This document shows positions 1 to 35,797 of a DNA stretch of 35,797 bases, in pieces; within the stretch, counting starts at the first letter, position 1, and every line of letters starts with the position of its first letter. The stretch covers positions 1 through 35,797 of the forward strand of contig JAJYYB010000003.1 in NCBI GenBank assembly GCA_021801355.1, given 5' to 3'. A program made the position numbers and the translations under genes. Origin of the DNA: Microcaldota archaeon. Its GTDB lineage: Archaea > Micrarchaeota > Micrarchaeia > Micrarchaeales > Micrarchaeaceae. The notes beneath the pieces are model-generated. The model was not told the origin of the DNA. It did no database searches and worked only from the letters and a program-made list of their open reading frames with translations.

Positions 1-2
1 TG

Positions 3-1478
3 GTGTGTGAACTGAACAACCAGACTATAACATGCAGCTTAACATTGCAGAACGAGATATCGGGCTGCAGCGTGCCTTCACCCACAACTACCACGGTTAC
101 CACAACTGTGTACGGAGGGCCTACCACTGATGTTCATGTCAATTCTACAGGCCAGTCAGGCATACCAGTAACGTTAGACCACAGTGAGTACTTCACTAAT
201 ACTACTGCTGCGCTCCCATACCCACCGAACTCAGTGATATCAATTAATTACACTAAGAGCGTATATGGATACTTCGGAGGTTCTAGGGCCAATTTCACAA
301 ACTCAAGCGGCTCCACATGCACGCTCAACGGAAACGGCACAGTAACTATAACACCAGGCTGCACGATAGAGCTGAACTACGCGCAGCAGTACGAATTCGA
401 GATACTTGAACAGCTAGGATCTGGGATAGCCCAGAACACAACGCAATACGGAGCAGTTTCACTTGCCGGAGGCAAGAATGTTGAATGGTTCAGCCCACAC
501 ACTAATGTGACTTTCTCAGTAGGAGCTAACCCAGGATATGAATTCACAGGCTTCGTAGTAGGGTATGGCGGCGGTTACGCAGGAGCCGACGTGCAGGATC
601 CTTATCGGTACTCTAACAGCGGATCATTCTCAGAGAGCGACTGTTATCCAGGATGCTCTTTCCAGCAGTCATATTCGCCATCGCAGGCACTGTATGCGCC
701 CGGTGCAGCAACAACAGGAGGATGCGGCGGCTGCGGAGGAGACCAGGCCCAGTACAGCGTTTCTTACGTTCCTGCCCATGTGAATATGACCGGAGCGATA
801 GTTGAGGTGGCGCAGTTCAGCAGCACGAATAATTACGTTAGAGCTGGATCTGCTCAAGTTCAGGTATCCTACGATTACCAGAACTGCACTTACAACGGCA
901 CAGTCAATAACAATAATGGCGGCAGCTCTTATAATGACCAGGATTACTATTACCTTTACTGCAATACCATAGCCAGCGGAACCGAATCGGTGCCGATAAC
1001 TCTGGCTGCACCGGTGGCGAACTGGTCCAGTGGATTCGGTAACGTAAGGATATATTATTTCGGCAGCCCTGAAAGTTATTATTATTACGATGACTGGTGC
1101 AACGGTTGCAGTTCTTGGGGCATATCAAACGGCTATAGCGCCACTAATATATCAGTATCGAACGCCTATCCTTTGGACCTCAACTCGACAGAGAGCTCAG
1201 CTTATGCCTCTGTAAACACACAGGTGAATAATTATCTTGTAAACAATGCACCTACGGGACCTGCGCCATCATACCCTGTGCATGCGAGCCATGGAACCTG
1301 GTACTCATATTCGTTCACTTATCTAGGTGTAACAACAACCCATTACTTCTCGCTGCCAGGCAGCCAGGAGTACAGCTCCTGGATTCAGAACGGGTACAAC
1401 GGTCAAAGCAGCGGCTCTTCGACCACGCAGGCTAGCCAGATAGACGATGGAGGTTACATTTACGGTCTCGGGTCGTAG
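3..1478 (+). CDS. Secreted/surface protein, 5'-truncated by the window edge
   Basis: The reading frame is open from the left edge, so the true start lies outside the window; the GTG at position 3 is probably internal. The 491 visible residues are rich in Asn, Ser, Thr, Tyr and Gly, with many N-x-S/T glycosylation sequons and few charged residues, as expected for an exported archaeal protein. Residues about 25-40 form a Thr/Val linker. Residues about 155-190 resemble a beta-sandwich segment (VTFSVGANPGYEF). A Gly/Cys cluster (GGCGGCGG) lies near residue 245, and further Cys pairs suggest disulfides. There is no C-terminal membrane helix, so anchoring must come from the missing N-terminus or from partners. 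It ends 11 bp before the next surface gene on the same strand and probably shares its transcript. I do not recognise a named family. Confidence 0.75.
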   Translation: MCELNNQTITCSLTLQNEISGCSVPSPTTTTVTTTVYGGPTTDVHVNSTGQSGIPVTLDHSEYFTNTTAALPYPPNSVISINYTKSVYGYFGGSRANFTNSSGSTCTLNGNGTVTITPGCTIELNYAQQYEFEILEQLGSGIAQNTTQYGAVSLAGGKNVEWFSPHTNVTFSVGANPGYEFTGFVVGYGGGYAGADVQDPYRYSNSGSFSESDCYPGCSFQQSYSPSQALYAPGAATTGGCGGCGGDQAQYSVSYVPAHVNMTGAIVEVAQFSSTNNYVRAGSAQVQVSYDYQNCTYNGTVNNNNGGSSYNDQDYYYLYCNTIASGTESVPITLAAPVANWSSGFGNVRIYYFGSPESYYYYDDWCNGCSSWGISNGYSATNISVSNAYPLDLNSTESSAYASVNTQVNNYLVNNAPTGPAPSYPVHASHGTWYSYSFTYLGVTTTHYFSLPGSQEYSSWIQNGYNGQSSGSSTTQASQIDDGGYIYGLGS

Positions 1479-1489
1479 GTGCGTATCTT

Positions 1490-2365
1490 ATGCCGCTACC
1501 TAAGCTAAGGCTCTGCATCATGCTCGGTATTTTTGTTGCGTTGCAGTCATTAGCGTATGCGAGCAGTCCAGGCCAGTACTCTTTGAATATATCTACAAAT
1601 TCTACGCATTATGTGGGCCTGCATCCCGTAGTATTATCCGGTATCATTTTGCCAAGCCCAGAATCTGCAAACACCGTAGTAAACTTTTCGGTTATCTCCC
1701 CGCAGGATACCAGCGTATACACCTCTTACGCCGCGGTATCTGCCAATGGGATTTTTAGGGCGACTATCGTACCTGGGATATCGTCCGATTGGAGGAACGG
1801 GACTTACATTATTGATGCGAGCTATTCTGGGGCCACGGCAAATGTGACTTTTGATTGGGTGAAAAGTCCACTGCAGCAAACTTCTAATGCCACAGCGAAC
1901 TACAGCTTTATGGTCTTTGGAACAGGAGCGCCGACTTATACAGGCACCGAGACAGTCAAGTTGAGCGGAGCCTTATCCGGGCCGCCGGAGATAAACGGCA
2001 GCGTTGTTTCAATATCTGTTATTTCGCCAGATTACAGCTTGGTTGACTTTTTCAGCGCTGTGATAAAGCCTACAGGAGCGTTTAATTTAAGCTTTACGGC
2101 TGGAAACAACGTACAGTGGACAAATGGCACTTATAAAGTTATAGCACACTACGAAAACGCCGTAGCGAATGCTACATTTGGTTGGAAACAGGCCATATCG
2201 CAGCAGACTAAGCAGGGCAGCAACGGTACACAGGTCAAGATACCTGTTATAGGAGGTACAGAACCCTCGATTATAGGCTATGCGATAATTATCGTCCTTA
2301 TGATATTGGTGATCGCAGCTGCAATATTCATTAGGAGGAGGCGCATGAACCGCCTAATAAGATAA
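1490..2365 (+). CDS. Membrane-anchored surface protein with two Ig-like repeats
   Basis: Function unknown; the architecture is clear. Residues 1-26 are a signal peptide (basic start, hydrophobic core, A-Y-A-S-S end). Two homologous beta-sandwich repeats follow at about 30-123 and 138-232. Each has a V-x-L-S-G strand, a V-I-S-P motif, then W-x-N-G-T-Y and an ending like A-N-x-T-F-x-W, which is a pattern common in archaeal surface proteins. Residues 261-281 form one transmembrane helix, followed by a short Arg-rich cytoplasmic tail (RRRRMNR) that fixes an N-out orientation. Many N-x-S/T sites suggest glycosylation. It starts 11 bp after the preceding secreted-protein gene, so the two are probably co-expressed, and this protein could serve as a membrane anchor for its tail-less neighbour (inference). 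It is convergent with the trmI operon. Confidence 0.85.
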   Translation: MPLPKLRLCIMLGIFVALQSLAYASSPGQYSLNISTNSTHYVGLHPVVLSGIILPSPESANTVVNFSVISPQDTSVYTSYAAVSANGIFRATIVPGISSDWRNGTYIIDASYSGATANVTFDWVKSPLQQTSNATANYSFMVFGTGAPTYTGTETVKLSGALSGPPEINGSVVSISVISPDYSLVDFFSAVIKPTGAFNLSFTAGNNVQWTNGTYKVIAHYENAVANATFGWKQAISQQTKQGSNGTQVKIPVIGGTEPSIIGYAIIIVLMILVIAAAIFIRRRRMNRLIR

Positions 2366-2396
2366 CTCCGGTGCTTTCGCCACTCTGCATGCTAGA

Positions 2397-2984
2397 TCAA
2401 TGCTGCAAGGCTTCAGGAAGCTGTTCCTTCTGCCCAAAAACTAGGTAAGCCGTATGCCATACGCCTTTTGTTGAGGGGCGCATCCCTTCTTCCCTGACCA
2501 GCATGTCCCTGACTATGACCTCTATCGTAAATATGTTAGAGAATTTCAGCTTTACCATGCTTGAGACGAACTTCTTTACCTGCTCTACGTGAGGGAGGTA
2601 GCCGACGGCTATTCCCCCTGGCTTCAATGCTTTGTAGGCGGGCCTTAGTGCCTTCTCCGAATTTGGCATGTCCAAAGTCACAAGATCAACGTCCTTCTCT
2701 GCGATGCCCTTAGTTATGTCAGCGTTCTTCAGCACGAGGTTGCCAAGGCCCTCTATTTCCTTGTTTCGCTGCGCTATCTTGATGAAATCCTCTCTCAATT
2801 CGTAGCTCGTCACTTGCTTGGAGGCCCTTGCCAAAGAAACGGCCAGCCAGCCGCTTCCGGTGCCGGCGTCTACGCATATGCTGTTCTTGCCTATCCCAGA
2901 ATAGGCCATTATTATTCCTATGTCCTTTGGCAGTATGACCTGCGGCCCTCTCTTGAGCCTCCTATAAGAGTATGGGACAAGCAT
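2397..2984 (-). CDS. trmI: tRNA (adenine-N1)-methyltransferase, TrmI-like, short form
   Basis: A class I SAM-dependent methyltransferase of the TrmI family, which makes m1A58 (and m1A57 in archaea) in the tRNA T loop. Visible motifs are the SAM-binding V-D-A-G-T-G-S-G (about residues 38-45), an acidic end of strand 2 (Y-E-L-R-E), N-A-D-I and the catalytic-face L-D-M-P (about 105-108), then L-K-P-G-G-I as strand 5. At 195 residues it is shorter than the roughly 250 usual for the family and lacks most of the N-terminal beta domain; what remains (P-Y-S-Y-R-R-L-K-R-G-P-Q-V-I-L-P-K-D) matches the end of that domain. The ATG directly abuts the topA stop (TGAATG), so translation is likely coupled to topA. 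The family call is firm; the exact target position is inferred. Confidence 0.85.
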   Translation of the reverse strand: MLVPYSYRRLKRGPQVILPKDIGIIMAYSGIGKNSICVDAGTGSGWLAVSLARASKQVTSYELREDFIKIAQRNKEIEGLGNLVLKNADITKGIAEKDVDLVTLDMPNSEKALRPAYKALKPGGIAVGYLPHVEQVKKFVSSMVKLKFSNIFTIEVIVRDMLVREEGMRPSTKGVWHTAYLVFGQKEQLPEALQH

Positions 2985-5255
2985 TCAAATCACAGTCGAT
3001 GCATCTTCGTCCTTGGCCTTCTTGTGCTTCTTTGGCTTGAGCTTAGCCGCGCCTCTCTTCTGCTTCTTTGGTTCCGCCTTTGTTTTGGCCTTCTTTTTCT
3101 GCCCGTGCTTGGGCTCGAATGCATTCTCCTTCGCCTTCTGCGCGGCAGCCTTTACTTCAGACTTAGTAGCTTCCGCCGCATTTGGCTTGGCCGCCTCTTT
3201 CTCCTCAGCTGCTGCGGTTCTCTTTGCGCCCCAGTCCTTCTTCGTTATGCAGTTGGGATCCAGGTCCATCTCGAACACGCCTTTCGATTTCCTTATGACC
3301 TTTATTACAGGGGTGTGGCAGTGCTCGCACACCTTTCCGGTTGCGACTATCTTGGCGTATTGCGGCAGCGAGTAGGTCTGCGTGCACTTTGGATAGTTGG
3401 AGCACGCAACGAACTGCTTACCCATCCTCGAGTGCCTTACAATGAGGTTGCCGCCGTCCCTTATGCATTTGCCGAGGACGTTCTCGCTCTTCTGCATCCC
3501 TATGGTCATGGACTGTGATATCTTGTCCTTGTTCTTGTCGAACTGCTCTATCGCCTGGACGAGCAGCTGCTTGCCCTCGTCTATTACCTCATGCTCGCTC
3601 TTCTCGCCCTTGACGATCTTCTCCATGTCCTCTTCAAGCTGCCTTGTCGTCGCCTCGTCGACTATCATGCCTGCGTTGTCCTTCAGCGCCTGATATACGC
3701 TCATACCGAAGCTGGTGACCGTTATGTTGCCACCCTCTATGTAGCCGCGCTTGAACAAGGTGTCCACTATTGCGGCGCGCGTGGCCTTAGTGCCAAGATT
3801 TAGCTTCTCAAGCTCGGCTATCATGCTCGCCTTGGTGTATCTCCTCGGCGGCTGGGTCCGCAGCTCAGGCATCTTAACATCGCTCGCTTCAACCCCGTCG
3901 CCCTTCTTGAGAGGCGGGAGCTCGTTCTGCTTTATTGTCGAGTAGGTGTAGAACTCGAGCCATCCCGGCTTCAGGACCTTTGCGCCGTTCGCGGCGTACT
4001 TCTCATCGCCGAACGAGGCGAGTATCTTCGTGTTCTGGACTGTGGCCCATTCTGCGAAGCAGGAGAGGAACCTCTTTGTTATGAGATCGTAAAGCTTTTC
4101 CTCCTCCGCGGTAAGTCCCCTCGGCAGCTCGCCGGTAGGGAATATAGCCGGGTGTGCGTCATCTGTCTTCAGGCCCTCATGCGGCTTGAATCTCTTTGAA
4201 GAAATGAGCGAATTTGAAAGCGACTCGTACTTAGGGTTTTTCGAAAGCTGCTCCAATATCTTGGGCAAGCCTAGCGTGTAAGGCAGCTTCTGGGATGTCG
4301 TCCTTGGATATGATATGTAGGATCTCTCATAAAGGGACTGCGCAAGGGCGAGCGTCCTTGAGGGGTCTATATGGAATACCCTGCTCGCCTCCAACTGGAG
4401 CGCGGTAAGGTCAAACGGCGGATATGGAGGTACATTGCGCATCGCGCCGTCCGCGCTTTCTATCAAGCCTTCCTTCTCCTTTGCCTTCGTGGCATCGAAA
4501 GCCGATTGCGCGACCTCCTTCTCGAATATGTCACCCCTTACGTTGGTGAACTCAGTGCCGGATATCACTGCTATTATGCGCCAGAATGGTTTGGGTACGA
4601 AAATCGCGATCTCGCGCTCTTTCTTCGCCAGCAGAGCCAGAGTTGGGCCCTGCACCCTGCCTATGCTCAATGGGACCTTGAAGCCTGCGCTCGATACGGC
4701 GTGCATGAGAGCCCTGCTCAAGTTTATCCCCCATATCCAGTCAAGCATGTGCCTTGCCTCTCCTGCCTGGAAGTTGTTCATGTCAAGCGGCATCAGGTTA
4801 GCGTACGCGTTGATAAGGTCCGGCCTTGTCGTAGTCGAGAACTTCATCCTCTTTGCATTGACTTCAAGTGAGCCGTTATTCAGGAATTTTATTATGTTGG
4901 TGCCTATCACTGTGCCCTCGAGGTCGAAGTCGCATGCGTTTATGAAAGCCTGGCACTTCGGTGCGAGATCCTTCAGCACGTCGAGGTAGTTCTTGGTGTA
5001 GCCCGCGAACTTGCTCACCTCGTGTGATGGGGCCCAATCGACGTCGAGCACAGGATAGCCCCTTGAATTGCCTACCTGCCGTATGGTGAAAAGGTGGCCC
5101 ACCGCAGCTGCTATGTATATCGTGCCTTCTTTCGCGTTTATTTCATAGTAGCTGACCCTGCGGGCATCTGATATCTTCTTTGGGGAGCCTTCGCTGAGCG
5201 CTATGGCCAGCCTCAGGGCGACGCTCGGTTTTTCTGCAACTATAAGTGTGTTCAT
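2985..5255 (-). CDS. topA: DNA topoisomerase I, type IA (archaeal TopA)
   Basis: Relaxes negative supercoils by single-strand passage through a 5'-phosphotyrosine intermediate. The N-terminal TOPRIM domain shows E8 (I-V-A-E-K-P-S) and the D-F-D-L-E-G acidic triad at D109/D111/E113. The catalytic tyrosine is Y316 in Y-I-S-Y-P-R-T. The T-K-A-S-M-I-A-E-L signature and the G-T-K-A-T-R segment (about 474-494) belong to the core. C-terminal zinc-ribbon segments hold C597, C618, C624 and C643, C646, C669; each shows only three obvious Cys, so one ligand per ribbon is replaced or missing. The last 80 or so residues are a Lys/Ala-rich tail that probably binds nucleic acid. It lies between a small membrane-protein gene (17 bp upstream) and trmI (0 bp downstream) in one apparent operon. 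Confidence 0.95.
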   Translation of the reverse strand: MNTLIVAEKPSVALRLAIALSEGSPKKISDARRVSYYEINAKEGTIYIAAAVGHLFTIRQVGNSRGYPVLDVDWAPSHEVSKFAGYTKNYLDVLKDLAPKCQAFINACDFDLEGTVIGTNIIKFLNNGSLEVNAKRMKFSTTTRPDLINAYANLMPLDMNNFQAGEARHMLDWIWGINLSRALMHAVSSAGFKVPLSIGRVQGPTLALLAKKEREIAIFVPKPFWRIIAVISGTEFTNVRGDIFEKEVAQSAFDATKAKEKEGLIESADGAMRNVPPYPPFDLTALQLEASRVFHIDPSRTLALAQSLYERSYISYPRTTSQKLPYTLGLPKILEQLSKNPKYESLSNSLISSKRFKPHEGLKTDDAHPAIFPTGELPRGLTAEEEKLYDLITKRFLSCFAEWATVQNTKILASFGDEKYAANGAKVLKPGWLEFYTYSTIKQNELPPLKKGDGVEASDVKMPELRTQPPRRYTKASMIAELEKLNLGTKATRAAIVDTLFKRGYIEGGNITVTSFGMSVYQALKDNAGMIVDEATTRQLEEDMEKIVKGEKSEHEVIDEGKQLLVQAIEQFDKNKDKISQSMTIGMQKSENVLGKCIRDGGNLIVRHSRMGKQFVACSNYPKCTQTYSLPQYAKIVATGKVCEHCHTPVIKVIRKSKGVFEMDLDPNCITKKDWGAKRTAAAEEKEAAKPNAAEATKSEVKAAAQKAKENAFEPKHGQKKKAKTKAEPKKQKRGAAKLKPKKHKKAKDEDASTVI

Positions 5256-5272
5256 CCAATCATACGAAAAGA

Positions 5273-5515
5273 CTATTGCGCCTTGGGCTTAGGGTTCCTG
5301 CCACCATTCCTTTGCGGCCGCCTCGCTGGAGCGCCCTTCTGCGTCTCTACTGCCACAGCTTCCTCTTCCTTGGAGAGCATTCTAAGGTTCATGTAGCCTA
5401 TTATTATAGTGAGAGCCACAGCGGCGTAAAACGCCAGACTCCCTTGATAATATATATAAATGATTATAGCTAATACTGCAAGTATTACTGTTGAAGCAGA
5501 CAATATCAGCTCCAT
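5273..5515 (-). CDS. Small two-TM membrane protein with basic tail
   Basis: Unrecognised. From the ATG at 5515 the product has 80 residues: two hydrophobic helices (about 2-20 and 25-42), then a cytoplasmic tail rich in Glu, Lys, Arg and Pro (Q-K-G-A-P-A-R-R-P-Q-R-N-G-G). An upstream ATG at 5569 would give 98 residues but overlap the divergent gene by 20 bp. A TATA-like TTATAAAT on this strand at about 5570-5577 lies too close to the 5569 ATG but is well placed to serve 5515, so I chose the shorter form. It sits 17 bp upstream of topA and may be the first gene of that operon. It could be a conserved lineage-specific protein; function unknown. Confidence 0.55.
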   Translation of the reverse strand: MELILSASTVILAVLAIIIYIYYQGSLAFYAAVALTIIIGYMNLRMLSKEEEAVAVETQKGAPARRPQRNGGRNPKPKAQ

Positions 5516-5549
5516 TTGACGGCTTTCCAGCAGATCACCGCGTGATATC

Positions 5550-5909
5550 TTGAATATATACTTGGTCATATTTATAACACTTGTTGCGGCTCTTATCGCC
5601 TCAGTTTCACAGTTGCTGTACAAGAACGGGATAAGAAGGGAGCTCGTCAGCGTGCACGACTTCCTTGCGCTGGCTACAAACAGGGCGGTTTTGCTCGGAG
5701 GACTTGGATACGTCTTGAGCCTCGTGGTTTACCTTTACGCGCTCCAGGCCGCGCCCCTGTCTGTCGTATATCCTATTTTCGCCAGCTCGTTCATCTTCGT
5801 CTCCCTCATCTCGGCTTTGGTGCTCAAGGAGAGGATAGGCAAGCTGCGCATTGCAGGCGTCGCGCTGGTCTTCATCGGAATAAGCATAATAGCGGTCTCG
5901 GCGATATAG
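5550..5909 (+). CDS. EamA/SMR-type half transporter, subunit 1
   Basis: A 119-residue protein with four predicted TM helices (about 1-20, 35-55, 60-85 and 95-118). It ends with the drug/metabolite-transporter hallmark P-L-S-V-V-Y-P-I-F-A-S-S-F, then L-K-E-R-I and a Gly-rich last helix. The size equals one half of a ten-TM EamA carrier and matches SMR/ArnE-ArnF-like proteins, which work as dimers to move small amphipathic solutes or polyprenyl-phosphate sugars across membranes. The membrane-embedded Glu of EmrE is absent from helix 1, which argues against classic cation-drug export. The TTG start is the only one that keeps helix 1; a weak GTGAT precedes it closely. The stop overlaps the next gene's GTG, so a heterodimer is likely. 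Confidence 0.75.
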   Translation: MNIYLVIFITLVAALIASVSQLLYKNGIRRELVSVHDFLALATNRAVLLGGLGYVLSLVVYLYALQAAPLSVVYPIFASSFIFVSLISALVLKERIGKLRIAGVALVFIGISIIAVSAI

Positions 5910-6256
5910 TGACCAACACCAAAAGGCGCAACCTTGGGGTCATGGGCATTGCAACAGTATTCGGCGCGCTGGGCCAGTTGCTTTTCAAGCTAGCATTCGA
6001 GTCAGGCGCATACAACGTTATAGGCTATTTCGGCTTATACTTCTGCCTCGGTCTCGTAGTGTATATGCTATCGACACTATTCTACTTTTACGTGCTTAGC
6101 AGGGTGCACCTTAGCTGGGCATACGCGATAAGCGGCCTGACTTATGCGCTCGCAGTCATACTTGCAGCAGAAGTGCTGGATGAGAGCGTATCGCCCACAA
6201 GATGGGCAGGCGTACTGGTCGTGACTGTAGGGGTCATACTTGTAGGGATGAGTTGA
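5909..6256 (+). CDS. EamA/SMR-type half transporter, subunit 2
   Basis: The 115-residue partner of the preceding gene, starting with GTG inside that gene's stop (TAGTG), a strong sign of translational coupling. Four TM helices are visible: G-V-M-G-I-A-T-V-F-G-A-L-G-Q-L-L-F, the Y-F-G-L-Y-F-C segment, V-H-L-S-W-A-Y-A-I-S-G-L-T-Y (the conserved helix-3 motif), and P-T-R-W-A-G-V-L-V-V-T-V-G-V with the preceding E-V-L-D-E-S-V, which resembles the E-R-V-T-P-x-Q-W of ArnE-like flippases. Together the pair would build an eight-TM heterodimer. With so many N-glycosylation sequons in neighbouring surface proteins, a polyprenyl-phosphate-sugar flippase role is attractive but is inference; small-molecule export is the alternative. 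It is convergent with thrC, 1 bp apart. Confidence 0.78.
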   Translation: MTNTKRRNLGVMGIATVFGALGQLLFKLAFESGAYNVIGYFGLYFCLGLVVYMLSTLFYFYVLSRVHLSWAYAISGLTYALAVILAAEVLDESVSPTRWAGVLVVTVGVILVGMS

Positions 6257-6257
6257 T

Positions 6258-7331
6258 TCAAACGTTGGCGCCGCTTATTATCGCGACGGCCCTGTCCTTC
6301 TTGCTCAATCTCATTTTTTCCAGTGCCGCAAGACTGGCCACGCCGCCCAACTCCGCGACCATGCCGAATTCCTCGTAGAATTTGTGCTGCATCCTTTCCA
6401 TTTCAGCATCGGTAACGGATATTGCAGAGCCCCCAGTCTTATTTATCGCGTCAAGCGTCTGTAGCCCGAATTTCGGTAGGCCTACCGCTATAGCATCCGC
6501 TTTGGTCTTCGGTTTCATGTACTTTATAGCGTTGCTGCCGCTGCGGAACGCTTCGACCACTGAATCGCTGCCCGAGGCCTGCACGGCGATCAGGCGTGGC
6601 ATCCTGGTTATCGTGCCCGAAGCAACCATTTCGACAAGGCCCTTAAACATGCCGCTTATGAGAGTCGCGTTCCCGACCGGTATTATTATGTGAGTTACAT
6701 CAGGAAGCTGCCCCATCACTTCGTATGATATCGTTTTCTGGCCCTCCTCTCTGTAGCAGTAATCCCCTGTCAGGAAAGCATCGTGCTTCTCGGCGTACGA
6801 CTTCGCGAGATCCTCGGCCTTTGTGAAGTCTCCGTTTATTATGTGGACTGAGGCGCTGCCGACAGATTTTATCTTGGCGACCTTATTCTGATTTGCGCCC
6901 TCGCCCATGAATATCTTGGCCTTTATCCCGGCGATCTTAGAGTAGTATGCGAGTGAGTAAGCCATATTCCCGGTTGAGGCGCAGACTATTTCGCTATAAC
7001 CGTATTCAAGCGCTTTGGCAATCTCAATGACTGAGCCACGGTCCTTGAACGATCTTGTTGGGTTCTCTGGCTCTATCTTCATATAAACATTGTCATTGGA
7101 CTCGCCCCTTACGAGCCTTGTACCGCCGACTATGTAGTGTTTGTAATCGCCATTCGGCAGAACGCTTTCGAAGTCCCAGAATGACTTGCTGGCCCGGATA
7201 TCGACCTTCTTCGGGCTGGCCTTGTATTCCACCTCAAGTATGCCGTGGCACTTTTTGCATATCTGGCTGCCGAATACGCTGTCATAGCGGCTCTTGCATA
7301 TCGTGCATATCAGGCCGTATTCCACAAACAC
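6258..7331 (-). CDS. thrC: Threonine synthase (PLP-dependent), archaeal type
   Basis: Converts O-phosphohomoserine to threonine with pyridoxal phosphate. An N-terminal zinc ribbon (C9, C12, C25, C28) precedes the fold-type II PLP domain, as in archaeal ThrC. The Schiff-base lysine is K96 in N-P-T-R-S-F-K-D-R-G. The cofactor phosphate/substrate loop S-T-G-N-M-A (about 121-126) and the glycine loop P-V-G-N-A-T-L (about 219-225) are present. At 357 residues it is normal length. The GTG at 7331 is the annotated start; a second GTG two codons later (7325) is also possible, because the TATA box at 7345-7352 is closer than usual to 7331. No other threonine-pathway gene is in the window, so related fold-type II activities (for example cysteate synthase) cannot be fully excluded. 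Confidence 0.88.
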   Translation of the reverse strand: MFVEYGLICTICKSRYDSVFGSQICKKCHGILEVEYKASPKKVDIRASKSFWDFESVLPNGDYKHYIVGGTRLVRGESNDNVYMKIEPENPTRSFKDRGSVIEIAKALEYGYSEIVCASTGNMAYSLAYYSKIAGIKAKIFMGEGANQNKVAKIKSVGSASVHIINGDFTKAEDLAKSYAEKHDAFLTGDYCYREEGQKTISYEVMGQLPDVTHIIIPVGNATLISGMFKGLVEMVASGTITRMPRLIAVQASGSDSVVEAFRSGSNAIKYMKPKTKADAIAVGLPKFGLQTLDAINKTGGSAISVTDAEMERMQHKFYEEFGMVAELGGVASLAALEKMRLSKKDRAVAIISGANV

Positions 7332-7409
7332 ACCGCAATCCTTAGTTTATAAATGCGCAATCAGCTTAATAGAGTTTGCTCATGTTTATTTATAGCGGGC
7401 GATGGTGCG
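7332..7409. promoter_or_regulatory. Divergent promoter between thrC and sua5
   Basis: Two TATA boxes lie back to back. On the minus strand, TTTATAAA at 7345-7352 serves thrC. On the plus strand, a TTTATTTATA element at 7385-7394 is centred about 22 nt before the sua5 ATG at 7410. That spacing implies a leaderless or nearly leaderless sua5 mRNA and decides its start. Confidence 0.65.
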
Positions 7410-8489
7410 ATGACTGAGATAATAAGGATTGATCCGATCAACCCAGAAACGGGACGCTTGGCCAGAGCTGCTGAGGTAATAAAAGATGGGGGTACAGTCG
7501 CGTTTCCTACAGAGACGGTATACGGCTTGGGGGCCAATGGATTTGATGCGAACGCATGCAGCAGGATTTTCGAGATTAAGGGCAGGCCTGCCGACAACCC
7601 GTTAATACTGCACATAGCCGCAGCGTCGTGGCTAAATAGGGTAGCGAATGGCGTTGACAGGAGGACGTTGGACCTTGTAGAGAAAGTTTGGCCCGGACCG
7701 ATAACGCTCGTGCTGAAGAGGAACAATGATGTGCCAGACATAGTGACTGCAGGGCTCAAGACGGCCGCGATAAGGTGTCCGGCGCACAGGATAGCATTAG
7801 GCCTGATAGAGCAGAGCGGGGTGCCTATCGCAGCCCCGAGTGCTAACCTGTCAACAAAGCCGAGTACGACCAAATTTGAGCACGTACTGCAGGACCTTGA
7901 CGGTAAGGTCGATGTGATAATAGATGGGGGGGACGCAACATTCGGTGTCGAATCCACCATAATAGATATGACCGTGAATCCGCCGACGCTTCTTAGGCCT
8001 GGGGCGTTCACGGTTGAGGAGATAGAGAGGTATCTTGGCATGATAAAGGTGCCGAAAACGATAAACCAGTCGCTTAAGAGCGATGATGTGGCGATAGCGC
8101 CTGGCATGAAGTATAGGCATTACGCACCTGATAAGAAACTCGTGCTTGCGAACGACGACACGCTTCTGCATGCTGCAGCTGAGCTTGCGGTAGGACTCAA
8201 AGACCCGATAGCCATATTATGCAGCAAGCAGAAGGCAAATGCGCTTATGAACGGAGTCAAGCTGCGCAATATATCGCTCATAGTGCTTGGCAGCGACGAC
8301 AACCTTTACGAGGTCGCAAGGAACCTGTTCGACGGCTTCAGGGCGCTGGATGCGACAGGCGCGAAGCTGGGTATTATACAGAAATTTGATGAAAAAGGCA
8401 TCGGCCTTGCGATAATGAACAGGGTGTACAAGGCCGCCGGAGGCTCGTCTGTCGGGACATTCAGTGAACTGAAAGAACTCTTGAATTAG
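7410..8489 (+). CDS. sua5: Threonylcarbamoyl-AMP synthase (Sua5/YrdC)
   Basis: Makes L-threonylcarbamoyl-adenylate from threonine, bicarbonate and ATP, the first step of the t6A37 modification of ANN-decoding tRNAs. The N-terminal YrdC domain shows F-P-T-E-T-V-Y-G-L-G (about residues 32-41), K-G-R-P-x-D-N-P-L and S-A-N-L-S-T-K-P-S-T-T. A linker (M-K-Y-R-H-Y-A-P, about 232-239) leads to the C-terminal Sua5 domain. This is the two-domain Sua5 form, about 359 residues, typical of archaea. I place the start at the ATG at 7410 rather than upstream because a TATA box sits about 22 nt before it. Threonine is its substrate and the divergent neighbour is threonine synthase, so a functional link is plausible (inference). 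Confidence 0.93.
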   Translation: MTEIIRIDPINPETGRLARAAEVIKDGGTVAFPTETVYGLGANGFDANACSRIFEIKGRPADNPLILHIAAASWLNRVANGVDRRTLDLVEKVWPGPITLVLKRNNDVPDIVTAGLKTAAIRCPAHRIALGLIEQSGVPIAAPSANLSTKPSTTKFEHVLQDLDGKVDVIIDGGDATFGVESTIIDMTVNPPTLLRPGAFTVEEIERYLGMIKVPKTINQSLKSDDVAIAPGMKYRHYAPDKKLVLANDDTLLHAAAELAVGLKDPIAILCSKQKANALMNGVKLRNISLIVLGSDDNLYEVARNLFDGFRALDATGAKLGIIQKFDEKGIGLAIMNRVYKAAGGSSVGTFSELKELLN

Positions 8490-8511
8490 TACGAAGTAGT
8501 GTATGTGAGAA

Positions 8512-9081
8512 TCAGCCGCCTACCTCCAACTTCCTTATCTCTACCTTGTTTATCCCCGTTATGTGGTCAAGGTTGCTCTGCAGCTCTGCCTGCAACTTAC
8601 CTTCTATTATGGCGCTCATTACCTCGCTAGCGGTGTGCTCCTTCAGGAAGTTTGATGCCATGTCGTTCATCTCCTTCCTTATGCCTATCAGCTTGACGTG
8701 GGTCGTCCTGCCCTTTGTTATGGCTATAAGCTTGATGACAATCTGGACGTTGTCCTTGGTCATGATGGGAAGCACTGAATCGGATACGCTCCTGTACCTC
8801 CTTACAAGGGACCTCATATAGCTGTAAAGTTGCTCTATCGATACGACCTTGGTGTGCGCCGCGTCGCCCTTTACATCGACTACCTTAAGCACCACGTTGG
8901 TATAAGCGTGAGCCGGATTCTTGGTCAGGACATCCATGCTAACGACGACCCTTCTGCCTAGTGCAGACTTGTCGTCATTTGCAGGCATCTCACCGACAAC
9001 TATGTCGTTGAACACGGCTGGAGCGTAGACAGAGAACCATTTCTTCATCTTCCACTTATCAACAGACCTTTGTGAAGCCAT
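8512..9081 (-). CDS. rps3ae: 30S ribosomal protein eS1 (S3Ae)
   Basis: A small-subunit protein of archaea and eukaryotes, located near the platform and mRNA exit. It is recognised from the N-terminal V-D-K-W-K-M-K-K-W-F-S-V-Y-A-P stretch, G-R-R-V-V-V-S-M-D-V-L, the R-S-L-V-R-R-Y-R-S segment and the C-terminal I-T-G-I-N-K-V-E-I-R-K-L-E-V ending. At 189 residues it is close to the usual 190-220. The ATG begins 4 bp after the rps15 stop, so the two are one transcription unit, an order common in archaea. It is convergent with sua5. Confidence 0.95.
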   Translation of the reverse strand: MASQRSVDKWKMKKWFSVYAPAVFNDIVVGEMPANDDKSALGRRVVVSMDVLTKNPAHAYTNVVLKVVDVKGDAAHTKVVSIEQLYSYMRSLVRRYRSVSDSVLPIMTKDNVQIVIKLIAITKGRTTHVKLIGIRKEMNDMASNFLKEHTASEVMSAIIEGKLQAELQSNLDHITGINKVEIRKLEVGG

Positions 9082-9085
9082 TCGA

Positions 9086-9556
9086 TTACACCTTTCCTTT
9101 TATGAGGAGTGCAGCCTGCTGTGGATCGTATCTCCACGTGCTTGGAAGCACGCCTGTGCCTATGTAGTACTTTGAAAGGCGCCAAATCTTCGATTCTGCC
9201 CTTCGCAGGTTGGTCCTGTTATGCATGTCCTGCTTGTTCTTGGCCATGTGCTGGTTTATCCTTACGGCCTTCTTCATAAGATCCATAAGATCCGGCGGTA
9301 TCTCACTGCCCTGGCCGTTCTCCTTTAGTATGACCGAGAGCCTCTTGCCCATGGCCTGCTTTATATATGGCACGTTGTGCTCTTTCTTCAGCTTCTCTCC
9401 TATCGCTGCAGGGCTGAGCCCTTGCTTAGAATATGATGAGATAATCTCGACTATCTGCTCCTTGCCCAGCGTCAAGCCTTCCGGCATTGCTCCCGGCTCC
9501 AGGACCGGCTTCCTCGACTTGGACTTGCCATGCTTCTTGGAATGCATCCTCGCCAT
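9086..9556 (-). CDS. rps15: 30S ribosomal protein uS15
   Basis: Binds 16S rRNA helices at the three-way junction of the platform. The archaeal/eukaryotic form is clear: an N-terminal extension (M-A-R-M-H-S-K-K-H-G-K-S) and the L-S-P-A-A-I-G-E-K-L-K-K segment precede the four-helix core with N-R-T-N-L-R-R-A-E-S-K-I-W-R-L-S-K-Y-Y and the W-R-Y-D-P near the C-terminus. The 156 residues fit the family (about 150). An AAGGTG Shine-Dalgarno at about 9567-9572 (minus strand) precedes the ATG by about 10 nt. Co-transcribed with rps3ae. Confidence 0.96.
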   Translation of the reverse strand: MARMHSKKHGKSKSRKPVLEPGAMPEGLTLGKEQIVEIISSYSKQGLSPAAIGEKLKKEHNVPYIKQAMGKRLSVILKENGQGSEIPPDLMDLMKKAVRINQHMAKNKQDMHNRTNLRRAESKIWRLSKYYIGTGVLPSTWRYDPQQAALLIKGKV

Positions 9557-9658
9557 GCTTCAAAGGCACCTTATCATAAAATGATGATTGCTGCTACCTG
9601 ACAGACGCCCCCACTATAACGAGGCTGCCAGCGCGGCAGAATATATTTACACAGAAAC
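9557..9658 (-). promoter_or_regulatory. Leader and promoter region of rps15, with GC hairpin
   Basis: The gap between the valS stop and rps15 holds a minus-strand TATA-like TAAATATAT at about 9643-9651, a short hairpin CTGCC-AGCGC-GGCAG at 9625-9639, and the rps15 Shine-Dalgarno. A transcript starting about 25 nt after the TATA box would carry a roughly 65-nt leader. The hairpin lies next to the expected start site and could instead help end valS transcription. Confidence 0.4.
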
Positions 9659-12082
9659 CTATATATTAATAGCGACAGCGTAGTCGCTCCCTTCTTTCAC
9701 TTTCACTTCCTTCATCTTGCATATCTCAATGAGCTCGCTCTTGGATTGCTCTAGGGCCTTCAGGTATTGCCTGGGCACAGTCACCTCTATGCCTTTTATC
9801 TCAGAGTTGAGCGCCATATGCTCCTTGGCTTTCGCCTTCCTGACCTCGCCTATCACGTTGTTCAGCAGCGCGCCGACGTCTGCAAAATCTATGTCTACGA
9901 TATCGCTCTGGAATACCACCCCGTTTATTACGTAGTCCATATTGTGCGGGGCCTCCTTGTGTACAGGGAACTTCTGCCCCATCAGGCTCTCCTTGGAGAA
10001 CATGGAGTTTATTTCCTCTGTTGCATGCGGAGCTATTGGAGCTATAAGCTTGAGCGAGTTGAGCAGTACGTAATTCAGTGTGAACGCCGCGGCATGCTTG
10101 CTCCTCTCCATCGACTTGTCCTTTGAGTATATCCTGTACTTTACGTTCTCTATATAGTAATCGCAGAAGTCGTGCCAGTAGAAGTTTATTATCGCGTTCG
10201 CTGCTTCGTAGAGGTTGTACGAGTCGTACGACTTCGTTACTCTGCCAACGAGCTTGTTGAATTCGTTGAGTATCCATATATCGAATATTCCGAGGTCCTT
10301 GCTTGGCTCTGTCTTCGGAACGCCTGCCTCGCTCAGGCCCTTCTGCACGAAGAGAGCCGAGTTGTAGAGCTTGTTTATGAAGTTCTTCGCGAAGTCCATG
10401 TCCTTATATGAGAATATCTTGTCCTTGCCTATGGCGCCGCTCAGCGCTACCCACAGCCTTATCGAGTCTGCTGTGTATTTCTTCAGCAGCTCGGCGGGGT
10501 ACACGCCATTGCCCAGGCTCTTGTGCATCTCCCTGCCATCGGAACCGAGTATCATAGAATGGGCTATTATGCTCTCCCAGGGCTTCCCTTTAGTCAGGGC
10601 CCATGTCCTGAAAATCGTGTAGAAAGCCCATGTCCTTATTATGTCAGTGCCCTGTATGCGCACAGAAGCGGGCGGGACAGTGCTCTTCCTATTTTCCGGC
10701 CACCCGCATATTACAAGAGGTGTTATTGATGAATCGACCCACCCGTCGAGTGTGTTTGTCTCCCCGGCAAGGCTGCCGTGGCATTTCGGGCAGTCATTCA
10801 AAGGCGGCTTTTGCTTAAGCGTGTCCACAGGCAGTTTGCCCTTGTCTGCCGGGACTATCTCGCCGCACCTCTCACAGTGCCAGAATGGAATCGGGGTCCC
10901 GAAGATCCTGTTCCTTGATATGGCCCAATCCCATTCTATGAAATTGCTCCAATCCTCGAGACGCTGCAGTGCAAAGTCAGGCACCCACTGTATCTCACCG
11001 CCAAGCTCCTTTATCTTCTGCGCGCTGTCCTTTATCTTTATGAACCATTGCATCGATGAGAGGAATTCTATCGGGGTAGCGCATCTGTCGTGTATCTTGA
11101 CCGTATGCTTTATCTTCTCCTGCTTCGTAAGCGCACCGGCCTCCTTCAGCGCCTCTATCACCTTCTTGCGCGCCTCCTTCAGCTTCATGCCGGTGAACTT
11201 GCCTGCGCCTTTCAAGTTGCCGTTCTCCTCTATGGCATCGACAAGCGCGAGCTTGTGCTTGTAGTACATCGATACGTCGGCCTTGTCACCGAAAGTACAC
11301 ACCATCTCGGCGCCTGTCCCGAACGTCATGTCTACTGCCTCATCTCCGAATATCATGACCTCGTTGCCGTAGATCGGCACTGTGACCGTCTTGCCTATCA
11401 GTCCACTGAACCTCTTGTCATTGGGATTTACAGCTACTCCGACGCAGGCATGCAGCAGCTCCGGTCTTGTCGTAGCGATGGACATCTTTTTGTCTGAGCC
11501 TGAAAGCTTGAAATCGAGATAGTTGAGGTTTGTGTCCTCCTGCCGCTCCTCTGCCTGTTCCCTTGATATAGTGGTCACGCAGCTGACGCACCATTCGACC
11601 GGATGCACTGCTCTGTAGACCATCTTGTTCTCGTACATCTGCAGCACTGATAGCTGCACTTTTGATACGTAATCATCGGATATCGTAAGGTATTCGTACC
11701 TGCTGTCGAAGGAAGCGCCGAGCCTGAGCATCTCGTCCTTCATGTTGGCTATGTTACCCATGGACTCCTCAACGCACTTCTTGTAGAAGTCGTCCCTGCC
11801 CAACCCCTTTCCGTACTTCTGCTCGACCGCAAGTTCCGTCGGGAAGCCGTGGGCGTCCCAGCCCTGCGGGTAGAGGACGTTGAATCCCTGCATGCGCTTG
11901 TACCTGGCTATCGAGTCTATGTAGCAGACCCAGAATGCCTGGCCCATGTGCAGCGCGCCGTTGGTGAAAGGCGGGGGCGTGTCTATTATGTAGGACGGCT
12001 TGTCGGACTTCTCATCGAAAAGGAAGGCTTTGCTATCCCTCCATATCTTGTCCCACTTTGCGTCTATCGCTGAATCGTACAT
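9659..12082 (-). CDS. valS: Valyl-tRNA synthetase
   Basis: Class Ia synthetase charging tRNA-Val. The archaeal ValRS signature is visible: I-D-T-P-P-P-F (about 33-39), R-Y-K-R-M-Q-G-F-N-V-L-Y-P-Q-G-W-D-A-H-G-F-P-T-E, the editing-domain T-T-R-P-E-L (about 204-209), zinc-type Cys pairs (about C403/C406 and C431/C434), D-G-W-V-D-S-S and the W-A-F-Y-T-I-F-R-T-W segment, then an anticodon-binding helical domain. Both catalytic signatures deviate. HIGH reads H-M-G-Q (about 45-48), and KMSKS reads E-M-H-K-S (about 518-522), keeping only the second Lys. The preferred ATG at 12082 gives 807 residues; an in-frame TTG lies one codon upstream. A minus-strand TATA sits at about 12126-12138. Confidence 0.9.
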   Translation of the reverse strand: MYDSAIDAKWDKIWRDSKAFLFDEKSDKPSYIIDTPPPFTNGALHMGQAFWVCYIDSIARYKRMQGFNVLYPQGWDAHGFPTELAVEQKYGKGLGRDDFYKKCVEESMGNIANMKDEMLRLGASFDSRYEYLTISDDYVSKVQLSVLQMYENKMVYRAVHPVEWCVSCVTTISREQAEERQEDTNLNYLDFKLSGSDKKMSIATTRPELLHACVGVAVNPNDKRFSGLIGKTVTVPIYGNEVMIFGDEAVDMTFGTGAEMVCTFGDKADVSMYYKHKLALVDAIEENGNLKGAGKFTGMKLKEARKKVIEALKEAGALTKQEKIKHTVKIHDRCATPIEFLSSMQWFIKIKDSAQKIKELGGEIQWVPDFALQRLEDWSNFIEWDWAISRNRIFGTPIPFWHCERCGEIVPADKGKLPVDTLKQKPPLNDCPKCHGSLAGETNTLDGWVDSSITPLVICGWPENRKSTVPPASVRIQGTDIIRTWAFYTIFRTWALTKGKPWESIIAHSMILGSDGREMHKSLGNGVYPAELLKKYTADSIRLWVALSGAIGKDKIFSYKDMDFAKNFINKLYNSALFVQKGLSEAGVPKTEPSKDLGIFDIWILNEFNKLVGRVTKSYDSYNLYEAANAIINFYWHDFCDYYIENVKYRIYSKDKSMERSKHAAAFTLNYVLLNSLKLIAPIAPHATEEINSMFSKESLMGQKFPVHKEAPHNMDYVINGVVFQSDIVDIDFADVGALLNNVIGEVRKAKAKEHMALNSEIKGIEVTVPRQYLKALEQSKSELIEICKMKEVKVKEGSDYAVAINI

Positions 12083-12140
12083 CAAACACGCCTATAGGCT
12101 ACGCTGTAGTGTCTAAATGAAAACAATAAATATAAATAGA

Positions 12141-12160
12141 AAGAAAAATATAAAAAATGC
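12141..12160 (-). terminator. T-rich terminator after the TRAM gene
   Basis: Ten nucleotides past the TRAM stop, the minus strand reads TTTTTTATATTTTTC (runs at 12152-12157 and 12143-12148). Such oligo-T tracts terminate archaeal RNA polymerase. The adjoining TTTATATTTATTG (12126-12138) is a good TATA box for valS, so this short AT-rich block likely ends one unit and starts the next. Confidence 0.6.
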
Positions 12161-12167
12161 TGCAGAT

Positions 12168-12449
12168 TTATTGGATCAGTTCAGCAACAGCGGATTTTGC
12201 CTTTACGTCGACAATTCTTACCTTCACGTCGGCGCCTTGCTGTGCACCCTTTATGAAGATGACGAAACCGTCTTTCTTGGCTATCCCGTCTCCCTTAGCC
12301 CCGACAGCTTCTACCTTGACCTCAAGTTCGTCTCCGACCTTTACAGGCTTTGGCAGGAAGTAGCTCGGCTTTATCCTGTATCCTCCTTCTCCTCCTCTCC
12401 TTCCATGATTGCCGCGTTCTGCGGAATCCATTCCTTCTTCGTCATTCAT
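12168..12449 (-). CDS. Small TRAM-domain RNA-binding protein
   Basis: A 93-residue protein. The first 30 or so residues are a hydrophilic Gly/Arg/Glu extension (R-G-N-H-G-R-R-G-G-E-G-G), followed by a TRAM beta-barrel at about 34-92: P-V-K-V-G-D-E-L-E-V-K-V-E-A-V-G, K-G-D-G-I-A-K-K-D-G-F-V-I-F-I, A-D-V-K-V-R-I-V-D-V. Stand-alone TRAM proteins are common in archaea, where they bind RNA and have been described as RNA-chaperone-like cold-shock proteins. It has its own unit: an oligo-T terminator follows, and there is about 300 bp of non-coding DNA upstream. The cellular target is not deducible from sequence. Confidence 0.88.
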   Translation of the reverse strand: MNDEEGMDSAERGNHGRRGGEGGYRIKPSYFLPKPVKVGDELEVKVEAVGAKGDGIAKKDGFVIFIKGAQQGADVKVRIVDVKAKSAVAELIQ

Positions 12450-12757
12450 TTTATCTATCTCATACGAAATTCTGACGCTTTATGCGCTTACTCCCGTATC
12501 TGTTTAGTATTAGTACACGAAGGTTCTTAAAGTTTGCGAATGCCCTCCCAATTATAGGGAGTTGACATTTGATCTAGAAAGACCTGTTTTCTTCTCGTTT
12601 GAATGGAAGTTACAGTGGATTTTCCTCTACAAGCCATTTCCAGAAATTCGTTGCTTAACGTTTATTCCTCCGCTTTACGCTTATTTGTCAACTTCTTATT
12701 CCCAATCTAATTATTGCCCGAAAATAACGGAGGATTAGGCTTATCGGATTGCCGACG
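12450..12757. other. 308-bp intergenic region, no gene recognised
   Basis: Lies between the HAD gene's 3' end and the TRAM gene's 5' end. I find no credible ORF, tRNA or other RNA. It contains a perfect 5-bp hairpin, CTCCC-AATTATA-GGGAG, at 12545-12561. The stretch is more AT-rich than the flanking genes and should contain the TRAM promoter on the minus strand, but no single TATA box stands out. Confidence 0.5.
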
Positions 12758-13441
12758 TCAAAGCGCCTCCCTCAGCGCCTCCATGCTCCTGAAAAGGCGC
12801 CATGGCTTTGCCCTCGAAAGCCTCTCGTAACTCTCAACCCCGTTTGCTACGGCGCAAGCCCTTACACCAGCGTTTTTGGCTGCAAGCACATCATCCACCA
12901 TGTCGCATATGTACACCGCTTTCTCCTTGTTCTTGTGCGCATTAAGTGCATACAGAACGGTGTCTATCCCGCCCGGGTTCGGCTTGAGCGCGTTTATCTC
13001 CTGGCCGCTGACAACGACATCGAAATAATTGGAAAGCTTCTCCTCAGATAGTTCCCTGAGAGCCCTGTACGCATTCGCATCAGTGAGCAGCGCTATCTTC
13101 TTGTTGCTCGAAGCCAATGTGCGTATCACGTCCTTCACGTACTCTTGCAGGTGGGGCTTGACGAACTTCAGCGATATCTCTATCATGCTTATGAGTATGC
13201 GGTTCTTGAACTCCATGGCCCTCATCTCGACGGCATAACGCCTCTTCGTGTGGACTATGTTGCGCAATTCGGTATCCCCGCTCTTCATCATCTGCTTTGT
13301 CTTCCTCTTTTTGTAGAGCCAGCTCGGGTTGAGCATCTGGTTCAGCTTCCTCAGGAAATGCATCTGAGTAAGAGTGCCGTCCCAATCGAATATGAAAACA
13401 TCGAACTGGGCGAGCAGACCTTTGTTTTTCGTGACAACCAT
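12758..13441 (-). CDS. HAD-superfamily phosphatase
   Basis: A 227-residue HAD hydrolase, probably a phosphomonoesterase. Motif I is F-D-W-D-G-T-L-T (D19 as nucleophile, D21 as acid/base). A helical cap lies at about 30-95. Motif II is the L-L-T-D-A segment (T at about 119), motif III is the K of A-L-K-P-N-P-G (about 154), and motif IV is the Y-I-C-D-M-V-D-D acidic pair (about 178-182). The A-L-K-P-N-P-x-x-I-D-T-V-L pattern and C1-type cap resemble the phosphoglycolate phosphatase-like group. Substrate cannot be assigned. It starts 20 bp after the leuS stop and is probably co-transcribed with it. Confidence 0.85.
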   Translation of the reverse strand: MVVTKNKGLLAQFDVFIFDWDGTLTQMHFLRKLNQMLNPSWLYKKRKTKQMMKSGDTELRNIVHTKRRYAVEMRAMEFKNRILISMIEISLKFVKPHLQEYVKDVIRTLASSNKKIALLTDANAYRALRELSEEKLSNYFDVVVSGQEINALKPNPGGIDTVLYALNAHKNKEKAVYICDMVDDVLAAKNAGVRACAVANGVESYERLSRAKPWRLFRSMEALREAL

Positions 13442-13461
13442 GCTTAATTCCCTTTAACATT

Positions 13462-16344
13462 TCATGCCCACGAGACATCGATGCTGGGCTTGTCAGGCAT
13501 GGACCTGGAAGCCCTTTGGGATTTTGAGTCGCTCTCCAGCTCTATCGATACCTCAACCTTGAACTGCTTAGCTATGTAATCCCTGGCCTGCTCGAAGCCC
13601 TCCTTGACCTTCTTCGGATCGATGTCATTGACCTTTATCAGCCCCTGGCCCTTCTTTGCCAGCTGGGCCAGCAGCTTCGCGGCCTGCCCCTTGTCCTGCG
13701 AAGGAATATCCGGCATGGACATGACCTTGCCTATATCCTTACTGTCCACGAATGCGTTCACTGCCTTTGCCTTCCATGGCGATGCTATTATTATCCGGAC
13801 TGCATTAGGCTTCTTGCCCCTGTTCGCGTCTATTTTAGCGGTCAGCGCTATTACGCTTGATATATCGCTTATCACGCTGCCTATCAGCTCCTCTACGTAT
13901 TCTGCTTCCTCGTTTATCATGCCTTCATCGAGAGTCGGCCAGCGCTCCTGCACTGCGAGCGAGTTCATCCCTATCGTATGCCACAGCTCCTCCGAGAAGT
14001 GCGGCATCACTGGGGAGAGCATGAGCGATACGGCCTCCATGTAGCTGCTTACAGCAATCGAATTCGAACCTCCCCTGGCGAAATAGTACTTCAGCTCTGA
14101 GACTGAGTTGTAGAATATCTCGCTGTAAGCGTTTTTCAGGCTGAGTTCGTTCATGTAGTTCGTAGCGGACTTTATCTTGGAGTTCAGCTTTGAGTATAAC
14201 CAGTAGTCTATATGGCCTAGCCCGCCTGCCTTCAAGTCACCCGTGCTAAGTGCTATCTTGTAAAGGTACTCGTTCCTGTCCTTAATCCCGTTGACCGCGC
14301 TTACAGAGAATTCCGTAACTGTCTCTAGATCTGCACCGGCTATCTCTACGAGCCTGAGGTTGTCGGCGCCGTATTCCTTTATGCCGTCGATGAGAGGCAT
14401 TATGTTGCCGAGGCTCTTGCTCATCTTCTCGCCCTCATAGTTCACCAGCGCGTTGGCGACTATCTGCTTGGGCCAGTTCTTCTCCTGCATTATTGCAACT
14501 TGGTTGAACAGGTACATTGTTAGATGGTTGGTGACCAGGTCGGTGCCCGAGTGCCTTGATGTGAAGGAGTACCAGTAATCGAACATGTCCCTGCACTTCT
14601 GCACGGCCATTGCCTCTATCCCTGTGGATGCGGCTACCGCTTCCTTGCCGCCCCTGCCGCTTATCACATAATCGAAGAATTCAGGCTTAAGCTGTTCCGG
14701 CTTGACCTTGTTGGCGCGCAGCACATGCACGAAGGTGTAGAATGCCATGTATATCGTGGAATCGGAAAGCGACTCTATTATGTGCTTCGGATTGTAAGGG
14801 AACGGAGTACCAAGACCCTGCGCCCTCTCCGCTGCGCGTTCCTCTATCCAGTCGATAGTGGCTTCGTAGCTGCGTCTCGTGTTTTCCGGGAGCAACTTGA
14901 CCTTTGGTAGGATAGACCTGACCTTGTCCTTCCATGCCTTGTCCCCGTAGTTTATGAACCACTGGTCGGTAACCAGCTTGACTATGACGCGGGTGTTGCA
15001 CCTGCAAATGACTGGCTCTTCGTTGCCGAGCACATAGATCTGGAATGCGTCATTTGATTCAATCAAATCCTTCTTCAGTGCTTCCCTGGCATCGGGCTCT
15101 TTCATGCCCTTGTATTTTCCAACAGCCATGACGCCCCAGTGCGCCTCCTCACGGTATACAAGTTTGGTCGCAACCTCGAGCATGTTTACATCGGAGTCAT
15201 GGTTCATCTTCAATATCTCGAGATATGCGAGCGCTGGTATCTCCGGGTGCTCTGCCTTGATTGACCCTGATGCGACCTCGCTCACTGACCTTCCTAGCGC
15301 TATTCCGTTAATAGGCTCTATGTCAAGCAACTTCCTGTATGCCATCTGGGGCACAGGGTATCCGCTTACCTTGAGCCTCTCAAGTGCAGCGTAATCAAAT
15401 GGAGCGTGGGATGGCACGCTCATCACGACTCCTGTGCCAGTATCGCCCTTTACGAAGAAGCCGGGAAGTATCGGTACTGTCTCGCCGTTTATAGGGTTTA
15501 CCGCCCTCTTGGAAAGGAGCTCCTTTCCGCTTACCTTTGACTTTACAACAACTGCCGCCTGGTTGGAGAGTACGCCAGCAGCTTCCTCTGCAACGAAGCA
15601 GTCCGTGCCGTTTATCGATGCAAGGACATAGCCTATCGAATCATTGACGAATATGTTGGTGACACCGTATATCGTCTCCGGCCTGTACGTTGCGCATCCG
15701 AAGTATGCATCTGATTCTGCATCCTTGAACTTTACAACGGTTATCTCGTCGATTTTGGGCTGGACGTCGTGCTTCGTGTCGTGCTGGCCTACTGCGTTGC
15801 CCTCGTTGGTGCACCAGCCGACCGGATGCGAGCCCTGCGTCAGGAAGCCCAATTCCTTCAGCTTGATGAACTGCCACTCAACCATCTTGCTGTAAAGCGG
15901 ATCTATAGAAACGAAAGACCTGCGCCAATCTATGCCGTAACCGGCCTTCCTCATGCCGGTTTCCATCGCCTTCGCAAAGTACTGGGTTATGTAGAGCGGA
16001 TCTTCCATATTCGGTATCTCAGATTCAGGCACTCCGAAAAGCTTTAGTGTGTCGAGTATCTCTGGCTCCCTCGCCTTTATGCGTTTGGCTATGGCGAGCA
16101 CTGGTGTGCCAGTAGCGTGGAAACCCATTGGGTAGAGGACATTATGGCCCTGCATACGCATGTACCTTGCATAAGTGTCAGCGGTCCCATAGGTCCTGAG
16201 ATGGCCTATGTGCTGCGGCATGTCCAGGTAAGGGAACGCGGCCGTGACTATGATTGAGGGCTTGTCGTTCGGCTCTGCCTCGAAAGCCTTCGCTTCGGCC
16301 CATGCCCTCTGCCACCTCTCTTCTATAGCAGCGTAATCCACCAT
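13462..16344 (-). CDS. leuS: Leucyl-tRNA synthetase, archaeal type
   Basis: Class Ia synthetase charging tRNA-Leu. HIGH is intact (Q-H-I-G-H, H45-H48) and KMSKS is intact (G-E-K-M-S-K-S at K640-S644). The CP1 editing domain (about 205-400) shows T-Y-R-P-E-T and G-T-G-V-V-M-S-V-P-S-H-A-P-F-D, the conserved deacylation pocket. The archaeal/eukaryotic family is indicated by T-A-A-F-P-Y-L-D-M-P and G-F-H-A-T-G-T-P. At 960 residues it is full length, with anticodon-binding and C-terminal domains. It heads a leuS-HAD transcript and is divergent from the prepilin peptidase across a promoter with two identical dyads. Confidence 0.96.
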   Translation of the reverse strand: MVDYAAIEERWQRAWAEAKAFEAEPNDKPSIIVTAAFPYLDMPQHIGHLRTYGTADTYARYMRMQGHNVLYPMGFHATGTPVLAIAKRIKAREPEILDTLKLFGVPESEIPNMEDPLYITQYFAKAMETGMRKAGYGIDWRRSFVSIDPLYSKMVEWQFIKLKELGFLTQGSHPVGWCTNEGNAVGQHDTKHDVQPKIDEITVVKFKDAESDAYFGCATYRPETIYGVTNIFVNDSIGYVLASINGTDCFVAEEAAGVLSNQAAVVVKSKVSGKELLSKRAVNPINGETVPILPGFFVKGDTGTGVVMSVPSHAPFDYAALERLKVSGYPVPQMAYRKLLDIEPINGIALGRSVSEVASGSIKAEHPEIPALAYLEILKMNHDSDVNMLEVATKLVYREEAHWGVMAVGKYKGMKEPDAREALKKDLIESNDAFQIYVLGNEEPVICRCNTRVIVKLVTDQWFINYGDKAWKDKVRSILPKVKLLPENTRRSYEATIDWIEERAAERAQGLGTPFPYNPKHIIESLSDSTIYMAFYTFVHVLRANKVKPEQLKPEFFDYVISGRGGKEAVAASTGIEAMAVQKCRDMFDYWYSFTSRHSGTDLVTNHLTMYLFNQVAIMQEKNWPKQIVANALVNYEGEKMSKSLGNIMPLIDGIKEYGADNLRLVEIAGADLETVTEFSVSAVNGIKDRNEYLYKIALSTGDLKAGGLGHIDYWLYSKLNSKIKSATNYMNELSLKNAYSEIFYNSVSELKYYFARGGSNSIAVSSYMEAVSLMLSPVMPHFSEELWHTIGMNSLAVQERWPTLDEGMINEEAEYVEELIGSVISDISSVIALTAKIDANRGKKPNAVRIIIASPWKAKAVNAFVDSKDIGKVMSMPDIPSQDKGQAAKLLAQLAKKGQGLIKVNDIDPKKVKEGFEQARDYIAKQFKVEVSIELESDSKSQRASRSMPDKPSIDVSWA

Positions 16345-16367
16345 TCACACTACCGTTAAACCTTCAG

Positions 16368-16442
16368 TCCAGTGCTGGACAGATAAGATTGGTCAGTATC
16401 TTATAAATTCTTGAGCGTTCAATTACTCCAGTGCTGGACAGA
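16368..16442. promoter_or_regulatory. Bidirectional TATA flanked by two identical 16-bp dyads
   Basis: The sequence TCCAGTGCTGGACAGA occurs exactly twice, at 16368-16383 and 16427-16442, in the same orientation. Its core, TCCAG-TG-CTGGA, is an inverted repeat. Midway lies TTATAAAT (16401-16408), which reads as a TATA box on either strand. Each dyad centre is about 30 bp from the TATA centre, where the start sites for leuS (minus) and the peptidase gene (plus) are expected. This suits an operator pair for one regulator controlling both directions. Confidence 0.6.
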
Positions 16443-16470
16443 GTTCCCTCGGAAAGTTGGTTTATTGGAT

Positions 16471-17340
16471 ATGACGATAAGCATCGCGAGCATAATCGTG
16501 ATAGCGTTTGTGTACATGGTATTCGACGTCTTCAACAGGAGGAACATACCGAACACGATAGTTTACGCATCTTTGGTTTACGCGGTTCTTGTCGCGCTGT
16601 TTTACTTCAATTCCGGCACTCTCGTAAGCTTCATAATAGCAGGCGCAATCGGGCTTGCGGGCTACGCTGTTTACAAGGTAGGGCAGATAGGGGCCGCGGA
16701 CGTGGTGGAGTTCGCAGTACTTTCGCTCCTGATGCCATACCAAGTGATAAGCTACGGAATAGGGGAATCGGCCACGATGCCTTTCATATTCTCTTTGCTT
16801 ATAAACACCGGAATAGCGGCTCTCATCATAGTGCCTCTTTATTACATACCCAAGGGATATTCCAGGGTAAAGGGCGCGCTCAAGATGATAAGCAAGGCGG
16901 ATTTAGCCAAGGCAGTCGTAATAGGCATGACGTATATAATTTTCATTGGATTCCTCGTGATAGTTGTCGGCATAGGATTTCTGCAGTTCCTGCTTCTTGC
17001 ACTGATAATGCTGTCATCGATCGCCATAGTGCTTTTTGAGAGGCTCATAACAAGGGGCATGATAGAGTACGTAAAGCCCGACAAATTCGACAGCGGTGAC
17101 ATAATAGCGCTAAACCTCATGAAGGAATCCGATATAAGGAAAGTCAAGTCAAAAGTGAAGAGCTTCGAGAGGCTGGTGAATGAGGGAATGATAAAAGAGA
17201 TGATAAGGAAGCGCGTCAGTACCAAATTCCCGGTCTACAAGGAGGCCATGCCATTGGCATTGGCGATATTAATAGGTGCGATACTTGCGCTCTACTTTGG
17301 CAATCTACTTATATTCATAATAGCCCCGCCTTTCATTTGA
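16471..17340 (+). CDS. A24-family prepilin/preflagellin-type peptidase
   Basis: A multi-TM aspartic protease of the archaeal FlaK/PibD group, which cleaves class III signal peptides of archaeal pilins, archaellins and some binding proteins at the membrane. The two catalytic aspartates are D19 (F-D-V-F-N-R-R-N-I-P-N) and D77 (I-G-A-A-D-V), matching the family's D...IPN and G-x-x-D signatures. About six TM helices span 1-210. A charged cytoplasmic segment (about 195-260: P-D-K-F-D-S-G-D, K-V-K-S-K-V-K-S-F) separates them from a last TM pair, longer than the minimal family core. I choose the ATG at 16471 because the TATA box at 16401-16408 puts the start of transcription downstream of the alternative TTG at 16411. 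No pilin gene is nearby. Confidence 0.85.
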   Translation: MTISIASIIVIAFVYMVFDVFNRRNIPNTIVYASLVYAVLVALFYFNSGTLVSFIIAGAIGLAGYAVYKVGQIGAADVVEFAVLSLLMPYQVISYGIGESATMPFIFSLLINTGIAALIIVPLYYIPKGYSRVKGALKMISKADLAKAVVIGMTYIIFIGFLVIVVGIGFLQFLLLALIMLSSIAIVLFERLITRGMIEYVKPDKFDSGDIIALNLMKESDIRKVKSKVKSFERLVNEGMIKEMIRKRVSTKFPVYKEAMPLALAILIGAILALYFGNLLIFIIAPPFI

Positions 17341-17356
17341 CTGGAAGCAAGTTTCG

Positions 17357-18253
17357 TTATTTGGAGTCTATCAGGCTCACGAGTTCTTTCTCGTCGGCTA
17401 CTGCGAGAAGCTCCTTCTTCGTAAGCACTGGTATGCCGTTTACCTTGCTGCGTTTTGCCTTTTCCGCTATGAAGAACGGGTAATCATTTTTGAGTAATTC
17501 GGCGAGTTGCTTGTATACCACTGATAGCTTTTCTATGGTCCTTGGATCCATGCATTCGCCCACCTCGTACCTGTTGGAGCGTTTGCCAAGCAGTTCGAAC
17601 GGCGCGCCGCCGAGCTCGATAAATTCCATTTCGAGCTTGTCGTTCAGCTTCTTATAGGCGTATCTCTGCTTGCCTTTTGCCCGTGTGCCAGAAAGCTCGC
17701 CGTATGTTATCCTGTTCTTGAAGAACCTCTCCAGCTTTTCGACATAGTCGCTTGTGGCGTAGGCTTCGTCCTTTTCGTACCTGTAGATGCTGTCCTTTGA
17801 TATGCCCAGCATCTCGGCCAGCTCCCTCATGCTTACGCCGTATAGGGACCGGAGACGCTTTAATGCCTGACCGTCTATCTTGTACCTCGCGCCCATGAAC
17901 TTCTCACGCTGCACCGGCCTGTCACCGCTCACTAGAGTGTATTCGAGCGCGCTTCCCGATATGCACGCCACGCCGTGCCTGTCGAGGCTGGAATCTTCAG
18001 GCAGTTTTACACCCTTGTTCATGTAGCCTATTATGAAGGTTTCTGCATCAAGGAACTCGCCGAGCTTCTTGAGCGCATCGGTCGAGGTCCTGTTTAGCGA
18101 ATCCACGTTCTTTACCACCTTGAGGAGCAGAACAGAGCCGTTCTTCTCTGCCAGTATGTCAAAACACGAGCGGGTATCGGCTACGCTTATCTGGCTGAAT
18201 CCGAGCTTGTCGAGCATGCGGGCGTTACGCCTGACCAGCGACTTCCTGTCCAT
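17357..18253 (-). CDS. Archaeal HTH-type transcriptional regulator with nuclease-like N-domain
   Basis: A 298-residue member of the conserved archaeal family of putative HTH regulators (MJ0586-like). Residues 1-110 form an alpha/beta domain (S-C-F-D-I-L-A-E-K-N-G-S-V-L-L-L-K-V-V-K-N) of restriction-endonuclease-like appearance without an obvious catalytic centre. A Cro/cI-type HTH spans about 125-190: L-K-R-L-R-S-L-Y-G-V-S-M-R-E-L-A-E-M-L-G-I, then S-K-D-S-I-Y-R-Y-E-K. A C-terminal helical part follows. The ATG at 18253 is preceded at about 27 nt by the minus-strand TATA AATAAATACTT, so the mRNA is probably leaderless, and the 46-codon upstream extension is rejected. It diverges from the ribonucleotide reductase gene and shares its TATA element, so it may regulate that gene or itself. 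Confidence 0.82.
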   Translation of the reverse strand: MDRKSLVRRNARMLDKLGFSQISVADTRSCFDILAEKNGSVLLLKVVKNVDSLNRTSTDALKKLGEFLDAETFIIGYMNKGVKLPEDSSLDRHGVACISGSALEYTLVSGDRPVQREKFMGARYKIDGQALKRLRSLYGVSMRELAEMLGISKDSIYRYEKDEAYATSDYVEKLERFFKNRITYGELSGTRAKGKQRYAYKKLNDKLEMEFIELGGAPFELLGKRSNRYEVGECMDPRTIEKLSVVYKQLAELLKNDYPFFIAEKAKRSKVNGIPVLTKKELLAVADEKELVSLIDSK

Positions 18254-18316
18254 GAAAATAATGGCTTGACAAAAGTATTTATTACTGATAATACACCATG
18301 TAATATTGATTACAAG
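18254..18316. promoter_or_regulatory. Shared TATA element between the HTH regulator and nrdJ
   Basis: The AT-rich core AAAGTATTTATTA (about 18272-18284) reads as a TATA box on both strands. On the minus strand it sits about 27 nt from the regulator ATG, predicting a leaderless mRNA. On the plus strand it sits about 35-40 nt before the nrdJ ATG at 18317, giving a leader of roughly 10 nt. Confidence 0.55.
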
Positions 18317-20404
18317 ATGCCAACCAAGATAACCAAGCGCGATGGCAGGGTCGTCAAGTTCGAGCTGCGGAAGATAGCGGATGCAGTGCACAACTCTATG
18401 GGCGATGTAAACGAGGAGGACAAAGACCGTAAAAAGTCAGATCGGATAGCCAAGATTGTATCAAAAAAGGTAGACAAGAAGTTCGCAAAGACCGTTCCAG
18501 GAGTTGAAGACGTGCAGGACCTGGCGGAGGAGACGCTGATGGAGGAGGGTTATCCAAAGGTTGCCAGAAATTATATACTTTACAGGAATTCGCACAGGGA
18601 GGCAAGACTTCTAAAATCAATGATGGGCATAAGCAGTGATGATCTCAAGCTGAGCCCTAATGCGATAAGCGTGCTCAAACGGAGGTACCTCGTAAAAGAC
18701 CAGAACGGAAAGACCGTCGAAACGCCCGCACAGATGTTCGCCAGAGTGGCAAATGCAATATCGAAAGTCGACAAGCTTTACAAGGAAAACGCAGACACTA
18801 GCAGGAGGACATTTTATGATATTATGAGCAATAGGATTTTCTTGCCAAATTCCCCAACGCTCATGAATGCAGGAACCGGATCGAACCAACTCAGCGCATG
18901 CTTCGTCCTGCCTGTGGAGGATTCGCTTGACGGGATTTTCGATGCCGTATACAAGATGGTGAAGATACAACAGACTGGAGGCGGGACAGGGTTCAGCTTC
19001 TCCAGATTGAGGCCTGAAGGTGATTTCGTAAAGACAACGCAGGGCGTCGCTTCTGGCCCTGTTTCTTTTATAAAGGTCTTCAACGCCGCGACTGAAGCGA
19101 TAAAGCAAGGCGGGAAAAGGAGGGGCGCGAATATGGGGATGCTCAGATACGATCACCCTGACATAGAGAAGTTCATAGCTATAAAGCAGGACAAGGATGA
19201 ATTGACAAACTTCAATATATCGGTGAGCAGCGACGACAAATTCATGAAGGCCGTAATAAATGACAGCGCTATAGACCTGATAAACCCGAGGAGCGATGAG
19301 GTTGTGCGCAGCATAAGCGCAAAGATCTTATTCAATCAGATAGTGTCCAATGCGTGGAAGACTGGTGATCCTGGGCTCGTATTCATAGACGAAGTTAACA
19401 GGTTAAATCCTATGAGGAAAGTTGAGTCTATAGAAGCAACAAATCCCTGTGGTGAGCAACCGCTTTTGCCTTATGAGTCATGCAACCTCGGTTCGATAAA
19501 CGTGTCTATGATGGTTAAAAATAATGAGGTTGATTGGGCAATGCTCAGAAACGTGGTTACAGCGGCCGTCCATTTCCTTGACAATGTCATAGACGCGAAC
19601 ACCTACGTATTCAAGGAGATTGATTACAAGACTAAGGCGAACAGGAAGATAGGTCTTGGGATAATGGGCTGGGCGGATATGCTAACGAAACTTGGGATAA
19701 GATACGACAGCAACGACGCGCTGAAACTGGCGGAGCAACTGATGTCAGAAATCCAGAAGACCGCGAAGGAAGCATCGATGAACATAGCGCTTAAGCGCGG
19801 ATCATTCCAGAATTTTGAGCAGAGCACCTTGGCAAAGGATTACAAGGCGATGAGGAATTCTACAGTTACGACGATAGCGCCTACCGGAACGATAAGCATA
19901 ATAGCAAATGTATCGAGCGGGATAGAGCCGCTCTTCGCGATAAGCTACGTAAGGAACGTGATGGAGGGGACCGAACTGTTGGAGGTAAATGGAGTCTTCA
20001 GCGAATACGCCAAAAAGAACGGATTCTACAGCGACGAGTTGATGAACAAGATATCAGTATCTGGTTCGCTGCAGAAAATCGAAGGCATTCCGAGTAAGGC
20101 CAAGGATGTATTCGTCAGCGCATTTGACATCAGCCCTGAATGGCATGTTAAGATGCAGGCGGCCTTCCAGAAGCATGTGGACAATGCAGTTTCCAAGACC
20201 GTAAACCTTCCAAACCAGGCAACTGTTGAGGACATTTACAAAGTTTACATGCTGGCTTACAAGCTGAAATGTAAAGGCGTAACCGTTTACAGGTATGGGA
20301 GCAAGGAAAATCAGGTCCTAAGCATACACCATGGGACTAACGTACCGGTGATAGCGGACTCTGAATACGCTGGCGGATGCCCATATCCGTATTGCGAGCG
20401 CTGA
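18317..20404 (+). CDS. nrdJ: Ribonucleotide reductase, class II (adenosylcobalamin-dependent)
   Basis: Reduces ribonucleotides to deoxyribonucleotides. An N-terminal ATP-cone (about 1-95: K-R-D-G-R-V-V-K-F) provides allosteric control. The ten-stranded barrel shows C195 (Q-L-S-A-C-F-V-L-P) and C389 (E-S-C-N-L-G-S) as the redox pair, and the catalytic N376/C378/E380 in N-P-C-G-E-Q. F-L-P-N-S-P-T-L-M-N-A-G and T-I-A-P-T-G-T-I-S-I are hallmark segments. The P-C-G-E-Q-P-L-L-P-Y form, the absence of a class I small subunit nearby, and the length (695 residues) favour class II. The tail has a C-x4-C (C688/C693) that probably passes electrons to the active site. The start at ATG 18317 begins the ATP-cone; the upstream TTG overlaps the promoter. 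The UbiA gene follows after 12 bp. Confidence 0.9.
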   Translation: MPTKITKRDGRVVKFELRKIADAVHNSMGDVNEEDKDRKKSDRIAKIVSKKVDKKFAKTVPGVEDVQDLAEETLMEEGYPKVARNYILYRNSHREARLLKSMMGISSDDLKLSPNAISVLKRRYLVKDQNGKTVETPAQMFARVANAISKVDKLYKENADTSRRTFYDIMSNRIFLPNSPTLMNAGTGSNQLSACFVLPVEDSLDGIFDAVYKMVKIQQTGGGTGFSFSRLRPEGDFVKTTQGVASGPVSFIKVFNAATEAIKQGGKRRGANMGMLRYDHPDIEKFIAIKQDKDELTNFNISVSSDDKFMKAVINDSAIDLINPRSDEVVRSISAKILFNQIVSNAWKTGDPGLVFIDEVNRLNPMRKVESIEATNPCGEQPLLPYESCNLGSINVSMMVKNNEVDWAMLRNVVTAAVHFLDNVIDANTYVFKEIDYKTKANRKIGLGIMGWADMLTKLGIRYDSNDALKLAEQLMSEIQKTAKEASMNIALKRGSFQNFEQSTLAKDYKAMRNSTVTTIAPTGTISIIANVSSGIEPLFAISYVRNVMEGTELLEVNGVFSEYAKKNGFYSDELMNKISVSGSLQKIEGIPSKAKDVFVSAFDISPEWHVKMQAAFQKHVDNAVSKTVNLPNQATVEDIYKVYMLAYKLKCKGVTVYRYGSKENQVLSIHHGTNVPVIADSEYAGGCPYPYCER

Positions 20405-20410
20405 GGTGAG
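20403..20410 (+). promoter_or_regulatory. Strong Shine-Dalgarno deciding a TTG start
   Basis: GAGGTGAG lies six nucleotides before the TTG at 20417 and overlaps the nrdJ stop region. It is the best ribosome-binding site in the window. It fixes the TTG as the UbiA start and implies translation from the nrdJ transcript. Confidence 0.75.
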
Positions 20411-20416
20411 TCTATA

Positions 20417-21346
20417 TTGAAGAACAAGAAGCGTGACGGCAAGTTTGCAGCGCTGATGAAGCTCACAAGGATAGAGCACAGCATAATGCTCGTGATAGCA
20501 GTGATAGCGGCGGAGCTGGAGACCGCAGGGCTGCTCGGCATCCAGATCCTTTGGATGAGCGAGCAGTACAAGATACTCTTCAGCCTGATAACCCCAATCT
20601 TCCTAAGCATGGCATCCTTCGCGATAAATGACTATTTCGACGTTGAAACCGACCGCGCAAACAAGAGGTTTGACAGGCCGCTGGTTTCCGGCGCGCTTGG
20701 CAGGCAGACCGCTTTGAACGTGGCATTGAGTACTTTCATTCTTGGTGTGGCAGTCAGCTACTTCATAAACTTATCCGCTTTCGTGCTCGCGATAATATTC
20801 GGAGTGCTTGCGTTCCTTTACAGTTATAGGCTGAAGGATACGCTGCTTGTAGGCAACGTGTACATAGCGCTTTCGATGGTGATAGCATTCATATACGGCG
20901 ACTTTGTAGTGTCTGGCAACTTCAACCTTGTGCCAAGCATCGTGATAATATCCATGATAATATTCCTGAGCGGGCTGGCAAGGGAGATACACGGCATGAT
21001 AAGGGATTTCAGGGGGGACGCCAGAGTGAGGCAGATGAAAGGACTGGTGCATTACATAGGGATCAGGAAATCGGCGCTGATATCTCTGGTACTTTATGGC
21101 GAGGCGGTGGCGATAAGCATATTCGTCTTCTTCTTCTACGCCCCGTTCCTCTACAATATATTTTACATAATCCCTATACTGGTAACGGACCTTGCGCTAA
21201 TGTACATTGCATTAGGATACATGGTTCACTTGGACGGTAGCAAATCAGACACCAGATTCTTCGATATGGCCAGAAACATAAGCCTTGGAGCCATGGCGCT
21301 TGCTCTGCTAGCTTTCCTTATAGCACCGCTTACAGCAGCGGTATGA
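20417..21346 (+). CDS. UbiA-family prenyltransferase, probable DGGGP synthase
   Basis: A nine-TM prenyltransferase of 309 residues. The first Asp-rich motif is N-D-Y-F-D-V-E-T-D-R-A-N-K (about 73-85), with R-P-L-V-S-G after it. The second is R-E-I-H-G-M-I-R-D-F-R-G-D (about 189-201). These bind the Mg-diphosphate of the prenyl donor. In archaea the common member is (S)-2,3-di-O-geranylgeranylglyceryl phosphate synthase, which adds the second ether-linked chain of membrane lipids. Length and motif spacing fit, but UbiA paralogues for quinone or heme side chains are alternatives. TTG start with a strong GAGGTGAG site; it lies 12 bp behind nrdJ in one unit and is convergent with the beta-propeller cluster. 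Confidence 0.82.
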   Translation: MKNKKRDGKFAALMKLTRIEHSIMLVIAVIAAELETAGLLGIQILWMSEQYKILFSLITPIFLSMASFAINDYFDVETDRANKRFDRPLVSGALGRQTALNVALSTFILGVAVSYFINLSAFVLAIIFGVLAFLYSYRLKDTLLVGNVYIALSMVIAFIYGDFVVSGNFNLVPSIVIISMIIFLSGLAREIHGMIRDFRGDARVRQMKGLVHYIGIRKSALISLVLYGEAVAISIFVFFFYAPFLYNIFYIIPILVTDLALMYIALGYMVHLDGSKSDTRFFDMARNISLGAMALALLAFLIAPLTAAV

Positions 21347-21381
21347 CTGCTATTTTAATCAAAGCACTATAGCTCTTCTAT

Positions 21382-22437
21382 TTATATGACAGATATCACT
21401 GAAACTGTATCGGATCCGCTATTCGTAACATAAAGACTTTTTACGTTCTGTGCGATTAGGATACTAGATGGGTTGCGCCCAACTTTTATCGTACTTACTA
21501 CGGTATTATTCGATGTGGATATAACAGAAACTGTATTCGAGCCATAATTTGTAACATACGCATATCTACCATCGCTGCTAAAAGCTATTGCAATTGGATT
21601 ATTGCCAACTTGTACTGTGCCTACCACAGTATTATTAGAGGTTGATATAATAGAAACGTCGGGTGTATTCTGCATTTCATAATAGTTTGGTACGTAAACA
21701 TACATTCCATCAGGAGTTATTGCAGGAAATGCTGGCCCGCTTCCTACTTTTATTGTATCGACTACTGTATCGTTCAATGTAGAAACGACAGAAACGTTAT
21801 CAGATGCTAAATTTGTTACGTACAAATAATTATTATTAGGTGAAAGTACCAATCCATTTGGACCCAGACCCATACTTATTGTATTTATTATGGTGCTGTT
21901 CGAGAGCGCTACAATCGAAACGTTGTTTGATACATAATTAGATATATATGCGTACTTGCCATCCGAAGTAATTGCTATTGCAACTGGTATCTTGCCAGCT
22001 TTTATAGTTTTTATTACTGTGTTATTCGAAGTGGATATTATAGATATATTATTTTCATTTACAGTATACGCGTAAGCACCATTCGGTGTAATCGCAATAT
22101 AGGATGGTTCGCTTTTTACACTTATCGTGTTTACTACTGTGTTATTTGCAGTTGATATGACTGAAACCGTGTTTGAGCCGGCATTTGCGACATATAGATA
22201 TTTACCATCTGGTGTAATTGCAAGACCACCAGGGTTATTGCCAACGCTTATATTTTGAATTGTTAAATTTAGCGCATTATTTTTTAATATAGTTGTGGTG
22301 GTAGAGATGTAATATGTGTTATTATCAAAGAAATAAAATACGATAACAGCGATACTTATTACTAATACGAATAATATGCAAACTACAACTTTTTTTGAAT
22401 TATATGCGCCTGTATTTCTAGAAACTTCATCAATCAT
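21382..22437 (-). CDS. Membrane-anchored YVTN beta-propeller surface protein
   Basis: From the ATG at 22437 the product has 351 residues. A short cytoplasmic start is followed by one TM helix (about 16-37: K-K-V-V-V-C-I-L-F-V-L-V-I-S-I) and about seven tandem repeats of roughly 42 residues. Each follows I-x-V-G-x-x-P-x-x-I-A-I-T-P-D-G-K-Y-A-Y-V-T-N-x-x-S-N-T-V-S-V-I-S-T-x-N-N-T-V. This is the YVTN repeat, forming one seven-bladed propeller outside the cell, with many N-x-S/T sites. Such domains occur in archaeal surface-layer proteins and bind ligands or partners; function unknown. An alternative ATG seven codons upstream (22458) is possible. The gene is visibly AT-richer than its UbiA and ribosomal neighbours. 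It is the last gene of the surface cluster. Confidence 0.85.
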   Translation of the reverse strand: MIDEVSRNTGAYNSKKVVVCILFVLVISIAVIVFYFFDNNTYYISTTTTILKNNALNLTIQNISVGNNPGGLAITPDGKYLYVANAGSNTVSVISTANNTVVNTISVKSEPSYIAITPNGAYAYTVNENNISIISTSNNTVIKTIKAGKIPVAIAITSDGKYAYISNYVSNNVSIVALSNSTIINTISMGLGPNGLVLSPNNNYLYVTNLASDNVSVVSTLNDTVVDTIKVGSGPAFPAITPDGMYVYVPNYYEMQNTPDVSIISTSNNTVVGTVQVGNNPIAIAFSSDGRYAYVTNYGSNTVSVISTSNNTVVSTIKVGRNPSSILIAQNVKSLYVTNSGSDTVSVISVI

Positions 22438-22464
22438 ATATATCAACCCGATAAACATTGTGAA

Positions 22465-22825
22465 TCATTTGAAAGGCAGCCCAGTTTCGTTGAACGTGAC
22501 GTTGTAGTTTTCTGGGGCAGCGTTTTTTCCCCCTGTCAAACTTTACAGGGATGTCTTGAGGTTCGCCGGTGAGGTAGAAGGAGTGACGGAACTGTTTGTC
22601 GTGTAGTTCTGGGGCGTTATGACAGTGTAATTGTATGCTCCTTTAGTGCCGTTCTGGAATTTTAATGGCAAGGAAGTTTTGCTTGAAGACGCAGTCAGGC
22701 CCCCTTTGATGCTTACGCCCCATTGCGGAACGCTGCACAAACCTGAGCTAAAATAACAGAATATGCCGGAAAAAATCCAAAACCCGACCAGCGCAACAGT
22801 TTCTGCGAAGGTGATTTGGTATTCG
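22465..22825 (-). pseudogene. Decayed VTFxETGLP surface-domain fragments
   Basis: Two pieces of the domain also present in the large secreted protein at 23984-25960 lie between the propeller genes. At about 22543-22825 the minus strand encodes Y-Q-I-T-F-A-E-T-V, ...V-P-Q-W-G-V-S-I-K-G and Y-N-Y-T-V-I-T-P-Q-N-Y-T, the recognisable order of the domain, in a frame whose only start lies inside the preceding gene. At 22465-22512 a second piece, E-N-Y-N-V-T-F-N-E-T-G-L-P-F-K, ends in a stop. Neither has a plausible start, signal peptide or anchor. They look like relics of a surface gene or of a lost C-terminal domain. Confidence 0.65.
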
Positions 22826-22831
22826 CTAGGC

Positions 22832-23971
22832 TTACGACACGTCTGTCTCTGTCTTAATAATGCGTTTCTTGGACAACCCATCGTAAAGCACCAAAAGTAT
22901 TATTGATATAATTATTACTATAATTGCAATTGTATACTGTAGAGATACAAAGTTGGTATATTTTGTTGGCGCGGATAATACTACAATTCCTGGAGTAAAA
23001 TTTGATGGATATTCATATGAAACGTATACATCGGTTCCATTAGGCATCACTGCTACATCTTCCGGTGAACCTACGCCACTGATTGAATATACTACTGAAT
23101 TATTTGATGTTGATATGATTGAAATCCCGGTGGTAGTTGCTACATATAAATAGTTGCCATCCGGGCTAATTGCAATGCCGGATGGTAACGAACCTAATCT
23201 TATTTTATCAAGCACCGAATTATTAGCGGTTCCAATTATCGTGATGTTATCTTCGGTGGTCACGTATAAAAATTTACCATTAGGATTCATCGTAACTCCA
23301 AAAGGGCAATCACCTACATTATTTATCAAATCTGTGACTGTATTTTTCGGATTGGAGACTATCCAAACGCTACCGTTATTATTTGCACAGTTAGCAAAAT
23401 ATGCGTCTTTTCCATCGAGACTAAATGTAATTTTGTTTGCAGTGGAGATATTTATATTATTTAAAACGGTGTTGTTTGATGTCGAAATAACTGAAACATC
23501 ACTAGTTCCCGCAGCATACAGATATTTACCATCCGGGGTTACAGCAACCCACCACGGTGCATCATTCACGCTGATGTTAGATATAATTTTATCATTGTTG
23601 CTAGAAATTACGGATATGGTATTTGATCCAGATTCTGCAACATAAACGTAGAGCCCATTTGATGAGACAGCGATGCCTTTCGGAAAAGTTTTATCCGGTT
23701 CTCCAACATTAATCGTATTAACTAAAGTATTGTTAGAAGTAGCTATTACTGCCACAGTTGCAAATCTGTCATAAGTAGCATATATGTATTTTCCGTTTGG
23801 AACAATTGCAAGCTCTGAAAGACTAGGTAGCCCGTCACTCGCACCTAGATTTATATTCTTTATCACAGTGGGAGGAGTAATTTGAGTTTTTAGGCTGCTG
23901 AGCGCAGATAGTATCGTCAGTAAAAGTAATACAATGAGCACGGCCAAAGCATATTTAACTAGTTTTTGCAT
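22832..23971 (-). CDS. YVTN beta-propeller surface protein with two TM anchors
   Basis: A 379-residue protein. The N-terminal helix (about 7-27: A-L-A-V-L-I-V-L-L-L-L-T-I-L) acts as signal anchor or signal peptide. About seven YVTN-type repeats span 35-330 (I-A-V-S-S-N-G-L-Y-V-Y-V-A-E-S-G-S-N-T-I-S-V-I-S and similar), then a C-terminal TM helix (about 346-365: I-A-I-I-V-I-I-I-S-I-I-L-L-V-L) and a basic tail (S-K-K-R-I-I-K). A Cys pair occurs in blades 4-5. The repeats are more divergent than in the downstream propeller, so the two are paralogues rather than a fresh duplication. The ATG at 23971 has GGTG about 9 nt upstream and starts 12 bp after the stop of the secreted-protein gene, which suggests co-transcription. 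Ligand unknown. Confidence 0.85.
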   Translation of the reverse strand: MQKLVKYALAVLIVLLLLTILSALSSLKTQITPPTVIKNINLGASDGLPSLSELAIVPNGKYIYATYDRFATVAVIATSNNTLVNTINVGEPDKTFPKGIAVSSNGLYVYVAESGSNTISVISSNNDKIISNISVNDAPWWVAVTPDGKYLYAAGTSDVSVISTSNNTVLNNINISTANKITFSLDGKDAYFANCANNNGSVWIVSNPKNTVTDLINNVGDCPFGVTMNPNGKFLYVTTEDNITIIGTANNSVLDKIRLGSLPSGIAISPDGNYLYVATTTGISIISTSNNSVVYSISGVGSPEDVAVMPNGTDVYVSYEYPSNFTPGIVVLSAPTKYTNFVSLQYTIAIIVIIISIILLVLYDGLSKKRIIKTETDVS

Positions 23972-23983
23972 AATTTACACCAT

Positions 23984-25960
23984 CTACGTAGCGCCGACGT
24001 CAACCTTCTGCGAGAAGTTCGCCGTAATGACTGTTATGCACTGCCCTTTATTTGCGCCGCATGCAGGGCCCAATCCACCTATGTCAGCCGGATTCGCAAA
24101 TACATAACCTGCCCCGGAAACGGGCAATAGGTCTTGTTCAACGCTGCCCGATAGCTTCATCACTAAATCAACCTGCTGATACGGCCCTGCAACCTGAAGG
24201 CACTGGCACTCATCTAAATCCGTTCCTCCTGCCGATGTAGTGAGACCTACATGTCCATCCTTAAGTTCTGCTATAACCGTTGTATTACTAAATGCGATTT
24301 GACCATCTATATCAGTATATAGGCCCGCATTTGTTAGTGCTGATATTGTATCGTGGCACGTGAACTCTGTGGAAACCTTGAACGCAGCCTCGCCTAATCC
24401 TACGAGACTGGAACCTGATTCCGCGGCCGCGCCTAAACTTTCGGTCAGAACAGCGGCAACCTCGCTGCCGCACAGGAAAAAGTTCAGGCCACCCAGAGCA
24501 TCCTCAGTAGACGTGGCGGTATTATTCACAACTATAGCCGCATACGGTTGGCTCATATTTGGGAGATTAAAGACTGTTATTTTGTGCCCTGATAGAGACG
24601 TAGATAGATTGGTTACGGCGCCGCTAACCTGGGCTTGAGTAAGCATCTCATAGTAATTGCTCGCAGGAGTTAACTTTAATGTAAGCGCATAATAAAGCGG
24701 TGATGAGTCGTTAGGGCATAATGCGATGTTGCCAATGCACTGGCTCGCGCTCACCGTTATGCACGGACCTTCGCTGCCCAATGTCGGAGTAACCGGGCCG
24801 CCGCAGGTGGTTGTTGCATTCTCCGATATACTGGTCTTCGTGAAGTTTATCGTCACTACTGTTGTTCCGTCTACTTTAACTACTCCGGTCAGATTGGCAG
24901 TGTAATTCTGCGGCGCCGTCACTGTGTAGCCGTACGTGCCGTTCTGCACGTATAGATTTGATATGGAAGCGCCTGTTGTATTCTGCACCACGCCATCGAA
25001 GTCTACGCCCCACTGCAGGACCCCGCAATCCCAAGAGAACCAGCAGCCAGGCGTGGGCGGCAATCCAGTTTCGGTGAAAGTGACTTCATAGTCACCGCCG
25101 CAGCCGAAAAATATGAGGAATTTTTCGCACACCGCGGAGCCGTTCTGAGCAATTGTGGTAGTGGTCGTGAATGTGCTGCTTATGGCCGTTGTGCTGGTTG
25201 TAATCGTTGTAGTCGTGGCCTGGCTGCACGGGGCATTCGATGGAGATCCGACTGGGCCCGCCATTCCGATGAAGTTAAGTTGATATGAATCAGGTGTAGA
25301 GGCGCTCACTTGGATGTATAATGCATTCAGTGCGGATGAATTTTTAGGGTAAGTTGAATATGCCGTGCCTCCGCAGTTGGACAGACCGTAAATTTGGTAG
25401 GTGCCATATTGCAGCTGCGCGGTTATGGACCCTTGTGAAGGCCATGTTGCGTTAAGTATTTGGGTGGTAGAAGATGACGTGCCTAACGGTGTTATTATCA
25501 CTGACCAAGGTCTCTGTTGGCCCTGTGGTAACCCATGAGCTACGAAAGTGACCTGCACCGATGGCGGAACTAGGCCATTTAGAGTTTTGTTGACTGCTAC
25601 GTCATTCCCTCCTTCGCAGAACGTTTGATTGGTCAGTGTATATTCAGGGTATACAGTCGTAGGGCCTCCTACAGTGAAAGTGCCATTGCTGCCAACGAAA
25701 GACCCGCCACCATTGAGTTCGTACTGGTAAGAGCCTGCGTGGAGCAGGAACGTCGCTGATTTGTTATACGGAAACGTTGCAACTGTCGTATTGGATGCGC
25801 ACACTTTAGGCGAAAGCCTCTGCGCGCTGACCTCCCACCAGAAAGGACTCTGTTCTGCATTGGTGCACAACCCTGTGGGAATGAACGTGACAGGATAAAG
25901 CGCGCCCAATGAAGCGTTGACAGTGCATTGCACGCTCACAGCGTTATAAGCCCCCCGCAT
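23984..25960 (-). CDS. Large secreted protein with VTFxETGLP-type domains, signal peptide disconnected
   Basis: As read, 658 residues from an ATG with no Shine-Dalgarno and no signal peptide. Three related beta domains are visible: about 20-115 (Y-P-V-T-F-I-P-T-G-L-C), about 135-230 (V-Q-V-T-F-V-A-H-G-L-P) and about 290-375 (Y-E-V-T-F-T-E-T-G-L-P, Q-W-G-V-D-F-D-G, N-G-T-Y-G-Y-T-V-T-A-P-Q-N-Y-T). A Thr-rich linker, probably glycosylated, lies at about 248-272. The C-terminal 270 residues (from about 390) are a distinct region with several Cys and no TM helix. The normal N-terminus appears to lie upstream at 25974-26051, cut off by a stop codon and a frameshift, so the gene may be inactive or recently broken. 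Propeller genes follow closely in the same direction. Confidence 0.75.
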   Translation of the reverse strand: MRGAYNAVSVQCTVNASLGALYPVTFIPTGLCTNAEQSPFWWEVSAQRLSPKVCASNTTVATFPYNKSATFLLHAGSYQYELNGGGSFVGSNGTFTVGGPTTVYPEYTLTNQTFCEGGNDVAVNKTLNGLVPPSVQVTFVAHGLPQGQQRPWSVIITPLGTSSSTTQILNATWPSQGSITAQLQYGTYQIYGLSNCGGTAYSTYPKNSSALNALYIQVSASTPDSYQLNFIGMAGPVGSPSNAPCSQATTTTITTSTTAISSTFTTTTTIAQNGSAVCEKFLIFFGCGGDYEVTFTETGLPPTPGCWFSWDCGVLQWGVDFDGVVQNTTGASISNLYVQNGTYGYTVTAPQNYTANLTGVVKVDGTTVVTINFTKTSISENATTTCGGPVTPTLGSEGPCITVSASQCIGNIALCPNDSSPLYYALTLKLTPASNYYEMLTQAQVSGAVTNLSTSLSGHKITVFNLPNMSQPYAAIVVNNTATSTEDALGGLNFFLCGSEVAAVLTESLGAAAESGSSLVGLGEAAFKVSTEFTCHDTISALTNAGLYTDIDGQIAFSNTTVIAELKDGHVGLTTSAGGTDLDECQCLQVAGPYQQVDLVMKLSGSVEQDLLPVSGAGYVFANPADIGGLGPACGANKGQCITVITANFSQKVDVGAT

Positions 25961-26051
25961 AGTTCATCATGGCCTATAGCGTTAATACATAGAGTAGTAT
26001 TGCAATTGAGCGGCGGACCAGTAAACTGTGCGGCTTTGATGGGTTGCACAT
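25961..26051 (-). pseudogene. Orphaned promoter-proximal signal peptide of the 23984 gene
   Basis: On the minus strand, an ATG at 26051 opens 25 codons: M-C-N-P-S-K-P-H-S-L-L-V-R-R, then the hydrophobic S-I-A-I-L-L-Y-V-L-T-L, ending at TAG (25974-25976). This is a classic signal-peptide pattern. A TATA box (AGTATAAAG, about 26078-26086) lies about 31 nt upstream. The downstream coding frame is shifted by one relative to this start, and a run of six G (25951-25956) is a likely slip site. A TGA at 25964-25966 blocks the downstream frame, so at least two lesions separate the parts. Confidence 0.6.
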
Positions 26052-26285
26052 TTTATCGGTGCCCATATATCGAATGTCTTTATACTTTGATACCGTTGTT
26101 TATTACAATGCATGGCGCATCATACATATTTAAGAGCTTCTATGCATGATTCTTGATTTTAGGGATAGTTAACGCGGCGCTTGTTGGCGCTTGTTATAGC
26201 CGTAAGAATCGTGGTTGCGCTTAATACAGATGTATGGCTACTGCTAGACAATTCTTTTGTTGCAGATAATCAGGATTTCCAGCAG
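26052..26285. other. Intergenic region between rps2 and the surface cluster
   Basis: No gene recognised. It holds the minus-strand TATA box for the disrupted surface gene (about 26078-26086), another AT-rich CATATTTAAG element near 26120-26130, and a perfect tandem repeat of GGCGCTTGTT at 26176-26185 and 26186-26195. There is no clear oligo-T terminator after rps2. Confidence 0.45.
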
Positions 26286-26906
26286 TTACTTCGGGACCTC
26301 GATCTTTGCCTCGAAATCCTCGACCCTGTACTTGAACTCGTCGTCGGTCTTTATCGCGCCCTTAGACTTAAGTACTTCCCTCGCGAGGAGGTAGTATATG
26401 AAGGCCAGCGACTTTCTTCCCCTGTTGTTTGCTGGTATTATAAGGTCGAGGAACTTAGTCGAGTTGTCGGTGTCGCTGAGCGCTATTATTGGCATGTTTA
26501 CCTTGCTGGCCTCCTTTATGGCCTGCTTCTCGTTCCTTGAATCGCTTATCACTATGAGCCTCGGCTCCGTGAAGTCCTTCCTGTTCGGGTTTGTGAATAT
26601 TCCGGGTGTGACCCTGCCCTTTATGAACTTGGCGCCTATTATCTCTGCGAACTTATCTGCGGCCGCTATTGCGTATACCCTAGAAGCAGTGACTATTATG
26701 TCCTTCGGCTCATATCTTCCGACCATCGAGGCAGCGGTCTTTATCCTCGTGTCTATGGTCTTGAGGTCGAACAGGTACAGACCGTCCTCCCTTATCTTGT
26801 ATATGAACTTCTTCATGCCCGGGCTCTTCACCTTCGTGGCTATGTGTATTCCCGCCTCGAGGTAGGCACTCTGGGTTGCAAGAAGATTCTCATCATTTTC
26901 TGGCAT
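26286..26906 (-). CDS. rps2: 30S ribosomal protein uS2
   Basis: A small-subunit protein at the head/body junction. Recognised from Y-L-E-A-G-I-H-I-A-T-K-V-K (about 15-27), I-Y-K-I-R-E-D-G-L-Y-L-F-D-L, R-V-T-P-G-I-F-T-N-P and E-P-R-L-I-V-I-S-D-S-R, with the closing N-N-R-G-R-K-S-L-A-F-I-Y-Y-L-L-A-R-E-V-L. From the ATG at 26906 it has 206 residues, typical for archaea. CAGGTG lies 7 nt before this ATG, directly at the 3' end of tRNA-Pro; the longer ORF from 26963 would run through the tRNA and is rejected. It is the last gene of the rpoD operon. Confidence 0.96.
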   Translation of the reverse strand: MPENDENLLATQSAYLEAGIHIATKVKSPGMKKFIYKIREDGLYLFDLKTIDTRIKTAASMVGRYEPKDIIVTASRVYAIAAADKFAEIIGAKFIKGRVTPGIFTNPNRKDFTEPRLIVISDSRNEKQAIKEASKVNMPIIALSDTDNSTKFLDLIIPANNRGRKSLAFIYYLLAREVLKSKGAIKTDDEFKYRVEDFEAKIEVPK

Positions 26907-26918
26907 ATTAAACACCTG

Positions 26919-27025
26919 TGGGGCCGCCGAGATTTTCAATTTCTTTTTGAATTCCCGAGGCATTGTAGCCTACTCGGGTCGCCACCACCCCAAGGTGGAA
27001 GCCTACCAAGCTAGCAGACGGCCCC
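26919..27025 (-). tRNA. tRNA-Pro(GGG) with about 34 extra nt in the T arm
   Basis: Acceptor strands GGGGCCG (27025-27019) and CGGCCCC (26926-26920) pair perfectly, with A73 at 26919. The D arm reads GCT-AGCTTGGTA-GGC with the usual A14, G18G19 and A21; position 10 against 25 is a U-U mismatch. The anticodon arm is CCACC-TTGGGGT-GGTGG, anticodon GGG. A four-nt variable loop precedes the T stem CCGAG (26977-26973) and CTCGG (26931-26927). Between these stem strands lie 41 nt instead of 7. Removing 34 nt gives a 73-nt tRNA. CCCG-AGT-AGGC...GCCT-CGGG at the 5' side resembles half of a bulge-helix-bulge and would place a cut right after G53. The 3' junction is unresolved: a single 34-nt excision leaves no C56. 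Confidence 0.8.
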
Positions 27026-27053
27026 TGCACTTTATTTATCATCATACTATTAA

Positions 27054-27254
27054 TTACTTCCTCCCGAAGTTTATGAATTCGTCTATGAGCTCGACGTTGC
27101 TTATGAACATTCGCCTGCAGCAGTACCTCTTCACCTCCATCGAGTCCAGCACCTTGCCCGGCTCCTCGTGCTCCTTGTTTACCTTCTTGTCGTATTCCTC
27201 CCACTTGTCGGCTACCACTGCGCCGCAGGTAAAACATCTAACAGGCATCATCAT
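27054..27254 (-). CDS. rpoN: RNA polymerase subunit N (Rpb10 homologue)
   Basis: A 66-residue zinc-binding assembly subunit of archaeal RNA polymerase. The zinc site is visible as P-V-R-C-F-T-C-G (C7, C10) and R-Y-C-C-R-R-M-F (C45, C46), the diagnostic C-x2-C...C-C pattern. Length matches the family. Three ATGs in a row open the gene, and GGTG lies shortly upstream, so 27254 or 27248 may be used. It follows rps9 by 12 bp. In most archaea rpoK and enolase come next; here tRNA-Pro and rps2 follow directly. Confidence 0.95.
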   Translation of the reverse strand: MMMPVRCFTCGAVVADKWEEYDKKVNKEHEEPGKVLDSMEVKRYCCRRMFISNVELIDEFINFGRK

Positions 27255-27266
27255 ATTTACGCACCA

Positions 27267-27809
27267 TCATCTGTAAGACTTCTGGAACCTGGCCCTCGCC
27301 TTCGGTCCCTTGAACTTCTTCGGCTCGACCCTCCTCGTGTCATCGACAAGCATCGACCTGTCATACCTCAAGTATTCCTTCCTTATCGAATCCGTATCGG
27401 CGAATGCCACCATTGCCTTCGCTATCGCGCCGCGCGCAGCCTGGACCTGGGAGCTTGCTCCGCCTCCCGTTACCGTAACGTCTATCGAAAGCCTTGACGC
27501 GAGCTCCTTAGTTATGCTCGAGAGGTTCACGGGCTCCAGTATCGCGCTGCGGAACTCCTTCGGCTCTATGGTGTTGACGTCCATTCTGTTTATCCTTATG
27601 ACTCCTGAGCCGGACTTTATCGCGGCCCTTGCTACCGCCTCCTTCCTCTTGCTCTTGAGCACCAGTACCTTCTCGTGCTTTTTCACGGACTTCTTTGCCT
27701 TCGGCGCTCGCTTCTTCTGCGCTGGCGCTGCCGCCGGCGCCTCCTGGGCCTGCTGCTGCGAAGGTTGCTGTGCTTGGGCGGATTTATCTTCGGGCATAGT
27801 GAAAACCAT
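27267..27809 (-). CDS. rps9: 30S ribosomal protein uS9
   Basis: A small-subunit protein whose C-terminal tail reaches the P-site tRNA. The core (about 45-180) shows R-K-E-A-V-A-R-A-A-I-K-S-G-S-G, V-T-G-G-G-A-S-S-Q-V-Q-A-A-R-G-A-I-A-K-A, and the basic end F-K-G-P-K-A-R-A-R-F-Q-K-S-Y-R. An unusual 45-residue N-terminal extension rich in Gln, Ala and Lys precedes it. The start may be the ATG at 27809 or the in-frame ATG at 27797. It lies 9 bp after rpl13 in the rpoD operon. Confidence 0.95.
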   Translation of the reverse strand: MVFTMPEDKSAQAQQPSQQQAQEAPAAAPAQKKRAPKAKKSVKKHEKVLVLKSKRKEAVARAAIKSGSGVIRINRMDVNTIEPKEFRSAILEPVNLSSITKELASRLSIDVTVTGGGASSQVQAARGAIAKAMVAFADTDSIRKEYLRYDRSMLVDDTRRVEPKKFKGPKARARFQKSYR

Positions 27810-27818
27810 TCATCTGAG

Positions 27819-28283
27819 TTATCTGTTGTAATCGTAACCGAGCAGCTCCGAAAGCTCCCCTATGGTCATGTGGCTAACATAAAGCTTGTTCGGATCCTTG
27901 CTCTCCATTGCGGATATCTTGGCGCTCGCGAAGGCTGGCGGCTTACCCATGAATACGCGGAGGTTCCTGTAAGCAGTCTTGCCGTGGGGCTTGTTGTACG
28001 GCAGCATGCCCCTTATTATGCGCTTGACCAGCATGTCGGGCCTCCTCGGCCAGTACGGCGAGTGTTCCGGGTTCTCCTTCTCCATGAGATTAAGCCTGGT
28101 CTTGTACTTCTCGACTATGAAGTTCCTGTTGCCGCTTATGACCGCCTTGTCCGCGTTTATTATGGCGATCTTCTTGCCTAGCAGCAGGCGCTTAGCGACT
28201 ACGCTGGAGAGCCTCCCGAGTATCTTGTTCTCGGCGTCGAAAATCTCGTACTCCTTGATGTTAAATTCTGCCATTTCAAGCAT
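27819..28283 (-). CDS. rpl13: 50S ribosomal protein uL13
   Basis: A large-subunit assembly protein. Diagnostic segments are F-D-A-E-N-K-I-L-G-R-L-S-S-V-V-A-K-R-L-L, I-N-A-D-K-A-V-I-S-G-N, the P-Y-W-P-R-R-P-D-M-L-V-K-R-I-I-R-G-M-L-P and the L-R-V-F-M-G-K-P-P ending region. The ATG at 28283 overlaps the rpl18e stop (TGATG), giving translational coupling; an ATG three codons in (28274) is an alternative. The product is 154 or 151 residues, normal for archaea. The upstream ORF extension lies within rpl18e and is rejected. Confidence 0.95.
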   Translation of the reverse strand: MLEMAEFNIKEYEIFDAENKILGRLSSVVAKRLLLGKKIAIINADKAVISGNRNFIVEKYKTRLNLMEKENPEHSPYWPRRPDMLVKRIIRGMLPYNKPHGKTAYRNLRVFMGKPPAFASAKISAMESKDPNKLYVSHMTIGELSELLGYDYNR

Positions 28284-28633
28284 CAAATTATCAGGTTTAC
28301 CCTGTTCATCTTCACCATTTCCTTTATGCCGACCATGTTGCACTTCGCGTCCGTCAGCGCCTTCCTCGCCGCGCCGGAGTATGACACTGCCGCGATGTTT
28401 ATCTTGTGGTCCATAGAGCCTACAGACAGCACCTTGCCTGGCACTATTACGTTGTCACCGTCCTTCGTCAGTTTGTTTATCTTGTAAAGATTCACGGATG
28501 CGCGTATCCTAGATGGTATGGCCAGCTCGTAGTGCACCTTCTCCCAGAGCGCGCCGTAGTGCTGGCCCTTCGACGCCTGCTCAAGCACGTCCAGCCACTC
28601 CTTCACATCCTTGTTCTCAACGTTTATACGCAT
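28283..28633 (-). CDS. rpl18e: 50S ribosomal protein eL18
   Basis: A large-subunit protein shared with eukaryotes. It is recognised from W-L-D-V-L-E-Q-A-S-K, the N-L-Y-K-I-N-K-L-T-K-D-G-D-N-V-I-V-P-G-K-V-L-S-V-G segment and A-A-V-S-Y-S-G-A-A-R-K-A-L. From the ATG at 28633 it has 116 residues. A GGTGA Shine-Dalgarno (28638-28642) begins two nucleotides after the tRNA-Leu discriminator base, so the mRNA starts at the tRNA processing site. The longer ORF from 28669 would start inside the tRNA and is rejected. Its stop overlaps the rpl13 start. Confidence 0.95.
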   Translation of the reverse strand: MRINVENKDVKEWLDVLEQASKGQHYGALWEKVHYELAIPSRIRASVNLYKINKLTKDGDNVIVPGKVLSVGSMDHKINIAAVSYSGAARKALTDAKCNMVGIKEMVKMNRVNLII

Positions 28634-28644
28634 TAAATCACCAA

Positions 28645-28731
28645 TGCAGGGGGTGAGATTTGAACTCACGCAAGCTCTAAAGCTACTGACCCCTCAAGCC
28701 AGCGCATTTGGCCAAGCTCTGCCACCCCTGC
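28645..28731 (-). tRNA. tRNA-Leu(GAG)
   Basis: Acceptor strands GCAGGGG (28731-28725) and CCCCTGC (28652-28646) pair fully, with A73 at 28645. The anticodon arm is CTGGC-TTGAGGG-GTCAG with anticodon GAG. A long variable arm (class II tRNA) follows, then the T arm GTGAG-TTCAAAT-CTCAC. No intron and no encoded CCA. It sits 7 nt after rpoD and 11 nt before rpl18e inside the operon, as reported for the corresponding haloarchaeal operon. Confidence 0.95.
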
Positions 28732-28738
28732 ACAATTA

Positions 28739-29314
28739 TCAAAGCTTCTTTACCTCCTTGCTCACGTCCTTTATTTCCTCTCTTATTACTTCAAAAGCCT
28801 TATTAATAATTTCTTTGGGTGGCATTTGACCAAAAGACTCAACGTAAAAGTTGTAAGTGCCCTGTTCAGGGCTGTCGTAAGTGACCATTCCTGGCTGGAA
28901 CTTAGCGTGCTTCAGGCCCGTACCCATCACCGCCTTGCACTCCAGCCTGAGCCTCTGCTCCGCTGCTAGCTTTATTATCGGTATGTTGCCGTTCGCGATC
29001 TTGACCTCCTTGTCCGCGCTCTCTAGCTCCTTCGAATATACAACCTTCGGGCCGACCGCCTCGAGCGTGAAGAGGACCTCGTCCTTCTCGTCGTAGCCCT
29101 TGTTTGGCGTGAGTATAGGTATCAGGCCCAGCCTGTGCGCTATGTACTCGTCGAACATGGCGCCAGTGTTCTCGTAGAATGTGGCCCTATCTATGGCGAA
29201 CGCCTTGACGTTGTTTATCGCGATCCTCCTCAGCGTATTCGCATGCCAGTTGGTGGCCCCGGTAAGCTTGAACCTCAGGACCTTATCGTTGCTCTCGACA
29301 ACATCGATTTTCAT
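28739..29314 (-). CDS. rpoD: RNA polymerase subunit D (Rpb3/alpha-like)
   Basis: The assembly-platform subunit of archaeal RNA polymerase, pairing with RpoL. It shows W-H-A-N-T-L-R-R-I-A-I-N-N-V-K-A-F-A-I-D (about 23-42), the E-Y-I-A-H-R-L-G-L-I-P-I (about 56-67) and the insert domain G-M-V-T-Y-D-S-P-E-Q. At 191 residues it lacks the ferredoxin-like Fe-S insertion found in the longer archaeal forms (about 260). It is the first gene of the operon in this window. A minus-strand TATA TAATAAATAT at about 29357-29367 would give a leader of about 20 nt. In many archaea rps13, rps4 and rps11 precede it; here the upstream region is a promoter instead. Confidence 0.94.
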   Translation of the reverse strand: MKIDVVESNDKVLRFKLTGATNWHANTLRRIAINNVKAFAIDRATFYENTGAMFDEYIAHRLGLIPILTPNKGYDEKDEVLFTLEAVGPKVVYSKELESADKEVKIANGNIPIIKLAAEQRLRLECKAVMGTGLKHAKFQPGMVTYDSPEQGTYNFYVESFGQMPPKEIINKAFEVIREEIKDVSKEVKKL

Positions 29315-29484
29315 GGATACACGCTGTTACAACACAATTACAAAAGCACCGCTTGGATATTTATTATTGATTTGTCATATTATCTCAGTCACTGCAGCAA
29401 TAGGCACCAACTGATGACAGAAACATGCGGGCTGCATATTTATATGACGGCAACATTTAAATAGATATTTATCGCGGTGGGAGA
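29315..29484. promoter_or_regulatory. Divergent promoter region of the rpoD operon and the 29485 gene
   Basis: The minus strand has TAATAAATAT at about 29357-29367 for rpoD. The plus strand has a TATTTATATG element at about 29436-29445 and TTTAAATAG at about 29456-29464, followed by GGTGGGAG (29476-29483) just before the TTG start at 29485. No ORF or RNA gene is recognised in the 170 bp. Confidence 0.5.
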
Positions 29485-30132
29485 TTGAGCTTCGAAACTA
29501 ATCTTGAGACTAAAATGAGGGAGCCTGGATTCAACTCTAAGGCTTATGTGCTCACCTTCAAGGACTTCCTTGCAGTCACTAGGAACAACATATCCAAGGA
29601 GAAGCTTGACAGGTACGGTGCATCCTACTACAACAGAGTAGGGGAGGCGCATTCGACGGCTTACACAAGCGACTTGGCTGTCAGGTACATAGCCCAGACT
29701 GAAGTGACGAACGACATTGTAATGAGCGTTTACGAGGTCAGCACTCTGTCGCTTTTCGTTGCGAGGTTTTCCGCTTGGAGCAAAGATGTGGAGCAGCAGT
29801 TCTCCAGTTTCATGGGCAAATTCAATGATCCGAAAAATAGGCACTTCGAAGCTCGCATAGCCGGCATGCAGAACGGCCAGGCTTATGAAGGCCTGAGTGA
29901 TATAGTGAGATTCGTGAAAGCCAACAAACTACCGCTAATGGAGATCGACCTCTTCGGCAGCAACATAAGGCATGTGGCTTTCGATGCGAAGACTGGAATG
30001 AGCTACAATATACTGCTGGAGAACAGGCTTTACAAGCCCGGAGAGCTGGCTAACAAGGCCATGGTGCAGCAGCAAGCGGTACAGCCCCAGGCTGCGCGGC
30101 AGGATGCCATGCAGGCTACCGCTCAGCATTGA
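29485..30132 (+). CDS. Conserved-looking soluble protein, function unknown
   Basis: I do not recognise the family. The 215-residue product has no signal peptide or TM helix. Residues 1-175 are an alpha/beta mixture with balanced charge: K-A-Y-V-L-T-F-K-D-F-L-A-V-T-R, V-S-T-L-S-L-F-V-A-R-F-S-A-W-S-K-D-V-E-Q-Q-F-S-S-F-M and L-P-L-M-E-I-D-L-F-G-S-N-I-R-H-V-A-F-D. A low-complexity Gln/Ala tail follows (about 190-215). A TTG start with GGTGGGAG just upstream and its own TATA boxes support expression. It is divergent from the rpoD operon, and its 3' end overlaps the convergent RNA-ligase gene by 17 bp. No enzyme motif is evident. Confidence 0.75.
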   Translation: MSFETNLETKMREPGFNSKAYVLTFKDFLAVTRNNISKEKLDRYGASYYNRVGEAHSTAYTSDLAVRYIAQTEVTNDIVMSVYEVSTLSLFVARFSAWSKDVEQQFSSFMGKFNDPKNRHFEARIAGMQNGQAYEGLSDIVRFVKANKLPLMEIDLFGSNIRHVAFDAKTGMSYNILLENRLYKPGELANKAMVQQQAVQPQAARQDAMQATAQH

Positions 30133-30691
30133 AAGTTTCCACGTCTGAATAAATCGGGCCTTCACCCGTCAGCGCGCTGCTTTTGAGCACAAATGAGGAA
30201 ACCCTGAATGTTCCGAGTTCCGTGTTCTTGTTTTTATCCAAGAATGCACCAAGGTTTTGGGCCGAATCGGTATCAAGCCGCCTTATCCTGGCTATGGTTG
30301 CATGCGCGGAAAACCCACCTTTATCCATACCACTTATGGGAATATCGCCCAGAGCTGCAATTATCTTACCGCGCAATGAGCCTAGCTCATCCTTGCCCCC
30401 TGCAACTCTGCAGAATACCACGCCCGGTTTGGTCTTGGAGAACGTGTCGAAACCGATCAGACGCACATCAAATCCGTTAAATCTCACGAGCTTTAGTTTT
30501 GATCTTATTGATGCTATACTGTCGTTCGCAACATCTCCAAGGAACAGGAGCGTAAGATGGATGTTATTGGACTGCACAAACGCTATTCCATGCGCGCTGA
30601 ATCCTTTACTTGCCTCTGCTATGAGCACCTTGGCGCTTTCTGGGATCTCGACCGCGCAGAATAGTCGCTGCGATCCGGATTTTGATTGCAT
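30116..30691 (-). CDS. thpR: 2'-5' RNA ligase family protein (RNA 2',3'-cyclic phosphodiesterase)
   Basis: A two-lobed 2H phosphoesterase of 191 residues. The twin catalytic motifs are H-L-T-L (about 45-48, N-I-H-L-T-L-L-F-L-G) and H-A-T-I (about 130-133, S-A-H-A-T-I-A-R). R-L-F-C-A-V-E-I-P at the start and F-V-L-K-S-S at the end are typical. Family members hydrolyse 2',3'-cyclic phosphate at RNA ends and in vitro join tRNA half molecules with 2'-5' bonds, so a role in RNA-end or tRNA-splicing metabolism is plausible. The ATG at 30691 has AGGTG 7 nt upstream, preferred over an in-frame GTG at 30700. The 3' end overlaps the opposite-strand gene by 17 bp. Confidence 0.92.
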   Translation of the reverse strand: MQSKSGSQRLFCAVEIPESAKVLIAEASKGFSAHGIAFVQSNNIHLTLLFLGDVANDSIASIRSKLKLVRFNGFDVRLIGFDTFSKTKPGVVFCRVAGGKDELGSLRGKIIAALGDIPISGMDKGGFSAHATIARIRRLDTDSAQNLGAFLDKNKNTELGTFRVSSFVLKSSALTGEGPIYSDVETFNAER

Positions 30692-30728
30692 CGGAAACAC
30701 CTGATCGGGGCTTGCTTTGTAAGTCCGT

Positions 30729-33700
30729 TCAGATACTGTCCGTTACCTTCTTTACGCGCCTGAGTATTATCCGGTTCTCATTCTTTATGAGCGGATGCAC
30801 GTTCTCGCGCTTGCTCTTGGACCGCAGCACAACACCTACGTTATCGTAGGACTTTAGTATGCGGCCAAAGTCGCTGTCTGAATCCAAGATAACTACGCGT
30901 ACCCTTTGTTGGTTGGCCAGGGATGCTATGGCTTTCATCTCTCTCTTTTCTGCGACTCCGCTGTTGATTACGACGGCCCATGCGTTCTTCTTGCTGATCA
31001 TCAGCCTGACGTCCCTTACCCCGGTCACGGACCACCCGTTGGAAAGGCCCCATACCAGGCGGGTGACTATATCCTTGTTGTTCCTGTGCCTTTTGAGCAG
31101 TATAAACGGTGGTAAAAGCGCCGCGACAAGTATTATCAAGAAGCCGTAAGCCGCTATTGCGTCTGCCAGGTGTACCGGATACGCGAGGATGTCGCTTATA
31201 ACGGTAATGATGGAATCACCAATTTTGTAATTGTATGTGATGGAAGCCGCGCTGTAGTTGGCGTTGCCGGATGTCTCGAAGGCGTAATCATACGTGCCTG
31301 GATTCACCTCTGTCGAATTCATCTTTGAGTAGGTCGATCCCATGGAGACGTTGTTGATGACCATGGTCGCTTGCAACTGGTTATGTATACTGATTACCTC
31401 TGCTATGGTGGTGCATCCAAGCCCATCGTACGTGTAATTGGCGCACTCATGGAGGAATACTAACTGCGGTGTGTACTTCGGCCTTATGTAGAAGACCGTC
31501 GAATAGTTGTCTGTCACAGTGTCCAATCCAGTTATGGTGTAGGTGCCTGGGAGCAGTTGGGACAGGTTGTATCTTGCTACGCCGGTGCCGCTTGAAAGCA
31601 GCTTGCCGCCAGTAAGCAGTGCAACATTATCTGACGTATTGGAGCTTGTGGCCGTAATGGTTGAGTTCTTGATTGTGATGTACACTGTGGAGTTGAGCGG
31701 CTTTGGCGCGACAGGGATACTCTGCCCGCACAGTTGCAGTTCCACAGTATGCAGTATTGGCACGTACGATACATTGATGAGTTCCAGAGTGAAGTTTGTG
31801 GTGTTTGTGTGCGCTATCAACGTCTTCTGGCCGAGATAGGTGTTATAGGTGGCGTTGTTATTTATTATTTCGGTTGAGTAGTTCGTGCTTATGACCGACT
31901 CGTATACGAAGAACGATCTTTCTAGCGATGGGAAGTAGACAGTTGCATGGCTGAACGTAGCGAATCTTGTTATAAGGTAGCACGCCGGACCGTCCTGTAT
32001 GACCTGTGGTCCGCTTGCGCCGCCAGGGGTGGTAGAATTGACTGGCCCTCCTCCGCCGCCGAAGCCGCCGCCACCGCCACCGCTCACTGGTGCGGCTTTT
32101 GGTATTACATCTACGTTTGTCTTTGATATGTTGAAAACATATGGCGGCGATGTCCCAGTATCAGTAATTACTGACTCCAACGATGTGACGCCTGTCGTGT
32201 TGAACCCCAGATCAAAGGTAGCTGACCCACCACCAATAGGTATCGTGTTGGTAGCTATCGTAGTCGGATCTAGTTTCTCTATGTCGACTATAAACGGCCC
32301 TACGCCGTAACCTGAAGGCACGGTGACGTTAAGCGTTACATAACTGCCTTGCGTTATGGTCACGTTGACTATCGAATTTTGGGTTGCGGCAGTAGATGTA
32401 GTGCCATTTATTACAATCTGGTTCGCGGTGAAACTGTAAACATTCACAGAATTAGAAGTCGGAGGAGATATTGCATTCTCTGTAGTATTGGCATCGTCTA
32501 TTACATTCAAGGCGAATAGGTAATTACCGGGTGTGGTCAGCGAATTTGTTGCAAACTGGCACAATACAGTGTTGCCAGCGATCTGGTTTGAGCCGCTAGG
32601 TACTGCGCACAGCGTTGAGTTGGCTGCCATAAAGACTAATGAACCAGGAGGCTGGACTAACCAGTTGTAGGTAAACGGCGGAGTGCCGGTATTAGGCATT
32701 GTTCCTTCTATAGTAGAAAGCTGGCCTTGATCGATAGTCACATTATTTATTGTGGGAGAGGAGGGAGGAGTAAGTTCGGGTTTCACAGCAACCGTAGGGG
32801 ATGCGGATGAGGTCGCGCTTTCCGATACGGTGGCGGAATCGGCCACTTGGAGCTCGAAATTGTAGTCATTGCCGCCAGAAAGCGTATTGCCCGGTATGCT
32901 GCATGTCACGACATTGCCAGCAATCTGGTTGGAGCCGCTGTTGGACGCGCACTTTGTTGCTACAGAATACGCGCCGCCGTTGGTTGACATGAGCCATGCG
33001 TAGGAATATAGCGGTGTACCGGTTGATGGGATCACATCGGTTATTGAAGACGGCTGATCTTGGTCAAGTCTCGATGCGGATATGGTAGGCGCTTGTATAG
33101 TGGTGAGTGCGGACTGAACGTGCACCGCATTCGAATGTATGGAGTTTGTCGTTGTTCCAGAAAGATCGGTAACCTGGAGCTCGAAATTGTAGGTGTTGCC
33201 TACGGTAAGTGTGTTTGGCGGTATGCTACAGAGTACGGTATTTCCATAAGCTTCGTTTGTTCCGCTATTAGTAATGCATTGGGTAGCGATAGAATAGAGG
33301 CTGTTGCTATTAGTTGAAACAAGCCAATTATAGCTGAATGGCGAGATGCCGTTGGAGGGCATTACTCCGTTTATGGTTTCGTTCTGATTCACATCCAAAT
33401 ACGGTGCATAAACTGATGGCTGCTGCGCCGTTGCAGTGCTTCCAACGGTTATTGTCTGTGAGGCTTGTGAGGTCGCGCTTTCCGATACGGTGGCGGAATC
33501 GGTCACTTGGAGCTCGAAATTGTAGTCATTGCCGCCGGAAAGCGTATTGCCCGATATGCTGCATGTCACGACATTGCCAGCAATCTGGTTGGAGCCGCTG
33601 TTGGACGCGCACTTTGTTGCTACAGAATACGCGCCGCCGTTGGTTGACATGAGCCATGCGTAGGAATATAGCGGTGTACCGGTAGAGGGTATGTTGGCAG

Positions 33701-35797
33701 TTATTGTCTCGGCTTCGCCTACATTGATTACGTTTGCTGAAACCGATGGCTGCAAAGGTGCAGAGATGGGTGATGACACGACTATGTTTGAAGATACCGT
33801 TGAGTTGGCAGTTTGCGGAATTGATGAAGAGTCATTGACATGTAATTCTAAGGTGTAGGTATCACCTGCCGTAAGGGAATTCGCGGGTATGCTGCATGTC
33901 ACGACATTGCCAGCAATCTGGTTGGAGCCGCTGTTGGACGCGCACTTTGTTGCTACAGAATACGCGCCGCCGTTGGTTGACATGAGCCATGCGTAGGAAT
34001 ATAGCGGTGTACCGGTAGAGGGCATTATTCCAGTTACGCTCTCAACTTGATCCGAATCGAGCTTTGGAGCGGATATGGACGGTTGGCTTGGGGCAGTCAA
34101 TGCCTTATTCAGCACCATAGAATTCGGCAATGAGGTAACTATTACATGTGTAGACGCATTGTCGCTTACCTGAAGTTCAAACATATAGTTACCAGTTGCC
34201 GTGCTGGGAGTAGTGGCGAACGAGCACGTGACCGTGTTGCCCGCCATCTGGTTGAAACCTGATTGGGTTGCGCACTCGGATGCAGTAACGAATGGACCGC
34301 CGTTAAGCGAAGCCAGCCACGTATAGGCATATTGTGGACTTCCCGTCGATGGTATCGTGTCTGTAATTGTTGCAGTCTGACCCTGATCCAGTATCGGATA
34401 TATTACGGTTGGCTCGTAAGGTGATGTCAGCGCAGTATCTACGATTACAGTGTTAGAGCCAGAAGCGGCGCTTTCCGGGTTATATGCAGCGTCTGAGACA
34501 TTTAGCTCAAAGAGGTAGTTGCCGGTTGCGATTAAAGTGTTAGTGACGAACGAGCAGGTGACCACGTTGCCAGCAATCTGGTTGGAGCCGCTAGGTACTG
34601 CGCACAGCGTTGAGTTGGCTGCAATGAAATTGCCGGATCCTGGAATTTTAACAAGCCATTTGTATGAATACGGGGATGTGCCGCTAGTAGGAATCGTGCC
34701 GATAAGCGTAGCAGTTTGATTCTGGTCAATCTTTTTGTTTAGCACTATTGGCGTTGAAGGAGCTATCAGACTATTGCTTACAGAGACCAAATCATTTGCC
34801 GATTGGTTGGTTACAGGGGTGAATGCATTGTCCGTTACAGTATAGCAGAAATAGGTGTTGGACGTAGGTGATGGCGCATATGTCGGGAAGGTGGTCAATG
34901 CTGAAGTCCAATAGGCAGAACCACATATTGTTGATGAATGTGGGGGTGATTCCGTGTAATACCACTCATATGTGTATGGAGGCGTGCCGCCAGATACGTT
35001 AACGCTAAGGGTTATCTGCTGACCGCTATCGGTTTTTGGACGTACCGGATTTGGAATGCCTGCCAACAGCGCCGGTTTTACATTTACCAGCACATTGCCC
35101 GATGTCATTGTAACCGGAGAGACGGAGTTGTCCGTGACCGTGTAGCAGAACAGGGTGTTGGACGTAGGGGCGTTGGTGACCGTGGATGAGGTGCCGGATG
35201 CCACCACTGAGTTGGCCGCGCCGCAGCTGCCGCCAGTGGAGCTGTACCACTGGTATGCATATGGTGCCGTTCCTTCGGAAGGATGTGCGGTAATGGTTAT
35301 GCTCTGGCCGAGATCTATCTCTGGACTGGATGTTGTAGCATTGCCTGCGATTAGGTCTGGGTTGACCGTTACGATCACGTTAACTGACGTCACTGTAGGG
35401 GCATTGGACGAAGTGTCTGTGACAGTGTAGCAGAATATTGTGTTCGAAATTGGCGAATTTGTGAGTGTGACGGAGTTGCCCGAAGCGACAGGAGTGCTGG
35501 ATGAGCTGCACGATCCTGTGGTCGTACTGTACCACTGGTATGTGTAAGAACCTGTGCCGCCCGATTCATTCGCGGTTAGGGTTATAGGCTGGCCTGAATC
35601 GATTGCGGGACTTGATGGTGTTGGTTTGCCCGCCACCAAGGCATTGTTCACGGTTACGGTTGAGTGCCCGGATGTAACTACTGGAGCGTTGGTTGATGTG
35701 TCCGTGACCGTGTAGCAGAACAGGGTGTTGGACGTAGGGGCGTTGGTGACCGTGGATGAGGTGCCGGATGCCACCACTGAGTTGGCCGCGCCGCAGC
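30729..35797 (-). CDS. Giant modular surface protein (Ig/PKD-like repeats), 5' end beyond the window
   Basis: The frame is open at the right edge, so the signal peptide and an unknown number of modules are missing. About 1,689 codons are visible. The N-terminal part has modules of about 95 residues (G-Q-x-I-T-L-x-A..., Y-x-Y-Q-W-Y, F-C-Y-T-V-T-D), then modules of about 110 residues (T-G-T-P-L-Y-S-Y-A-W-L, V-V-T-C-S-I, F-E-L-Q-V-T-D), each with a Cys pair. A Gly-rich hinge (about 32050-32090) leads to a distinct ectodomain. A TM helix (G-F-L-I-I-L-V-A-A-L-L-P-P-F-I-L-L, about 31095-31145) is followed by 121 cytoplasmic residues. Probably an adhesin or S-layer-like scaffold. Neighbouring modules share near-identical DNA. 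Confidence 0.85.
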   Translation of the reverse strand, partial: CGAANSVVASGTSSTVTNAPTSNTLFCYTVTDTSTNAPVVTSGHSTVTVNNALVAGKPTPSSPAIDSGQPITLTANESGGTGSYTYQWYSTTTGSCSSSSTPVASGNSVTLTNSPISNTIFCYTVTDTSSNAPTVTSVNVIVTVNPDLIAGNATTSSPEIDLGQSITITAHPSEGTAPYAYQWYSSTGGSCGAANSVVASGTSSTVTNAPTSNTLFCYTVTDNSVSPVTMTSGNVLVNVKPALLAGIPNPVRPKTDSGQQITLSVNVSGGTPPYTYEWYYTESPPHSSTICGSAYWTSALTTFPTYAPSPTSNTYFCYTVTDNAFTPVTNQSANDLVSVSNSLIAPSTPIVLNKKIDQNQTATLIGTIPTSGTSPYSYKWLVKIPGSGNFIAANSTLCAVPSGSNQIAGNVVTCSFVTNTLIATGNYLFELNVSDAAYNPESAASGSNTVIVDTALTSPYEPTVIYPILDQGQTATITDTIPSTGSPQYAYTWLASLNGGPFVTASECATQSGFNQMAGNTVTCSFATTPSTATGNYMFELQVSDNASTHVIVTSLPNSMVLNKALTAPSQPSISAPKLDSDQVESVTGIMPSTGTPLYSYAWLMSTNGGAYSVATKCASNSGSNQIAGNVVTCSIPANSLTAGDTYTLELHVNDSSSIPQTANSTVSSNIVVSSPISAPLQPSVSANVINVGEAETITANIPSTGTPLYSYAWLMSTNGGAYSVATKCASNSGSNQIAGNVVTCSISGNTLSGGNDYNFELQVTDSATVSESATSQASQTITVGSTATAQQPSVYAPYLDVNQNETINGVMPSNGISPFSYNWLVSTNSNSLYSIATQCITNSGTNEAYGNTVLCSIPPNTLTVGNTYNFELQVTDLSGTTTNSIHSNAVHVQSALTTIQAPTISASRLDQDQPSSITDVIPSTGTPLYSYAWLMSTNGGAYSVATKCASNSGSNQIAGNVVTCSIPGNTLSGGNDYNFELQVADSATVSESATSSASPTVAVKPELTPPSSPTINNVTIDQGQLSTIEGTMPNTGTPPFTYNWLVQPPGSLVFMAANSTLCAVPSGSNQIAGNTVLCQFATNSLTTPGNYLFALNVIDDANTTENAISPPTSNSVNVYSFTANQIVINGTTSTAATQNSIVNVTITQGSYVTLNVTVPSGYGVGPFIVDIEKLDPTTIATNTIPIGGGSATFDLGFNTTGVTSLESVITDTGTSPPYVFNISKTNVDVIPKAAPVSGGGGGGFGGGGGPVNSTTPGGASGPQVIQDGPACYLITRFATFSHATVYFPSLERSFFVYESVISTNYSTEIINNNATYNTYLGQKTLIAHTNTTNFTLELINVSYVPILHTVELQLCGQSIPVAPKPLNSTVYITIKNSTITATSSNTSDNVALLTGGKLLSSGTGVARYNLSQLLPGTYTITGLDTVTDNYSTVFYIRPKYTPQLVFLHECANYTYDGLGCTTIAEVISIHNQLQATMVINNVSMGSTYSKMNSTEVNPGTYDYAFETSGNANYSAASITYNYKIGDSIITVISDILAYPVHLADAIAAYGFLIILVAALLPPFILLKRHRNNKDIVTRLVWGLSNGWSVTGVRDVRLMISKKNAWAVVINSGVAEKREMKAIASLANQQRVRVVILDSDSDFGRILKSYDNVGVVLRSKSKRENVHPLIKNENRIILRRVKKVTDSI
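32809..33023. repeat. Long intragenic repeat, copy A
   Basis: 215 bp that recur at 33469-33683 with three mismatches, exactly 660 bp (220 codons, two modules) apart. The translation gives the same Y-S-Y-A-W-L-M-S-T-N-G-G module core. Confidence 0.9.
33469..33689. repeat. Long intragenic repeat, copy B
   Basis: Matches copy A over 33469-33683. Its second half, 33555-33689, is also identical to 33888-34022 (copy C), 333 bp (111 codons, one module) away. Confidence 0.9.
33888..34022. repeat. Long intragenic repeat, copy C
   Basis: 135 bp identical to 33555-33689, covering the same module core. The flanking sequence differs, so the copied unit is shorter than the module. Confidence 0.9.
35131..35227. 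repeat. Intragenic repeat, first copy of the edge pair
   Basis: 97 bp identical to 35701-35797, 570 bp (190 codons, two 95-residue modules) away. Encodes the Cys-containing core of a PKD-like module. Confidence 0.9.
35701..35797. repeat. Intragenic repeat, second copy running off the window
   Basis: Identical to 35131-35227 up to the last base of the window, so the repeat may continue beyond the edge. Confidence 0.9.

Follow-up and report, generated by a model that had tools for sequence, protein, structure and literature searches.

The gene at positions 26919 to 27025 of the window (the whole 35,797-nt stretch of Micrarchaeota DNA that was analysed) is best read as a functional tRNA-Pro(GGG) gene whose T arm carries two small bulge-helix-bulge (BHB) introns, A and B, which would be removed in that order by a splicing endonuclease (EndA) of the epsilon2 type; we put the probability of this reading at about 0.93. 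The first-pass annotation had described a tRNA-Pro(GGG) whose T arm is interrupted by about 34 nt, the T-stem strands being 41 nt apart where 7 nt are normal; this description holds, with an excess of 34 bases in the T loop. On the gene's strand the order is CCGAG, TAGGCTACAATGCCTCGGGAA (intron A), TTCAAA, AAGAAATTGAAAA (intron B) and T CTCGG. The features of the locus are as follows.

26919..27025, minus strand: the whole tRNA-Pro(GGG) gene, a pre-tRNA body measuring 107 nt, both introns included (from sequence, synteny, relatives and the sole Pro(GGG) match in the genome)
26973..27025, minus strand: exon 1, positions 1-53, with the acceptor 5' strand, D arm, anticodon arm, variable loop and CCGAG (18 distinct homologues, gapless alignment)
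26991-26989, minus strand: anticodon GGG
26952..26972, minus strand: intron A, 21 nt, at 53/54, T AGGC TACAAT GCCT CGGG AA (relatives supply 45 distinct versions of intron A)
26946..26951, minus strand: exon 2, TTCAAA, T-loop positions 54-59 (between A and B in all genomes with both introns)
26933..26945, minus strand: intron B, 13 nt, at 59/60, A AGAAAT TGAA AA (relatives supply 91 distinct versions of intron B; folding)
26919..26932, minus strand: exon 3, T60, the T-stem 3' strand CTCGG, the acceptor 3' strand CGGCCCC and A73 (sequence, relatives)
26286..26906, minus strand: rps2, for ribosomal protein uS2; 12 nt separate it from the tRNA upstream (conserved neighbour)

The tRNA begins with G1 at 27025 and ends at A73 (26919), CCA not being encoded. 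Its stems had been called intact, which is correct for the acceptor stem (7 bp), the anticodon stem (CCACC/GGTGG, loop TTGGGGT) and the T stem (CCGAG/CTCGG); the D stem has only three pairs, with a T.T mismatch in place of the fourth (10-25). In most relatives read at this locus the tRNA-Pro lies just upstream of rps2, and the anticodon stem shows compensatory changes across the 18 distinct homologues. This conserved place and these changes indicate that the tRNA is no chance structure. Almost every named genome that shares its 5' half is a Micrarchaeota MAG; a few records are labelled Marsarchaeota.

Using rps2 as an anchor, we reached the corresponding place in other genomes and read the tRNA there. 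Pattern searches in which the insert was free to vary, apart from one A, recovered the T region from 50 genomes, then with a wider pattern from 73 genomes in the phylum, and from 53 genomes in a sister family (f2); the wider pattern also caught genes with A32 (loop ATGGGGT), some of which carry intron A only. Of 125 Micrarchaeota genomes in which the corresponding gene was assignable, 43 have both introns, 66 have B only, 11 have A only and 5 have neither; G264, G266 and the Micrarchaeum locus L206, with T-loop inserts at other junctions, stand outside this count. An alignment of the locus across relatives had been proposed as a check, and it was these four states that revealed the boundaries, so that the predicted intron/exon junctions, like the conserved pairing elements, are established by comparison. 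The two introns account for the whole excess (21 + 13 = 34 nt), and their precise removal leaves CCGAG-TTCAAAT-CTCGG, a normal T arm equal to that of intron-less relatives; in three of these from the same family (G007, G140 and G142) the T loop is TTCAAAT, identical to the predicted spliced loop.

A few corresponding loci look different. In Candidatus Micrarchaeum sp. SulCav (L206) and in L142 (G266) the tRNA-Pro has a longer T-loop insert, starting with TTCAAGAAAC and ending with TTGAACAAAT or TTGAATAAAT, and these ends point to an intron whose junction is slightly shifted; in L206 it is roughly 90 nt long. Upstream of rps2 in L064 (G015) only the 3' part of a tRNA-Pro is found, from GGCATGGGTGCCAG onwards and with a B-type insert; nearby on the opposite strand is a tRNA-Pro(GGG)-like gene with no T-arm intron, a possible replacement of the interrupted one.

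The ends of both introns pair with the adjacent exon in a 4-bp helix, and 3-nt bulges hold the cuts, as is characteristic of archaeal BHB introns. For intron A the central helix is formed by exon CCCG (26978-26975; positions 48-51) and intron CGGG (26957-26954), the bulges are AG^T and AA^T, with the cut following the second base in both, and the inner helix is AGGC/GCCT. The CCCG-AGT-AGGC/GCCT-CGGG element with a bulge after G53, recognized in the first-pass annotation, is thus the motif of intron A, and the second junction, said there not to form a classic bulge-helix-bulge, is located at CGGG-AA^T, immediately before TTCAAA. The outer helix consists of GA/TC only, which makes the motif relaxed rather than a strict hBHBh'. 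Folding also allows the CT of intron A to pair with exon AG (p 0.43), in which case the first bulge would close. Among the 45 distinct A introns of relatives, GGG is present in every one, 38 end in CGGGAA and the last two A are each conserved at 98%, while the interior varies in sequence and in length (11-35 nt in total). The interiors nevertheless retain terminal pairing, with 79 pairs compared to a mean of 22 in 2000 shuffles (maximum 43), although several A introns in other genomes lack an inner helix.

With intron A removed, intron B is framed by the T stem CCGAG/CTCGG as outer helix and by TTCA (26951-26948) paired with TGAA (26938-26935) as central helix. The TTCAAA stretch from 26951, earlier noticed inside the insert, is therefore exon 2, located between the introns. 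The bulges are AA^A and AA^T, and the inner hairpin is minimal (A-GAAA-T, one pair closing a tetraloop), so that this motif, too, is relaxed rather than a strict hBHBh'. The exact cut lies inside a run of A and could slide by some bases with the same product. All 91 distinct B introns of relatives have TG, the three A that follow TG are each conserved at 95-96%, and 66 introns end in TGAAAA; lengths range from 11 to 32 nt and the interior varies, again with far more terminal pairing than in shuffled sequences (215 against a mean of 45, maximum 72 in 2000 shuffles). Most other bases in the exon-pairing 3' parts of the A and B introns are conserved at 89% or more.

The genome has one splicing endonuclease, which would make these cuts. 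Two matches to PF01974 fall in a single frame, giving one EndA of 388 aa, whose best PDB match is the ARMAN-2 EndA 4fz2 (E 2e-175, aligned over 6-388). Its residues Y237, H252, K283 and K162 match Y236, H251, K282 and K161 of ARMAN-2, which are the catalytic Tyr/His/Lys and the Lys of the ARMAN-specific loop, ASL (PMC6379350). Judged from its sequence (a single chain of about 390 aa with alphaN-alpha-betaC units, the catalytic Y/H/K and the ASL lysine), it is an EndA of the epsilon2 type, a type with broad specificity that includes relaxed motifs (PMC4033280, PMC12397907). It counts against the preferred reading that the enzyme would have to accept relaxed motifs, given the minimal inner hairpin of B and the A introns of other genomes with no inner helix.

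To compare the uncut RNA with the RNA minus intron A, we folded both with the cloverleaf imposed; unconstrained folding of the precursor gave no cloverleaf and was not counted as evidence. In the uncut RNA the helix of A had p 0.986, against p 0.000 for the T stem, whereas after removal of A the T stem reached p 0.795 and TTCA/TGAA p 0.891. Forcing the uncut RNA into the T stem plus the B helix cost 6.9 kcal/mol. Since intron A lies exactly between the outer and the central helix of the B motif, and since its own motif occupies the T-stem strand, the order is probably A first and B second; in this model the B motif would form only after A is gone, which is the mark of nested introns.

The same values bear on the alternative that the two introns are removed independently or B first, EndA then accepting the B motif with no outer helix. 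TTCA/TGAA alone does pair in the uncut RNA with p about 0.71, and the epsilon2-type EndA tolerates relaxed motifs (PMC4033280, PMC12397907), but the location of A precisely at the joint of the B outer helix and the central helix, together with the T stem at p 0.000 for as long as A is present, makes this alternative unlikely. Under the preferred order, A then B, intron A would fold with its CGGG on exon CCCG (48-51) and be cut at AG^T and AA^T, whereupon CCGAG would be joined to TTCAAA. The T stem CCGAG/CTCGG would then form beside TTCA/TGAA and complete the B motif, and cuts at AA^A and AA^T would free intron B and leave the T loop TTCAAAT, the predicted spliced tRNA-Pro having the junction CCGAG-TTCAAATCTCGG. 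Exon ligation would be carried out by RtcB. The cutting of both introns in the cell and its order are likewise inferred. Two cuts, a relaxed motif or a degenerate tRNA had been offered as options at the outset; the evidence supports separate excision, except that two introns imply four cuts, and a degenerate tRNA is unlikely.

The notion of a degenerate pseudogene, or of a tRNA-like element outside translation, is favoured by the D-stem mismatch at T10.T25 and by the failure of tRNA finders. ARAGORN reported only a tRNA-Leu in the window and missed the tRNA-Pro(GGG), Rfam gave nothing above the cut-offs there, and when the whole genome (1.07 Mb, 21 contigs, 96% complete) was scanned for tRNAs with Rfam, the gene was missed as well. 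Such failure is expected of both ARAGORN and the Rfam tRNA model when the T arm is interrupted. The mismatch recurs in an intron-less relative (L073), the exons are conserved with covariation of the anticodon stem in 18 distinct homologues, and exact intron-less forms exist in relatives. Moreover, this is the sole tRNA-Pro(GGG) found in the 96% complete genome. A search for a second copy had been suggested: CTTGGGGTGG has a single exact match, in this gene, and with a covariance model for the 5' half the gene itself scored 83 bits and a tRNA-Pro(CGG) on contig C7 scored 45 bits, all further matches being tRNA-Gly genes, so that neither approach turned up another tRNA-Pro(GGG). A pseudogene is thus highly improbable. 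A tRNA-Pro(TGG) was likewise not found by these searches; it may be interrupted elsewhere or absent from the assembly. A single intron of about 34 nt with a relaxed motif and one pair of cuts would fit the excess of exactly 34 nt by the simpler route of one excision, but it deserves almost no credence, as one-step removal would give a T loop with no C56 and it is contradicted by relatives with A alone, B alone or no intron at these two sites, TTCAAA being conserved between them.

Two other long ORFs in the window, both on the minus strand, are 30729-35777 (1682 aa with repeated segments) and 23984-25960 (658 aa); their products are perhaps surface proteins.

A pattern for B-type introns matched five places in the genome, all of them tRNAs, while a reversed control pattern had 0 matches. 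In addition to Pro(GGG), B-type introns occur at 59/60 in Arg(TCT) (L213, C3:66175), Arg(TCG) (L214, C3:139173), Ser(GGA) (L216, C18:4632), which apparently has a second insert near the anticodon, and Arg(CCT) (L217, C21:112627). A similar T-loop insert was seen in tRNA-Leu(CAA) (L118). We also noted tRNA 3' halves (Ala, Glu, Gln, Lys) with no proper 5' half in this genome (L120, L121, L124, L126, L127, L128, L129 and L130), several of them with a similar sequence in front that resembles the start of an ORF (ATGAAGCTAGAAAACGA and alike); their appearance is that of attachment sites, or of what remains of elements that had integrated into tRNA genes.

In the sister family f2, the tRNA-Pro just upstream of rps2 has the loop TTAGGGA (once TTAGGGG) and hence the anticodon AGG with A34, in 53 genomes from 22 genera, examples being L222 (G038), L233 (G044) and L225 (G048). 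In the eight of these genomes that were examined closely, Pro(CGG), Pro(TGG) or both occur, Pro(GGG) was not found in any, and six of the eight have no match to the deaminase domain PF00383 (TadA fold). To our knowledge, A34 is generally unused in archaea. Its non-use has been stated for archaeal tRNA-Arg (PMC8450103). The f2 genomes are possibly an archaeal family that decodes with unmodified A34.

Nested introns in archaeal tRNAs, with a last motif that forms after removal of the others, are described in the cited passages of PMC3978253 (citing Sugahara 2007 and Tocchini-Valentini 2009) and PMC8450103. The present pair resembles such nested or multiple BHB introns in its close spacing, in a first removal that would precede the second motif, in its BHB-type boundaries and in its position outside the anticodon loop. 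Unlike those, which these passages describe mainly for Crenarchaeota (Thermoproteales) and Thaumarchaeota, it lies in a Micrarchaeota tRNA-Pro(GGG), at 53/54 and 59/60, with introns down to 11-13 nt and all four site combinations among relatives. Multiple-intron tRNAs are recorded for ARMAN-1 and ARMAN-2 in Table 1 of PMC4033280. ARMAN-2 (Candidatus Micrarchaeum acidiphilum) belongs to the same phylum and has the same epsilon2-type endonuclease, and multiple introns have already been reported for it. The ARMAN endonuclease and tRNAs are reportedly the subject of a 2011 paper by Fujishima. The kind is thus already known, and relative to the cited parts of PMC3978253, PMC8450103 and PMC4033280 our analysis adds this instance, the pair of sites 53/54 and 59/60, and the natural series of states.

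The recurrence of one intron kind at one site across several tRNAs in a genome recalls the transposed introns of Thermoproteales (Fujishima 2010, as cited in PMC4033280). Unlike in Thermoproteales, what the introns share here is chiefly their segment complementary to the conserved T loop, for which reason independent gain and transposition are indistinguishable. On an rps2 tree of 66 rows, intron A needs at least 9 changes and intron B at least 4, although few branches are firm and the firm branches alone force only one or two; G264 (L141) was coded there as having B despite its insert at another junction, which leaves the counts for the 125 genomes unaffected. Within the genus of the present genome, three species have A and two lack it. 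The 13-nt B of the window is identical to that of four sister-family genomes, which may reflect old inheritance or chance, the latter being conceivable because little of B is free to vary.

Tentatively, and with more doubt than confidence, the T arm of Micrarchaeota tRNA-Pro could be a recurrent landing site, where very short introns, alike in nothing but their exon-complementary stretch, have been gained and lost many times at 53/54 and 59/60; A would sit at the single site from which it controls the removal of B, and an obligatory two-step order would have been assembled repeatedly. A gene that appeared unspliceable becomes a clear-cut case of nested introns in a tRNA, and it explains why ARAGORN and the Rfam tRNA model miss probably essential tRNAs in such genomes. 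The natural series of A, B, both and neither in 125 genomes makes order-dependent splicing and intron turnover testable.
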